Below are positions 1 to 64,000 of a stretch of DNA of 64,000 nt, in pieces. The stretch is from Schizosaccharomyces osmophilus. Lineage: Eukaryota; Ascomycota; Schizosaccharomycetes; Schizosaccharomycetales; Schizosaccharomycetaceae. How positions within the stretch are numbered: position 1 is the stretch's first letter; every line of letters starts with the position of its first letter. The stretch is from contig NC_079238.1 of assembly GCF_027921745.1 (NCBI RefSeq), positions 3,472,001 through 3,536,000 of the forward strand. The letters run 5' to 3'. The notes beneath the pieces were generated by a model that worked only from the letters and a program-made list of their open reading frames with translations, made no database searches and was not told where the DNA came from. The translations under genes were made by a program, and so were the position numbers.

Positions 1-1
1 C

Positions 2-985
2 GATTTTGATTACATTTTGGAACGTTATGAACAGAAAAAGCCTTTCTACTTGTATACTGGTCGAGGACCTAGCAGCGACAGTATGCACCTTGGACACTTG
101 ATTCCTTTCTTATTTTGTAAATGGCTTCAAGATGTTTTCCAAGTTCCTATTGTCATTCAAATGACTGACGACGAGAAGTTTCTGTTCAAACAAAATTTGA
201 CCCTTGAGGAATGTCAGCGTTTCGCTCGCGAAAATGCCAAGGATATCATCGCATGCGGATTTGACCCAAAAAAGACTCTCATTTTTGCCAACACTCAATA
301 TGTTGGTGGTGCTTTCTATCAAAACGTTGTTCGGATTTCAAAGTGCATCACTGCGAACCAAGCTAAATCTTGCTTTGGCTTCAACGATAGTGATTCTATT
401 GGAAAATTGCATTTTGCTTCAATTCAAGCAGCTCCTAGCTTTAGTAGCTCTTTCCCTAACATTTTCAACGGTGCCAAGGATGTTCCCTGTTTGATTCCTT
501 GCGCTATTGATCAAGATCCTTACTTCCGTCTCACTCGTGATGTCTCAGCTCGCCTGAAATTTAAGAAGCCTGCCTTACTTCACAGTAGATTCTTCCCTGC
601 TCTTCAAGGTCCTCAGTCTAAAATGAGTGCTAGTAAGGACAGTTCTGCCATTTTTATGACGGATACTCCCAATAAAATCAAGAATAAAGTTAACAAATAC
701 GCGTTTTCTGGTGGTGGTGCTACTGTCGAAATCCACCGTGAAAAGGGTGGAAATCCCGATGTTGATGTTGCTTATCAATATCTGTCTTTCTTCCTTGATG
801 ATGATACAAAACTTCAAGAGCTTCGTGATAGTTACAAGTCTGGTACTCTTCTTACCGGCCAACTAAAAGCTGAATGCATTAAAATTCTTCAAGAGGTTGT
901 AGGTAACTTCCAGGAAGCTAGAGGAAAGGTTGACGAAGCTACCTTGAATCTTTTCATGGATGGATCTCGAAAACTAGAGTGGTAA
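2..985 (+). CDS. wrs1: Cytoplasmic tryptophanyl-tRNA synthetase (5' truncated)
   Basis: This class I aminoacyl-tRNA synthetase charges tRNA-Trp in the cytosol. The frame is open to the left window edge, so the N-terminus is missing (327 codons visible; family about 390-400 residues, so roughly 65 are absent). The HIGH-type signature SMHLGHL follows a GRGPSS stretch, and the KMSKS-type loop reads KMSAS, as in eukaryotic and archaeal Trp[11 protein letters not shown] segment is also typical. The gene converges on nrd1. In S. pombe wrs1 also neighbours nrd1 (from memory), which supports the call. The mitochondrial TrpRS is a different, bacterial-type protein and does not fit. Confidence 0.95.
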
Positions 986-1835
986 CATGCTTAATTTACA
1001 ACTACATTACGTTCACTGAATTTGGGATAGAAAGATATCGTTCACATAATGGTTGTTTACTAGACTTGTCTTGTCTGAGTTGATTTGTTATAATTGTGGG
1101 TTTACTATCCTTATACTTTTAATTTGTACTTATTTTTGGAAGTCCATCTTGTAATTGAACGAAAAAAAATAGAGTTATCTAGATTAAATAGGAAATTTTC
1201 AGACTAGAAGTTACGTTCATATATTAATAAAAATGAAAAATGATACCAATCTTGAAAATAGTTGTCGCATTTTCATCGTATACGGCATCCTTCATCAAGT
1301 TTACTGTCCAACTAAATGGTAAAAGAGAAAAAAATCGAAGAAAAGAAATAAGTAAAAGATTTCCTTGACTACAAGCCAAAGAATTGTCGAATTAGAAGAG
1401 TTGAATCCAATAAAAATGCAGCAAAAAAGCAAAAAAAGTTATAGTGAAGACTGGACTATGCCGAGTCTTTAAACTATTTTAGTAGTTTTCTTGTTTGTTC
1501 AAACAATTAACAAGTCTAAAAATTCTTCAAAAGTGAACGCGACTTGAAAATAAAGCAAAAAGAAAAGACTCATAAAAGCAAATACAAATAGAATTAATAT
1601 GCAAAGAAAAAATAAAACGAGGGTAATCGATCGAAGTAAAACGAAAGTTATTTATGAAGCCAAATAAGCTATTAATTGAATAATCAATAGTACTCATATA
1701 TACAAGGTAGTCGATAAAAAAGAATAAAAGCGAATTAAGAATGTAAACTTGAATGATGAATGTAATGCCATGGTTTTTTTTTTTTTTCTAAAACCATGTA
1801 ATAAAACGAGCGTGAATCATGTCAAACAAGGGAAA
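986..1835. other. Convergent intergenic region wrs1/nrd1
   Basis: AT-rich 3' flanks of two convergent genes; no coding signal seen. About 40 nt past the nrd1 stop there is a 9-bp inverted repeat (CATGGTTTT at 1769-1777, AAAACCATG at 1790-1798) around a T-rich loop, which could fold as a hairpin in the nrd1 3' UTR. Confidence 0.6.
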
Positions 1836-3437
1836 TTAAACGCTAGCATTAGCTGGCATAAAACCTGGTATGGTCGGTTGAGGCACAACGACATCAATAG
1901 GCATGCTCATGTCAGATGAAACAGACAAGACATCAGATTTCGAACTTGTCCTTGGTGGGTTACCGCATCTGTCTTTACCATAACTGATGCGGAAATGTTC
2001 GTATCCATTCTTCTGTTTGATACATTCCAAAGCATAAATGGCATTAGAAATAGAGGTGAAGTTCACGAAGGCACAACTCTTTTCGCGGAAAAGATTGATA
2101 TACTCTATCTCCCCGTATTCCTCAAAATCTTGCTTGAGTCTCTCTACCGTCAGAGAATCATCTGCATTTCCAATGTAAATGTTACGACTAGCTCCACCAG
2201 CAACGGCAAGTGCAATGTTAGAAGGTAGTGGACCGCTATGTTTACCCCATCCAATTTTTAGGCGACGGTTGCGAATGACTAGTCCGTTAATGCTAGTTAA
2301 TTCAAAAAAGCGATAAGCAGAAACAGGATCAACAAATGTTACAAAACAAATGTGCTTCTCTGGAAGGAAACGGATATTATGAAGTAAGCCACCACGAACA
2401 GTGTTGCAAATTTCTTCGATAGTTGTATCAGCATGAATATTACCAATATAAACAGTTCGGTTGCCGGTTGTTATAATGTCAGGCTTTCCCATAACAGGAC
2501 TGGCAGGTGGGTATCCCATCATTGGGTAACTAGGTGATATGACACCTAATTGACCCTTATAGGGTTGCTGCTTTAAGCCACCAGCGCATCTGTCACGACC
2601 ATAAAATATCCTTCGTTTAGTCCACTTGGGATTTGATGGTAAGTTTTGAACGGCCTTGATGGCAGCTGCTATATTGAGAAAATGAACGAAAGCAATATTC
2701 TTGTCCACAACTATTTTAATTTGGTCAATAGGACCAAAAGGCCCCAAGTCTTCTCGAATTTCCTCATCGGTGATACCGCTGGGAAGATTACCAAGAAAAA
2801 CGTTTCTGCAAGCTCCCGACTGTTGAACAGCCATTAAAACAGACGAATTAGAAGCAGAGTTTTTACCCCAACCTACTTTGACATCTGCTCCTCTGATAGT
2901 GAGACGCTTCATGTGGGATTCTTGTAAGAAAGCTGTAGCATGGGTAGGATCCAGAAACGATATAAAAGCACAATTTTTCTCTGGCAAGATCCAAGCTGAT
3001 TCGATAGGACCGGTATGGACACAAGACAAAATTTCATCGATGGGTGTTCCGGATGGCAGGTTTCCAACGTATACAGTTTTCACGGGCTGTTGTCCGGTAG
3101 GATTGCTGGGCATAGGGTAATACCCAGGAGCGAAACTTGGGACGATTGGGCTAGTAACATGAGAAACGTTATAACTGGGTGCAGGATGAGGAGAATGCGC
3201 AGCCATTTGAGGGGCACCAAACGGCATACCCTGCATTGGAGTATAACTAGTAGGACTCTGCACAAATGGACTTCCCACGAGAAGGCCTGTAGGCAAAAGT
3301 CCGTGAGGAGTGTTGGGAGTAGCAACACCTCCTTCTCCGTTCATACTGTGTGGGATTGTCAAAGGAGGTAAATGGGGCTGAGTAGTTCTACCGGGAACGG
3401 AAAGACGAGATTGACTAGAAGGACTTCCACAAGACAT
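1836..3437 (-). CDS. nrd1: RNA-binding protein with four RRMs (Nrd1)
   Basis: A 533-residue RNA-binding protein. In S. pombe, Nrd1 (about 529 residues) holds back sexual differentiation by acting on Ste11-dependent transcripts and stabilises the myosin light-chain mRNA cdc4. Four RRMs are visible at roughly residues 118-190, 210-285, 325-395 and 415-490. Each has an RNP2-like YVGNL/FLGNL/YIGNI/YIGNA strand and an RNP1-like CAFISF/IAFVHF/ICFVTF/CAFVNF strand. The first about 115 residues are Pro/Ser-rich and the C-terminus ends in a low-complexity tail. The start is the first ATG. The upstream intergene is long (1.5 kb), pyrimidine-rich on the sense strand, and may include a long 5' UTR. Confidence 0.93.
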
Positions 3438-5002
3438 CAGAGAAAAACAAAGTAATGTAACAGAAAAAGTATAGAAAGGGAATAACGTAAGTAAAAAGAT
3501 AAAAAAAAAAAAGGGAATATGAACAGCAAAAGTTTCTCTTAATGAAATGAAAAGAAGAGCAAATCAAAAGACACAAGAAAAGATGTGAGTACAGTGTTTA
3601 TGTAAGATAAACGCACAAGTAGCAAAAACTTGAAGTGAATATTGGAGAAAGGAAATCTCAGAGAATCTTCAAGCTTGTTGCTATAGCTTTCCAAATGGGT
3701 TTTCGTACAAAAAGGTAAGAAAACGAACTATAAACTCTTTTGGGGTTCGTTTGTTATTATCCAAAGGTAAATCAGAATGAGAAACCGAAGATGAATGTTT
3801 GACAAAATGTGTAGCAAAATCACCAAATACAAAAGAGTCAATTAAAATGAACGAATGGAATGCAAAACTTCAAATGAGCCAGCAGCGTCTTAGTAAATCG
3901 CACTTCTTTTAAACGAAGTGTGCAAGTAAGACAAGTAGAAAGCGAAGGGGACAAGAAGAAAAATTTAAGAATTGAAAATTGAGAAATTAAACTGCTAAAG
4001 AATAATGTTTGAAAAGGGATGAATGATATCCAAAAGACAAAGAGACAACCAAAAATCCTTGAGGAAACCCGCGAATAAAAAGACTGAATTCAACTTAATC
4101 CTTGAGATATAAATGGTAACCACTATTAGGATTGTAATAAAAGATCTCAAAAGAAAGAAAGAAAGACTATTCAAATGATCAAAAGTTATGTCCTTACGCA
4201 AATCACACGTGAAGAGAACGCGCAAATAAAAGCACTGAATAAAAGTATTAAAGAGAAAAAAAATAGGAAAAATAAAAATGAAAGAACAACGCGACGAACA
4301 ATAACTGTTCTACCCGTTTCAAGTATTAGCGTTCAATATGTTATAGGTAAATGAAAGAATCTCCACCAACATTGGACTACCCTGTCGTTTGTTGGTATAA
4401 ATTCACAAAGCGATCGGGATAACGAGGATAACCGAGGTAGCAGTAAAAAACAGAGACGTTGTGAAACACTTCGTGTTAGAAAAGAAGGAAATTTCCGTAT
4501 ATATAATTACTAATATAGAATGAATAATTATGCTCTATGATTCTAATGGATATGCTATTTATTTTCATGTGGCTTGTTCAAAAACTGGCGCTAAGATGGG
4601 CATGTTTGCATTTGCTTCATCCTTGCCAAGCCACAGTAATGAAATAATAAATAAATAAAATAACAAAATAAAATAAAATAAAATCAAGAAAGAAACGAAA
4701 CGAAAATAGAAAAGAGGAGAAACAATAAAAGAGGAATTTGGCAAACTGAATATATAATTCTTTTTTTAAGGGTTTTTTGTTGTTTACAATGCTTTCCCAA
4801 CCGTATTGTATGTCAAGTGATGATTTTTTTTTTTCTTTTCCAACAAGAGAACCTTTGTAGTTTAATGCCATGAAACCAGCCGAAAGTCGTTCATAAGGTG
4901 CGTTGCTTCCTGAATATAAAAGTCATTCTAGCATTTGTAAAAGGTGACAAGAACAGAAACACAAATATTGGAGGAAAGAGGAACGGGAAGATGAGTATGC
5001 AT
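3438..5002. other. Long AT-rich intergene upstream of nrd1
   Basis: About 1.56 kb with no convincing gene. The + strand is strongly A/G-rich (many A tracts, a GAAA run near 4150, AATAA-type repeats at 4638-4685), so the nrd1 leader on the minus strand would be pyrimidine-rich. Strand-biased A-tract intergenes of this kind are typical of fission-yeast replication origins; that use here is inference. Confidence 0.5.
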
Positions 5003-6922
5003 TTACGGATTCCGATTGGACTCAATATCTGTCTTTTGTTCATCCGATAGTCCTCGCCAAAAATACATACAATTTTTGTATGTACCTTGCTTGTCATGTG
5101 GATTCACTGAAGATATGCTGAGATCCTGCGGGAGAGAGGAATAACGATTATTCCATCGGCATACTAGAAAGCGAAACACATCACGGGTGAATACGAGGTA
5201 TTGATCTAAGCCAACAAGCGCTGTGAGTGTATGTACCAAGCTATGGTGATGTTTGTTTGGATTCCGAGGCACCATTCCTTGACTTGTAGGAGCAGAAAAT
5301 GATTTATACTTTTGAAACAGCCTATACTCAGCAGTTGTCATGTTGTGAGCCACTTGCCATAATTGAGTAAAACTTAATGAGAAGATCCAAACCCAATTAA
5401 TACAAACGATAAAAATAGAAACGATGACAAACATATCTTTCAGCATCCATTCACAAAACGTACCGCCAACAAACAGACAAGTATACGATTTGTACTTTTC
5501 CTGAATAGGAATCAGCGACAAGTATACAAAGCCCGTGTAGCAATAGAGAGGAATCAAAAAAACAAGTGATAAAGTGTAAATAAGAAAGGATTTGTGGTTT
5601 TTCATGCCAACACAGTTGCCAATCCAGGGACAATGATGATCATACCGATAAACGCAGCGGCCACAAGAGATACAATGGAAAGATCTGTTTGGCTTCAATT
5701 GAAGACACTTTAGGCAAAAACTATTTTGATCGAAAGCATTTCTGCCAAGCAAATCTTCTATACATTCCCTTCTTTGCGTCACACCGCCGATTGTAGGAAT
5801 ATAACCGGGATCCTGAAAGGCAGAAATGACATAGTAAGCAATGCAAAAGATAGAAAGAATTAAGAAAGATCCAAACAAAACGAAACTTTCTCGGTAAAGG
5901 ACGGGTAGTATATTGATACATGCATGACTCCAAACCCAAAAAAAGATCGAAGAAAACACGCCAGCTAGGAAGGGAGTTTGAACGAAAAATGAAGTTATTT
6001 CTGTAGATGACTCTATATAAAAAATAAGGAATTTGGATGACAAATAGAGACAAACTGGAGCTAAAAAGATGGATAGTATGACCGGGCAAACGCTCATGAT
6101 AAAAAGCGCAACCCCAATAATAGGAAAACAAGCTAGAAAACATAACCAAAAGTACGTCCTTTTAGAAAATCGATGGCTGAAAAGAATAATCTGATATTTT
6201 TCTGCTGGTTCGTTCGCAATTACTTGGACTTGGAACCCATTCACAATCAAGGCTTCTTGAAAAACTTTAGATACTCCAAGCTCCAAAGACAAAGACCAAG
6301 GCGTTTTCAATTGACCAGACAAGTTCGCAACAGCTGTTGTTTCGGATAAACCACATTCTTGAAGGATCAGCCTCATGCATTTGGAGTTTGCTCCTACCAA
6401 AGACCAATGTAACGGCGTCATTTCTTCACTATCCGTTGCGTGAACATCGGCTCCCCATTTCAGTAGACAATTGGTTACCATCTCATTGCCATGGTAGACA
6501 GCCCACATAAGAGGCGTATGCTGATTTTCATCTGGAGAGTCGACTGGAATATCCAAATGCAGAAGATACACCACCAAAAATGCATTAGAGGAGTGAACAG
6601 CCAAATGTAGACAATGAAACCCTTGGCTATCATGCATCAACGGATCACCACCTCGCTGAACCAAGTAATTTACCATTTCTACTAATCCTCGCTTCGCAGC
6701 CCAGTGAAGAGGGGTTGCCCCCAAATTTCCAGCAGTACTGTTTATATCGATGCCATTCTCCAGCAAGTAATTGCAAACTTCGAATTGCTGATTCAAAGCA
6801 GCCCAATGGAGCGCCGTCGCTCCTCCTTCATCTTTATCGTCGATACTAGAGATTCTAGCTTGAATATCATTTTTTATAGATTCAATGTCACCCTGACTTG
6901 CCGCAGCAAATATATTCCCCAT
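5003..6922 (-). CDS. akr1: Ankyrin-repeat DHHC palmitoyltransferase (Akr1)
   Basis: A 639-residue membrane S-acyltransferase of the Akr1/HIP14 family, which palmitoylates cytosolic proteins at the Golgi. The N-terminal about 230 residues form five or six ankyrin repeats, with repeated TALHWAA, TPLHWAA, TPLMWAV and TPLHWSL motifs. Several hydrophobic membrane segments follow. The cysteine-rich catalytic domain has CLKC, HCISCGRC and the DHHC core in YDHHCPWIGNCVG. The start used is the first ATG (MGNIFAAA); the open frame continues 19 codons upstream without an ATG. It sits next to nrd1 as in S. pombe. Confidence 0.94.
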   Translation of the reverse strand: MGNIFAAASQGDIESIKNDIQARISSIDDKDEGGATALHWAALNQQFEVCNYLLENGIDINSTAGNLGATPLHWAAKRGLVEMVNYLVQRGGDPLMHDSQGFHCLHLAVHSSNAFLVVYLLHLDIPVDSPDENQHTPLMWAVYHGNEMVTNCLLKWGADVHATDSEEMTPLHWSLVGANSKCMRLILQECGLSETTAVANLSGQLKTPWSLSLELGVSKVFQEALIVNGFQVQVIANEPAEKYQIILFSHRFSKRTYFWLCFLACFPIIGVALFIMSVCPVILSIFLAPVCLYLSSKFLIFYIESSTEITSFFVQTPFLAGVFSSIFFWVWSHACINILPVLYRESFVLFGSFLILSIFCIAYYVISAFQDPGYIPTIGGVTQRRECIEDLLGRNAFDQNSFCLKCLQLKPNRSFHCISCGRCVYRYDHHCPWIGNCVGMKNHKSFLIYTLSLVFLIPLYCYTGFVYLSLIPIQEKYKSYTCLFVGGTFCEWMLKDMFVIVSIFIVCINWVWIFSLSFTQLWQVAHNMTTAEYRLFQKYKSFSAPTSQGMVPRNPNKHHHSLVHTLTALVGLDQYLVFTRDVFRFLVCRWNNRYSSLPQDLSISSVNPHDKQGTYKNCMYFWRGLSDEQKTDIESNRNP

Positions 6923-7646
6923 TTCGTATAGCGGTGTATAGGAAACAACCAAGCAAGACTGTAAGAAGCCCAAACTCAAATGAATTGTCCTCCTATTGTA
7001 ATTTCAATGTGTGAAAAAGAAAATAAAGGCTACCTTTTTCGTAATTGTGTTACGTTTCTAGTGTTGATCAAATTCACTGTGTTTTGGTAACTTTGAAAAG
7101 TCCGCTAACATTCAATTCTCACTTTGGCTTCCCGTATGGTTTCCAATTCATACATCAAAAGACAAAGATAATATCGGTTGACAAAATCTACTCTCTTGAA
7201 AATACTTGCTTGCCATTTTCCATCGTTTCTCAGTGGTAAGTTGTTCAACAAAGCGATAATGTCATATTAATTTTCAATATAGATTTATGAAAAATAACCT
7301 TATAGGAGAAAAACATCGGTATCCATTCTATACTTTTACTCATTGCTTATTCTATCTGCACACTACCAGAAAGCAATCGCCATTAAACGCTTGGTTAAGG
7401 GATCTTTTCTCTGATTTTTTATACAAACGCAAAATTACACGTACTTTTGTCTTTAGCAATTCATACTGAGCATACCAAGGAGTTGTTTTGATTGCAGGAA
7501 TTTGTCAGTGTTACAGAAACCGAGTCATTACAATATATAATTTCTTTCCTTTTGCGTTCAGCTTTTGGTCATGAATGTTCTTTTTCCTTACATTTGATAA
7601 CTAACTAGATTTTTCTGACATAAAACATAAGAGTAAACTTGGAAAA
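6923..7646. other. Divergent promoter region akr1/gep3
   Basis: Upstream region shared by two divergent genes. Small ORFs here have no family resemblance. TATA-like ATATATAATTT lies near 7530, about 110 nt before the GTPase start. Confidence 0.5.
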
Positions 7647-9131
7647 ATGACCATGCAGAATTTCTGTCGTGGATGTGGCCATACATTACAGTCATTAAAT
7701 CCAAAAGCTGGCGGATTCAAACGCTCGCTCAAACCTTCAGTTTTACATCTGAGCCCTCAGACTTCAAGATGGAATTCTCGGAGAAATGAACAAAGTATCT
7801 TTGAAGGTTCATTCTCCAAGTTAGATCCTAAATTTCAAAAGCTTTTTCCTAAAACACCTTCAGTTCCTATTGCTAAAGAGAAAACCTTTAATACTCATCT
7901 GTGGTGTCAAAGATGTCACGATATAAAGTTTTACAATCGCTTTCAACAAGAAGATTTGTTGCAGGAGCCTACAGCCACGCTGACTGAAGTCATAAAGGGT
8001 ATAAATGCTGATCCGAAAACCGCTCTGGTTCTTCAAATTACCGATGTTAGTGATCTTAACCCCGATCACTTTATCTCAGCTAAAACGCTGACGGATTTCC
8101 CTGTATTTCATGTTTTTAGCCATGTTGATACTCTCCCTCGTCCTAATGCATCTTGGTTATTCCAGGCACTTGGTTTGGTTCCCGAAAACGCGATGCTACT
8201 AACAGCACGTGGAAGCCCTACAGAAACTATGAAGGAACTTCTTACAAATATCCAGCGGTTACTTACGCCAGGTGGTCATGTATACATAATTGGGGAAGCA
8301 AACTCTGGTAAATCCAGTCTTATTCAAAGCTTTGCTCAGTATGGAAATGGTTTGGTGAAAGAATTATCAATGGAAAGTTTTATTCCAGGAACGACATTAA
8401 AATCTATGCCTTTTTCGGCTTCAAGTTTTGGAAGTACCTTTACTGGTCTAAAAGATGGCAAAGTGATAGATACCCCAGGGTATTCAGGAACGTTAGGGTC
8501 TTTATTACCTTGGATAGACTCGAAAATATTTAAAGAGCTGGTTCCTAAAGTCCGTTCACGCAAAAAGCAGCTTCAATCCAAACCACTTCAGGTGCCGATT
8601 TACTCTGCCCAGAGTATTTTATTTGGAGGCCTTGTTCGTGTTACACCAATGGAAATTTCAGCTGAGGAATTCGTCGACATGGAGCAAAGACAAGTCCAAA
8701 AAAACCAAAAAATAAACCTACCGTCCAATGACAAAGGTGTCTCTTCATTTCATATTCCTCCTTATATTTCCCACCCAGATTATAATGAGCCCTTGCTGGC
8801 TAAAATTTTTACTAAAATACCTTTTCACATCAGCAGCACGGAGAAAATAAAAAAACTCGAGCAGAAATGTTCAGAGAACTCTGCGATACAGCTCGTCACT
8901 CGTGCACCCAGTAAGCTACTGCCTTCGTTTCTCACATATATACAACCCAAAAAACTTCACTCACATGTGTATGACTCTTTCTCGAATGGAGAATTATTAA
9001 TTCACAATTTTGGTTTCGTTTCCTTTGATACTCCTCGGCCGTTCAAACTACTTATTGAAGCTGTGAATCCTCTGGCTGTATCATGGAGACCTTCATCTTA
9101 CATATTGGAGACCCCAAAGTCAGCTTCCTGA
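7647..9131 (+). CDS. gep3: Mitochondrial YqeH/NOA1-type GTPase (Gep3/Mtg3-like)
   Basis: A 494-residue circularly permuted GTPase of the YqeH/NOA1/Gep3 family, expected to assist small-subunit mitochondrial ribosome assembly. A treble-clef zinc motif is split between CRGCG (residues 8-12) and CQRCH (about 88-92), as in YqeH. The G motifs come in the permuted order G4 (SHVD), G5 (TARG), P-loop G1 (GEANSGKSS, about 217-225), then G3 (DTPG, about 274-277). The short basic N-terminus could be a mitochondrial targeting signal but is not strongly so. Symbol taken from S. cerevisiae GEP3/MTG3 (YOR205C); other YqeH paralogues are possible. Confidence 0.8.
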   Translation: MTMQNFCRGCGHTLQSLNPKAGGFKRSLKPSVLHLSPQTSRWNSRRNEQSIFEGSFSKLDPKFQKLFPKTPSVPIAKEKTFNTHLWCQRCHDIKFYNRFQQEDLLQEPTATLTEVIKGINADPKTALVLQITDVSDLNPDHFISAKTLTDFPVFHVFSHVDTLPRPNASWLFQALGLVPENAMLLTARGSPTETMKELLTNIQRLLTPGGHVYIIGEANSGKSSLIQSFAQYGNGLVKELSMESFIPGTTLKSMPFSASSFGSTFTGLKDGKVIDTPGYSGTLGSLLPWIDSKIFKELVPKVRSRKKQLQSKPLQVPIYSAQSILFGGLVRVTPMEISAEEFVDMEQRQVQKNQKINLPSNDKGVSSFHIPPYISHPDYNEPLLAKIFTKIPFHISSTEKIKKLEQKCSENSAIQLVTRAPSKLLPSFLTYIQPKKLHSHVYDSFSNGELLIHNFGFVSFDTPRPFKLLIEAVNPLAVSWRPSSYILETPKSAS

Positions 9132-9401
9132 TTTTACTAATAATAATTTTGATTGCTATAATAATTTAGATAGACTAATCGTAGAGACCTGTTTAGTGGA
9201 CTTGGAGTTAAAAATGAATATCATCATGTTAGCTAGACATCTAGCGTGAGAAACCAACACAAAGTAAATATTTGTTTAAAAAACTACTAAAAAATATATC
9301 TGAGACAATAGTATTTTCCAGTGAAACAGAATTCCGTATAGCCTCCTTACATCTAAAAAGCTGCGGTAATTTAGTCTGTGCGCAATTTTATCCAAAGCCT
9401 A

Positions 9402-11150
9402 ATGGATGCCAACTTGCAGCATTGTCTGTCGTCTGATCAAGCTTATTTATCTCAAATATCGGAAAATCAATTAGAAACTAGCATTTCTAATACCACGCTT
9501 TCTCGATATCAGAATGCGCGTGAATTACTGTCCTTGCGTTCGGGTTCAGAGGCAGCAATAAGTAGATTTGGCATTGGCTATGCAGGTTTTGGAAATGGAT
9601 GGACCTCTACTAAATCAAAAGTTGTCTACCCTAACCAAAAAAAAAGAGTGCGAGGTCGGTATTGCTATTCATTCAACCGGAGGACAAATGGGACCCAAGC
9701 TGAATTACCAGTGGATTTAGTACCAATAAGACTGGAGATTGATGCAGATAGATATAAATTAAGAGAATCATTTACCTGGAATGCATACGATAAATGTATT
9801 CCTTTAGACGTTTTCGCCGAGCAGCTATGTTTAGATTATGACATTCCTCCGAATCATATGCATATGGCACAGAATATATCAAAAAGTATACAGTCCCAAA
9901 TTCATGATTATCGGCCTATTCGACAAGCTCTCGATTCATCTTTACAAGCCAAATTGGACGACTCTTACCAACGGCGGCATCCTTCATTTTCAGAAGATGG
10001 GATTTCTATAGACGAATCACCGCAGACATACAAAGAAGAAACTAATAACGGTGGCACGGATCTTCGTTTTTTGGTGAATCTTGATATTACGATAGGACGT
10101 TTAAACCTCGTGGATCAATTCGAATGGGATTTATTTTCATCATCTGGAAGTGCTGAGGAATTTGCTTCAGTCATGTGCTTTGACCTTGGTTTAAGTGGAG
10201 ACTTTTGTACCGCAATTTCTCATTCTATCCGAGAGCAATCGCAAATGTATTTGAAGTCCCTAGTCTTGATCGGTTATACATTTGATGGAAAAGAAATTGA
10301 CGATGAAGAAATACGATCGTTTATGTTACCATCTTTAAAGGAAGCACTTCGCTCGAATGATATGAATGCAAAGTCCTATTCACCGATGGTATATGAACTA
10401 TCTGATGCTGAAATGGAACGTCAAGACCGTGGATACGATCGTGAAGCTAGAAGGATGAGAAGACGACAAGGGCGTGCAAAGCATGGTGTGGCTCTTCCTG
10501 ATTTAAATGACATCCCAAAAATACATAGAACGTCTTATAAAAACTCATCGGTTCCTTTTGATGACGACTGGAACCAAACGTATGCTGATGCAATTGCACA
10601 GAAGCAAGCAACACTCGACTATCAAGCCTTCATGGCTCCAATGAAGGAAAGTTTAGTCCTCAGCTTTAAAATATCTCCAGAAAAACTCAAAATGTCTTTG
10701 GATCGTTCCTCAGGCTCTTCTAAACTCATGCCTTCATTCTTGCCGCAAGCATATCCCCCTAACACTTCTCAGCTTAATTATCCCGCTATTCAGAATGAAC
10801 TTTTAAATAATTCTACAGTTAACCCATATTATAGTTCTTCTTTGGCTTCGCCAAAACCGACTGAAGTTCCAACGATGACCCAAACACAAGGAAACCCCTT
10901 ACCGAACTTTGCCCCAGATTGGGTAAAACATTGTGTTGAAGAAATAAACTACAAATATCCTAATGAAAAGTTTGATCTCATGGTAAAACATGCTGAGAAT
11001 CCTGCTGAGCAGATTTTTGTGCGGATTCGTTGCCAATACTGCGCTAATGATATTTTTTCGGCTGGTCCTGGATTATCTTTTGGAAACTTTGAAATTCACT
11101 TGCTTTCTAAGACGCACCAGCTAAATAAAGAATCTCAGATGCTGCTATAA
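9402..11150 (+). CDS. snf5: SWI/SNF chromatin-remodelling subunit Snf5
   Basis: A 582-residue core subunit of the SWI/SNF nucleosome remodeller. It shows the tandem SNF5 repeats: repeat 1 begins LVPIRLEIDADRYKLRESF (about residues 112-180) and repeat 2 begins LRFLVNLDITIGRLNL (about 225-305), followed by a basic RRMRRRQGRAKHG stretch. The Pro/Ser/Thr-rich C-terminal part (about 430-530) is low complexity and ends in a Cys-containing segment (RCQYC). The start is the first ATG; eight further open codons lie upstream and a TAATTTAG acceptor-like site precedes them, so an extra 5' exon cannot be excluded. Position between gep3 and cph2 fits S. pombe. Confidence 0.9.
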   Translation: MDANLQHCLSSDQAYLSQISENQLETSISNTTLSRYQNARELLSLRSGSEAAISRFGIGYAGFGNGWTSTKSKVVYPNQKKRVRGRYCYSFNRRTNGTQAELPVDLVPIRLEIDADRYKLRESFTWNAYDKCIPLDVFAEQLCLDYDIPPNHMHMAQNISKSIQSQIHDYRPIRQALDSSLQAKLDDSYQRRHPSFSEDGISIDESPQTYKEETNNGGTDLRFLVNLDITIGRLNLVDQFEWDLFSSSGSAEEFASVMCFDLGLSGDFCTAISHSIREQSQMYLKSLVLIGYTFDGKEIDDEEIRSFMLPSLKEALRSNDMNAKSYSPMVYELSDAEMERQDRGYDREARRMRRRQGRAKHGVALPDLNDIPKIHRTSYKNSSVPFDDDWNQTYADAIAQKQATLDYQAFMAPMKESLVLSFKISPEKLKMSLDRSSGSSKLMPSFLPQAYPPNTSQLNYPAIQNELLNNSTVNPYYSSSLASPKPTEVPTMTQTQGNPLPNFAPDWVKHCVEEINYKYPNEKFDLMVKHAENPAEQIFVRIRCQYCANDIFSAGPGLSFGNFEIHLLSKTHQLNKESQMLL

Positions 11151-11639
11151 TACAAAAACTTACGAGTGAAAAGTTTGCATTTTTAAGGCCTAATGGTGTC
11201 GGATATCTGCACGTCCCTTGTAATATACGTTTCTTCTTCTGTGAATGCTATCACGATCAATGCATAATTATGAGTTTAACGAATTTTTACATCGGCTGTT
11301 TTTTTTTTTTTTGATTTTCTAATTTTGGAGAATGGAAAATGATTTTCAAAAAATAATATAAAAATACTTTGGCATAATCTATACGTACCCTATTTAAGCT
11401 GTTAACCTTCATACTGAGCAGATAGATCTCACATTATTCTTGAACGGAGGAGTTTTCGGCGCAAATATATAAATTTATAATAGCTGAGAGAAACAAAACA
11501 AAAAGAACTCTTTTTATTTTCTTTTTTATTTAGGCCATATGATGGTGTACCTTACCTCTCGTTATTTAGATGAACACTGACCTGACTGAAGGAACTACGA
11601 ACTCCCTTGGTGCACACGACTGAGCTGGTTTTCTTTACG
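11151..11639. other. Intergene snf5-cph2
   Basis: 3' flank of snf5 and promoter of cph2. Holds a T13 tract near 11300 and a TATA-like ATATATAAATTTATA at about 11465. No gene seen. Confidence 0.5.
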
Positions 11640-13418
11640 ATGGATTTGAAACCGTGGAATCATGTAACAGAAGCTCATCAAGCTTCCATCTTAGAAGACA
11701 TAAAGGCTATTGCTGAAGCAGGAGAGAAAAAATCAGTAGCAGACCGCGAATTGGCAGCAATAAGCAAAACGAACAAAGCTAATCATAAAAGATCGACAGA
11801 TTTAAAAAGGGTTAGAAAAGAAGAATCTGAAAAAGAAGAAAGCAGTGATTCAGATTACTCACCGCCAGGTAATGCGAAACGGAAGCAAATCAAGGATAAT
11901 ACTCGTCCGATACACGTTGGAAATGAAAAGCCATCGTTTATGATTAAGGAAGAAACATCAGATAAATATGCAAGCAAACGATTAAGAAGGAAATTAGGAA
12001 GAAGCCAAGAAGAACAAGACGATTTTTTGCCTTGGACCGCTGTTGACGACAACTTCCAACCTATTGGAAGCCAGGAAGTCGGGAAAAAAGTAAGAGAGCC
12101 CGAGGAAGCTCCAATATTAAAAGAAAACATACCTCTTCAGGAAAGTCAAGTGAAGGAGAATACAAAAACAAAGATTCCTGCAGTAAAATCAAAGTTCCAA
12201 GGAAAGTTAACCTTCAAAGCTAAACCACCTTCTGAGGAAAATCAGAAAACGGAGGGCATTCGTTCATCAGATATTCGCGAAAGGAAGCCAGAGGAATTGG
12301 AAACGCGTAGTAATTCAAAGAGAAGTGAGCTGGACCCCTTCACTCAGGAGTACACATACAGATATAATAACGATTTTTGTTCGGCTTGCCACGGATCGGG
12401 TAATTTTCTTTGTTGTGAAACTTGCCCTAATAGCTTTCATTTCAGTTGTATTGATCCTCCTATTGAGGAAACGAATCTACCGGATGGTGCTTGGTATTGT
12501 AACAGTTGTCGCTATAGATCTTTATACGGCGAAGGTTCCGATCACGAAGACACGGAAGACAAAATAAAAAAAGAGCAAAATTCTATGGTGAACGTTTGGA
12601 TGCGTCTATGTACAGAAGTTGACTCAAGCAATCCTTCTCAGTTTCAATTGCCATACTCGATACGATCTTATTTCCGGGGAATTGGTATCGGTGTTTTTGG
12701 TGAATACTTGGAAACAGATATAATAAAGCCATCTAGAACAGGACGCAAAAACATCATGGACGATATGGATGCATTTTTGTTGAGAGATCGGAATGGAGCA
12801 CCTGTACGTTGTTATCATTGTCAAAGTTCTGTGCTACCATCTCAAAGCATGATAGTGTGCGACTATTGTTTGTCTTACTGGCACCCGGATTGCCTTTCTC
12901 CTCCCTTGTCTACTTTACCTTCTAGCGTAAGAAAATGGAAATGTCCAAATCATGCTGAGCATGTAACTCCTCGATATCGATTGCCGAAAAGAGCTAAAGT
13001 AATTGATGTGGGATTACCCCGTGGCTTTAAAAATAGGGGTAACATAATTATTGATGATCGTGAAGACAGAGAATCGATTCAAACTATTCAATGGCAAGGA
13101 AAAATACGGGTTGTGCCTACGAAAACCTTCAAGTTGAATTTTTTGGAACAAATAAAGGACAATATAAATTATATGGAGAAAATGTATAGGAAAAACGAAG
13201 CGGTTTGTCTAAAGATTCTTCCGCAATTAGCTTCGTATGCTTCCCGAGATTGCGAATTTCCGTTAAGAGTACTTTCTGATGTTGCAAACAACAATCTTGG
13301 AAATGATGATTATGTGCTGGCGTTGCGAGATTTACTGCGGATACTTCGATGGGATCCTTCTAAGCCTGTTCCCCGTCCTTCAGAGCTTGTGGATCTTTCT
13401 ATACGCCATTTAATATAG
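11640..13418 (+). CDS. cph2: Clr6 complex PHD-finger protein (Cph2/Rco1-like)
   Basis: A 592-residue nuclear protein with two PHD fingers, expected to be a subunit of the Clr6 histone deacetylase complex II (Rpd3S-like), which suppresses cryptic transcription in gene bodies. PHD1 (about residues 243-290) has the Cys4-His-Cys3 series beginning FCSACHGSG and FLCCETCPNSFHFSC. PHD2 (about 390-440) has CYHCQSS, CDYCLSYWHPDC and CPNHAEH. The N-terminal 230 residues are charged and probably disordered, with a KRKQ basic patch. The C-terminus is a helical region found in Rco1-like proteins. The start is the first ATG. Confidence 0.87.
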   Translation: MDLKPWNHVTEAHQASILEDIKAIAEAGEKKSVADRELAAISKTNKANHKRSTDLKRVRKEESEKEESSDSDYSPPGNAKRKQIKDNTRPIHVGNEKPSFMIKEETSDKYASKRLRRKLGRSQEEQDDFLPWTAVDDNFQPIGSQEVGKKVREPEEAPILKENIPLQESQVKENTKTKIPAVKSKFQGKLTFKAKPPSEENQKTEGIRSSDIRERKPEELETRSNSKRSELDPFTQEYTYRYNNDFCSACHGSGNFLCCETCPNSFHFSCIDPPIEETNLPDGAWYCNSCRYRSLYGEGSDHEDTEDKIKKEQNSMVNVWMRLCTEVDSSNPSQFQLPYSIRSYFRGIGIGVFGEYLETDIIKPSRTGRKNIMDDMDAFLLRDRNGAPVRCYHCQSSVLPSQSMIVCDYCLSYWHPDCLSPPLSTLPSSVRKWKCPNHAEHVTPRYRLPKRAKVIDVGLPRGFKNRGNIIIDDREDRESIQTIQWQGKIRVVPTKTFKLNFLEQIKDNINYMEKMYRKNEAVCLKILPQLASYASRDCEFPLRVLSDVANNNLGNDDYVLALRDLLRILRWDPSKPVPRPSELVDLSIRHLI

Positions 13419-13909
13419 GCTGGCCTTGACGATTATCAGCTTGACTTCCTATTTAACTACTATTTAATGACTTGCAAGAGTGGTTTAAATGGAAATAAGC
13501 ATGGGTATCGTCGAGTGTTGTATTTTGCTTCTTAAAAAGAAGAATGCGGGCATTCTTCCATGGTCAGGATTGGAAAACAGCAGAATGTTACATGATTTAC
13601 AATTCAAGTTTCTTTTATACAAGCTAAGCTATGTATGTAATGTAGTCAATTTAATTGGCGAAAACAGTTTTAATGGTAGTAAGTATACTAAATCATAAAC
13701 TTATATACGCAGTTATTTAAACAGAACATTTTTAATGCATAAAGGCCGAACCAAGTGACTATAATCGTAAATATAGTTGATGATTTCATTATTACCATCA
13801 AGATTAGACATTGTAATGTTGAAGCTTTCTTTTTGAAATTTCCTTCAAAAGGTGCTTTTGTTCTACTATTAGTAAAAATTCCATTTACTAGAACGTTTGA
13901 TACATAATC
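13419..13909. other. Intergene cph2-pol4
   Basis: AT-rich spacer with no supported gene. A 69-codon ORF at 13489-13698 has no family resemblance. Confidence 0.5.
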
Positions 13910-15418
13910 ATGGGCTTTCTTTCAAACGCAACTGCTTATATTCTACCAGGACGATTACCTAAACAACAATTGCTGGATTACCATGCTAAAATCCTTCATC
14001 TTGGTGGTAAAACATTGTTAGAACCTACAAAAGCAGAGTACATATTTGTGAATTACGTACAGTTGGGACGAGTACGGCGCGAACTGAGAACTTTAGGAAC
14101 GTCCCTTGAAAGTTGTAAAGTTTGCAAATATGTGGTTAATATATCTTGGCTGAACGAGCCAAAACATCCACTTTCAGAGAACCACAGCAGTGTTTTATGG
14201 TATAATGCCAGAAAGTTTCAAGAAGAGAAGCGTCGGTTATCTGAGGAAAGTGAAACCAATGATAATTCTAAGGAAAACGAGCATCCCATTAATGAGTTGA
14301 GGGAGGGCTCCAAAGCGGAAATAGAAGCCTCAGAGGAATGTGAAAATCAGGTATACCCTACGAACAGCACGTTTCCGTATGTGTTAGAAATGCCACGTTA
14401 TGCTTGTCAGCGCAAATCGCCATTGACTTGTCTGAACCAAGATTTTGTAAGCGCTCTAGAAGTACTGAAATTATGTAGAGAAGTTAATGGTGAACCTATG
14501 CGAGCTCGCGCATACGGTATGGCTATTTCTTCTATCAAGTCGCTTCCGGTCAAAATTGACGACGGCGAGTTTCTTACTAAACTACCTGGCTGTGGTCCTA
14601 AAATCACCCATTTATGGAGAGAATTTTCAACGACGGGTAAATTGAAAGAAGCAGAGCGATATAAAAGTGACCCAGCTGCAAAGGTCATCCGACTCTTTTA
14701 CAACATCTTTGGGGTCGGAGCGGCTAAAGCTCTTGAATGGTACCAAAAAGGATGGCGCACAGTTGAAGAAGTACAAAAGCACAAAGAAAAGTTTACAAAA
14801 CAAATTCAAGTTGGGTTAGGATATTACGAAGACTTTACGAAAACCACAACCATAGAAGAAGCTACAAGTATTTATAAGATAGTTCTTGCTTCATTACCCG
14901 ATGCCATCAAAGTACATTCTTGTTTGGTAGGAGGTTTTCGACGAGGAAAGCCAGTGGGTGCAGACATCGATATGGTCCTTAGTCCTTCACCGACTCATAC
15001 AACTAACCATTTATTAAATGCCCTATTAGAGACTCTAAAGCAAGAATTCTCTTTCAATATGATCTCCATTCAAGAACACTCCTGCGGTGGAAAAAAGGGG
15101 TATGTTGTTCTAGCAGTTATATTGTCACCAGAGTCAAATATTCACAGGCGAATCGATATTATCGTCGTTCCTCCCGCATACCTGGGCTCCGCCGTTTTGG
15201 GATGGAGTGGCGGTATCTTCTTCCTAAGAGATTTAAAAGTTTACGCAAATGAACGCCAGCTTAGTGTCGACTCATTCGACATTATTGATCTCAAAACAGG
15301 CAAAGACATTTGCCCTACGACATTTGACGAATGGAAGGATCCAGTTTCAGCAGAAAGGGACGTATTTCATTTGCTTCAGCTTGATTACATCGAGCCAAGA
15401 TATCGAAATACTGGCTAA
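13910..15418 (+). CDS. pol4: Family X DNA polymerase Pol4
   Basis: A 502-residue DNA polymerase of family X (Pol mu/lambda-like), used for gap filling in end joining and base-excision repair. An N-terminal BRCT-like region (about residues 1-95) is followed by a charged linker, then the 8-kDa and fingers regions with a helix-hairpin-helix (FLTKLPGCGPKI). The nucleotidyltransferase motif GGFRRGKPVGADID carries the paired catalytic aspartates (about 352 and 354); the third lies in RRIDIIV (about 416). YLGSAVLGWSGG and FFLRDLK match the dNTP-binding thumb region. Length fits S. pombe Pol4 (about 506). Confidence 0.95.
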   Translation: MGFLSNATAYILPGRLPKQQLLDYHAKILHLGGKTLLEPTKAEYIFVNYVQLGRVRRELRTLGTSLESCKVCKYVVNISWLNEPKHPLSENHSSVLWYNARKFQEEKRRLSEESETNDNSKENEHPINELREGSKAEIEASEECENQVYPTNSTFPYVLEMPRYACQRKSPLTCLNQDFVSALEVLKLCREVNGEPMRARAYGMAISSIKSLPVKIDDGEFLTKLPGCGPKITHLWREFSTTGKLKEAERYKSDPAAKVIRLFYNIFGVGAAKALEWYQKGWRTVEEVQKHKEKFTKQIQVGLGYYEDFTKTTTIEEATSIYKIVLASLPDAIKVHSCLVGGFRRGKPVGADIDMVLSPSPTHTTNHLLNALLETLKQEFSFNMISIQEHSCGGKKGYVVLAVILSPESNIHRRIDIIVVPPAYLGSAVLGWSGGIFFLRDLKVYANERQLSVDSFDIIDLKTGKDICPTTFDEWKDPVSAERDVFHLLQLDYIEPRYRNTG

Positions 15419-15948
15419 ACTTCCCAACACAAACATATGAAAGAATTGCATAATTCTTTTACCATTTTAATAGTCAGTTTTGGACCTTTTAAGTGAATTT
15501 TAACGGAATTTTCATTTCTTCCACATTTGATCGCACTTTTGTTTACTAACGCTGCTCGAATAAGGCAGAAGTAACATCGTTACCTGAAAAATTCTCTCGT
15601 GTGACTGAGAAAAGGCCAGATATATATATACATTGTGGTAACTAAACTTCAGCCATATTCCTAAGCACCAGAAAAACACATACCTTTGGAAAAATAGAAC
15701 CAAAGGATTTTTCATGTTTGAGATATCGAAAAAAAACAGAACAGTGCTTTTTAGTAAAGTTTACGAAGTGGCCACCTAAAGGAGCTTAAAATACCTTGGT
15801 TTCAATTATTAAGTATAAGTGACTTGTTATGCGATTTCAAATCTAAAAATAAGTCACGAGCACCGACCGCTGTCAAAAAAATAAGTTGAGCTAACTATAT
15901 ATTACCGGAAAACAAGAACAATTATCTGAATTAGACTGAAACGATACC
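15419..15948. other. Intergene pol4-tif5
   Basis: Contains TATATATATA at about 15620 and ACTATATATTACC about 55 nt before the tif5 start, the latter a plausible TATA element. No gene seen. Confidence 0.5.
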
Positions 15949-17100
15949 ATGGCGACTATCAATATTAGACGTGATGTTAAGGATAGCTTTTATCGTTACC
16001 AAATGCCCAAGCTGCAATCTAAAATTGAAGGCAAAGGTAACGGTATTAAAACGGTCATTCCTAATATGACTGATATAGCCAAAGCTTTGGGGAGACCTCC
16101 TTTGTATCTAACCAAGTTTTTTGGTTTTGAACTTGGAGCCCAGACTACCATTGTCGCTGATATGGATCGTTACATCGTTAACGGAGCACACGATGCTACT
16201 AAGCTTCAAGATTTGTTAGATGTTTTTATTCGTCGTTTCGTTTTATGTGCTTCTTGCCTAAATCCAGAAACGGAATTGAGCATTAATAAGAAGGATCAAA
16301 CCATCACTTATGACTGCAAAGCTTGTGGTTATCGTGGAGAGATCGACGGCAGACACAAGCTTACGGGTGTTATCGTAAAAAATCCACCTGCTAAAAAGTC
16401 TCATAAACACAAAAAGGCTTCCCATCATGGCGAGGAAGACGATGTTGCCGAAGATGAGCTTACTCGTCGTATTCGTAAGGAAGCTGCTGAATTGCCCACT
16501 GCCGAAACAATCAACGAGGAAGACTGGACTGTCGATATAAGTGAGGAAGCTGTGCGTGCTCGTGTTCAAGAATTGGAAGGTAATATTGAAAATGTGCTCA
16601 CTTTGAATGATTCACGTGGAGAGGATGATGAAGCCGATGCTCGTTATGATGAATTTGGTCAATGGTTGGAGTTACGACTTCCCATGTCCGACGTAGACAT
16701 TTACAAAAAAATGAAGGAAGAAAACATTCATCATAAGAGCAAGGCAATTGCTGTTTTGGTTCAACGTATTATTCGCCCTCCCTTCTTAGGCCAGTTTGAA
16801 AAACATGCTGCTCTTTTCAAAAAGCTTTGCAATACTGATAAACATGAGCGGGCAATGTTAGGAGGTTACGAACGTCTCATTGAGTCGACTAAGCTTCAAC
16901 ATTTGGACTCTGTTTCCAAGGTTTTGTTGGAAATTTATGAAAATGACTTGGTTTCTGAAGGAACGTTAAAAAAATGGGGCGCCAAACCTAGCAAGAAGTA
17001 CGTCAGCCGTGAAACAAGTAAGAAGATACAGGATTCCGCTCGTCCTTTTTTGAATTGGCTTGCTGAAGCCAGCGATGAATCTGAGAGTGAAGACGAGTAA
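15949..17100 (+). CDS. tif5: Translation initiation factor eIF5
   Basis: A 383-residue GTPase-activating protein for eIF2 in the scanning pre-initiation complex. The N-terminal eIF2beta/eIF5-like fold has the conserved DSFYRYQMPKL start, whose Arg (FYRY) corresponds to the GAP-activating arginine region. A C4 zinc finger follows (CASC and CKAC, about residues 98-131). The C-terminal half is a W2/HEAT domain with the aromatic/acidic ending (WLAEASDESESEDE) that contacts eIF2beta and eIF3c. The smooth, codon-biased sequence fits high expression. Confidence 0.96.
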   Translation: MATINIRRDVKDSFYRYQMPKLQSKIEGKGNGIKTVIPNMTDIAKALGRPPLYLTKFFGFELGAQTTIVADMDRYIVNGAHDATKLQDLLDVFIRRFVLCASCLNPETELSINKKDQTITYDCKACGYRGEIDGRHKLTGVIVKNPPAKKSHKHKKASHHGEEDDVAEDELTRRIRKEAAELPTAETINEEDWTVDISEEAVRARVQELEGNIENVLTLNDSRGEDDEADARYDEFGQWLELRLPMSDVDIYKKMKEENIHHKSKAIAVLVQRIIRPPFLGQFEKHAALFKKLCNTDKHERAMLGGYERLIESTKLQHLDSVSKVLLEIYENDLVSEGTLKKWGAKPSKKYVSRETSKKIQDSARPFLNWLAEASDESESEDE

Positions 17101-17257
17101 ACTATGACCAAGGTAGTTGGTCTTTCAGATTTTTAAAAAGCTAAGGTTCTGCAGCCTTACCTTGGCTACTTTAAAATAAGATAGGATTATTGCTTGATTT
17201 ACTCTTAGCCATAATATCTGTTTTTTTTTTCATTGTCATTGCACATTATGTAGTAGG

Positions 17258-18751
17258 TTATTGATTGTTGAACAACTTTGGTATAGCAAACTCTAGCACA
17301 AGGCCAATGTTTAGAGTTTTTTGAAGCATTTTTTGTATTTTTAAAGCAGTGTCCTCGTTTATAGGAGTATTTCCACATGCAATGGAGTTTAATTGAACAA
17401 TACCATTGGGAAGGACTGAAACATTGGCGATGACTGGATCCACGTTCGAAAGTTTATTCAACTCTTGATATTGAATATGAATCACAGGATACTGCTTCAT
17501 AATCAGGTTTAAACGTAGAGAGGCTGTAGCGGTAATTCTTGTAGAGGAGAGTTTTACATTTTCGAAAATAGTCTGCAATGTCAGGTATTGGCGAACATAT
17601 TGGAAAATACCAAGAATTTGCCGAGGATGACTGTAGGGAATCCTGTGGACAGAGCGAGAAGGAATGTCAATTCCTCCCAGGTAAATAATATGGCTTTTGT
17701 TCATAGACGGATAGCCCGCAGTCGTTTGATTCGGGAGATTGAGCTGCGTGTTAGAAACTGTTTGATTATCGAATGAAAATGCTTACCAATGTTTTGTAGG
17801 GAAGAAAGTTTTCAGATAAATCTAAGTCGGTGATTTGAAGAAAATCGAGTAATGATTGTACACCAAATTCTGGAAACACTATGTGATAGTCCTCAAAAAG
17901 AAGCTCCATAGTAGCTGGTATTTGTGTCATAGTTGTTTCCGGTAACCAGCTGACTTCACCTGAAGTCTTTAAGGGCGTCTCAGCAACTAAATTAGACCCA
18001 TAAAGGGCGCATGGTAAGGAATTTGAAGGCAATTCATTCATAGATATTTTCGCAGTATATAAAAAATCTTGATGTTTCCAAAAAGCCAATTGAAGTCCTA
18101 AGTTCCCGTCATTGTCGTTCAAAGGTTTTCCCTCTGCGCTCATTATAATTTCCGTCTCATCATTAAATGCCTGAGTGTTTAATCTAGAAGTATAAATTAA
18201 ACTAAATGTAGATTTCAAAGTTTCCAAATATTGAAAACAACTCTGTTGAACAGATGGTGAACAGCGATCAAGCATTGCTAACAAAGCAACATTTCGTTCC
18301 AACAAGGTCGTATTGTTTTCGTGAATGGCGCTCAGTAAAATCTCTTCTGCACCCGTATTCTTGTACTGTTCACCTGTAGCATCAGCAAAAGCCAAAGCAA
18401 TCCTTATATCTCTATACGTTCCATGGGTTGGGATAATTACCTATTTGTACTCGTTAGCAAATACAAATAATAATGGATCCAAATTGTCCTTTAACTGGGG
18501 AAGAGTAAGCAACATACATCGATGAGAATAATTTTCCCTGCAAGGCTAAGTAACACTTCATTGGGATTTGATGTGTCCGAAAAGACGTCTAACCGATACT
18601 TCTTTGCCAGGTACTCGAATCCGGTTACACTAATATCATTCCAAGGTATAGACAATAGGAAAGACATGCAATAATGAGTCAAGTTTAATTCTCCAGGATT
18701 AAGAGGACTTTGCTTAAAAGGAATGCTTGAAAGAATATTTGGTGGCTCCAT
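17258..18751 (-). CDS. pmc2: Mediator complex subunit Med1 (Pmc2), three exons
   Basis: A Mediator middle-module subunit that relays regulator signals to RNA polymerase II. Hand-built model: exon 1 at 18518-18751, exon 2 at 17787-18440 and exon 3 at 17258-17743, all junctions phase 0, giving 457 residues. Intron 1 (77 nt) is GTATGT...TTTGCTAACG...ATAG; intron 2 (43 nt) is GTAAGC...TTCTAACAC...CAG. Exon joins read IILID|VIIPTHG and PYKTL|LNLPNQ. No catalytic motif is expected. Identity rests partly on recalled synteny (between tif5 and pom1 in S. pombe) because Med1 proteins diverge quickly. Confidence 0.82.
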
Positions 18752-19291
18752 GGTTAATATACACTCTGTAGAGAATTAAAAGTAAATGGAATATCCCAAA
18801 AAAAATCGGTTTAGACAATCAAATAGAAGATGGGATCGAAGAAACAAAACTCAGGTATCTGAATCAAAAAATAATCCGTGCTAAAGTAGACGAATGATAT
18901 TTAATTATATATTTCTATTTTACAAAGCTGAACGATTGGAAAGAAGCCAATAAATTGACTGCGTGTCGTAAACAGGTGATCGATTTCGTAAACTGTTATA
19001 AATAATAAAATTTTGACTTTCAATAGTAAAAGGATGCTAATATATGCACTTGGAAGGTACAAATACTTGTCTAAAGCTCAAAGGACTGACTACAGCTGCG
19101 CGTACGGGTAGTTGAGTTCGCAACACATTCCATATTAATTTTTACCACACACTAGTGGAATAAGGATTAACCAAAATACTGCATAATTGAGGAACTGAAG
19201 CGAATTTAGAGACAGAAACAATTAATTTGTTTCAATCTTACCCTTAAATAATTCCTTATTTTTGGGGTTTGGTATTCTGAGAAGCAGCATC
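18752..19291. other. Divergent promoter region pmc2/pom1
   Basis: Shared upstream region of two divergent genes; AT-rich, no coding signal and no clear regulatory box recognised. Confidence 0.5.
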
Positions 19292-22200
19292 ATGATGAAC
19301 AACTTCCAGTCCACCAAAACCGTACCCCATAATAATGAAAATTCAGAAACAAATTCAGAAACATATCAGTCTTTTCGAAAAGTTCCTAAAATGTTTGGTA
19401 TTAATAGTCAAATGCTGAATGCTTCAGATTACAAGAACTCAGCTTCACTTTCTGGCAGCATGGAACCCTCAAAACGATCAAGCTATAGCAGTTCTATGAC
19501 AGATACAGCTTCCTCTACTCATACTTCAAATGCGAATGGCAATTCAGCTTCTGACTGGGGCCAATCTGGAAATTATTCCGATCCATCTGGGCCTAAACCG
19601 TCTGGTATGTTCGCGGAATCCCAGAATCATCTTTTAAATGCATCTTCTTCCTTGCAAACGAATGGTTTTCCGCGCACAAGTTCTGAATATGAATCTTTTT
19701 CCAAGAATAGCCCTGGATCTTCCTTGCATCGTCTATCAAATCTAAGCATAAATAACAACAACCTTCCTCATGACTCGCCTTCAAATAATACTGGGTCCAC
19801 TGTTGGCTCTTCCTCCCATCGCAGGGCAACTTCTATCACAAACGCTAAGGGATTGCCTCCTTCTGTTTCTTTTTATAACAAGTCTACGAAGCCATTGGAT
19901 TGGGGTTCAGTAAATAACGGAACCAGTTCTACACAGGATACACCGAATTATATAGGAATGGCATCTCCGAATGGCAATAATCCTTCCTCAATGCATTCTC
20001 CAGTATTACCGAGAAAGACATCGGGCATTTGGCGTAACACGGGTTACCCTTCTCGTAACTATCCTTCTTATAGCAAATCTGGAATCCCTCCAGTTCCTAA
20101 TTTACCTTCGTCGTACGAAACTCTAGGAAGATATCAAACACCGTCTGCTGGTAATAATTCCTTACCTAACAAAAATAACCCTCCAAATATCGATACAGTG
20201 TTTCATGAGCATCCCCCATCTTCTTCCACTTTGAACACGGCTTTTTCTGTCAATTCTCAAGCTCCTGCTCACAATACGAATCAAAACGGTGATCATGCAC
20301 ATCCTCCTACCAGGTTGAATACACTCTCTAATCTCAATTCCACTAATGTTCCAACTTCCATAGCCTCTGGCAACGCTGCTCCAAAAAGTCCGTTTTCGGG
20401 AGAGAAATCGTCTCAAAATCTAGAAGCTCTCACACCCAATTCAAGGCAAGTACATACTAGCTCTCATCGAAAAAGCCAAAGCTCCGGTCGTCCTTCTCCC
20501 AAAGGGAAGAGTATAAGCAGTCAACCAAATTCAGAAAGCAAGCAGATAAAGTCATCTGGGAAAGAAGGAAGATCCTCTCGAGGTGGGTTTTTCAGCAGAC
20601 TTAGTTTTTCACGAAGCTCGTCTCGAGCAAAAAAAGCAAAATCGAAAAATGAAGAAGCTCCCGAGGTTCCTTCTATACCCCAAGAATATCTTAAAGATGG
20701 GAAAAAGACGCCTACTAGGACGAAAAGTCGAATGCAGCAACTCATCAGTTGGTTCAAATCTCCTAAAGACAAGCCAAATACCTCTTACACTCCTAATTCT
20801 TACTCTCCTCCTCCACCCCCGGTCCCTCGACTTCCTTCTACTCAGTCCCAACTGTATAACGCTAGAAATCGTTCCGAAGATTATGTCCCCCCAGTACCAC
20901 AAATACCTTCGAATTTCACTTCTGGTTCGAAAGAACAAGGCAATCAGCAACGAAGTGTTTCCTATAATCCCAAACGAAGCTCGCTTAATAATGATTTACC
21001 GACAAATGAGCCTACTCCGGCTACTGCTCCTTTAATGGAACCTTTAGACAGTAAGTTTGCTGACCTTGCTATGAAAGCGATAAACAGCAAGCGTATAAAT
21101 CGGTTACTTGATGAAGCCAAAATAATGCAATCCCTGCTTGATCGTGCTTGTAAAATTACACCGGTAAAGAGCTCCGATGTCTTGCTTATCAATACTGCAC
21201 CTCTTACTCGGTATGAAGAGGAAGAAATAAAAGCTTATGAAAATATCTACTTCACTGGTCTAAGGAACGTGGATAAATCCAGATTAGTTGACGAAACGTC
21301 CACAAATTATGGCTTTGATGATGAACGAGGTGATTATAGAGTTATTTTGGGGGATCATATTGCCTATCGTTATGAAGTAGTTGACTACCTTGGCAAAGGA
21401 AGTTTTGGCCAAGTACTGCGATGTATTGATTATCAAACAGGAAAACTGGTTGCTTTAAAAATTATTCGAAATAAGAAACGATTTCATATACAGGCGCTGG
21501 TTGAAACAAAAATTTTACAAAAGATTCGTGAATGGGATCCTATGGATGAAGCTTGTATGCTTCAGTATAGTGATCACTTTTACTTTCGCGATCATCTGTG
21601 TGTTGCTACCGAATTACTGGGAGTGAACTTGTATGAGTTAATTAAAAGTAACGGATTTAAAGGACTACCAATTGTTGTTATTAAGAGTATAACAAAACAG
21701 CTGTTATTATGCTTAACTTTGTTGAAGCAGAAAAATGTTATTCATTGTGACTTAAAGCCGGAAAATATTTTGCTATGCCATCCTTTTAAGTCCCATATCA
21801 AAGTTATCGACTTTGGGAGTAGTTGTTTTGAAGGAGAATCTGTATATACCTATATTCAATCTCGATTTTATCGTTCACCGGAGGTCATATTAGGGATGGG
21901 CTATGGAACTCCTATAGACATGTGGAGTCTTGGGTGTATTCTTGCTGAGATGTATACGGGTTTTCCGATTTTCCCTGGCGAGAATGAACAAGAGCAACTA
22001 GCCTGTATTATGGAGATTTTCGGTCCACCAGACCGTTCCATGCTTGAAAATTGTTCAAGAAGAAAAGTGTTCTTTGATTCTTTTGGAAAGCCTAGACCCT
22101 TTGTTTCTTCAAAAGGAGTGAGCAGAAGACCGTTTGCAAAATCTTTGCATCAAGTATTAGAATGCAAAGACATATCTTTCTTGAGTTTTATAGCTGACTG

Positions 22201-22519
22201 CCTCAGATGGGACCCGGAGGAACGGATGACTCCATTTGAGGCAATCCAGCATGATTTTATTACTGGAAATCAAGATCGCAGACCGAATACAGCTCCTGCT
22301 CGTCAAAAGATAGTGAAGAGTCCTCCTACATATCTAGAGTCACCTCCATCAAGGCCGCTGCCCAATCTACCCAATAATGAAAAGACTAGTGATCACGTCG
22401 ATTCACATGCCTTTGGGGTAAATGGTCAAGTCGGGAGTACATTACGGGTACCGGTTAAAGACCCAGATGCATTTTCAAAGGTGAAGAGTCCCGTGGTCTC
22501 CGATAATATGTATTTCTAA
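19292..22519 (+). CDS. pom1: DYRK-family cell-polarity kinase Pom1
   Basis: A 1075-residue DYRK kinase. In S. pombe, Pom1 forms gradients from the cell tips that delay mitotic entry and place the division site. The N-terminal about 600 residues are Ser/Pro/Asn-rich and disordered, with basic stretches and PXXP clusters (for example YSPPPPPVPRLP), fitting tip delivery by Tea4 and membrane binding. The kinase domain runs from about 693 to 985: glycine loop GKGSFGQV, catalytic HCDLKPEN, magnesium motif DFG, and the DYRK activation-loop tyrosine in YTYIQSRFYRSPE. The start is the first ATG pair after ten upstream open codons. Length fits S. pombe (about 1087). Confidence 0.95.
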   Translation: MMNNFQSTKTVPHNNENSETNSETYQSFRKVPKMFGINSQMLNASDYKNSASLSGSMEPSKRSSYSSSMTDTASSTHTSNANGNSASDWGQSGNYSDPSGPKPSGMFAESQNHLLNASSSLQTNGFPRTSSEYESFSKNSPGSSLHRLSNLSINNNNLPHDSPSNNTGSTVGSSSHRRATSITNAKGLPPSVSFYNKSTKPLDWGSVNNGTSSTQDTPNYIGMASPNGNNPSSMHSPVLPRKTSGIWRNTGYPSRNYPSYSKSGIPPVPNLPSSYETLGRYQTPSAGNNSLPNKNNPPNIDTVFHEHPPSSSTLNTAFSVNSQAPAHNTNQNGDHAHPPTRLNTLSNLNSTNVPTSIASGNAAPKSPFSGEKSSQNLEALTPNSRQVHTSSHRKSQSSGRPSPKGKSISSQPNSESKQIKSSGKEGRSSRGGFFSRLSFSRSSSRAKKAKSKNEEAPEVPSIPQEYLKDGKKTPTRTKSRMQQLISWFKSPKDKPNTSYTPNSYSPPPPPVPRLPSTQSQLYNARNRSEDYVPPVPQIPSNFTSGSKEQGNQQRSVSYNPKRSSLNNDLPTNEPTPATAPLMEPLDSKFADLAMKAINSKRINRLLDEAKIMQSLLDRACKITPVKSSDVLLINTAPLTRYEEEEIKAYENIYFTGLRNVDKSRLVDETSTNYGFDDERGDYRVILGDHIAYRYEVVDYLGKGSFGQVLRCIDYQTGKLVALKIIRNKKRFHIQALVETKILQKIREWDPMDEACMLQYSDHFYFRDHLCVATELLGVNLYELIKSNGFKGLPIVVIKSITKQLLLCLTLLKQKNVIHCDLKPENILLCHPFKSHIKVIDFGSSCFEGESVYTYIQSRFYRSPEVILGMGYGTPIDMWSLGCILAEMYTGFPIFPGENEQEQLACIMEIFGPPDRSMLENCSRRKVFFDSFGKPRPFVSSKGVSRRPFAKSLHQVLECKDISFLSFIADCLRWDPEERMTPFEAIQHDFITGNQDRRPNTAPARQKIVKSPPTYLESPPSRPLPNLPNNEKTSDHVDSHAFGVNGQVGSTLRVPVKDPDAFSKVKSPVVSDNMYF

Positions 22520-22686
22520 ATAAGACGTTGGATAACGTAAGAAATCGGGCTCAATCTTGTTATTTAATTATTTTTCATCAGTTTTCATTTGTTTCATGGT
22601 TCACAACTAATCAGTTTCACACATTTTTTCCTTGTCCTTCTTTTCTTTTAGCTTCTGATTACATTTGGCTGTACATATATATATAC

Positions 22687-22721
<35 letters not shown>

Positions 22722-23606
22722 ACTAATTGCGCTACATATCTAACCTGGCTGGCAAGTTCGTGGATGTATTTTCTATTATTATTTTTTTTCCTTCTCAGGG
22801 CATCTATAGACGATTTATACTTAATCAATATCTTCCAAAATAACGTTAATAATGAAAGCTACTATTCTTAATCTCTGGCGATGTTGCAGCGAACATGTGC
22901 ATTTACTTTTCGTGATTTTCTTTGTGTTCAAAACACAGTTTATATTAAATATGCGCTCAAGTTCGCGAATGTTGGATTTTTTTTTTAAAAAGTTATAGAA
23001 GAGTTAAATAGCAATAATAATACATGAAATTCGTTGACATGATTGTCATTGCCAAATCACTGAATTATCAATTGGAATAAGAAGAGATTACTAAAACTGG
23101 TCTGAATATAATTTTGCCATGAATCAAATTAGTTTCAACAATGTTTTACCTCTTGGCCTCTTCCAGCCGAAGCCATAAAATTTCAGTTCACAAGAAATCA
23201 ATTCCATTTAACATGAAACAAAACCATCAGCTCATATACATTTAAACAAAAGTGATAACTCGGATTTGTCTTGTGTCAATTCCACTGTTTATTTACCAAA
23301 TAATGTGACGCGCGTACACTTCGCTATCCTAGTTTGACCTAGAGGGCACGCTGCTAACGTGCGCCTAACTATTAAAAAAGTTTTTGTAAAAAAAACCGGG
23401 AAAACTTAGCTTGAAATTCCTGTAAATACAGTGGGAACGATGAGAATAAATGCTTTAACTGCTAGTCATAAGAATCTGGATAAGAAATAACTTTCTCGGC
23501 GATTTGCCTAATCAAACATATGCACGAAAGCATAGGCATAACAATTAAAGTAAAGATATATTATTTATCATAAACGAAAAAATCTAGTGAATCCTGTTTA
23601 AGTATT
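22520..23606. other. Intergene pom1 - Psr1-like phosphatase
   Basis: About 1.1 kb without a supported gene. Includes the pom1 3' flank with a TA/TG microsatellite and the promoter of the phosphatase gene. Confidence 0.5.
22675..22720. repeat. (TA)n/(TG)n microsatellite
   Basis: A compound dinucleotide repeat: a TA run, a short GTGTGTGT stretch, then about ten TA units. It lies about 155 nt past the pom1 stop, probably in its 3' UTR. Confidence 0.9.
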
Positions 23607-24605
23607 ATGTCCTCGAAAGGTCAGTCGACAAAATCCGGAAAACAGGGAAAACCATCGTTTTTTCGAAAGTTTTTTGGAAATTTATGCTGCTGTTTTCAAG
23701 GCGCACCAAGTGAGGATCATAATGAAAAGGTTACTACAGTTTCCAATTCTAGAAGGCCATCACAGTCGCCTACCCCCAATACGCCTCGTAGGTTAAGCCG
23801 TACGATTCAGAGCTCAGATTCGGATACGCATACGCATGGGACTGGTCAGGCACCTGTGCATGTGTTTGAATCTCCCACTCCTGCGCGTACTTCCGTATCT
23901 TTAGAATCCGCGTTTAGTCCCAGTAACGGCAGTGAAAGAGACGTTGCTGAAGATGCAGACTTAGAAAGCAACCATGTTCATTTTCATGAGCAACCCGTTG
24001 AAGTCAGTCCAACTCCTGAGATTCCTTTGCCCGAAGTTAAGCGGTATGGTCCTGGACAATATCTCCTGCCTCCAATTGCCAAAGAAGATGAAGGCAAAAA
24101 ATGCCTCATTTTAGACTTGGACGAAACCCTTGTCCATTCATCATTCAAATACATCGAGGCTGCGGATTATCTTGTTTCCATAGAGATTGACGGCTTATTT
24201 CATGATGTTAGAGTTGTGAAAAGACCGGGAGTCGACTTATTTTTACAACGAATGGGCGAAATTTATGAAATCGTTGTCTTCACTGCGTCTCTTGCCAAAT
24301 ATGCGGATCCCGTCTTAGACATGTTAGATAATTCCCAAGTTGTTCGACACAGACTTTTCCGAGAGGCTTGTTGTAACTATGAAGGAAATTTTGTTAAAGA
24401 TCTTTCTCAACTGGGCAGAAACTTGGAAGATGCGATTATTCTTGACAACTCTCCATCAAGCTACATCTTTCATCCCTCTCATGCAGTTCCTGTCTCTTCT
24501 TGGTTCAATGACATGCACGATATGGAGTTATTAGATTTAATCCCCTTTTTAGAGCAATTGTCTCGGGTTCCCGATGTTTCCACGGTACTAAACTTGCAAT
24601 TATAA
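23607..24605 (+). CDS. Psr1/NIF-type HAD phosphatase
   Basis: A 332-residue member of the FCP1/SCP (NLI-interacting factor) Ser/Thr phosphatase family. The catalytic [10 protein letters not shown] (about residues 169-178) supplies the DxDx(T/V) nucleophile; further HAD motifs are [12 protein letters not shown] and [10 protein letters not shown]. The N-terminus carries a CCC cluster (NLCCCF, about 28-33) near the start, as in S. cerevisiae Psr1/Psr2, where such cysteines are acylated and anchor the enzyme to the plasma membrane. The middle is Ser/Thr/Pro-rich. It matches the uncharacterised phosphatase beside pom1 in S. pombe (SPAC2F7.02c, from memory). Confidence 0.85.
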
Positions 24606-25258
24606 TTATAATAATTCTCCTATAAAACTCTGCAAGTTCTTATGATCCTTCTTTTTGTCATCCTTAATATGATGTTTTAGTTCTTATATGGACATCGTTC
24701 CAGCTGTTTTGGTGAAATTTAACTCGCAACATCCCAGCTTTTTAATCCCTTCTCTTACCATACCCAAATTGGTAATATATATATCAATTCCATAATCTTT
24801 TCCTTTACGAGATTTGCGGCCATTAATTGATTTTGTTGCCTTCCTACATTTACAATTTAACACAACTTGATGATGAAAACACACTTTGATTATTAATCTT
24901 TTCTATTTTCACGTTTACAAACAAGATGAAGGCATGCGCTATGCGACAGGTCCCAAGCCTATTTCCTGATGGTTTTTGTTCATTTAATTCATGTATCATA
25001 ATAGCATGGAAACTCAGGAAGTATAGTATAGATCGTGCAATATAATCTTTTTCTTCCGTCTTTTACATAATGACATGTACTTACGCACTAATCGCAGTAT
25101 TCATTATCTATTCAACACAGAAACGATATTATATATAGAAAAAATAAAATCCAACTAGTCAACAAAACTCAGCATGCACTTTTGGCTTTCATGAAACAAA
25201 AAAAAGTTCGTTGAAACAAAACGAGGCAAAAAAGAGAGAACATCAAACGTATTCCAAA
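24606..25258. other. Convergent intergene (phosphatase/lys3)
   Basis: 3' flanks of two convergent genes. AT-rich with a TATATATAT run near 24776. No gene seen. Confidence 0.5.
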
Positions 25259-26365
25259 TTAGAGTTTCTTTACCATTTCCTCGTAAAGCTTCTTAGCTCT
25301 AATCCAGACGGGTGCGTTATTTACGTCCTTCAAAGCAAACAAGCTTGGAAGAAGAGCCTCACTGAAAGCTTCGGAAGATTCCCTAGGAAGCAAAGTGGGA
25401 AGATGATCAATGGAGATTACCTCAAGAGGCAAAGGTCCCTCGATTCCATCAACAGGAACGGTTGGGTGATCGAATGAAGTGTTCACATTGTAGATGGGGA
25501 TGGGGTTGTTAGGATTGGTAGTATCGCAGCTAACATCGCATACTACGCGCAGCTTGCGGCCAGAGACGTTAAGAGAATCAACGGTGCAAAATTTGGGGAT
25601 GGGGGCACTGAGGTAGATACAGTTTACAAAAATGTCAGATTCAGTGATTTCACGGAAGGGACCGCCCTTCTTGGTCTCATTGATATCCCAACGAAGGATA
25701 TCCTTCTCAGGGATACCAATTTTCATGGCCAAATCGCAAGCACCGCTACCACATCGTCCGCGAGCGCCGATAACCAGGATGCGAGGATACTGGTTATTGT
25801 TCTTACGGAGAGCAAGACGAACTTGACGAGCAACATGACGAACAAGAGTCTTCTCGTTGGGGAATGGACGGACAGAACCAAAAGGCTTCTTGGGATGCAA
25901 GATTTGGTGAGCCCAGACCAAATAAGAAAGGGCAGATCCAGCAAAGCCTGCATGGTAGCCAAAAGCAGCAACACGACGGCCACTATCGTCTTGCAAAAAC
26001 TCCAAATCGTATAGGAGACCGTTGCCCTGGGGAAAACGCGACAAGACTTCCCGCCAACCTTCTTGGTTTTTATAGCAATGAGCGAATTGGATATGAGTAT
26101 GATGGAGAGGACTGTCGTCATTTTCAGGAAGCTCCTTCAAGCCGAATATATAAGCATTACTAGGTGCGTTTCTCCATGATCCTTCAGGAGCCATTTCGAA
26201 TCCTGCACGCTCAAACTCAGAATCCTTGAAAGCACGCTGAGAGGAGCGCTCAATAGTGACATGGAAGCCAGCATTCGCCAACTCCTTTGCAGTCGTAGGC
26301 GTCAAAGCGCTACGCTCTTCCAAAGGCTTACTTTCGGCGCGCAACCAAATATGAGGGCCAGACAT
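25259..26365 (-). CDS. lys3: Saccharopine dehydrogenase, NAD+, lysine-forming
   Basis: A 368-residue enzyme that splits saccharopine to lysine and 2-oxoglutarate, the last step of the fungal alpha-aminoadipate pathway. The N-terminus (WLRAESKPLEERSALTP) matches the AlaDH/PNT-like substrate domain. The NAD-binding loop is GARGRCGSGA (about residues 199-208). Length equals the usual fungal enzyme (about 368-373). The C-terminus ends KKL, resembling but not matching the canonical SKL-type peroxisomal signal (S. cerevisiae Lys1 ends SRL). It is convergent with the phosphatase gene and divergent from the DUF3128 gene, with a 266-nt shared promoter. Confidence 0.95.
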   Translation of the reverse strand: MSGPHIWLRAESKPLEERSALTPTTAKELANAGFHVTIERSSQRAFKDSEFERAGFEMAPEGSWRNAPSNAYIFGLKELPENDDSPLHHTHIQFAHCYKNQEGWREVLSRFPQGNGLLYDLEFLQDDSGRRVAAFGYHAGFAGSALSYLVWAHQILHPKKPFGSVRPFPNEKTLVRHVARQVRLALRKNNNQYPRILVIGARGRCGSGACDLAMKIGIPEKDILRWDINETKKGGPFREITESDIFVNCIYLSAPIPKFCTVDSLNVSGRKLRVVCDVSCDTTNPNNPIPIYNVNTSFDHPTVPVDGIEGPLPLEVISIDHLPTLLPRESSEAFSEALLPSLFALKDVNNAPVWIRAKKLYEEMVKKL

Positions 26366-26631
26366 TCTTATTAAGCACCAGAAATAAAGTTCCTTCTACT
26401 GTTGCCTTACGTCCAAGAAATGAGAGACTTCAAGCTTTTGTAACCAAAAACTTATTGTCCAAGGTGGAAGAAAGATAATTAGTTTGATAAATAAATTCCT
26501 GTTATGCAAGTCCATCACCAAGATACCGTGCTTACCTTCCAGCACTCTATATGGTCCACGAAGGATTATAGAAGCTACGCGCTCCAGGCATAAAAACCTT
26601 TCATTTGTTTTAATGTTTTAGTTTTAAAAGA

Positions 26632-26970
26632 ATGGAGGAAAAAAAAGACGTACAGAATGAGCAATTGAAGGAATCCATGTACTTAAAATCGGGATATCAA
26701 GAAGAACCATGCAGTCTACAATACTACTTTGATCAAATGGCAATGTGTTTGACAGTTACTTCGCAAATTCGACACTATTACCGGTATGGAGATTACAATA
26801 AATGCAAAGGAGCATTCACAGACTTTAAGTGGTGTTTGTCTACAAAATCGAAAAGCCCAGAGGAACAGCAGAAAATGTTGCAACAACGTCGACTGGATCA
26901 ATGGGTGGAATTACGAGAAGGACCAAACAGTGAAGATATTTGGAACGTGCGGACCCAACCAAAAGATTAG
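26632..26970 (+). CDS. Small DUF3128-family protein
   Basis: A 112-residue protein of the fungal DUF3128 family (early meiotic-induction/mitochondria-linked proteins). Cysteine positions (CSLQ, AMCLT, KCKGAF, KWCLS) and the spacing SLQYYFDQMAMC ... YYRYGDYNKC ... DFKWC fit the family. No signal peptide or membrane segment is seen. The Lys/Glu-rich N-terminus starts at the only reasonable ATG. The S. pombe counterpart lies beside lys3 (SPAC227.17c, from memory). It is the last gene of the chromosome I-like block. Confidence 0.75.
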   Translation: MEEKKDVQNEQLKESMYLKSGYQEEPCSLQYYFDQMAMCLTVTSQIRHYYRYGDYNKCKGAFTDFKWCLSTKSKSPEEQQKMLQQRRLDQWVELREGPNSEDIWNVRTQPKD

Positions 26971-28182
26971 CTGTTTTTACAAAACGTTGGGATGCGCATT
27001 CAAAGCAACTTGTTTTAGTATATGGTTTAGGTGTAAACTACCAGAGCGTGGACAATTCGTGTCTAGACGTGATTTCTTTGGATCCGTCTCTCTGGGTGTC
27101 CTTCCAAGGCAATTTCTAAACAGTCAAAATTGATGTGGAGAGTTGCATGGATCAAGAGGAGAAAGAATATGATAAACGGTGATTCATACGAGCTAAAGAT
27201 TTAGGAAGGATTCTATGAAAAGATTTCTTCTTATAATAAGAATGATTTCATGATTTTAACCGATCATGTGCGTGTATGTGTCCTATTAAATGGGATCAAG
27301 ATTCAAACAAACATTTCACCTGAGGTAAATCAAATAAGCAAAGAATGTCTCGTCTCGCGTAAAAGGAATCAGAGAGAAGATTAGCAATTGATCAAATGAT
27401 TTCAGCAACCGACCAAAATGTCTGGGTTATGTAAGTAAATTAAACTCGTCATCATTTTCCAGTGTGCGTTCTTGAGACTTGGCTACTGTTGGATAAATAA
27501 ACATTTTCTGTTATTGTTTCAGCACATCTTGTTTCACTTCCACTTTCATATAGACTTGAACGTTCGAAAGGAAAGGGAAATCAGAGCAGCCCCTTTACAA
27601 CTGGACTGCACCTTGACATGCATCTTGCGAAGCGTGCAAATGCCTCACAGTACTATGTGCAAGTCCGTTTCTCCTTTTAAACAAACAAACTCAAACTCAT
27701 GATCAAGAATCCATGGCTAACCATCCATGATGTGAAGCTTTACGCTTGCATATCCATAGTTTCTTACTTACTTATTAGAATGAGGAATTAGTCGTTTTTA
27801 AAGATCCTTGACGCTAAAAATTCACACTTTTTATTAACATTTTTTATTTGCTATGGTGGTAGAGATTCGGTGAAAGGATACGTTGTAGGTCATACCGTGC
27901 TTTCATTTGGAAGGAACTCACAACTAGCAAGTTGCAATTGCACTGTCAAGAAGAGATTTAAACCATTTGAATTCTGAACTTATAAAAGGGAAGAACTTAC
28001 TTTTACTTAATTATTCTCAAACCACCGGACTTCAGCTAGGATCGCGTATCAGGAACTTCCATCATTGAAAGTGTGTATTGTCTTGATAAACAAGAAGGAA
28101 ATCCCCTTTTTTTCATAATAAGTTTGCTAAAGCTTGTTTTCCTTTTTAATAAACTGAAGGCGAAAGCGACGAATTGAATGCT
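26971..28182. other. Intergene at the junction of two synteny blocks
   Basis: About 1.2 kb with no convincing gene between the chromosome I-like block (ending at the DUF3128 gene) and the chromosome II-like block (starting at gid2). Short ORFs here lack family resemblance. No tRNA, 5S or LTR-like sequence was recognised at the junction. The last 180 nt before gid2 form its promoter. Confidence 0.55.
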
Positions 28183-29388
28183 ATGAACTTCGACGAGTGG
28201 CAGCGAGTGGAGGAAACAGCAATTGGAGACAAATGTCTTCAGAAATTGGATGAATTAGAAACAATTTTATTAGCTACCAAGGATGCATGTATTAGAGACC
28301 CTGGAAATGTGTCGAAACAACTCACGGGTTCTTGTACAAAAACAGAGCAAGTTTTTGATGATATGAAGAAGATGGAAAAAAGATTCAACTCTTCTATGAA
28401 TAAATTTGGAAAAGCTTTAGATCGGAAATTCAATTTTAACCTAGAAGATATCAGCTTACATTCTTCGTTTGAAGACAAGAAGAATGAGCTAAACACTGCA
28501 TTGGCCTTGCATTTTTTTCGTCAGGGAGAGACTGAAATTGCTCATTCTTTTTGCAAAGAAGCCGGCATCGAGGAGCCGCCCAACATGGTCCAGGCATTTA
28601 CACTTCTCAACACAATTCTTCAAGGAATCCGTCAGCATGATTTACAATTTGCAATCGACTGGGCGCTTCAATGCCGCGGATATTTGGAAAGGAAAGGAAG
28701 TAATTTGGAGTTTCTTTTACATCGACACCAGTTACTGAATGAGTATTTTCAGACACAAGATGTTTTAGCCGCTATCCATTATTGTCGTACGTATTTGACG
28801 GACTTCCAAGACAAGCACTTGAAAGAGATGCAAAAGTTAATCGGTGCTTTGTTCTTTAGTTCTAGAAGTGCTAGTGTCGTTTCTTCCAAAATGAATGGAT
28901 CCCACAAAGGTCGTTCCGAACAACATGAAATAAACCAACTTGCAAATGATATTCCAGAGGACTATCGAAAAGTTTTACGTCTGGACTGGAAGCACTTAGA
29001 GTTAATTTTTGTGCGTGAATTTTGTGCTGCTTTAGGCATGTCTCTAGACTCCCCTGTGGATATTGTAGTAAATGCCGGCTCAATTGCTCTGCCGGTTTTA
29101 TTAAAGGTGTCCAATATCATGAAGCAAAAGCATACTGAATGGACTTCTCAAAATGAATTACCAGTGGAAATTCATTTACCCACAAATTACCACTTTCACA
29201 GCGTTTTTACGTGTCCCGTCAGTAAAGAACAAGCTACCGAAGAGAATCCTCCCATGATGATGTCTTGCGGCCATGTCATTGCCCAAGAAAGTCTACGACA
29301 ACTGTCCCGAAATGGCTCTCAACATTTTAAATGCCCCTACTGTCCAAATGAAAATGATGCTGAAAGCTCTACTCGGGTTTATTTTTAA
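28183..29388 (+). CDS. gid2: GID/CTLH ubiquitin ligase RING subunit Gid2 (Rmd5)
   Basis: A 401-residue subunit of the GID/CTLH E3 ligase, which in yeasts marks gluconeogenic enzymes for degradation when glucose returns. The C-terminal degenerate RING has the Rmd5-type [16 protein letters not shown] and FKCPYCPNE motifs (about residues 345-395). The middle carries LisH/CTLH-like helices (for example [23 protein letters not shown], about 104-130). The start is the first ATG after three open codons. Gid9/Fyv10 also has CTLH, but this RING ending is Rmd5-type. Confidence 0.9.
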
Positions 29389-29655
29389 TGAATTCTCTAA
29401 TTTGATCGCTACGATTTGTTTTCTTAAGAAAACTTAATATTATGATATAACTATAAACAGAAATAACAAAGAAAGACTCGCAGACCTGAATCTCATGTTT
29501 GATCTATTGATTTTATGCCTTTTCGCGAATATTTTCATGTTACTTTTGTCGGGCCTGTTACTCGGGTGACGTTATTTTTAAAGTGTATGTCCCTCGCAAA
29601 ATTTGATGGAAACCTATTTTTTTCGCAACTAGACGTTTCTCTTGTTTTTGGAAGA

Positions 29656-30906
29656 ATGGCGGTACTACCATTTTTTGATTTATCGAAATTTGAAGGTAAT
29701 GGATTCAAGACCCTAGAGTGGCTTCAATACGTGGGTTGTTTGGAAACTCGGGTGTTCCCTGAACACTTTGAAAAATCTTTAGAAAAGGTAAAAAAGATTT
29801 CAGAGTCCGTCGATTTGATCGTCGATACGACAACCGGATTGTCCATTGAAGAATGCGTTAAGATATTGAACGCCGGTGCTCTGGCTATTTTGGTAGATGA
29901 AGAAGTTTTGCAAGAACTGTCTGATATTTCTCCTAGTCGTCTCATTTTTAAGACAAACACCACCGACATAAAAAAGATTGAAGAGCTTTGTAAATTTGCT
30001 GGCTCTTTTCAATGGATTGCGAAAACGCAAGACTATCCTCCCGAGTTTTTTGAAAAAGCTAGTAAGCTGATCCGTAAGTCGGTCTTACCGGCTGGTGGAA
30101 ACCGCATGCTTTACTTAGAATTCCCTGTTAAACCTTCTGTGGAGACGTTAGCCTCTATCTCTTTGCATTCCGTCGTTCCAGTTGTCACCAGTGAGTATCT
30201 CACCGTTAACAGCGAAGCTGAACCAGACAAATTGCATCTTTCTGATATGGTTATGATTGACGCCAAGACCGATCGAAAGGATGGCTTGTATTCCACTTTG
30301 GTTGTAAATGAGCTTGGTGTTGCTCTTGGTCTCGTTTACTCGAGCAAAGAAAGCGTCGCCGAGTCTTTGAAGACAGGTACTGGTGTTTACCAATCCCGTA
30401 AGCGTGGCTTGTGGTACAAAGGAGCAACTTCTGGTGCTGTTCAAAAATTGTTGCGCATTGATTTGGACTGTGATGGAGACTGCTTGCGTTTCATCGTCCA
30501 TCAAACCGGAAAAGGATTCTGTCACCTCGATACTTTGCACTGTTTTGGCCATGCTTCTGGTTTGCCTCAGTTGGAATCCGTTTTGACAGATAGAAAAGAG
30601 AATGCTCCCGAGGGCTCTTATACCGCTCGTCTCTTTTCTGATCCAAAACTTTTGCGCGCTAAAATTATGGAAGAAGCTGAAGAACTTTGTGATGCCAAGA
30701 CCAAAGATGAAGTTACATGGGAGATGGCTGATTTACTTTACTTTGCCATAACTCGTTGCGTCGGCTCTGGTGTTACTTTAGAAGACATTAGCCGCCATTT
30801 GGACTTAAAGCATCGTAAAGTCACTAGAAGAAAAGGTGATGCCAAAAAGGCTTGGGAGGAAAAGTTGAAAGACAAGGGAGGAGTTGCCAATACTGAGTCC
30901 TCATGA
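29656..30906 (+). CDS. his7: Phosphoribosyl-AMP cyclohydrolase / phosphoribosyl-ATP pyrophosphohydrolase
   Basis: A bifunctional histidine-synthesis enzyme (steps 2 and 3), 416 residues from this start. The N-terminal about 200 residues are the fungal His4-type leading domain. PRA-CH follows (GVYQSRKRGLWYKGATS, then DLDCDGDCLRF and GKGFCH with the metal-binding Cys). The C-terminal PRA-PH part has KIMEEAEELCDA and EMADLLYF. It lacks the histidinol dehydrogenase domain of S. cerevisiae His4, as expected in fission yeast. The frame is open to an ATG 47 codons upstream (29515). I chose the later ATG because MAVLPFFDL fits the family start and the length fits S. pombe (about 417). Confidence 0.93.
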   Translation: MAVLPFFDLSKFEGNGFKTLEWLQYVGCLETRVFPEHFEKSLEKVKKISESVDLIVDTTTGLSIEECVKILNAGALAILVDEEVLQELSDISPSRLIFKTNTTDIKKIEELCKFAGSFQWIAKTQDYPPEFFEKASKLIRKSVLPAGGNRMLYLEFPVKPSVETLASISLHSVVPVVTSEYLTVNSEAEPDKLHLSDMVMIDAKTDRKDGLYSTLVVNELGVALGLVYSSKESVAESLKTGTGVYQSRKRGLWYKGATSGAVQKLLRIDLDCDGDCLRFIVHQTGKGFCHLDTLHCFGHASGLPQLESVLTDRKENAPEGSYTARLFSDPKLLRAKIMEEAEELCDAKTKDEVTWEMADLLYFAITRCVGSGVTLEDISRHLDLKHRKVTRRKGDAKKAWEEKLKDKGGVANTESS

Positions 30907-31191
30907 TTTTTATTGAGATTACGTTTTCACTTGGTATGAAAAAAAAAAGCAGAAAAAAAAACAAGCAAATAGACCGCTATCTTAATGTCCTTTAGTCAAT
31001 TGCATATATTCAACCGCATGATATTACAACACAATCTTATTTCCTTTTTACGTTGAATTTCTATAAAATTAGTCTTTCCATAATTAACCAAAAAAGTAAC
31101 AAAATAATTCATATTAATTGTTCTTAAATAAAACATTCAAACAGAACGGTAAAGGCTTGCTTACAGTCCAGAAGAGTAAAAGTTCGCATAA

Positions 31192-33909
31192 TTATACTTG
31201 GTTGTCAACCCGCTGATAACTATTTTGCGTAGAACCCCATTTTAATTTACTGCGTAAAGAAACCCATAACTTTCGAAGCTTTTGCTTAAAAGAGTCCTTT
31301 TCAAAATCGGATGTCTCATCAATAGAATTATATTGTGCAGGCCTTTTCCATCTCTTCAGCAGTAGACTGCTAAGCGTTACACTAAGGCTAGAAAACATCA
31401 TTGCTGCACTTGCCCACATTGGATTTAAATATACATTCCACGGTAAAAGAAAGCCCATAGCTATAGGAATCATGCAAAGATTGTAAGTGCATGCCCATAC
31501 TAAATTATAACGTATTCTTCTAACAATCACTTTAGCAAGATCAAATGCAACAGCAACGTCAATTAAAATGCCTTTGCGAACAAGAACAACATCGGCGCTC
31601 TCCAAAGCAATTCCAGATCCACTGCTAGGCGCGATACCGACATCAGCTAGAGCCAACGAAGGAGAATCATTAATACCATCTCCTACCATTGCTACGCAAT
31701 GTCCTTCATCCTTCTTCTGTTGAACAATAGCTGTTTTCGTGGTTGGAACTGCCTCTGCATAAACGTCTGAGGCCAAAATACCAACATCATAGGCAACTCT
31801 TCGAGCGGTAGGAAGCTGATCACCAGTAAGTAAAATTACGTTCTTCTTCATCATTTTTAATGCTGACACGCAGCGCACGGCATCCGGGCGCAATTCATCC
31901 ATACATCCCAAAAAGCCCATAAATTCATTATCAATAGAAATTTGAACACATGTTAATCCATCGTTAGATGCAAAACCCACTTTATGCTCAACTTCAAGGG
32001 GAGTATGAATCTGGTTTTCTTTTAACAGCAGTGAATTGCCCAGTAATAAAGTGAAAAGACGATCTTCATATAAAACTTCTGCCTTGGCTCCTTGGCCCGG
32101 GATTGCAACAAAAGATTTCAGTTCCATTGGATAAGTATTTTTAAGACTTCGAATTTTTTCAGTAATCGCTTTGCCGATGGGATGCTCACTAGCAAGTTCC
32201 GCCGTATATACTAATCCCCAAATCTTATCGACAGAAATATTTAATTTCCTTGAATTTTCCTCAACAACTTCCATTTGGTTAACTGTTAATTCACCACGGG
32301 TGAGAGTTCCCGTTTTGTCAAACACTACGGTATCAACTTTGTTCAACGCTTCTAAAATATCACCCCCTTTTACGATTATTCCATTTAAAGCGCCAACGCC
32401 AGTTCCAACCATAACTGCAGTGGGTGTGCTTAAGCCCAATGCACAAGGACAAGCTACTACAATTACACTAATAGTTAACTTCAAACAAACGGAAAATTTT
32501 CCGATGCTATCATTAAAAATTGGAGGATATGTGGTTGAAAAACTGACGAATAGGTACCAAAACACAAACGTCGACAGCCCCAAACTTATGATTATAGGAA
32601 TAAATATACCGGCAACCTTATCCGCGAACTCCTGGATAGGCGCCTTGGATGTTTGAGCCTTCTGAACCAAATCCACGATGACCGCTAATTGCGATTCGCG
32701 AGGGGACTTTGAAGCTTTGAGAAGTATACGACCATTTCCGTTTACAGTACCGCTTAGAACCGAGTCATCCTTTTTTTTATAAAGAGGCACAGGTTCACCT
32801 GAAACAGAACTCTCATCTATATACGAGGATCCTTCAATAATTATACCATCGACAGAAATGCGATCACCTGGTCGAATCAAAACTGTATCACCGGGCTGTA
32901 CCAAATCAGTTTCTACGTCAATCTGTTCATCATCTTCAATAATAGTCGTATTTGAAGGGGCAAGATTAAGAAGCTGGGAGAGAGCAGCAGATGTAGAGCC
33001 TTTTGCTTTACTTTCCAGGTATCTTCCCAGGGTTACAAAAGACAGAAGCATGTCGGAGGTATCAAAAAAGATGGGAGCTGTTCTATACGAATCAGAATGG
33101 TGAGCTTTATACAGTAGCATAAAATAAACGCTAGCTAAGAAAGCCGTAGTAGAGCCCAAGCAAACTAAAACATCCATGTTTGCAGTACCGCGTTTTAACG
33201 AACGGAATGCGGTTTTATAATACACTCTTCCGACACCGAATTGTACTGGAATAGATAGCAATAGAGTAACCAAGTCAGAAGCACAGATGCCAAATAAATG
33301 AGGCACAAGGAAGACGTTACGCATACTTTCACAAGAATCGAAAACTTTAGGAAGCAACATAACAAAAGAAGAGAAAATAATACACACAATAAAGCGAGAC
33401 CTCCACACCTTTGCTTGATCCAACCGCTGAAATGAGTGAAGCCTGGAGGACATGGAATCTACGGATTTGTACGTGCATGTGACATCCATAGATTGTAATT
33501 CTTTCAAAATCGTTCTAGGGCCAGTAATTTCGGAATCGTAACTGACGTGAATGACAGCATCCGGCTGGGTTTGTTGACGGACACACAAAACACCCTGTAT
33601 GTCGTTCACTTGGCTTTGGACCTTTTCTAGCAATTCCTGATTTAGCGGAGATAAAAGATAATACAAAGCAGTCTCTCCATGTTCCCCTTCCGACGTAGAG
33701 ATGATTGAAGCGTCAAACCCACAGTCTTCGATTCTCTCTTTGATGTCTTCGGGAGAAATTGTGCTCATATCGTAGACAGCAACGGCTCGTTCCAACAACA
33801 ATGACACAGTAAATTGCTGCATACCCTCGACGGATTTCAACATTGCTTGAATCGAAGCAACGCAGCTAGTGCAAGTCATACCTTGCACGTTGAGAATTGT
33901 AGTAACCAT
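31192..33909 (-). CDS. ccc2: Copper-transporting P1B-type ATPase Ccc2
   Basis: A 905-residue P-type ATPase that loads copper into the Golgi lumen for multicopper oxidases such as those of the iron-uptake pathway. One N-terminal metal-binding domain has the CxxC site (GMTCTSC, about residues 10-16); a second HMA-like fold at about 80-150 has no CxxC. Then come eight membrane segments, an actuator motif (SSVSGEPVPL), the intramembrane CPC (VVACPCALGLSTP), the phosphorylation site DKTGT, the SEHP loop and the hinge GDGINDSPSLA. Length is as in S. pombe (about 904). It converges on his7. Confidence 0.96.
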   Translation of the reverse strand: MVTTILNVQGMTCTSCVASIQAMLKSVEGMQQFTVSLLLERAVAVYDMSTISPEDIKERIEDCGFDASIISTSEGEHGETALYYLLSPLNQELLEKVQSQVNDIQGVLCVRQQTQPDAVIHVSYDSEITGPRTILKELQSMDVTCTYKSVDSMSSRLHSFQRLDQAKVWRSRFIVCIIFSSFVMLLPKVFDSCESMRNVFLVPHLFGICASDLVTLLLSIPVQFGVGRVYYKTAFRSLKRGTANMDVLVCLGSTTAFLASVYFMLLYKAHHSDSYRTAPIFFDTSDMLLSFVTLGRYLESKAKGSTSAALSQLLNLAPSNTTIIEDDEQIDVETDLVQPGDTVLIRPGDRISVDGIIIEGSSYIDESSVSGEPVPLYKKKDDSVLSGTVNGNGRILLKASKSPRESQLAVIVDLVQKAQTSKAPIQEFADKVAGIFIPIIISLGLSTFVFWYLFVSFSTTYPPIFNDSIGKFSVCLKLTISVIVVACPCALGLSTPTAVMVGTGVGALNGIIVKGGDILEALNKVDTVVFDKTGTLTRGELTVNQMEVVEENSRKLNISVDKIWGLVYTAELASEHPIGKAITEKIRSLKNTYPMELKSFVAIPGQGAKAEVLYEDRLFTLLLGNSLLLKENQIHTPLEVEHKVGFASNDGLTCVQISIDNEFMGFLGCMDELRPDAVRCVSALKMMKKNVILLTGDQLPTARRVAYDVGILASDVYAEAVPTTKTAIVQQKKDEGHCVAMVGDGINDSPSLALADVGIAPSSGSGIALESADVVLVRKGILIDVAVAFDLAKVIVRRIRYNLVWACTYNLCMIPIAMGFLLPWNVYLNPMWASAAMMFSSLSVTLSSLLLKRWKRPAQYNSIDETSDFEKDSFKQKLRKLWVSLRSKLKWGSTQNSYQRVDNQV

Positions 33910-35188
33910 AATTAGAGTTAACTAGTCGTTGCAAATGAATTCAGATTAACAGTGTGGTATAAGAACGTAGAGAAAGAATTCAGATGAACCGAAAGAAAAA
34001 TAAAAGCTTACTCCGAAAAGCAAAGCTGTCAGAAGCTTAAAAGTAAAAGAAAGACGGGTCAATAAATAGAATCCAACAACAGACTATGAAAGAATGAACA
34101 AAATAAACTGTATTGTCTAGGAGAAGGAAAGATTTCAACCAAAAAGTAATGGATGCTCCTAGGAAAACGTATGAACAAGAAGAATGAGAAAGAGCAAGAG
34201 TTATAATTGCTTTAGCAAACGCTTACTCAAAGTTGTGCAAAGAAAACGTCTCCCGTGGTTCTCCAACCCGAATGAACGAACGAGCGACCAGGCCGGTGAA
34301 TTGTCTGGGAAAAAGGATAGACAAATCGCAAGCGCTTTTAAAAAATAAACAAGAAAAGGAGAGAAAAGTGGGAAAAAAAACTGAAAATTGGAAGAGTTTT
34401 GATTTCAAGGTGTAGCTGTACGAGGATCAGATAAATGCGGTGAAGAAGTTAAAATACTCTTACCCGAGAAGTCATCTATAGATACGAACGAAACTTATAC
34501 ATTAATTTGAATAGGAAAAAAATAGAGAGATGGATTGATACATTTAATTTGAATTTTCTATGTATCTACAAATTTCAATCGCTTAGTCAATCCCAGTGGT
34601 CTCAATCAAAAGTTTTCATTTCTGAATTGCGGTTCTTGTTTCTTTATAAAAAGGTCGTTGGGCTGGCGTATCTCGTATAGGAATCGATACGATCAAATTC
34701 AGAATCAAGTATTACAATAATGCAGGAAGTTGCTGTAAAGAAAAAATGAATGAGCAAAACAGAAATAGGAATGATGTCGTTTAAGAAACAATCGTAAACG
34801 AAGAAATGGACCAGCAGTGTGTTATTAAAGGGAAAAACATAGATAGACAGAAGAAGCGAGGTTGGCAGAAAATCTATATGTTGCAGTAGAAGAAAAGTCG
34901 AAAGCGTGTTTGAAAGCTGAATGTACATCAGGAAACGATTTAAATGGAGGGAAACATGCAAACCACTTGTATGTGCAAAGAAAATCAAAATCAAAAGAGA
35001 AGAGCGACAAGGTGAGAATTGACATTTTAGACAATCAGAAAAAAAAATGGTTGAGAAACGTAAAACTTTTCATTGAGGGGGGAAATTGAGAAACCTTTGA
35101 TTATTATACTAGATATAAGGCAAATCAGGACTCCTATGGGAGGAATTTACCAAGAAGGGCACATGAGAACGAAAAAAAGCTATATAGA
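33910..35188. other. Long purine-biased intergene upstream of ccc2
   Basis: About 1.28 kb with no supported gene. The + strand is strongly A/G-rich, so a ccc2 leader on the minus strand would be pyrimidine-rich. ORFs at 34644-34994 (minus) and 34862-35089 (plus) look like compositional artefacts. Strand-biased A tracts make it a possible replication origin (inference only). Confidence 0.45.
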
Positions 35189-35668
35189 TCATGCCTTCCA
35201 AAGCTTCTTAATGCCCTCTGTCAAGCCGATATCGTTTGTGTTGAATTCATAAACGCCAATAAAAGTGAGGACTGTGAAGCCACGAAGAATCCAGTGCACG
35301 AGAGGGCCAATTCGACGGAATCTGCGCTTAGGGAAATAGTCAATAACACATGATTCAAATCCCAAATGAGCATGCGTAATCATAGTGCAAGCAAGGGCAG
35401 CATCCAAAATGGGATGAGATGTACCAGCGAAAAGTGGCATCACGACTTGAGGGACCATGCCAATTGCGACGATACGTTCAAAATTCCAATGGTAGCTTCC
35501 GTGAAACTTACTAGGAGGGGGAAATACAGTAGCATCGTTGACGGTACCTTTGATGGATTGAGGAGGAGGAGGGAAGATTTGTCGGACGGAACTAGAAGTA
35601 AAGGGTCTTGCAGCAAAGAGAACAGAGCTTTGACGAAGAGCACCAAATCCAAGACGTGTCTGCAACAT
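35189..35668 (-). CDS. sdh4: Succinate dehydrogenase membrane anchor subunit (CybS)
   Basis: A 159-residue mitochondrial inner-membrane subunit that anchors complex II, binds haem b and helps form the ubiquinone site. The Arg/Ser-rich N-terminus (about 30 residues) looks like a mitochondrial presequence. Three hydrophobic segments follow. The conserved ITHAHLGFE...DYFP motif holds the haem-ligand histidine region and the quinone-site Tyr. The paralogue Tim18 shares the fold; the DYFP motif favours Sdh4. It is divergent from qcr1 and has CCAAT boxes upstream. In S. pombe sdh4 is repressed by Php4 through the CCAAT-binding complex when iron is scarce. Confidence 0.9.
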   Translation of the reverse strand: MLQTRLGFGALRQSSVLFAARPFTSSSVRQIFPPPPQSIKGTVNDATVFPPPSKFHGSYHWNFERIVAIGMVPQVVMPLFAGTSHPILDAALACTMITHAHLGFESCVIDYFPKRRFRRIGPLVHWILRGFTVLTFIGVYEFNTNDIGLTEGIKKLWKA

Positions 35669-35723
35669 ATTTCAACTTCCAAAATGGTAAAAGACACCTG
35701 GTACAGTATAGGCAGTCGTTGAG

Positions 35724-35757
35724 TTTATATTGGCGGAATCCCGTCCTACACCATTGG
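35724..35757 (-). promoter_or_regulatory. sdh4 promoter: TATA box and two CCAAT boxes
   Basis: On the minus strand there is a TATAAA at 35724-35729 (about 60 nt before the start codon), and CCAAT boxes at 35729-35733 and 35753-35757. CCAAT is the target of the Php2/3/5 complex, the known regulator of S. pombe sdh4. Confidence 0.6.
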
Positions 35758-36263
35758 TGGATATGACACTAAGCGTGAGCGCTAACGATACCATACTATA
35801 CCATACGGCAGTCTATAGACGGATACCGAATTAGAACGAGCTATAGTGATATTTACTGATATCATAAAAGGAAATAAATAAATAAAAGCAGGTAATTAAT
35901 GAAAAAATAAAATAAAATAGAAACGAAAGGAAAGGAAAGGAAATACGGCAAGAACTGCTTTTAAGAGGCAAAATAGAAAAAAATCACTTCTATAGAATTG
36001 CTGTACGTTTCTATTGCGTTACGATGTTCATATTTATTTTGCTTGTCATTATTCACAAAACAAGGAAAAAATCGTAATCGTCGCTACATACATAGACCAT
36101 GCCTTTTGCATTCTATAAAATTCATCAAATAGTATACAAAAACACAACCATCCTTCACCATTGTGCCTGCATTATCCAAAATGCAAAATGCTTAATAAAA
36201 GATTATTCTTTTAAAAAATAATAGCATATGGTTGTAATTCATTAGTAATATTCGACCCAATCG

Positions 36264-36274
36264 AGATTCGAACC
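36264..36274 (-). promoter_or_regulatory. B-box-like element (possible TFIIIC site)
   Basis: The minus strand reads GGTTCGAATCT, a 10/11 match to the tRNA B-box GGTTCGANTCC. The flanks do not form a T-arm stem and no matching acceptor stem exists, so this is not an intact tRNA. It may be a TFIIIC-only (COC-like) site, a decayed tRNA or chance. Confidence 0.35.
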
Positions 36275-36426
36275 TTGGATTTCTACCGAACCTCATTGGT
36301 AAGAAACGCTAGCAGGACTTTGTGTGGACGGCTTCGGGACGTCGTTACTTGTACTTATCCTTTCCCATCCACATTGAAAACCACCCACCTCTTTCGTTTG
36401 GATTTGTTTGACCATTATCACTTAGG

Positions 36427-37812
36427 ATGCTGAGGCTTTCGAATTTGCCAAAGCTTGCCCCCAAGCTTGCACGTCGGTTTGCAACATCTGCTTTACCAAA
36501 AACCGAAACTACAACCCTGAAAAATGGATTAACCATTGCTACTGAACATCATCCTTATGCTCAAACAGCCACCGTCCTCGTCGGTGTTGATGCTGGATCA
36601 AGAGCAGAGACCGAAAAAAACAACGGAGCTGCTCATTTCCTTGAGCATTTGGCTTTCAAGGGCACCAAAAACCGCTCCCAACGTGCTCTTGAGCTCGAGT
36701 TTGAAAATACCGGTGCTCATTTGAATGCTTACACTTCTCGTGAGCAAACCGTTTACTATGCCCATGCTTTCAAGGAGGCTGTTCCCAAGACCGTCGCTGT
36801 TTTGGCTGACATCTTAACCAACTCTAGCATTTCCTCTGCCGCCGTCGAACGCGAGCGTCAAGTCATTTTACGCGAACAAGAGGAGGTCGACAAAATGGCT
36901 GATGAGGTTGTTTTTGACCATTTGCATGCTACTGCCTACCAAGGTCAAGCTTTGGGTCGTACCATTTTGGGCCCCAAGAGAAACATCGAGTCTTTAACCC
37001 GTGATGACCTTCTTACGTACATCAAGGACAACTACCGTAGCGACCGCATGATTCTTGCTGCCGCTGGCTCTATCTCCCACGAAGAACTCGTCAAGCTTGC
37101 TGAAAAGTACTTTGGCCATTTGGAACCTTCTACCGAACAACTCTCTCTTGGTGCTCCTCGTGGTCCTCAACCCCGCTTTGTCGGTTCTGAGGTCCGTATT
37201 CGTGATGATTACTCTCCCACCGCCAACATTGCTATTGCCGTTGAAGGTATGAGCTGGAAGCATCCCGACTACTTTGTTGGTTTGGTTATGCAAGCTATCA
37301 TCGGTAACTGGGATCGTGCTATGGGTGCTTCTCCCCACATGGCTTCCCGTTTGAGCTCCGTTGTCCAACAAGATCAATTGGCCAACAGCTTTATGAGCTT
37401 CAGCACCAGTTACAGCGACACCGGTTTATGGGGTATTTACTTGGTAACTGAGAATCTTGGACGTATCGACGACTTGGTTCACTTTACCCTCCAAAACTGG
37501 GCTCGTCTTACTGTTGCCACTCGTGCTGAAGTTGAGCGTGCCAAGGCTCAACTTCGCGCTTCTCTTCTCCTTTCTTTGGATTCCACCACCGCTATTGCTG
37601 AAGACATTGGTCGCCAATTGCTCACTACTGGACGTCGTATGAGCCCTCAAGAGGTTGACATGCGTATTGAGCAAATCACTGAGCATGATGTTGCCCGTGT
37701 TGCCAACGAGATGATTTGGGATAAGGATGTTGCCATTTCTGCTGTTGGTGCTATTGAAGGCCTTTTGGATTACAACCGTGTTCGTAGCAGTATCTCTATG
37801 AACCGTTGGTAA
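36427..37812 (+). CDS. qcr1: Mitochondrial processing peptidase beta subunit / core protein
   Basis: A 461-residue M16 metallopeptidase that cleaves presequences from imported mitochondrial proteins with the alpha subunit. The N-terminus (RLSNLPKLAPKLARRFATSA) is an Arg-rich presequence. The inverted zinc motif HFLEH (H70, E73, H74) is intact, and the third ligand region ILREQEEV is at about 147-154. The GRTILGPKRNI segment is typical of beta-MPP. The intact zinc site argues for an active peptidase rather than a pure complex III core 1 protein; the S. pombe gene in this position carries the name qcr1. High codon bias suggests strong expression. Confidence 0.9.
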   Translation: MLRLSNLPKLAPKLARRFATSALPKTETTTLKNGLTIATEHHPYAQTATVLVGVDAGSRAETEKNNGAAHFLEHLAFKGTKNRSQRALELEFENTGAHLNAYTSREQTVYYAHAFKEAVPKTVAVLADILTNSSISSAAVERERQVILREQEEVDKMADEVVFDHLHATAYQGQALGRTILGPKRNIESLTRDDLLTYIKDNYRSDRMILAAAGSISHEELVKLAEKYFGHLEPSTEQLSLGAPRGPQPRFVGSEVRIRDDYSPTANIAIAVEGMSWKHPDYFVGLVMQAIIGNWDRAMGASPHMASRLSSVVQQDQLANSFMSFSTSYSDTGLWGIYLVTENLGRIDDLVHFTLQNWARLTVATRAEVERAKAQLRASLLLSLDSTTAIAEDIGRQLLTTGRRMSPQEVDMRIEQITEHDVARVANEMIWDKDVAISAVGAIEGLLDYNRVRSSISMNRW

Positions 37813-38654
37813 GCGGATCTTCTTGAGCCTTTTACCAAGTTTTCAATTTTGTCTTTCTCCTTGATTCTTTTCGGTAGGTTTTCCTATGCTTCATCGTCCT
37901 TACGATTTGTACGCTCCCTGCTTTCTTTTAAGTTCAAGTCCTCCTTTTTCTTCTTTTTCTTTCGTCATACGATTTTACAACCTGTCTTTTTTTGACGCGG
38001 TGTTTCCATTAGAATCGTCTACGTTTACGAAAACGAAAAGCCTCATCTTGAATGCGAGTTTCTTGACAGGTTTATCTTTTTCATGGTTAGATCATGAGCT
38101 AAGCTGTTGTCATAGTAGACTTTCTTGCTGCAAATTCCTTTGAAGCCCGTCACAATGACAGATTGCTCTCAAGTCTTACAATCAATTCCTTTTTTACTCT
38201 TTTCGAGCTTCCGGCATTCCCTTTCTACATAATCTCCCTTCTCATATAACAGAAAATATCATTATTTCTAAAACAGTCGGTTTGATACACTGAACATGTT
38301 CGCGTAGCAATAGTGTAATAAAAACAAAGTGGCCATGCCGGTATTCCATCACAGGATTGAAAAATCGTCGTATGAATGTTGTATTACAAACCACTTGGTT
38401 ATTTTAGTTGTAAAATTTAGACAATATAATGTAGATTTTATTGAAAGTATAGTATGTATTCGTGAACCTTCACTACATATCAAGCAAGGCAAATTCAAAA
38501 GTCTAGTATATGTGTTCTTTCACACATTACGTATGAAAACCACCAGTAGAGGTGAAATTAAAAATCTGTCGGTGTAAATAGGTTATGGAAATAAAGAAAG
38601 GAATCTATTCAAAAGATTTATAAGTGAATATCTTTACCACAGTCAACCTTGAAC
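37813..38654. other. Intergene qcr1-frg1
   Basis: 3' flank of qcr1 (T/C-rich) and promoter of the FRG1 gene. Small ORFs show no family resemblance. On the inversion model this is near the left inversion breakpoint. Confidence 0.5.
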
Positions 38655-39555
38655 ATGCCTTCACGTTTAACTTTCAAAGGGGATAAAAAAGTGTACGTTA
38701 AGCTTTTTATCAAATGGTTTATTTCAAGATTCTAACGATGCATTTCTTACAGTCACAAAAAGGGAAAAAAATCCACAAAGTCTTTACAGTCAGCTGTGGA
38801 GTCTCAAAAGAATGATCCAATATGGATCGATGCTAACACCATGGAGGACCTCCATGGTCCACTGGTGTTATAGTATGTTTCATGAATTTCCGAGAAAACA
38901 ATTTAGCTGACGGTTCTTTAGCCAAAGGCTCGATACCATGGTAATTTCCTTGGGAATAGAAGAGGTACAAGGAAGTTGCGTAGGAATTTTTCTGGATCCT
39001 CTTTCTTTAGAACCTGACAACACAAGACAAGTATTCGTCGCTTCCGATATGAATGGTAACGTTGTCCTGAAAAGCTTCCTTATGAAGTATCTTTCTGCTG
39101 GCAAAGAGGGAGACTTGTTCAGCAGACGAGAAGCCATTGGAGCTGAAGAACAGTGGCAGCTTGAATACTTACATGATGGCTATTGGGCTTGGAAAAGTAT
39201 GTCTAATAACAAATACCTCGAATGCTTGCTAAATGAAAACGACACCTACGTGTTTCGCTGTACGTCTGATACGGTTACTTTCACTTCAAAATGGAGAGTA
39301 CGAGTCCAAACTAGATTCGTCAAACGACCCTCAACTCAGAACATAAAAACATCTACTGTACATTCTCAGCAATTGGAAGCTATGTATGTTTAATGACGTT
39401 TAATTTTCTCAAGTCATTACTAACGATTTTACAGGGCTGGCAGGCCGTTATCTGCAGATGAAAAAAAGGCTCTTAAGCAGGCTAGCAAAGATGGTTCTCT
39501 ACATGAAGCTCTGCTAGACGTTCGAGTCTCAAAAAAAAGCGACAAATATGGGTAG
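38655..39555 (+). CDS. FRG1-family RNA-processing protein, four exons
   Basis: A 246-residue FRG1-type protein (nucleolar, pre-mRNA/rRNA processing-linked actin-binding family). Hand-built exons: 38655-38692, 38753-38872, 38922-39383 and 39435-39555. Introns are 60, 49 and 51 nt with GTACGT/GTATGT/GTATGT donors and TCTAACG, GCTGACG and ACTAACG branch sites. Joins read GDKK-V-HKKGKK, PLVL-Y-QRLD and LEA-M-AGRPL, all in frame. The N-terminus LTFKGDKKVHKKGKK is a family hallmark; DPIWIDANTMEDLHGPLVL leads the beta-trefoil (fascin-like) fold. The 38-nt first exon makes this gene easy to miss. In S. pombe it also adjoins orc4. Confidence 0.88.
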
Positions 39556-39998
39556 GCACATCTGTGTAAGGAATCGACCAAAGTGTCGTTAAAAGAAGTA
39601 CTGTAAGTTGAATCAGATGATCTCTTTATAAGTTCTATTAGTCTTAAATATTATGAAAAAGCATGGTGGTGCTACTATGTTAATATAAATTGATTGTTCC
39701 CAGGGTTTAAGGATCTATTGAAAATTGTAGCTTTTTGTTCCTCCTTATTGTTTTCCTATTTATTTCTCAAAATAAAGAGCTTCTCTTGCATTTACAAAGT
39801 ATTGGTCACAAAAACTTCCTGGTAATTATTCTTGGAGTAACATAATGCGTAACGTCTACAAAACTCGAATACCACCTTCAAGATATACATTCAATACACT
39901 GTATAGGATTTTGAAAATAATTCCAAGAAACGTTTGAAATTCTACCTGTACTCTTATAAAAGAACGCTAGCGGGGATGTATTTTCTTTGAAATTTGAC
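39556..39998. other. Intergene frg1-orc4
   Basis: 3' flank of the FRG1 gene and orc4 promoter. AT-rich, no gene seen. Confidence 0.5.
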
Positions 39999-42695
39999 AT
40001 GCGTGTATCTCCAGCAGCAGAAAATGTGTTTCACGACACTTCGTCACACTCTACTGTTGACCAAAAACATGATACTTTTAAAAATGGCCTTAATTTAAAT
40101 GAAAATAATGAAAACGACACTGTAGTTGACGACGCAGGATCTGATGAAACAGAATACAATTCAGCTGAAGAATCCCCGTTGGACATTATTGATAATGAAA
40201 ACGAAAAGGATGATTCCATGAACGATAATACGCTTTTTCCGGCAAAAAATAAGGATTCAGAAAGTCTCGACGACAATAGTGAATCGAATGGGACCGAGTC
40301 AAATCGATTGGAGTCAACAGAACCCGACCACAGCGTCAGGGACGAAGTAGAAAGCTCAAAAGAAGAACAAGAAGCAGAACCCGTAAAACGTGGACGTGGA
40401 CGTCCACGAAAATACCCCACTAGTAACCCCAAGGACACTGGTCTCGTCGTCAAAAGAAAAAGAGGCAGGCCACGAAAAGCTCCAGAAGATTCAGCAAATA
40501 ACGAAGCTGCTCATAGAAAACGCGGTCGTGGAAGGCCTCCATTGAAAAAGGCAACCGAGTTGTGGACGACTGTAAATGAAAGAAGTTCAGAAGATAAGTC
40601 AATTCATGATGGCACTCCTGAATTTAATACTGATGGAGGTGGGTCTGACTCAACCGTTGATTTAAACATGTTTTCTCCAGAAAAAAAACAAGACCGTCGT
40701 CCTTTTGACAAACACGAAGAAGATGATTCTTCCTTTTCAGTTACAGGTACAAGAAAAAGTGAAAGAGCATCCAGGAAACGACCACTTGTTGAAATCTTTA
40801 ACCGACCAAAGGATGAGCAGCCCAAGCGTGGCCGTGGCAGGCCACGAAAAGTACAACCCATGGGTCGTGTTTCTGACGATTCTAGTGAAGATGATGATGA
40901 TACCGAGGACGATGAAACTGAAGAAGACCTAACGTTTGGAGAAAATCCCGAGAATTCACCGATAAACATACAAGAATGGTCAACTAAGGGCTCAGTTCAA
41001 CCAAATACCGATGACATTAATATCATTCATTCCGATTTTCCTCACAAGCAGGAGACCTCGCGTGTATCTCCTACGGTATACTTCAACGCTCAAGCCGCTC
41101 AGCCCTCTACACCCTCTTCTCCGTCCTCATCTTCTACTTCTTCTCCTCCTCCTACTCCTTCATTTAAAACACCAAACCCTCCCATGGATATATTACTGCC
41201 TTCGAGGAATCAAATTTCAGTTCCCGAGAGCCCATTGATGTATAGCTTACCTAAAAAGGCAAGCTTTCAACTAACCGTAGTTTCTCCAAGAAAACCGAAA
41301 CCCGTTTCAACTCACAAAGAAACTACCAATAGTCTCATATCTGAGTTAGGACTTGATAAAGTAAATACTGAGTTACGAACAATAAAGACAGCTGTTACTA
41401 GACGATTTACAGGGAAAGCAAGCATTCCGCTTATAGGACATGAAGAAGAAAAATCTAAACTTTATCGGTGGATGCAACAAACTGTTGTACTAGGTGAAGG
41501 AAACTCTGTAATTGTTGTCGGTCCAAGAAGTTCTGGAAAGTTATTGTTGGTTGAAAGCGTCCTTCAAAAAGCTAAAGCTGAAATACCCGAATCTTTTTAC
41601 ACAGTGCGACTTAACGGAACTTATTTGCATGATGACAAAGTAGCTCTTAGAGAAATTTCACGCCAATTATCGGTTGAATTAGAATCTTTGGATTCTGAAG
41701 ATGCCATTCGCTCTGAAACTAGTTTCGCAGATACTCTGACGAGACTCTTGGCCACTCTTTCACACCCTGCAGATTTGGGAATTACGAAGGATGGGTTTAC
41801 GACTTCTGCATCTGTTGTATTTATTTTAGAAGAGTTCGATCTATTTGTGCAGCATCCACGGCAAATGTTATTATACAATCTGTTTGATATTGCCCAGTCA
41901 AGGAAGGCACCGATCTTAGTGGTAGGTTTGACTACTCGGTATGATTGTTTCGAGTCACTCGAGAAGCGAGTAAAAAGTCGATTTAGTCACATGGTTATTC
42001 ATACACCTCCCCCTTCCTCCTTACGGGAATTTTTGAGCATATATCGAAGCGTTCTTACTATTACGGATAAAGAGTCTGTTTCGAAAGTAAAACATGAATG
42101 GAACAACAGGGTGAACAACTTATTAGCTGATTCTTCGAGTAATATGCACAAATTAGTACTATATCATTATTATTCAAGCAGAAATTTGCGAATGCTGTAC
42201 GTCGATTCCTTAATTCCTGTTACGTCTAGATCCCCATCTCAGCCACTTCTGGATGATGGTGATTTCCAGAGGTTCAACTTGAGAGTATCTGACCATAAAG
42301 TTGAGCTTGTTAAAAACTTGAGTCTGCTAGAACTGGCACTCTTGATATGTACCATCAGGTTTGAAAACAGAGATATTCCAGCCTGCAATTTTAATAGTGT
42401 TTACCAGGAATATCGCCATCTCCATCAACGTACGGTATTAGACGCAGTGGCTTCAGGTGCGCTTGCACATAGCTTTCGCCTTTGGGGAAAGGACGTTGCT
42501 TTAGAAGCATGGGAAAAACTGGCTTCGGTGGGATTAATAGTTCCTTTGCAGCCAAATTTCGAAATTAGCGGTGCATTATCAAGGGAATGTCAACTGTGGC
42601 AGCCAGAGGTTGATCTTTCTGTCATCACTGCTGCGTTACGCGAACATAAAAGGTTACCTTCTCATTATTACCGTTGGCTAAAGGATATAGCCTAA
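39999..42695 (+). CDS. orc4: Origin recognition complex subunit Orc4 with AT-hooks
   Basis: An 898-residue ORC subunit of the fission-yeast type, in which an N-terminal AT-hook extension binds AT-rich origins. Four AT-hooks are seen at about residues 129-138 (KRGRGRPRK), 151-160 (KRKRGRPRK), 173-182 (RKRGRGRPPL) and 274-284 (PKRGRGRPRK). Acidic and Ser/Pro-rich linkers separate them from the AAA+ domain, which starts at about 475. The Walker A-like loop GPRSSGKLLL (about 508-517) lacks the usual Ser/Thr after Lys; Walker B reads FILEEFDLF (about 607-615). A winged-helix C-terminus follows. The start is the first ATG. S. pombe Orc4 is about 972 residues with nine AT-hooks. Confidence 0.94.
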   Translation: MRVSPAAENVFHDTSSHSTVDQKHDTFKNGLNLNENNENDTVVDDAGSDETEYNSAEESPLDIIDNENEKDDSMNDNTLFPAKNKDSESLDDNSESNGTESNRLESTEPDHSVRDEVESSKEEQEAEPVKRGRGRPRKYPTSNPKDTGLVVKRKRGRPRKAPEDSANNEAAHRKRGRGRPPLKKATELWTTVNERSSEDKSIHDGTPEFNTDGGGSDSTVDLNMFSPEKKQDRRPFDKHEEDDSSFSVTGTRKSERASRKRPLVEIFNRPKDEQPKRGRGRPRKVQPMGRVSDDSSEDDDDTEDDETEEDLTFGENPENSPINIQEWSTKGSVQPNTDDINIIHSDFPHKQETSRVSPTVYFNAQAAQPSTPSSPSSSSTSSPPPTPSFKTPNPPMDILLPSRNQISVPESPLMYSLPKKASFQLTVVSPRKPKPVSTHKETTNSLISELGLDKVNTELRTIKTAVTRRFTGKASIPLIGHEEEKSKLYRWMQQTVVLGEGNSVIVVGPRSSGKLLLVESVLQKAKAEIPESFYTVRLNGTYLHDDKVALREISRQLSVELESLDSEDAIRSETSFADTLTRLLATLSHPADLGITKDGFTTSASVVFILEEFDLFVQHPRQMLLYNLFDIAQSRKAPILVVGLTTRYDCFESLEKRVKSRFSHMVIHTPPPSSLREFLSIYRSVLTITDKESVSKVKHEWNNRVNNLLADSSSNMHKLVLYHYYSSRNLRMLYVDSLIPVTSRSPSQPLLDDGDFQRFNLRVSDHKVELVKNLSLLELALLICTIRFENRDIPACNFNSVYQEYRHLHQRTVLDAVASGALAHSFRLWGKDVALEAWEKLASVGLIVPLQPNFEISGALSRECQLWQPEVDLSVITAALREHKRLPSHYYRWLKDIA

Positions 42696-43235
42696 AAAGT
42701 ATTGCTTAGGAGTACTTGCAGTTTTACCTGAGAGTGCTATCTTAAAATTAATGTTTAAAACTCGTGCGTACGATTGTGAGGTTATAAAAGGATTTATTTA
42801 AATTAAGTTATATTAGGTTCTCTTTCTTCTTAAAGGGTTATTTATCAGTTAGTGTATAATTATTTTTGTATATAAGTATCAAGAATAAATAAATTCATTC
42901 CATGAATAATCGTTTTTTCTGTAAAAGCCGTCAGTAATTTGACAAAATAGATAAGTCTATATTCTTAATACATATTCAATGAATGACTAAAGGAAAGTTA
43001 GGATATAATGTCGGTTCGTAATCCAAATTTCATAAAAATCAGTAAATACAAGTAAAAAAGGCCCAAGAGGGTTCATATTCTAAACCAAACAATGACTCAA
43101 GGAAAGTTAGAAACATAAATAAAAAAATAGGACTTTTGATTGACATATGATGAGATAGTAATAATTGTAATATAATGTTCACTTCAAGTTTGGAAAGGTC
43201 ATGTTCATCATTATTCATATGCGCACGAAAGAGCA
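42696..43235. other. Convergent intergene orc4/ell1
   Basis: AT-rich 3' flanks of convergent genes; no supported gene. Confidence 0.5.
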
Positions 43236-44965
43236 CTATATTGGCAGATCATCGGACGCAGCGTATAGAGTATTTTTCCAGCTTTTAAGCTGAGAATGCA
43301 GTGAAATCAGTTCATCTTGCAACGATGAAAAATTAGGATTTTCCGTTTCGTTATTATTGTAAAAGGATGCAACTTTTTGGTATAATTTTTTATACTGAGG
43401 ATACGTTTCCCGAAAACGCAATGCTAATGCCTTTATTTCCTCCGTAGTGTATCGTTGCTGTCTTCGTTTTTTTGGCTTTGATATATTTTGTTCTTGTTTT
43501 TGGTGCTGGTTAAAGGTGTCTGACACATCACCGGACGAATGAATGCCCGTGCGAGCACTGGCTTGACTATAAGACGGAGAATATGTTTTTCGCTTACCTT
43601 GAGGAGACGACAAATTTGAATAATTAGCGGAAGAAGTAGGTGAAGGTATATCAGAGACAGGAGTGCTCATGTTCCCTGGATCACTTAAAGAGACAGCTGA
43701 GCTTTCTGAACCAGTGCGAGACAAATTGGTTGAAACTTTATGTTGGAGAGAAGACGGAGGTGAATCAGTCGACGAGGAAGATTTTGGAAATTTTTGGTGA
43801 TGAGAATGTGAGTTGTTGCTTAACAATGGGTGTGAAGAGGTAGAAGAAGGTAAATTAGTGTCCACAAAGGAGGGAGCCAAGACCGATGAAGTAGGAGCAT
43901 GATTAGATAGCATTCTTTTATCGACATTGTGTTTTGACAGCGGATTTGCTGACTTTTTACCTGAACCTAGGGATAGACGCTCTGGCGCATCCTGTGGTAG
44001 ACCTAATTCATTAAAGGCAGAAGTAGCCCGCTGGATTACAGTGCGCCGATCAGCAACACTGTAAGGCCGCCAGTCGTACACTCTGATGTCTTTATAAACC
44101 TTTGGAAACAACTCCCACTTTCCTAGTTGGTTTTTCCGAGCAATATCTGGCAGTAAAGAACGTAACTCAGCAGGTAGAGCTTTCGTGCGTTGCAAAAGGA
44201 CATCCTCCTCTTCTGCGGCGACAGCTAACAATTGAACAACCCTGGAACGAAGATCCAAACGACTTTTCAAAGATGAAGAAGAGGAGGATGCTGGGTAATC
44301 AGAGGACGATCCAACGTGTGCAGGTGGAGATGATGAGCGAGTTGTGACTGATGAAGACAAACTATTGTGAGCGGATGGTTTTGAAAAAGGAGATGAATTT
44401 AGGGGACGGTGGGGCTGCTTTTGAATTAATCGATGCGTTTTTGGTTTTTGAGAGTTTTGGGTAGACTTTGCAGCCGTATCATGAAGGGTAACAATTCTAT
44501 AGATGGTCAGTTCAGAGCTCAATAATATATTTACACATACCTTTTTTCTTCTTTTTCTTTTTGCGCTTCTTTTGTTCTACTCTTCACTCGTTCTGCCATA
44601 CGGCTATCAAATTCTCGACGCAATTGGAGACGTTGATATACTCGGCCCACAAGATGGAGAGATCGAGATTCATTCAATCTATACACTTCATGAGGTGCCG
44701 TTTCTGGAATCGAATTACAGGTGTAAGACCTTCCTCCGGTTATGACGGACTGTAAAAAAAAAGTTAGTTATGCAGTCAAGAACGCACGAGTTACACTTAC
44801 TACGCCGGAATCAGTGCAGTTTAGATGAATATTTTCCAAGGTTCCTGCAAGATAATTTTCAAGAAACTCCTTTGGCAACTGCACTGACATTAGCAGGGGG
44901 GATTCCTCCTCTGTTCCATCCACTGTTACAGGAAGAGCATCACGGATGCTTTTTTGTCTAATCAT
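43236..44965 (-). CDS. ell1: RNA polymerase II elongation factor ELL, three exons
   Basis: A 544-residue transcription elongation factor that works with Eaf1 to stimulate RNA polymerase II. Hand-built exons: 44801-44965, 44541-44749 and 43236-44496. Introns (51 and 44 nt) have GTAAGT and GTATGT donors and ATAACTAACT and AACTGACC branch sites. Joins read TDSGV|SVITGG and EEK-R-IVTLHD. The C-terminal about 75 residues match the occludin/ELL domain ([19 protein letters not shown] ... [16 protein letters not shown]). The middle is Ser/Pro-rich and disordered. Length fits S. pombe (about 533). The 5' exon start is the first ATG; an earlier start upstream was not found. Confidence 0.88.
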
Positions 44966-45480
44966 TCGAAAACGACGGAATTCGAAATATTGATATTTCT
45001 TTTCTTCCTACAAGCCAAGCGGTTTTCTGGTGGAAGGCCGGTATCCTCAGTATAAATGATCAAGGTAAAGACAGAGTCTAATTTTTCTAACCCTCTTGTG
45101 CTCTTGCTAAAGGCAGACCCAATGTAAGTGAAAAGTAACATAGGTAGCACATGTTAACTAAGGTCCATGCAAGAGTTGGAAATTTTTGTTGATTTTTCTT
45201 TTTTTCTATTTGTTTGCTGAATATAAGAAAGGATGTTCGTTGAGTAATAGGAATGATTCTTGTATGGGTGAAAGTTTCCTTCGATTTTGATTCAACAATA
45301 CGTGTTTGTTTACTTCTTGTGTTGTGTAAACAAGCAGGAAAAGACATAAGAAAAACTGCTGTCTGAAATATGTTCTTTTATCTTTTATGTAGGGGATCAA
45401 ACAAAGCCAAAAAATAAGTTGAAATATATTTACACAAGCAACAGATGTCCATTCGCATTCCACTACTTCATAAATAAAAA
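44966..45480. other. Intergene ell1 - tRNA-Asn
   Basis: Promoter side of ell1 and 3' flank of tRNA-Asn; A-run at 45475-45479 is the Pol III terminator on the minus strand. No gene seen. Confidence 0.5.
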
Positions 45481-45553
45481 CGGTCAGAGTGGGGCTCGAA
45501 CCCACGACCTCATGATTAACAGTCATGCGCACTACCAACTGTGCTATCCGACC
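45481..45553 (-). tRNA. tRNA-Asn (GTT)
   Basis: A 73-nt tRNA. Acceptor GGTCGGA pairs with TCTGACC (one G-U) plus discriminator G. The anticodon stem CATGA/TCATG encloses the loop CTGTTAA, anticodon GTT. The T-loop GTTCGAGC is intact and no intron is present. A TATA-like TATAGTTAT lies about 30 nt upstream, as fission-yeast Pol III genes usually have, and a T-run follows. Confidence 0.95.
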
Positions 45554-45704
45554 TTTTACACCCATTGTCTTCAGGAAAGCATAACTATACAGAATGTTGG
45601 AAAGGACAACCCAGAAGCTTGCCGGCGTTGCCAAACAGTATAAAATAGACAGCTTCAAAGGACACATACTTGGGTGTATGTGAAGGTAAAAAAAATAAAA
45701 GAAT

Positions 45705-45775
45705 TGCTTCGGCCGGGAATCGAACCCGGGTCGCTTCGATGGCAACGAAGCATTATACCACTAAACCACCAAAGC
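45705..45775 (-). tRNA. tRNA-Gly (GCC)
   Basis: A 71-nt tRNA. Acceptor GCTTTGG pairs with CCGAAGC (one G-U) plus discriminator A. The anticodon stem CTTCG/CGAAG encloses the loop TTGCCAT, anticodon GCC. A TATATATCTATAT-rich element lies 25-40 nt upstream and a long T-run follows (A-run 45688-45694 on the + strand). Confidence 0.95.
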
Positions 45776-46407
45776 AGTAGTTAATTACTTTACAGGGCTA
45801 TACATATAGATATATATTCATGAAAGGGTATCCCAAGTGCTATATGGATGAAAGCTGAAGTAAAAAGTTCACATAAAAAAAAACCGTTGTGAAACTCGTT
45901 TTTCATACTTAAAGAGTCCCAAGAATTTCAGGAATTTTTGCAATTTATCATATATCTCAACTCAAAAAATGCTTACTTGTGTATTGTTTGACGGGGCATC
46001 CATATCAATTATTGTAATAAATTGAAGTAGCAAGTTAGCAAGGACAAAGCTATGTGTGCTATGTGATTTTGACAGAGAAAGCATCGTAAATTATGTATTG
46101 TTCTTTGTTTTTTCAAGTGTAAACAAAAGACTTGTGTTACTTGGCTATTTGTGACTTGACTATGAACAAAGAGCTGCGTAAGGAAAGAGAAAGAATTGTG
46201 TTTGAGGCAGTTTATCTCTTTTAGTATCATCCAAATTGATCTTTTTTTATTGTATCTTTAGTGTTTTAAATTGAAAAAGTAGTATCGATTTTATACCTGC
46301 TATTACTCCCCAATTAGCATCTCGTCACAGTTTACAAGTTTCTCGTCCAGGAAGAAACTTTACTAATTTGGCACCGTACCTTGATCATCTTAATACTATT
46401 TTTAATA
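45776..46407. other. Spacer tRNA-Gly to wtf locus A
   Basis: Upstream side of tRNA-Gly (TATA elements) and 5' flank of wtf locus A, with a FLEX-like box at 46119. No first exon of the kind seen in locus C was recognised. Confidence 0.45.
46119..46129 (+). promoter_or_regulatory. FLEX-like (Mei4) element upstream of wtf A
   Basis: GTAAACAAAAG matches the first nine bases of the FLEX consensus GTAAACAAACA bound by the meiotic forkhead factor Mei4. It lies about 350 nt before the DLEKG-coding segment, the same spacing as the element at locus B. Confidence 0.5.
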
Positions 46408-47123
46408 ATGTCAGATAATTCAAGCACAACTACTTCAAACCATCTCGCTAATGCATTCAATGTGGATTTAGAAAAGGGAATTCCAATGGACAAAGTAAGA
46501 GATACAGAAAGTCCGGCAGATAAAGGCTCTTTTATAGTCAATGAGGACAGCTTTGAGAAACCTTTTAAATTCAGTGGTTGGAACAGCTTTCAAATCTCCT
46601 TGAGGGAGTACGCTACTAACGCTTCCAAGCTAATAAGCTATTACTTCCCAGTAAATTTTAGTGTAAAAAAACAGAAAGTGGTTAAATTTAATTCTGGAAT
46701 CTTGTCGATTTTTTGCGTATTCGCAGCATCGAGCTATTTCCAAGTTCCTACCTACATGTTCAAAAACTATTTTCAAAATAACCTTTATTGGAAATTCACG
46801 GGAGCTTTATTCTCACATTTTTTGTTATATACATGGTTATATGAATCTCTTGTTTGTTCGTGTTTTTATAGTCGCTTATTTTTATTTGTTTACGAATTGC
46901 TAACGACATACAGCATCTTTTCTAGTTGTTCTCTACGCGGCAAGGGGCATCATGGTTGGTTTATCAATTTTTATGATAACAATTGGATTACTTTCAGCTT
47001 CTCTTCTGTGTTGGACATATAACAATGTAATTATTTACTGTTTTGGATTACAAGTTGAACAAGCTACGAATCGGCGAGATATGGATTCAAAAAGAATGCA
47101 AACAGACGATAATCATAAGTGAT
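46408..47123 (+). pseudogene. wtf-family locus A (probably broken)
   Basis: A member of the wtf family, spore-killing meiotic drivers (poison and antidote from one gene) in Schizosaccharomyces. Parts seen: an N-terminal block with DLEKG and hydrophobic segments (46408 to about 46860), and a downstream block with two hydrophobic segments and a polar tail (about 46926-47123). An intron with a CTAAC branch site could lie between them, but I cannot model a clean complete gene. The region around its start matches, in phase, the second exon of locus C. No PY motif is seen. It is a tandem, diverged paralogue of locus B. It could be a degraded copy or a gene I cannot model. Confidence 0.5.
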
Positions 47124-47418
47124 ACAAGGCTTTCGGAAAGTCTAAACCATTCTCAGATTTTTGCTTTATACTAGCAAAGAGTGCAATTTGTTTACTATTT
47201 ATTTAGCCTTGTATTTTCTACTTGTCTATATAGTAATATGTTTCAACAGTCATTGAGTCAATAAACTGTTGATTTTAGCTAATGCTCTTTATCTGCCTAA
47301 GCGCTTTTGTGATAACGTAATTTCAGTAGTTGAAAAATGTAAAATGATTTACAATTAAGAATTATCCAAAGACTTTCATCCATTTTGGAATTCAATGAAT
47401 GGTATAATTGCTGAAAAC

Positions 47419-47450
47419 CTGGTTTGTTTACAAAAATGTAAACAAACCAG
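47419..47450. promoter_or_regulatory. Perfect palindrome of two facing FLEX boxes
   Basis: CTGGTTTGTTTAC, a 6-nt AAAAAT spacer, then GTAAACAAACCAG: 13-bp perfect inverted arms. Each arm contains GTAAACAAAC, the first ten bases of the Mei4-bound FLEX consensus. It precedes the DLEKG segment of wtf B by about 350 nt. Confidence 0.7.
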
Positions 47451-47749
47451 AAATCGCAAGTGTCACTTGTCATTGTAACCCAACACCGTAAGCGATGCGA
47501 AATTTCTTGACAGGAGCAAACTTCCTCTTTCTTCATTTCTTTGCCAATTCGATTAATTTTGCGTTTCTTTTAACTTGCTGGAATGATATAATAGAATTGA
47601 ATTCTATTTGGGTGTGTTTTCATTCGATATTTGGTTTTATCGTGATTTGGGAAGCTTGCGAGCAGGAGAAATTCACAGTTGCTCTAGTCTATTGCACTTG
47701 TAGTACTGAAGAACCATTCAAGTTTACAATAATTTCAAAGATTTATATA

Positions 47750-48539
47750 TCAAGCAATCCTCCTGCATACCATGCCAATGTTTATGATGATGATCTCGAG
47801 AAGGGACTTCCTTTGTACACACAACAGGACACAAATAAATCACCCAATTCAGGTTCTTTAAAAGCCAAAGAGAAGAAAGATATAGCAATGGATCAACTTG
47901 GCGATTTTTATTCCTTTTTAGATGAAAGGAAACGTGAAGCTTCACAATTCCTAAATCGGGAATTTCCCGGCAATGTAGTCCTTAAAGAGAAGTTGCAACG
48001 ACTGTTATCTACAATTATTCCCTCTTTGGTGTGTGTCTATGCAATATCTTGCTACTTCCGAACATATACTTTTCTAGTCGATGGCGATGGCATTAAATAT
48101 TTGGACAAGTAGCCCTTGGATCCTCTAATGATTCATGTTGTGATATTCATAGTATTTGTAGCTGCTTTTTTTTGTGAGTTCAACCATATCCAATTTATCG
48201 ATACATTTGATTGTTTACTAACAAAAATTTTAGGCCTTCATTCATATATTCTCGGGACTAATAGGACTGCTTTATGTGGTCATCTTGATGGGTTGTGTCC
48301 TTCCATTCGTTTTCAGTGCTATTGGAAAAATCATTGGTATGGTCGTAGGTACCTTGATGTACTGTGTAGGTACCATAATGTGCGGTGTGGGCTATGTATT
48401 GTATTCCGCTCTTTTAGCCTGCCTTGGTTTAGATTTTTTTAGCTCAACAGATCACACGAGAGCGCCTACGCTTCCCAGCTACCAGCAAAGAGACAGTGCA
48501 CTGGCTCCTCCACCGACGGATATTAATCCTACTACGTAA
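47750..48539 (+). pseudogene. wtf-family locus B (broken)
   Basis: A wtf-family relic. Parts seen: an N-terminal segment with PPAY, DDDLEKG and LPLY motifs (from about 47755), a long hydrophilic-to-hydrophobic middle block, and a 3' block of hydrophobic segments (about 48234-48539) after a good CTAAC branch and acceptor. It looks interrupted at one or two places, so it is treated as a fossil. Upstream is the double FLEX palindrome. PY motifs ([LP]PxY) are reported in wtf antidotes, where they recruit NEDD4-type ubiquitin ligases. It is closest to locus A in layout; protein-level divergence suggests an old duplication. Confidence 0.55.
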
Positions 48540-49011
48540 ACTCATTTCCCTTCATTTGTCTTTCTTTTCCCTAGTTTGTTTGGACTCTTCCGCTAACGCT
48601 GATCGCAATCGCTCATGAATTGCTTTGATGAACCATTATTTATATTCCTTTTGTTTTTGGCTATTTCAGACTCAGTTGAAAATGGACTGAAACTAAGAAG
48701 GAATTTTGTATTAATATGAAATGATGACCGCAATTATAAGACATGCATTTTGATTTCTCTCCTCCCAAAGGCAATGAGTTGGTATGAGCGCGGGAATTGA
48801 GAATGCAGCCTTACTGCAAGTACTCTTCTATATTATGCCTAAATATTATTGTTGCATTTCTGTTGCGGATGACTGTGGTTGCCTTTTTTTTGCTTCGTGT
48901 TACTTGCTAATGAGCGTCTCACAAAGAGAACGAGAGAAGTATTCACAGGCATGAATTTACTTAACAAGTCAAAAAAGAAATTAAAAAAACGAACAGCAAA
49001 AAAAGAGTGGG
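48540..49011. other. Spacer wtf B to 5S rRNA copy 1
   Basis: No gene recognised. The last few bases (A-run about 48997-49003) serve as T-run terminator of the minus-strand 5S gene. Confidence 0.5.
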
Positions 49012-49130
49012 AGCCTACAGCATCCCGGATTCCCATGTTGTCTCCAACCATAGTACTAACGAGACCCTCAGACGCTTAACTGCAGTGATCGGACGGGAAC
49101 TGGTGTTTTCGCCTAGGTATGGCCGTAGAC
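49012..49130 (-). rRNA. 5S rRNA (copy 1)
   Basis: A complete 119-nt 5S rRNA beginning GTCTACGGCCATACC and ending GCTGTAGGCT, matching Schizosaccharomyces 5S, including the internal control region (GTTAAGCGTCTGAGGG). A TATAT element lies about 24-28 nt upstream (49154-49158) and a T-run follows. In fission yeast 5S genes are dispersed and transcribed singly by Pol III with an upstream TATA, so this copy looks active. Confidence 0.95.
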
Positions 49131-50227
49131 ACTTGCAGTAAGTACGTCCAGCATATAAAAGGAAGGTTCGCTCCTTCATCATTGTTAGCCGACTTTTTGA
49201 TCGGTGGTTCTTTAATGGTCTTACCGCCAAGTTTGTTCATTTGCACTGCTCACAAATCTTTTGGGAAACATATCTGCTGATGTGTTTAATCCTGCTGTAC
49301 ACTATTTGAGAAAGGAACGTCCCAACTTCGGTCCTTGAAATGGCAAGTATGTGAGTTGAGCAGATGCCGTTGGTTTTTTTCGGTATGTGAAAACATCTGA
49401 TTGAAATTTAACAAGAAAAACTCTCTTAGGAGACAAAAAAAGCCCAGATGCAGCATGTACAGAGAATGCATACTGAGAGGAACATCTTTGCTACTTGTGA
49501 AGGAACATGCTACCTGAAGGGAAAAGGTTACAAGGAATTAATATAAGGAAAGCCTTGACCAGCAGAAATGAACGCCGAAAGATGCATGAAAGTGAAGCAG
49601 AGGTTCACTAGAACTAAATTTAGTTGCTGATGTTGCATCGCCAGTTCATGTTTCGATGATGCGTGTTGAAGGGCCGTTTCCCATCGCTGAGACACGCGAT
49701 TGAAAAATTTTCGTAGTTCATATGCGACTCTCATACTGTTTCGAAGGAAAAGCCTTGCCTTTACAACTCGATTGATCTTCCTGAATGAATTAATGCTTCA
49801 TATACCAATTTTGTTTACCGCATTCCTGGACTTAGTAACATCTTTGCAGATCATAGATTAGGATTAGAATCAATTGCAAGTATATACATCTCTGCAACCT
49901 TCATCAAATGTTCTGGTCAATGTATGGACAACGCTATGAACACTGATGAAGTATTCGCTATGAAAATAGAAGCAACGAAATTCATTTAATAGTAATAAAT
50001 TAAGATGAAACGAATGACAAGATTCATGAAAGAGTGAAAGAAAAACAAATAAATAAAACCATGCTAGATGCAACGTTTCCTTGCTTGCTGCGCGCGATTC
50101 TTTTTGATACGAATATAGGAACTTGGCGGACTGTAATTAGCATCGATGCTTCCAATGATGGCGCGAAAATCGAAGAAGAAGTGAAAACGGTTTCGACAAG
50201 ACTACAGAAATAAATAAACATGAAATC
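49131..50227. other. Spacer 5S copy 1 to wtf C
   Basis: About 1.1 kb without a recognised gene. Contains the TATA of 5S copy 1. Short ORFs at 49528-49734, 49870-50073 and 50024-50221 show no wtf or other family motif; remnants of older insertions cannot be excluded. Confidence 0.4.
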
Positions 50228-51330
50228 TCAAAATTCAGTTCTTTGGTCATCAAGAGGTTGAAGTTCGATTTCTTCGTTCGAATGTCTCTCATCTTGAGCA
50301 TTAAATTTTTCTAAATAGGTTAATAATATATTATGAGAGGAAAAGCATCCAAAGAATACATACCAAAAGTACAAGACAAAGCATTTGCTAGACCGCTTAT
50401 GCCCTTTGCTAAACCGCTTATGCCGTTTACTAAATTTGAATTCATGCATTCGCGTGCCTTTTGATTTGCTAGAACAGTTAGGATATTTTAAAGTCATACA
50501 CAACATACTCGTCAAAACAAGAAATAAGAATGTGTTTATTGTGATAAAAATCAACCAGTAAACAGCGGGGTTCAAATTTTCAAACATTCCGTACTTCTTC
50601 AGTCCAAAAGATGAGGCTAAACAGAAGGCATCGAAAACAACTGTATGGAATGCTGCGACAAGCATATTGCCTATCAATAATTCACACTTTATTGAATTTA
50701 TTGAATTTATTGCAATTGAATCTAATAGTTAGTCAGTCGTCCAAAATATGGACATTGCTGTCTTACCTGCTAGAAGCAGCATCACAGATGTAATCGAACC
50801 GCCAAAAAGCCCCCAATGGACTTGCGCTTTCACAGGAAACTTGTAGACGAAGAATAGTACATAAAAACAAACCAAGGACAAATAGAAGCCGAAAATCAGA
50901 ATATACGATAGGATTACAAAATTCTCCAAAGCCCTCTTATATTTATTTGCGGATTCTTCAGCGGAACTCTGAGCGGGTCCATCAGCCATCTCCAAATCAA
51001 TGAATTTGTATGAATCTAAAGGATGTATTAGAAGTAATTCTTTTCGTTGTATACAAAAGGATAAAGGTGTTGGCCATGTTTGTTATAGCAATCGACAAGG
51101 TTATCAGCCCCAAAACAAACAAACAAACAAGATTCGTCCCGTAAACATGCGGCAGATTTTAAAACCTTTTCCCATGCACTTAATCAACTTCTATTTTCTT
51201 CCCTATTTGAACACTTCTTACCTGAATATGGAGGCGGTGTGCCATCTGAAGATTGAATGCCTGACTTTTCATCATTGAGCGTTTTATAGGAGGCTTCCGA
51301 ACTCGAAACGGGAGCGTAATTATTCTTCAT
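50228..51330 (-). CDS. wtf-family gene C, three exons, apparently whole
   Basis: Predicted meiotic-driver-type protein of 266 residues. Exons: 51222-51330, 50767-51015 and 50228-50670; the reading phase is kept across both joins (109+249+443 = 801 nt). Introns have GTAAGA donors and consensus acceptors. Exon 1 starts MKNNYAPVSSSEASYKTLND, like S. pombe Wtf, and ends in a PPPY motif exactly at the donor. Exon 2 opens with IDLEM, the DLEKG position, followed by hydrophobic segments; its Met could begin a shorter isoform. Exon 3 has more hydrophobic segments and 7-codon repeats (FSKRHKR). A forkhead core GTAAACA lies in intron 1 (51141-51147, opposite strand). Drive activity is not shown by sequence. 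Confidence 0.7.
50381..50434 (-). repeat. 21-nt tandem repeat in wtf C
   Basis: Two nearly identical 21-nt units (50414-50434 FSKRHKR, 50393-50413 FSKGHKR) and a partial third (50381-50392). The 7-codon unit equals the size of the variable repeat in the last exon of S. pombe wtf genes (from memory). Confidence 0.75.
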
Positions 51331-52230
51331 CTTTACAATGGCAATGCAAAAAAAAAGCACCTAGATTCGCAGTCTAGACAAAAACAACTAGAATCACCAA
51401 GAAAAGTCCGTAGGAACTGGTTGCACTTTTCAAGAATCTGTCGAAAAAGGGAATTGAGCCTCGCTTCAAAAAAGAAAAAGAATATTCCAAAAGGGCCTGC
51501 CCGTCAAAACCAAAGATGCGAGTTTGAAAAAATCTTGGTAGTGGCCTTTCGCATGTCTCAATCATAAAAGCAGCGACATTGTGTCACTGACTGGTCACAG
51601 TCCTCATTGCGATTTCTCGTAATAGTATAATCCAAAAGAGTCGTCGTTTATTACAAAAAGTAAACAAAGGAAGTTTGAGCAAAGAAATCATGCTGGTTGC
51701 TTTGAATGATATTAAAAAGGGTTTGGAAATGCATATCTTTGTATTGGAAGGTTCAGTATTTTTTATTTAACAAGTTCTACAGTTTTCGTTTCGTTAATGA
51801 GATCTTGAACATGAGAATAGTTGGTCCACTGGTATAAAAGCAGAATCCCAATTGAATGAAAAGACGAAATAAGTTTTTGTGATAATACTTTACTTTGTGC
51901 ATTCATTTATTTTAATTTAATTTAGTTTGATTACACGATAGAAACAAACAAAAGCGATTTCGGACTGTTCATTCATTGTAAATATATATAGAGTAGCGTA
52001 CGCTTACTAGCTATCGGTATGTGTGTCAGAGAGGGTGGATGACAGCTTCACCTCTGCAAAATTCTAGTCATTGCCATTGTGGACTCGATTCATGTAGTTG
52101 GGAGTTGTTATAAACTAGATTTATATTAAGCTTGTTAGTCGGATCAGATGTGTGCTACTGTTTTGAAAGTTCTGACATGAATTTGGGTGTTTACTGCCTA
52201 TTTGAGTAGGTTTTGAAGGGATTTCAGAAA
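51331..52230. other. Divergent region between wtf C and wtf D
   Basis: A 900-nt head-to-head spacer. A FLEX-like GTAAACAAAGG at 51660-51670 is preceded by a partly mirrored GTTTATTACAAAAA, recalling the palindrome at 47419. TATA-like TATATATAGAG lies near 51983. No gene seen. Confidence 0.5.
51660..51670 (+). promoter_or_regulatory. FLEX-like element between wtf C and D
   Basis: GTAAACAAAGG, matching the first nine bases of the FLEX consensus; 330 nt upstream of the wtf C start and 560 nt upstream of wtf D. Confidence 0.4.
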
Positions 52231-53137
52231 ATGATTGAAAAAAACAAATACAAAAAGCTAAAAGATGCTGATTCAGCTGACGTTCCTCGCTTGGGCACTC
52301 TTGCAACGTTTGACGGTGAACTGCCACGGTACAATGAAATCTTGAATTCTCATCTAGACGACTTGGAAAAAGGTCATGCACCTCCGTACTCAGAAAACAG
52401 ACATCAAGAAGCGTCTACCAACATGACAGGAGGAAGCGGATTCTTTATTCTTTTGCGAAATGTCTTGACGGCATTATTGTGGTTAATTTTCTGGCCGGCA
52501 AAAATTGTGAGAATCCCCGAAGCACAACGCAGACAGGAAAATGAAACTGCTCGGCTTAGTTTTTGCTTTATTCTTTCGGTCATAGTAAACTTTTGGTTTT
52601 CTTACAAATACCTTGTCCCCTTTATAAAGGAATCGATAAAAGAATCTGTAGGGGTAAAATTTCAAGCTACTGTGGCAGCTGTTCTTGTCGTCATGACTTT
52701 CTATATGTTCTTATTTGTTTTTTCACGTAAGTGGAATGGTGGGATTTTAATTTGTTATGTTTACTAATGGGGTACTTTTAGTGTTGGTGGATTCAATCGT
52801 TATATTGATTCCTCTAGTTTTTTCTGGGATTTCCTCGCTTTTTTCAGGAATTTTTTCTGGGATTTCCTCGTTTTTCTCTGGGATTTTTTCAGGAATTTTT
52901 TCTGTGATTACTAGTGCTCTAGGCTTCAGGATGTCATCGGATAGAAACGACTTGACGGATGATAATAGTATCCCATTAAACAGCTTGCCACCAGAGCCTG
53001 AAAACCAGTTCAACGATCGTAGTGATGATACTTTTAAACAACCGTCCTCTGAACATACCTCTGAACATACTGAGCAATCTCCAGGGTTACGCCAGGAACC
53101 GGGTCAGTCTAGGGATGTTGAAAGCGGTGGGAATTGA
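52231..53137 (+). CDS. wtf-family gene D, two exons, apparently whole
   Basis: Predicted 283-residue wtf protein. Exons 52231-52726 and 52782-53137 join in frame; the 55-nt intron is GTAAGT...TACTAATG...TTTTAG. The N-terminus (MIEKNKYKKLKDAD) resembles Wtf starts. LPRY, DDLEKG and PPYSEN motifs follow at about residues 32-55. Hydrophobic segments lie at about 70-90, 108-130 and 140-165 and again in exon 2, which carries a Gly-rich FSGI repeat and a polar tail. Unlike gene C there is no intron after PPYS, so the place where S. pombe drivers keep the separate poison promoter is missing. It might be an antidote-type or atypical member; this is inference. Confidence 0.72.
52820..52909 (+). repeat. 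33-nt tandem repeat in wtf D
   Basis: Two 33-nt units (52820-52852 FSGISSLFSGI, 52853-52885 FSGISSFFSGI) and a partial third to 52909. The 11-codon unit equals the size of the variable repeat described for an internal exon of S. pombe wtf genes (from memory). Confidence 0.75.
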
Positions 53138-53476
53138 TTTATTCGGAAAGTAAAGCATCATTTTCTTATAATGTCCTGTCTTTTCGATTTTTTCTCCAGC
53201 ATGCTTTTGCTTATGTTTATGTTTATGTTTCATCTTTGCATTTTGTATTTTATATTTATTCGTCAAGCACTTTTTTAATAATGATCCTTATAGAATCTTT
53301 TATTTTCTAACTAATAAGGAATATAATTAATTATTGAATCATGGATGAGCGTTGCTTTTTCTATAATCATTAGTATCACTAAGTCAAACGTCTATGTCGA
53401 TCACGATTAAAGCCATGTGCTTCAATTTTTAAAAGAGCAACAGAAAAACAAGTCAAAAAGGAAACCAAAAGTGAAA
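53138..53476. other. Spacer wtf D to 5S rRNA copy 2
   Basis: No gene. Contains a short TTATGT microsatellite at about 53212-53231. Confidence 0.5.
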
Positions 53477-53595
53477 AGCCTACAGCATCCCGGATTCCCA
53501 TGTTGTCTCCAACCATAGTACTAACGAGACCCTCAGACGCTTAACTGCAGTGATCGGACGGGAACTGGTGTTTTCGCCTAGGTGTGGCCGTAGAC
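53477..53595 (-). rRNA. 5S rRNA (copy 2)
   Basis: A complete 119-nt 5S rRNA, one base different from copy 1 (GGCCACACC instead of GGCCATACC near the 5' end). A TTTT terminator sits directly at the 3' end. No TATA-like element is seen 20-40 nt upstream (53615-53635), unlike copy 1, so its expression is less certain. Same strand as copy 1; the pair brackets wtf C and D. Confidence 0.93.
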
Positions 53596-53748
53596 ACTAC
53601 CCATGTGTAGAATTCAAATCTGTACTACAGGGCATCAATTTGCTTTTTTGCTGGTTTTCCACAAACCAGATGTAAAACCACTTTCGGCGGTTTTAAATAT
53701 AAAGGAAAACCGTTTAAAACACATTATGTTTGTCTTTAAACAACAGAA

Positions 53749-53830
53749 GACACTATGCCTGAGTGGTTAAAGGGATAGATTAGAAATCTATTGCGGTCTC
53801 CGCGCGCAGGTTCAAATCCTGCTGGTGTCG
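53749..53830 (+). tRNA. tRNA-Ser (AGA)
   Basis: An 82-nt class II tRNA. Acceptor GACACTA pairs with TGGTGTC plus discriminator G. The anticodon stem ATAGA/TCTAT encloses the loop TTAGAAA, anticodon AGA. A long variable arm (GCGGTCTCCGCGC) is present, as is the T-loop GTTCAAAT. A T7 terminator follows. No intron. Confidence 0.95.
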
Positions 53831-55012
53831 ATTTTTTTCTTTTTCCCCAAGTCTTTGCTCTCTAGGACAAGCAAAATTTTCTAACAAGAGAATGTAATGA
53901 CAAAGAACAACAGTTCTTTTGCTTTGTTTTGCTGTACATTCTTTGTACGCGCCGTTGCCCGGCCCATCTCACAGCATCGACCTTTTTTTTCCATAAGGTT
54001 CATGTGCTCTCAGACGGGACAATCTCGGTTGCTTATTCGATCTTACGGTAACAGCGGTGTGCGGAACATCTGTCAAACGTGTCACATTGTTCCTTGGCGG
54101 AGTATTATGGGCCAATAATTGAACGGAAGGTGTCTCGTCTTGCACCCATGGAACAGTCATTCGTCAGGTGCTAAACTTTCATAAACCAATCCCCGACAAG
54201 CAAAAAACCCTAACCACATCGAAGGATTATACAACCGCGGCCTTCCCATGCCTTTCATTGTTTACCTTAGCCAAACTCATTTCACTCTTTTGTTTCTTGG
54301 GAAAATTGCAGTAAAATACCACATTTTTTGGTGATTTTCACGCGTATTATTCTCTTTTTCACTCTTTTGATTTCTTGTCTTTCTTTTATTTTTATTTTTA
54401 TTTTATTTTTTCCTTCTTTTTTTGGAATTTGATTCCCTTCCTTTCGTTTTCTTCCTCGCTGTTTTGTAGGTTGTAATACATCGTCTTTCGTTTTTATCTT
54501 AACTTTCTTTGTATACCCTCGTTATCTTTTGGTAAGCTATCATTCTTTGTTGAGGCTTATATTGAAATTTATTTCTTCATACGTGGCTGGACTGACTTTC
54601 ATTCCTTTTAAATCCCCGTATCCCCAAAACTTTTAAGGAATTAAAATTTCTTCTTTTCTATACCAATAAAAAAAAACTATCGTGTCTCTGCTTTCTTGAG
54701 CATATACGATACCTTTGACCGATTCGTCAATCGTTTACACCGTGTTTCGTTAAACGATTCTCTGGTCTATTTCTGAATCAATTCTTTTTGTTTTTGAATT
54801 CCTGTATTTTTTACGCGCGTTTACTGCGTTTTCTTTGATTACTATTTCTTTGTTCTCAAGACTCTATAAGGTCGCTTACGTTTTTGCGTTCACGATTCGT
54901 TTTCGTTCATTCTTTTACAGTTGTCCTCGACAATTCTTTGAATTTTTTTAAAGTCACTCTTTTTTTTCTATTTCTATTTACCTTTTTGTTTACTATTTTG
55001 CTTTAATTCGTG
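53831..55012. other. Long T-rich region upstream of the TOS1-family gene
   Basis: About 1.18 kb. From about 54290 on it is strikingly T/C-rich on the + strand, suggesting a long pyrimidine-rich promoter or 5' UTR. An MCB-like ACGCGT lies at 54341-54346. The ORF at 53897-54118 has no family resemblance. Confidence 0.5.
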
Positions 55013-56458
55013 ATGTTTGCCAAATCTTTGTTGTCTTCCTTTTGCTTCCTTGCCGTTGCCGTCTTGCAAGTTTCGGCTGATGGCTGCTCTCAAGACAATG
55101 GCTATTACTACTGCAACCAAGCTTCTGAAGTTGAATTCAAGGGCGTTGGTTTCTCATCTTCTTACAACAAAGTTACCAGTATGAACCCTGAAAGCTGTGA
55201 ATGTACTAGTACCCCTCAATCTTTCGGTGGTGCTTTGGCTCCTTTCGACGAAGAGCTTTCTTTCCATTTCCGTGGTCCCGTTCAGTTAAAGCGCTTCGCC
55301 GTTTATTATCCCGACTCAGACAATGCTTTGTCTTCCCTCAAGAAACGCAGCAACCACAACCATAAAAAGGCTGTCGCTAACGAAGGCGGTGCTCTCAAGA
55401 AGCGTGATGATCCCGCTGAAATAACCAGTACCGTTTATGAAACCATCCTTCGTACTGCCTATATTAATGCGGACGGCTCGCCCGCCACTTCAGCCCCTGA
55501 AGCTTTCCCTGCTTCTACAGTCACTGGTAACGGTCCTGCCCCCACCAGTTCTTCAAGCAGCTCCTCCTCATTGGGAAGTAATGGTCTCAGCATTTCTGCC
55601 CCTAACGAAATCGGTAAGGGATTGGCTGCTTCCAGCTTCGTTACCTCTTCCACTTCTGCTCCTCCTACATCTGCCTCTTCTGCATCTTCTGCTCCTACTT
55701 CCTCCCCATCTTCCTCTGGCTCCTCCGACTGGGTTCGTTCTTCTTACTATGACTCTGAATCTTCCACCTCGGATAACATTGTGTTCATGAATAATATGGG
55801 TGGTACCGCAGGCAGTGGTGTCTGGTCCTATTGCTTTGGTAACTCTATCTCCTATGCTGCTGCCAATGGCGTTGACGGTGCCTCTTCTCCTCAAGTCCTT
55901 GCGGATACCATGCTCAAGTCTGACAAGGAAGTTTCCATCTGGAGCGCAAACAAGTGCGATGGCGATGACTGTGGCTATTATCTTTCTGGAATTCCCGCTT
56001 ATCATGGATTCTCTGGTACTAAGGTTGTTCTGATGGAATTCAACATGCCTCACGATGATTCCACTAATTTCATTAACGACATGCCTGCTATCTGGGCTTT
56101 GAATGCTCAAGTTCCCCGTACCTTGCAATATGGTAAGAGAGAGTGCTCTTGCTGGGACTCTGGTTGCGGTGAATTTGATATCTTTGAAGTCTTAAATGCC
56201 GGTAATGAGAAGATGGTTTCCACTATTCACAGCAAGCAAGGCAGCCAAAACGGTGCTGGTGGTGGTGGTGGCTCTAGCGACTACTTTACCCGTCCCACCG
56301 GTTCTACCATGATTGGTGCTGTTGTCTTTGATACTTCTTCTTCAGCAGTTTATGTTATTGATGTCACCAAGAACGGTGTTAACTTTGATCAAACCTACTC
56401 TGCTTCTGATGTTGCTGGCTGGTTGAAATCTGGTTCTACCGTTGTTCAACTTTCATAA
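55013..56458 (+). CDS. tos1: TOS1-family cell wall protein
   Basis: A 481-residue secreted protein of the fungal Tos1 family (DUF2403 plus DUF2401), wall-associated and thought to act on beta-glucan. A signal peptide of about 22 residues (SFCFLAVAVLQVSADG) leads into the DUF2403 region with paired cysteines. Two dibasic KKR sites (about 103 and 126) could be Kex2-type cleavage sites. A Ser/Thr/Pro-rich O-glycosylation-type linker covers about 165-250. The DUF2401 domain includes EFDIFE (about 387-392), matching the GH16 catalytic pattern ExDxxE. The symbol is borrowed from S. cerevisiae. The strong codon bias indicates high expression. Confidence 0.82.
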   Translation: MFAKSLLSSFCFLAVAVLQVSADGCSQDNGYYYCNQASEVEFKGVGFSSSYNKVTSMNPESCECTSTPQSFGGALAPFDEELSFHFRGPVQLKRFAVYYPDSDNALSSLKKRSNHNHKKAVANEGGALKKRDDPAEITSTVYETILRTAYINADGSPATSAPEAFPASTVTGNGPAPTSSSSSSSSLGSNGLSISAPNEIGKGLAASSFVTSSTSAPPTSASSASSAPTSSPSSSGSSDWVRSSYYDSESSTSDNIVFMNNMGGTAGSGVWSYCFGNSISYAAANGVDGASSPQVLADTMLKSDKEVSIWSANKCDGDDCGYYLSGIPAYHGFSGTKVVLMEFNMPHDDSTNFINDMPAIWALNAQVPRTLQYGKRECSCWDSGCGEFDIFEVLNAGNEKMVSTIHSKQGSQNGAGGGGGSSDYFTRPTGSTMIGAVVFDTSSSAVYVIDVTKNGVNFDQTYSASDVAGWLKSGSTVVQLS

Positions 56459-56741
56459 ACATATTAATGATACCAAGCGAAAATGTTTGTACCTCTCTAT
56501 TTTTGATTTTCAGCTCATTCTTTTTTTTTCCACCCAGCTAGTTATACTTTAACTTATTTTATCTTTCGAGATACTTGATAATTTTATTTCGTGTTTATGC
56601 TATTTGATCGATTAATGATGATGAATACAATCATTACCCATAAACTTGGATTTATTAATCGATGATGATTAAATCTATAAGTCTTTTTTATGTACATATT
56701 GCAATAAATATCTGTTTTATGCTAGACAAATTCATAGCTTT

Positions 56742-58974
56742 TTAAAGTAGACTTTTCCACGCCCCCAAATCACTAAGAGAGTCACCATTCTTAGCATCAT
56801 TTTGGTGAATAGCGCTTTCATTCATTTCGGTAGGTACAAGGGGAGGAAAAGACACGGCAGAAGTGTGGTTCTTACCTGCCATATTTAAAGTTGCAGGTGA
56901 GGGAAAGGACGAAGTTTTCATATTTGAAGGTGGCCGCGTAGAAGGCAGAGTTTGTTCTTGCATGCGGGAAGACTGGTTATTAGCAACTGGATTATTCAAA
57001 GTCTTGGCATTATATATAGAATGGTCATAAGGAGAAGACGAGGGACTAGAGCGTAGCTTCTTTTTGTGTTCTGTTTGAATATAGTCACTCAACTTCCGAA
57101 TTTCCCTCATAAAGTGCGTGTATTCTTGAACGCTCAATTCAGATGATGCACTTAATACCCAAAGCCTCGGCATTACCAGTTCATGAACAGATTCCTCTGG
57201 AATTACTCGTCCGATATCAACATACACTTTCAGCATAGCCATCACTACAGCAGAAACCCGTGTCTTGACTTTTTCTAGCAAAGGTAACAGTTTCTCTAAA
57301 ATTGCAAACGAGTCCAGCAGCTTCGCATCAATAAAAACATGAAAGCATTCCAAGATAGAAACCTTCACTTCTAATTGCTTGGTGACTGAAAAACATTGGT
57401 ATAATTTTGGACATATCGCTGATTTTACAATCTTTTGGTCTAGCATATCTAAAACAGAATGGAAGACCTCAACGGCAGATAACTGAATATTTGCATAAGG
57501 TTGCTCAAGACATGCATAAACAAAAGGCAACACCTTCTCATTAAATGTTGAGCGGGGTAGTTTGGCCTTGAAGCAGTCGATAGATTGCAGAATTATTAAA
57601 AGAGGTTTCTCGGGATTTTTTGGGAAGGAAGTAAGCAAAGGCAAGAGGTTTGGAAAAACTTTATTGCTAAACAAGGAAGGATCAAGGGATTTGGATATTT
57701 GGAAGATGCAAGACAGAAGGGGTGCAACTATCTCTTGATCGTTCAAAAAATCCAAAAGAGTGGGCAAAATCTTCTGCGATTGTACCCGATAACTTATCTC
57801 AGGGAATTTGTTTACCAAAGATTCAAGGAAAACAACCTTCTCGGATTGTAATTTTTCGGGAAAAGCTTCTAAAAACCTCAATGCTGATATGCTTCCATTC
57901 GTGAAGTAATCTGCCGATTCCATAGAGAAAACATTTGCTCTACTTTTCGGGTTTGGAGACAGTAATTTTAGTAGTAAAGAGCGTAAGGAATGCGATTCGA
58001 TATTCTCTACACAGAAATTAAGCCGATCATTCAAATTCTTAACTTCCCTTTCATAAGTTAAGAGATGGTTCTTCGCACTTAATACGCTTTTTCCTCTATT
58101 AAACACTGCATAAACAAGACATCCAAGAGAAAAAACATCGTTTTCAGGACCAACGATTTCATGCAAAACGTACTCGGGAGCTAAAAAATCCAAACATTGC
58201 TGCAAAGAAGAAGGAGTCGAAACGTCGAAATCCATTAACTCATAACGAGGGGATTCAAGTGACTGACAGAAACCAAAGCCGCAAAGTTTCCAGTCACCCT
58301 TTGAATCGATAACAACAGAACGTGGTTGTATATTTAGGTGCAATATCTTTGCGGAATCTTGTAAAAACATGATACCATTTATAATCTGCAATAGACCTTT
58401 TTGAACTTCAATTTCATCCAAAGCAAAAGGATTATCGGCGTCGCTTGAATTACCACTAATTGGGGTAGACATACAGATAACGTCGGCAAGAGACGACTGT
58501 ATTCTTTTGGTTACAAATGTTAGTCTTGACCTTGATTCCTCTAATGGTTCCACAACCTGAAGAAGTGAAGGGTGACGAAGCCTTGATAGAGAACTAACAT
58601 CACGTCGTAGAACTTCAAGAATAAAATTTTCTTTCAAGCTAGTATTTACGGTCGCATTTCTTAGGATCGTTGATAGGATTCGCTTTTCAAAAGAGAAGAC
58701 CGATACCTCAATATCGGTACCTCGTTTTGTAGCAGGATACACTGTCCAAGGTCCTACATAAATGGGACTTTCCTTATCTATATAATAATCATGCTTTATT
58801 TTTTTAGTATTGGATACTGCAGTCTTCTGTTAGTAAGCGCTTCGACTTGCTCAATATTGATTCTTGTGCAAAAAATCCCAGAAAGGTACAATAAATCGTT
58901 GAAGGAATTATTTAAATATACAAAATCAAAATCAACCTTGAAAACTTACCAAAACGGATCGCATTGGCAAACAT
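56742..58974 (-). CDS. ppk32: SCY1-like pseudokinase Ppk32, two exons
   Basis: A 699-residue SCY1-family protein, a pseudokinase with HEAT repeats linked to clathrin-coated vesicle and Golgi traffic. Hand-built exons: a 25-nt first exon 58950-58974 (MFANAIRF plus one base) and 56742-58816. The 133-nt intron is GTAAGT...CTTACTAACAG...GCAG. The join gives VSNTKKIKHDYYIDKESP then YVGPWTVYPATKRGTD, the expected kinase-fold start, confirming the frame. The catalytic loop reads ILHLNIQPRSVVI instead of HRDLKPEN, and DFG is replaced by CGFGF, so it should be inactive. HEAT-like repeats cover about 320-570. The Ser/Pro-rich tail has a FPSPATLNM patch. Confidence 0.9.
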
Positions 58975-59247
58975 GGAAAACCCACTGGAAAACCTTTGTC
59001 AAAAACACGAGACAAAACAAAAATCTGTTTCAGAAATAAAGAAAAGATAGTAAAGATAAATCTAAGTAGTTTGCATAAAATACCAGCAAGATTCAATGAA
59101 TGAACGATCCTCCCTCTCTTATATGGATACAATAGTAGAGTAGGAAGAAAAATGGTGAGTTTCGATTTCATGTATTATAAACCTCTTTGCTGTATAAGAT
59201 GAGAAAATTACACATTCAATTGAACAGAATAATAAATAAAATAAAAA

Positions 59248-59859
59248 CTAAGAAAGTCTAGCAAGATAACCCTGTGCAATTAAACGTTCAACATCTGTAG
59301 CTCGAATGTATAGCTGCGAATTCTTTGTGAGACTAATGGTTCCAAACTCCGTCTCGATGTCGCCTACATCTTTTAAAACACGAACATCAATAAACAAATT
59401 CTTTGGAGGCACTACCGACCCTGTTAAGTCCAAATCTACCCATGGTCCTTTGTATGCAGCAACTAGTTCTGAGTACCGAAACAAATATTCCTGTTCCGCC
59501 TGATTCAAAGAAGTATCTATGCAAGCTTCCATTCGCTTTCCACCACTCCAGCAATATTGTCGTATACATCGAAGCCGGAGATTGTGATATGCCATTAAGC
59601 ACCTTTTATTATACAAATTGGAAGTGTGAAACATGAGCAAAGACGCTGCCTTAGAAGGATGTTCCATAGGGTTAAAAACCACTTCTCCTCCATTCGTAAG
59701 CGCCTGTAAAATTCCCAGCGACTCCCGCTCTGCTGTTCGAATTTCTCGCACAACTTCATTAACAGTGTCTGTTTGATACGGAGGAAGGTAATCCAAATAT
59801 AAGGTACGTCTCGAATCTTGAATGAGCCTGTTCGACTGATTTCCTAGCCCATTTTCCAT
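59248..59859 (-). CDS. psf1: GINS complex subunit Psf1
   Basis: A 203-residue GINS subunit, part of the Cdc45-MCM-GINS replicative helicase. The helical A domain contains LPPYQTDTVNEVVREIR and the conserved CLMAYHNLRLRCIR region (about residues 83-97), with NQAEQEYLFRYSELVAAYKG following. The C-terminal small B domain ends VERLIAQGYLARL, as in other Psf1 proteins. Length fits S. pombe (about 202). The start ATG is immediately preceded by an A-rich leader. It lies between ppk32 and alp5 in the S. pombe order. Confidence 0.93.
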   Translation of the reverse strand: MENGLGNQSNRLIQDSRRTLYLDYLPPYQTDTVNEVVREIRTAERESLGILQALTNGGEVVFNPMEHPSKAASLLMFHTSNLYNKRCLMAYHNLRLRCIRQYCWSGGKRMEACIDTSLNQAEQEYLFRYSELVAAYKGPWVDLDLTGSVVPPKNLFIDVRVLKDVGDIETEFGTISLTKNSQLYIRATDVERLIAQGYLARLS

Positions 59860-60675
59860 TTTTTTTAGCTATATGAAAGTGCTGGTGTTCAAGCAATATT
59901 TACAACAACATGAACCAATAACTGCCTAAGTCAAAGCGAAGAGGAAAACATTAATTACATTTCTGACATCTTTTTTCATTCACTAGTATTATTGAGAGAA
60001 AATAAAAGATTTTTGATGAAAAGTTTTCATCACTTCTGACTACCAACATAGTTTTCTCGTAAAACTTTGGCCATAGTTAAAACTTTTAGTTCTAGAACTT
60101 AGTGATAATGTTTCTCGCTTTGAGTTCTATTAGCTTTTACAGGTTTCAGAATTTCTGATACATCAACTTTTGTTACATTCTATAGTACGTGGATATTCGC
60201 GAGATACTTTACAGGGCTAGAAATAGCTAGTGGACTTCTCAAAGTCAATATTGGCAATCGAGAAGGGACAATGATGTTAGGATATTTCAAACGACAAAAA
60301 CAAAGTATGTTGCAGTGTGTCAAACATTTCCATAGTAAAAAAAAAAAATTTTGTAAGCTCTAAACATTTTTGAGATATTCAATTTCATAAAGAGTGTGTA
60401 GGAACCGTTCATGTCATTTGTAGACAATGCAGTGCGTTCATGATTCTAGAAAAATGCAGACGAGCAATTTCATTATCCATAGTAAAAACCTTAAGATCAG
60501 CTTTAAAAAGATGCACCTCTTTGGAATGTTTCTGCAACATAAATAAAGCCACCCATGGAGGTTATGAATAAATAAAGACAAGCAAATATTTGAAGATAGA
60601 AAGATTCAACAATTTCAAGACATTGAACGAATTAAGCAATACTAACAAGAAGCCAAGTAGTATTTTTCAAAAACC
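59860..60675. other. Intergene psf1-alp5
   Basis: Upstream region of psf1 and 3' flank of alp5 (both minus). AT-rich with an A10 run near 60340. No gene seen. Confidence 0.5.
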
Positions 60676-61995
60676 TCATTTACATCGCTTTTCAATCAAA
60701 GCCAGACGATCAGCTCCATGCTCATCGTATTCTTGTCTAGAAATCCATAATTGATGGAAAGTTCCCAAACTACTAAGGATAGATCCTCCTAACCATGAAG
60801 CGTAGCTACGTTCAATAATATGACCAGAAGCGTGTATCTTTAAACGATTACCAGGATATATTTTAGATAAATCGTTTTGCAAACGAAAAGAAAATCCTTG
60901 CAGTAAACTTGTCCCGCCACAAACGACAATATTGTTAAATAAGGAATTCCGGATATCAACATCGCATTCAGAAATGCAGTTTTGGAACAATTGAGATAAA
61001 CCAAGAGTGCCTTTCGTTACTTGATTGTTCGTACCCTTTTTCTCTTCATCATCCTCGTCCTCATCCTTATCCTCATCCTTTCCATTTTCATTTTCATCAT
61101 CTTGCTCGTCCATTGTCGTATCTTCAGAGGGTTTGAATAAGCGTTCTGGAATTTGGTAGCGATCGGCCCCAAACACTACTCTAGCGCCATCTGGAAATTC
61201 AAATTCTGAATCAATTATGGTACCGTTCGAATCAAAAGGAACATCGGATGTCAAAGCACATTCTTCTTTCCATTCATCGTACACTCTTTCTAGTTGAAAA
61301 CGATGGAATGATTCTGTAGCCTCAACGTTAGCGCGCTCATATTTTGGAGGTTCGCCAATCCCTACGGGATGCTTACTGCGAACAAGGTATTTAGGAGTTG
61401 TTTCGTAACCCTTTTGTCCTAGAGTGCCCGCAATAATTTCATCTAAAGCAGCACCAGCAAATTGCTGTACGTTGTAAGGTTTTTGAAGGACAAACCCATC
61501 ATGAATAGCAGAAACAGAAGCTCTGTCATATCCAACATCTATTAAACAAGCTGTACCTTTTCCACTGGCAAAGGCAGCACATGTTTCTTGCCGCGCTAAG
61601 TACGTAGCTGGACTACCCAAAGATTCAAATACCATTTCCAAAGTTTTGACTCGGTTTTCGGAGGGATTATCGAATGGCTCAGTGACTAGGATTGGATGCT
61701 CTACTGGGTCAGTTTTTAATCGTTCCTTCAGCGCATACTGCCAAAGATCCAGAGTGGCATCCCAATGTTGAATCCATCCATTGGAGATAGACCTTTTAAT
61801 TTCCATCCCTTTATGAGGTTGATATATATATTCCTCGCCAAAAAGTCTTCTTCCATTTTCAAATTCGCCATAATTACTTGGCAAAACGCATTTTGGTATA
61901 TCCTCTCCAGAAAACCCAATTCTCGTCCATTTGCTTCCAGGATCTATGACAATAGCTGAAACTTCATCTCCTCCATAAAAGGCATTACCGCTCAT
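60676..61995 (-). CDS. alp5: Nuclear actin-related protein Arp4 (Alp5)
   Basis: A 439-residue actin-related protein shared by the NuA4 acetyltransferase and the INO80 and SWR1 remodellers. Actin-fold motifs include VIDPGSKWTRIGFSGED at the N-terminus, the ATP-binding GTACLIDVGYD and the late NNIVVCGGTSLLQGF. An acidic, low-complexity insert (about residues 290-320, DENENGKDEDKDEDEDDEEKK) is the family's variable loop and is larger than in actin. The C-terminal SWISRQEYDEHGA motif matches the actin-family ending. Length fits S. pombe Alp5 (about 433). Confidence 0.94.
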   Translation of the reverse strand: MSGNAFYGGDEVSAIVIDPGSKWTRIGFSGEDIPKCVLPSNYGEFENGRRLFGEEYIYQPHKGMEIKRSISNGWIQHWDATLDLWQYALKERLKTDPVEHPILVTEPFDNPSENRVKTLEMVFESLGSPATYLARQETCAAFASGKGTACLIDVGYDRASVSAIHDGFVLQKPYNVQQFAGAALDEIIAGTLGQKGYETTPKYLVRSKHPVGIGEPPKYERANVEATESFHRFQLERVYDEWKEECALTSDVPFDSNGTIIDSEFEFPDGARVVFGADRYQIPERLFKPSEDTTMDEQDDENENGKDEDKDEDEDDEEKKGTNNQVTKGTLGLSQLFQNCISECDVDIRNSLFNNIVVCGGTSLLQGFSFRLQNDLSKIYPGNRLKIHASGHIIERSYASWLGGSILSSLGTFHQLWISRQEYDEHGADRLALIEKRCK

Positions 61996-62458
61996 TTTTA
62001 TTATTGAAGTTTCTCCCTTGTATACGGAAGGAGGACCGTGCGTTAGGAGGTAGGTGGTATGGCCTAGTGTACCAAATGGGTAGTAGTAAATAAGGGCTTT
62101 ATTTCAAGTTTAAGTTCTTCGATAAACGAAATATCCTTTGATGAATTAAAGGTTTTTAGATTAAATGCTCAAAATTATAAAATGATTGTTTTCTTATTCT
62201 AAAAGCGTAGTGAAGCGTATTTCAAACTTTAAGCGTCTACCTTCAAAATGTCTGTCCAAAAATATTATTATTAAATCCCACCTAAATTTCTTAAGCATAA
62301 GTGCCAAAATTATTAACATCTAAAAAGCACATTGATAGTTGTACACAAAGGACGATAATAACCTTGTTGACGTTTTACAAATGTGCATACTTATAACCCT
62401 CTTAATCCGTTATCCTTTTGTCCTTTTTTTCTATTTAGCTATTGCTAAACGATCAAGT
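61996..62458. other. Intergene alp5-rpa2
   Basis: Promoter of alp5 and 3' flank of rpa2; no gene or clear element recognised. Confidence 0.5.
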
Positions 62459-64000
62459 TTACTTCACGTCTAGCATCATCTTAATGTTCATAGCTGCAAG
62501 CTCGGCGGTAAGATAATTGAACACACTGGGAAGTGCAACAAGGGTAGTGTTACTTCCTCCAACAAATTTGTGTCCAGTACCATCTTCCCATGTCAAATTG
62601 GCATCTTCTAAACCAGTGGCTGGTTTAGCACAAGCACGGCATTTAACTTCTGAAGAGGCTCCACTGCCACTCATAGAAATCGTAGACATAGGAGAGATGA
62701 TAGAGCCACAGTCACGACAAACCCAACTCTGAGCATAATCTGAACAGTTCATCAAACGATCTTGCATCAAGAATGATGTTCCGTGACCAATAACAGCATC
62801 ACGTTCCATTTCACCGAAACGGATACCACCAGCACGCTTACGACCTTTAATAGGCTGGCGTGTTAGGTTATGAATAGGACCGGTAGTACGAACCTGGAAT
62901 TTATCGTTCACCATGTGACGAAGACGTTGGTAGTAAACAACACCAATATAAATATCAGCCTGCATTTCCTTACCGGTAATACCACTGTACATGGGCTCAT
63001 TTCCGTGATAGTTATAGCCAGATTTTACCAATTGTTCACCAAAATAGTCCGAAGCTGTTTGTTGCTCAGAGAAAATAAATGGTGTACTATCTTGAGCAAG
63101 ACCTTGACAAGCACCAGCTTTACCAGCCAAACTCTCAACAAACATACCGATTGTCATACGCGATGGGAATGCATGAGGATTAATGATAATATCTGGCTGC
63201 ATACCAGTTTCAGTAAAAGGCATGTCAACAGCAGGCCATTTTTGGGAGCAAATACCCTTTTGACCGTGTCTAGAAGAGAACTTATCACCAATAATGGGAC
63301 TGCGGGTAATACGGAACTTGATGTGAATCTGCTGGCATTCAGAATCACCAACATCATTACCAATCAGACGGACTTCATCCACAAAGCCAGGCTCAGTACC
63401 ATGATAACTTTCTACGAAGTTTTGACCAGTTGTTTCATCGTAGTAAGCAACCATAGGATCGCCATCTTCAAGCATTGTACCGACATATGGGAGACCATCA
63501 GCATCAACCTTCTGCTGCCATTCACGACGAGGATTAGAACCAGGGGCAAATCCAAAGTGGTGCACAACAGGCTCACCACGTCTACGCTTTTGGCCTAAAT
63601 CGACAGATTCTCCTTTATAAACGGTACCATAACCGAAACCACGCTCATGAGCTGACTTATTCAAAATCATTGCATCTTCCATATCATAACCGGTATAAGA
63701 GATGACAGCAACGATTGCATTAGTACCGTTAGGATAGTGATCCATTCCGTATGTATTATGCAACTTGGGACGAACAACAGGTGTTTGACCGGTTTGCAAG
63801 CGATATAGCTTGTTATCTGTACGATAGCGTAAAGCAGTTCCAGGAGTACCCATTGTTTGCTTAGCCATCTGACATTGATACATGTTACGGGGAGACTGGT
63901 TAAAGTCAGAGAAAGGGGTCATGTTTGCAACAATTGAAAGTACATTTGTAGGAGAATATTCAACGTGAGTTGAAATCTTTGGAACGATTTCTCTCGGAAA
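62459..64000 (-). CDS. rpa2: RNA polymerase I second-largest subunit (C-terminal part)
   Basis: The last 513 residues of the Pol I beta-like subunit (A135); the frame is open to the right window edge. The block TPFSDFNQSPRNMYQCQMAKQTMG distinguishes Pol I from Pol II, whose version has PFPDHNQSPRN. Other landmarks are YTGYDMEDAMILNKSA (catalytic hybrid-binding region), GDKFSSRHGQKGI (switch/NTP site) and MERDAVIGHGTSFLMQDR. The C-terminal zinc site uses CRDC and CRAC. About 660 N-terminal residues lie outside the window. Next to alp5, as in S. pombe. Confidence 0.95.
   Translation of the reverse strand, partial: FPREIVPKISTHVEYSPTNVLSIVANMTPFSDFNQSPRNMYQCQMAKQTMGTPGTALRYRTDNKLYRLQTGQTPVVRPKLHNTYGMDHYPNGTNAIVAVISYTGYDMEDAMILNKSAHERGFGYGTVYKGESVDLGQKRRRGEPVVHHFGFAPGSNPRREWQQKVDADGLPYVGTMLEDGDPMVAYYDETTGQNFVESYHGTEPGFVDEVRLIGNDVGDSECQQIHIKFRITRSPIIGDKFSSRHGQKGICSQKWPAVDMPFTETGMQPDIIINPHAFPSRMTIGMFVESLAGKAGACQGLAQDSTPFIFSEQQTASDYFGEQLVKSGYNYHGNEPMYSGITGKEMQADIYIGVVYYQRLRHMVNDKFQVRTTGPIHNLTRQPIKGRKRAGGIRFGEMERDAVIGHGTSFLMQDRLMNCSDYAQSWVCRDCGSIISPMSTISMSGSGASSEVKCRACAKPATGLEDANLTWEDGTGHKFVGGSNTTLVALPSVFNYLTAELAAMNIKMMLDVK

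Follow-up and report, generated by a model that had tools for sequence, protein, structure and literature searches.

An island of selfish genes is present in the 64,000 nucleotides of Schizosaccharomyces osmophilus DNA analysed here (the window), and it is likely to hold one spore-killing wtf gene rather than four. An earlier note on this DNA had described a four-member wtf cluster at loci A to D; C is retained as a wtf gene by its structure, the structure of A and B does not support such an assignment, and D is probably a wag gene. We consider the island rather likely to consist of a 5S-flanked wtf-wag unit (C plus D, ca. 49.0-53.6 kb) lying beside A and B, and there are good grounds for regarding the latter two as an older, decaying pair from another family of membrane proteins, which may be related to DUF999. 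Since the structure of C fits, D occupies a wag-like place, A and B pair only with each other and WTF matches are missing, the island is called here wtf-linked and not a four-wtf cluster (Table 1).

Table 1. Features of the island, in order of position; coordinates are those of the window
Feature	Position	Strand	Remarks
Exact 11-base FLEX, GTAAACAAACA	45303-45313	minus	sole exact copy in the window
tRNA-Asn(GTT)	45481-45553	minus	
tRNA-Gly(GCC)	45704-45776	minus	
Mei4 core, GTAAACAAA	46119-46127	plus	289 bases before the ATG of A
Locus A	46408-47122	plus	exons 46408-46855 and 46914-47122; 218 aa; spliced model, tblastn, shuffle test
Two inverted near-FLEX sites	47421-47448		one mismatch each; upstream of B
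Locus B, A-related pseudogene	47750-48539	plus	spliced model, tblastn, codon scores
5S rRNA gene	49012-49130	minus	downstream of C, same orientation as C
Locus C, probable wtf poison-antidote gene	50228-51330	minus	exons 51330-51222, 51015-50767, 50721-50509, 50468-50364 and 50310-50228; 252 aa; spliced model, shuffle test, codon scores
C exon 4 tandem repeat	50384-50434	minus	21-base (7-residue) unit; 2.4 copies, 90% matches
C intron 1	51016-51221	minus	206 bases; where the poison promoter is expected
C exon 1	51222-51330	minus	109 bases; antidote-only tail with PPPY
Mei4 core, GTAAACAAA	51660-51668	plus	divergent C-D promoter region
Locus D, probable wag gene	52231-53137	plus	exons 52231-52726 and 52782-53137; 283 aa; place and orientation
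5S rRNA gene	53477-53595	minus	beyond D
tRNA-Ser(AGA)	53749-53830	plus	

Coding sequence was found at the four places where it had been proposed. A shuffle test (100 dinucleotide shuffles per region), which covered A, C and D and not B, gave longest spliced frames of 218, 283 and 287 codons, respectively, each longer than in all 100 shuffles of its own region (maxima of 108, 158 and 146), and the core of B has gene-like codon scores. The loci are thus real as genes or gene remnants; they do not form one family, and B is broken. Clear homology was found for one pair only, A and B (31% identity over 113 columns, tblastn E 4e-10; 30% by MAFFT). No significant match of C to A, B or D was obtained by tblastn or by profile comparison, in which a profile of A plus B aligned with C over 15 columns at a probability of 1%. 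The motif set said to be shared is shared in part: DLEKG, whose three occurrences in the six-frame translation of the window all fall in the island, is found in A, B and D and not in C, and a canonical PY motif, searched as [LP]PxY, in B, C and D and not in A. That nothing else in the window resembles these loci was confirmed with tblastn queries from A, three pieces of B, C and D, whose other matches had E-values of 0.19 or worse.

The structure of C makes it a probable wtf gene. Consensus splice sites define five exons of 109, 249, 213, 105 and 83 bases, separated by introns that are all in phase 1; codon scores are good for exons 1, 4 and 5, ambiguous for exon 2 and unsupportive for exon 3, and introns 3 and 4 are open to read-through, which would give a longer frame lacking exon 4 as modelled. 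Exon 1 carries the single PY motif of C, as reported for antidotes of wtf genes outside S. pombe, exon 2, counted from 51015, has an in-frame ATG at its base 27 (50989), and the repeat in exon 4, at coding bases 606-656, translates as ISGLAKG/ISGLANA. These are the structural traits by which wtf genes outside S. pombe are recognised, and C was likened to such genes by published structure, not by aligned sequences. The wtf genes of S. octosporus, S. osmophilus and S. cryophilus likewise have five exons and 5S genes on the two sides of the unit (PMC9562144); they have a 7-residue repeat in exon 4 as well, but that of C is ISGLAKG-like rather than of the IGNXXXG pattern. Two traits agree to the base with S. 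octosporus wtf25. In that gene the poison begins at base 27 of exon 2, and the exon 4 repeats occupy bases 505-534 when counted on the poison but 640-669 when counted on the antidote (PMC11892871); from this offset of 135 bases between published coordinates we derive an exon 1 of 109 bases. The gene model of C had been fixed before it was compared with the wtf25 coordinates.

In the first intron of C, a sense-oriented forkhead core, TGTTTAC, precedes the exon-2 ATG by 158 bases. No 11-base FLEX, a motif that only part of the wtf family has in intron 1, was found in this intron, even when one mismatch was allowed, in agreement with its absence from intron 1 in 31 of the 31 intact S. osmophilus wtf genes (PMC9562144). 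S. pombe wtf4 likewise has a long first intron, of 230 bases, in which a sense-oriented TGTTTAC lies ca. 110 bases ahead of the poison start (PMC9762604); wtf4 has a 9-base core there, whereas C has only the 7-base core.

The mechanism expected of C is already known from its relatives. Gene anatomy, layout, repeats and the density of Mei4 sites are seen in the sequence, and transcription, toxicity, neutralisation and drive are inferred. C would most likely act as a driver in which one gene supplies both poison and antidote. The antidote would come from a long meiotic transcript that starts upstream of exon 1, and its PPPY tail would recruit an Rsp5/NEDD4 ubiquitin ligase, by which it would be moved out of the Golgi into the endosome and vacuole. 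The poison would come from a short transcript with its start in intron 1; this membrane protein would be identical from the exon-2 ATG onwards but would lack the tail. The poison would be present in all spores, and those not inheriting C would die.

It is very unlikely that all four loci are wtf genes, with A, B and D as divergent members of lower intron number that could be likened to wtf7, wtf11, wtf14 and wtf15, the odd genes of S. pombe. DLEKG is common to A, B and D, PY motifs are found in B and D, the 7-residue repeat in the last exon of B resembles the published IGNXXXG pattern, and all four loci lie among Mei4 sites. However, each of A, B and D is interrupted by a single late intron and lacks the five-exon structure with an exon 1 confined to the antidote; these loci show no significant similarity to C, and in a 2022 survey the odd S. 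pombe class was absent from the other three species. None of five queries over A-D matched the Pfam WTF models, where it should be considered that the closest Wtf pair between S. pombe and S. octosporus is only 16% identical.

Locus D, which has two exons, as against the five of wtf genes, is probably a wag gene, a family placement made by position alone. It is divergent from C and located between C and the upstream 5S gene, which is the place and orientation published for wag genes with respect to wtf genes (PMC9562144). Its product contains DLEKG and LPRY motifs, its intron is in phase 1, and a 33-base tandem repeat is found at 52818-52898. A pattern from exon 1 of D was matched by eight stretches of viral contigs, with no relative among them. 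A possible but doubtful extension is that A, B and D are all wag genes, D being paired with C, and A and B being relics of an earlier unit. DLEKG is present in the three loci, the single phase-1 introns of A and D are late and at a similar place, and the C-terminal half of D matches the last exon of B at E 7e-4, a value obtained without composition correction. This match is rich in glycine and hydrophobic residues, however, the profile of A plus B aligns with D over only 13 columns around DLEKG at a probability of 2%, and A and B are not paired here with a wtf gene.

Locus A has DLEKG, a non-standard GTTCGT donor and weak codon scores. B lacks an ATG at the position equivalent to the start of A, has an in-frame TAG at 48110-48112, and has a predicted intron (48174-48233) whose flanking frames do not join; a repeat of 7-residue period and VGTIMCG type is found in its last exon at 48337-48388. 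A start of B at the upstream ATG 47495 was rejected, the region 47495-47749 having an intergenic-like score of -0.116 (intergenic median, -0.098).

It could tentatively be proposed, with less than even probability, that A and B are DUF999 membrane proteins left behind in the chromosome interior; this family has so far been labelled specific to S. pombe. Two cuts of the B core matched PF06198 (DUF999) with E-values of 0.0045 and 0.0042, the match spanning 97 residues and positions 7-111 of the 143-position profile; none of five shuffles of the core gave any match, and A is homologous to B. The scores of 17.4-17.6 bits are, nonetheless, below the curated cut-off of 25 bits, A and D had no match to DUF999 in Pfam, and the match fades when B is cut up (E 0.079 for the last 70 residues, no DUF999 match for the first 53). 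Moreover, the last exon of B matched the bacterial PspC membrane family at E 0.0043 and 0.02, which indicates that such E-values can be compositional, and because this unrelated family matches another piece of B equally well, DUF999 is only a lead for B. The ten S. pombe DUF999 genes are near-telomeric; around A and B, the window contains housekeeping genes. A spore-formation study (PMC7712723) lists several of the S. pombe DUF999 genes among its screened Meu5 targets, and Mei4 sites surround A and B. Other weak Pfam matches of pieces (PspC, DUF447_N, DUF4870, Holin, MFS_Mycoplasma and others) were attributed to chance or composition. The tdk driver family, judged from the part of its description available, was also set aside: A-D are multi-span membrane proteins, and no Pfam match supports it.

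Eight of the 11 Mei4/FLEX cores in the window lie in 45200-53900 (shuffle mean 0.25; none of 500 shuffles as high), a richness of sequence motifs that predicts meiotic expression of the island. TGTTTAC also occurs in the introns of A, B and D; it was not adopted there as a wtf4-like poison promoter because in B and D it overlaps the branch site; in D it also overlaps an in-frame ATG inside the intron. We regard it as improbable that wag, DUF999 and wtf are all branches of a single superfamily of meiotic membrane proteins in fission yeasts, having DLEKG/PY tails and repeats rich in glycine. In such a superfamily, A, B and D would have drive-related roles (as suppressors, as antidotes or as another poison-antidote system) and would share the Mei4 control. 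If this were true, S. pombe DUF999 would be an unrecognised conflict family.

The five Pol III genes ascribed to the island were all recovered (three tRNA and two 5S genes). The two 5S copies, 99% identical and 4465 bases apart, give the order 5S, divergent C and D, 5S, a layout that matches the published one of wtf genes with a wag companion and supports the association of wtf with 5S genes. Housekeeping genes flank the island on both sides within the 64 kb, and it appears to lie at the breakpoint of an inversion when compared with S. pombe. The second breakpoint inferred, at 37813-38937, had no similarity to the island at E 1.

One probable driver can thus be told apart from three neighbours of similar look and different structure. 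Because the Mei4 sites span the whole island, a role of the companion genes becomes testable. Finally, a wtf-5S island lies at an apparent gene-order breakpoint, and such repeats may have aided chromosome rearrangement.

The interval between ell1 and the TOS1 homologue contains five Pol III genes, all of which had been claimed by the earlier note and were recovered here, together with four protein-coding loci (A to D). The same note had read these loci as a four-member cluster of wtf genes, the spore-killing poison-antidote drivers; of that cluster, C is retained as a probable wtf gene, A and B probably belong to another family, and D is a probable companion gene, placed as such by its position and orientation. 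The longest spliced reading frames of A, C and D (218, 283 and 287 codons) exceed the maxima found in 100 dinucleotide shuffles per region (108, 158 and 146 codons, respectively), a test that covered these three loci. Codon scores favour both exons of D, exons 1, 4 and 5 of C, and the core and last exon of B, and are weak for A, ambiguous for exon 2 of C, and no better than noncoding for its exon 3. The poor scores may reflect fast evolution of membrane genes, but they lower confidence in the gene model for A and for the central part of C.

Positions of the loci and sequence features discussed in the text
Feature	Position	Strand
Stretch named ell1	43236-43913	-
Exact 11-base FLEX	45303-45313	
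Locus A	46408-47122	+
TGTTTAC, A intron	46886	+
Locus B	47750-48539	+
In-frame TAG of B	48110-48112	
TGTTTAC, B intron	48211	+
Open frame in B	48288-48539	
21-base repeat of B	48337-48388	
5S gene	49012-49130	-
Locus C	51330-50228	-
C exon 2 start to its ATG	51015 to 50989	
TGTTTAC, C intron 1	51147	-
Locus D	52231-53137	+
TGTTTAC, D intron	52758	+
Intron-to-exon 2 frame of D	52757-53137	
5S gene	53477-53595	-

By analogy with described wtf genes, C is the wtf candidate of the island and probably a driver. Its model has five exons of 109, 249, 213, 105 and 83 bases, separated by four introns that are all of phase 1 and have consensus splice sites, and was fixed prior to comparison with the published coordinates of wtf25 from Schizosaccharomyces octosporus (PMC11892871). 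As given there, exon 2 of wtf25 has the poison start at its base 27, and the exon 4 repeats span bases 505-534 in poison numbering and 640-669 in antidote numbering, a difference of 135 bases that implies an exon 1 of 109 bases. C likewise has an exon 1 of 109 bases and an exon-2 ATG that begins at base 27, and a 21-base repeat occupies coding bases 606-656 within its exon 4. The wtf genes described by De Carvalho et al. (PMC9562144) have five exons, in most cases an exon-2 start, a 7-residue repeat of exon 4 in S. octosporus and S. osmophilus, and an association with 5S genes. Exon 1 of C closes with PPPYS, the sole PY motif in the protein, and one conserved PY motif is reported in the antidote tails of intact wtf genes of the three non-pombe species by Zheng et al. 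(PMC10721834). Against the wtf reading count the lack of a WTF match for C in Pfam, the absence from intron 1 of the 11-base FLEX, allowing up to one mismatch, and the fact that an alternative reading without introns 3 and 4 is also open; in S. osmophilus, 31 of 31 intact wtf genes likewise lack a confident FLEX in intron 1 (PMC9562144). The 206-base intron 1 of C does contain the 7-base core TGTTTAC, 158 bases upstream of the exon-2 ATG and in the same orientation as reported for S. pombe wtf4, but a single such core per 206 bases is too common to serve as proof. The window is part of a Schizosaccharomyces chromosome, and the traits of C match S. osmophilus, S. octosporus or a species close to them. 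As a wtf gene, C would act by the mechanism known from its relatives.

C and D are divergent, with one 5S gene lying beyond D and another downstream of C on the strand of C. D is a two-exon gene with a DLEKG motif. It lies between C and the 5S gene upstream of C, the location and divergent orientation published for wag (wtf-associated) genes relative to their wtf genes (PMC9562144), and by this placement it is a probable wag gene. The two 5S genes are direct repeats, 99% identical and 4465 bases apart, as expected under 5S-mediated duplication. An ATG within the D intron starts an open frame of 126 codons, which continues past the 3' splice site and into the second exon. If the window is from one of the published reference genomes, C and D are probably already in published catalogues.

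A and B, which share 30-31% identity and had no other good match within the window, are a third kind of gene, apart from C and D. A has a single intron, the donor of which (GTTCGT) is unusual. B is a broken gene: it has no ATG at the position where A starts, it carries an in-frame TAG, and the reading frames flanking its predicted intron fail to join. On the 3' side of these lesions B retains an open frame of 83 codons that includes hydrophobic segments, and a 21-base repeat in the last exon gives a 7-residue period of the VGTIMCG type. This period recalls the wtf repeat IGNXXXG, though the structure of B is not that of a wtf gene. Membership of B, with A as its homologue, in the DUF999 family (PF06198) is a lead and not a finding. 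The B core matched DUF999 in both of two cuts (E 0.0045 and 0.0042, with scores short of the curated cut-off) and none of five shuffled cores did so, but the last exon gave matches just as good to a bacterial membrane family, PspC (E 0.0043 and 0.02), shorter cuts of the core brought DUF999 down to E 0.079 or to no match, and neither A nor D matched it. The family is described as specific to S. pombe, where each of its ten genes is located near a telomere (PMC7712723, PMC6048312).

The 9-base Mei4 core GTAAACAAA occurs 11 times in the 64 kb, 8 of them within 45200-53900; within 45481-53830 the count is 7 of 11, the edge at 45200 being 281 bases wider and adding the site at 45305. Across 500 shuffles of this 8.7 kb interval, cores averaged 0.25 and the highest count was 3, and the remaining 19.8 kb of noncoding sequence has 2 cores versus 0.58 expected. 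The control string ATAAACA was not significantly enriched (69 of 500 shuffles were as high). Cores are found upstream of A, upstream of B and in the C-D intergenic region, and the sole exact 11-base FLEX of the window lies between the ell1 side and the first tRNA gene. This core enrichment predicts that the island is expressed in meiosis. Besides intron 1 of C, sense TGTTTAC is present in the one intron of each of A, B and D, and it is absent from the three other introns of C and from 14 intron-like strings elsewhere; these intronic copies are given little weight because they overlap the branch site in B and D.

The flanking genes are housekeeping genes by Pfam, namely CybS (sdh4), Peptidase_M16 (qcr1), FRG1, Orc4, TOS1, PSF1, Rpb2, a kinase and an actin-family protein. 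The stretch named ell1 had no match in the Pfam search; its name is that of the earlier note, and the gene-order argument is compatible with it. The nearest PDB entry to the qcr1 product is 8q1b (E 1.6e-276), the protein from S. pombe. Along the window, ell1 adjoins TOS1, and FRG1 and Orc4 separate it from qcr1. In the S. pombe SPBP23A10 series,.12 and.13 are presumably frg1 and orc4, and.10 the SCY1-like kinase ppk32. The systematic names are SPBP23A10.11c for the TOS1 orthologue,.14c for ell1 and.15c for qcr1 (PMC6170507, PMC5990653, PMC3691139), a numbering by which ell1 adjoins qcr1, two genes away from TOS1;.10 appears in a kinase table against NPR1/PRR2 (PMC2078597). Comparison of the gene order over 35189-59859 with this S. 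pombe order suggests an inversion of FRG1-Orc4-ell1 between the two, one junction of which is filled by the island; the other inferred junction had no similarity to the island. For a centromere of these species, an inversion attributed to 5S-5S recombination has been proposed (PMC10085805). The island itself probably consists of a single wtf driver and its companion, set between 5S genes, and beside them a decayed pair of another family.
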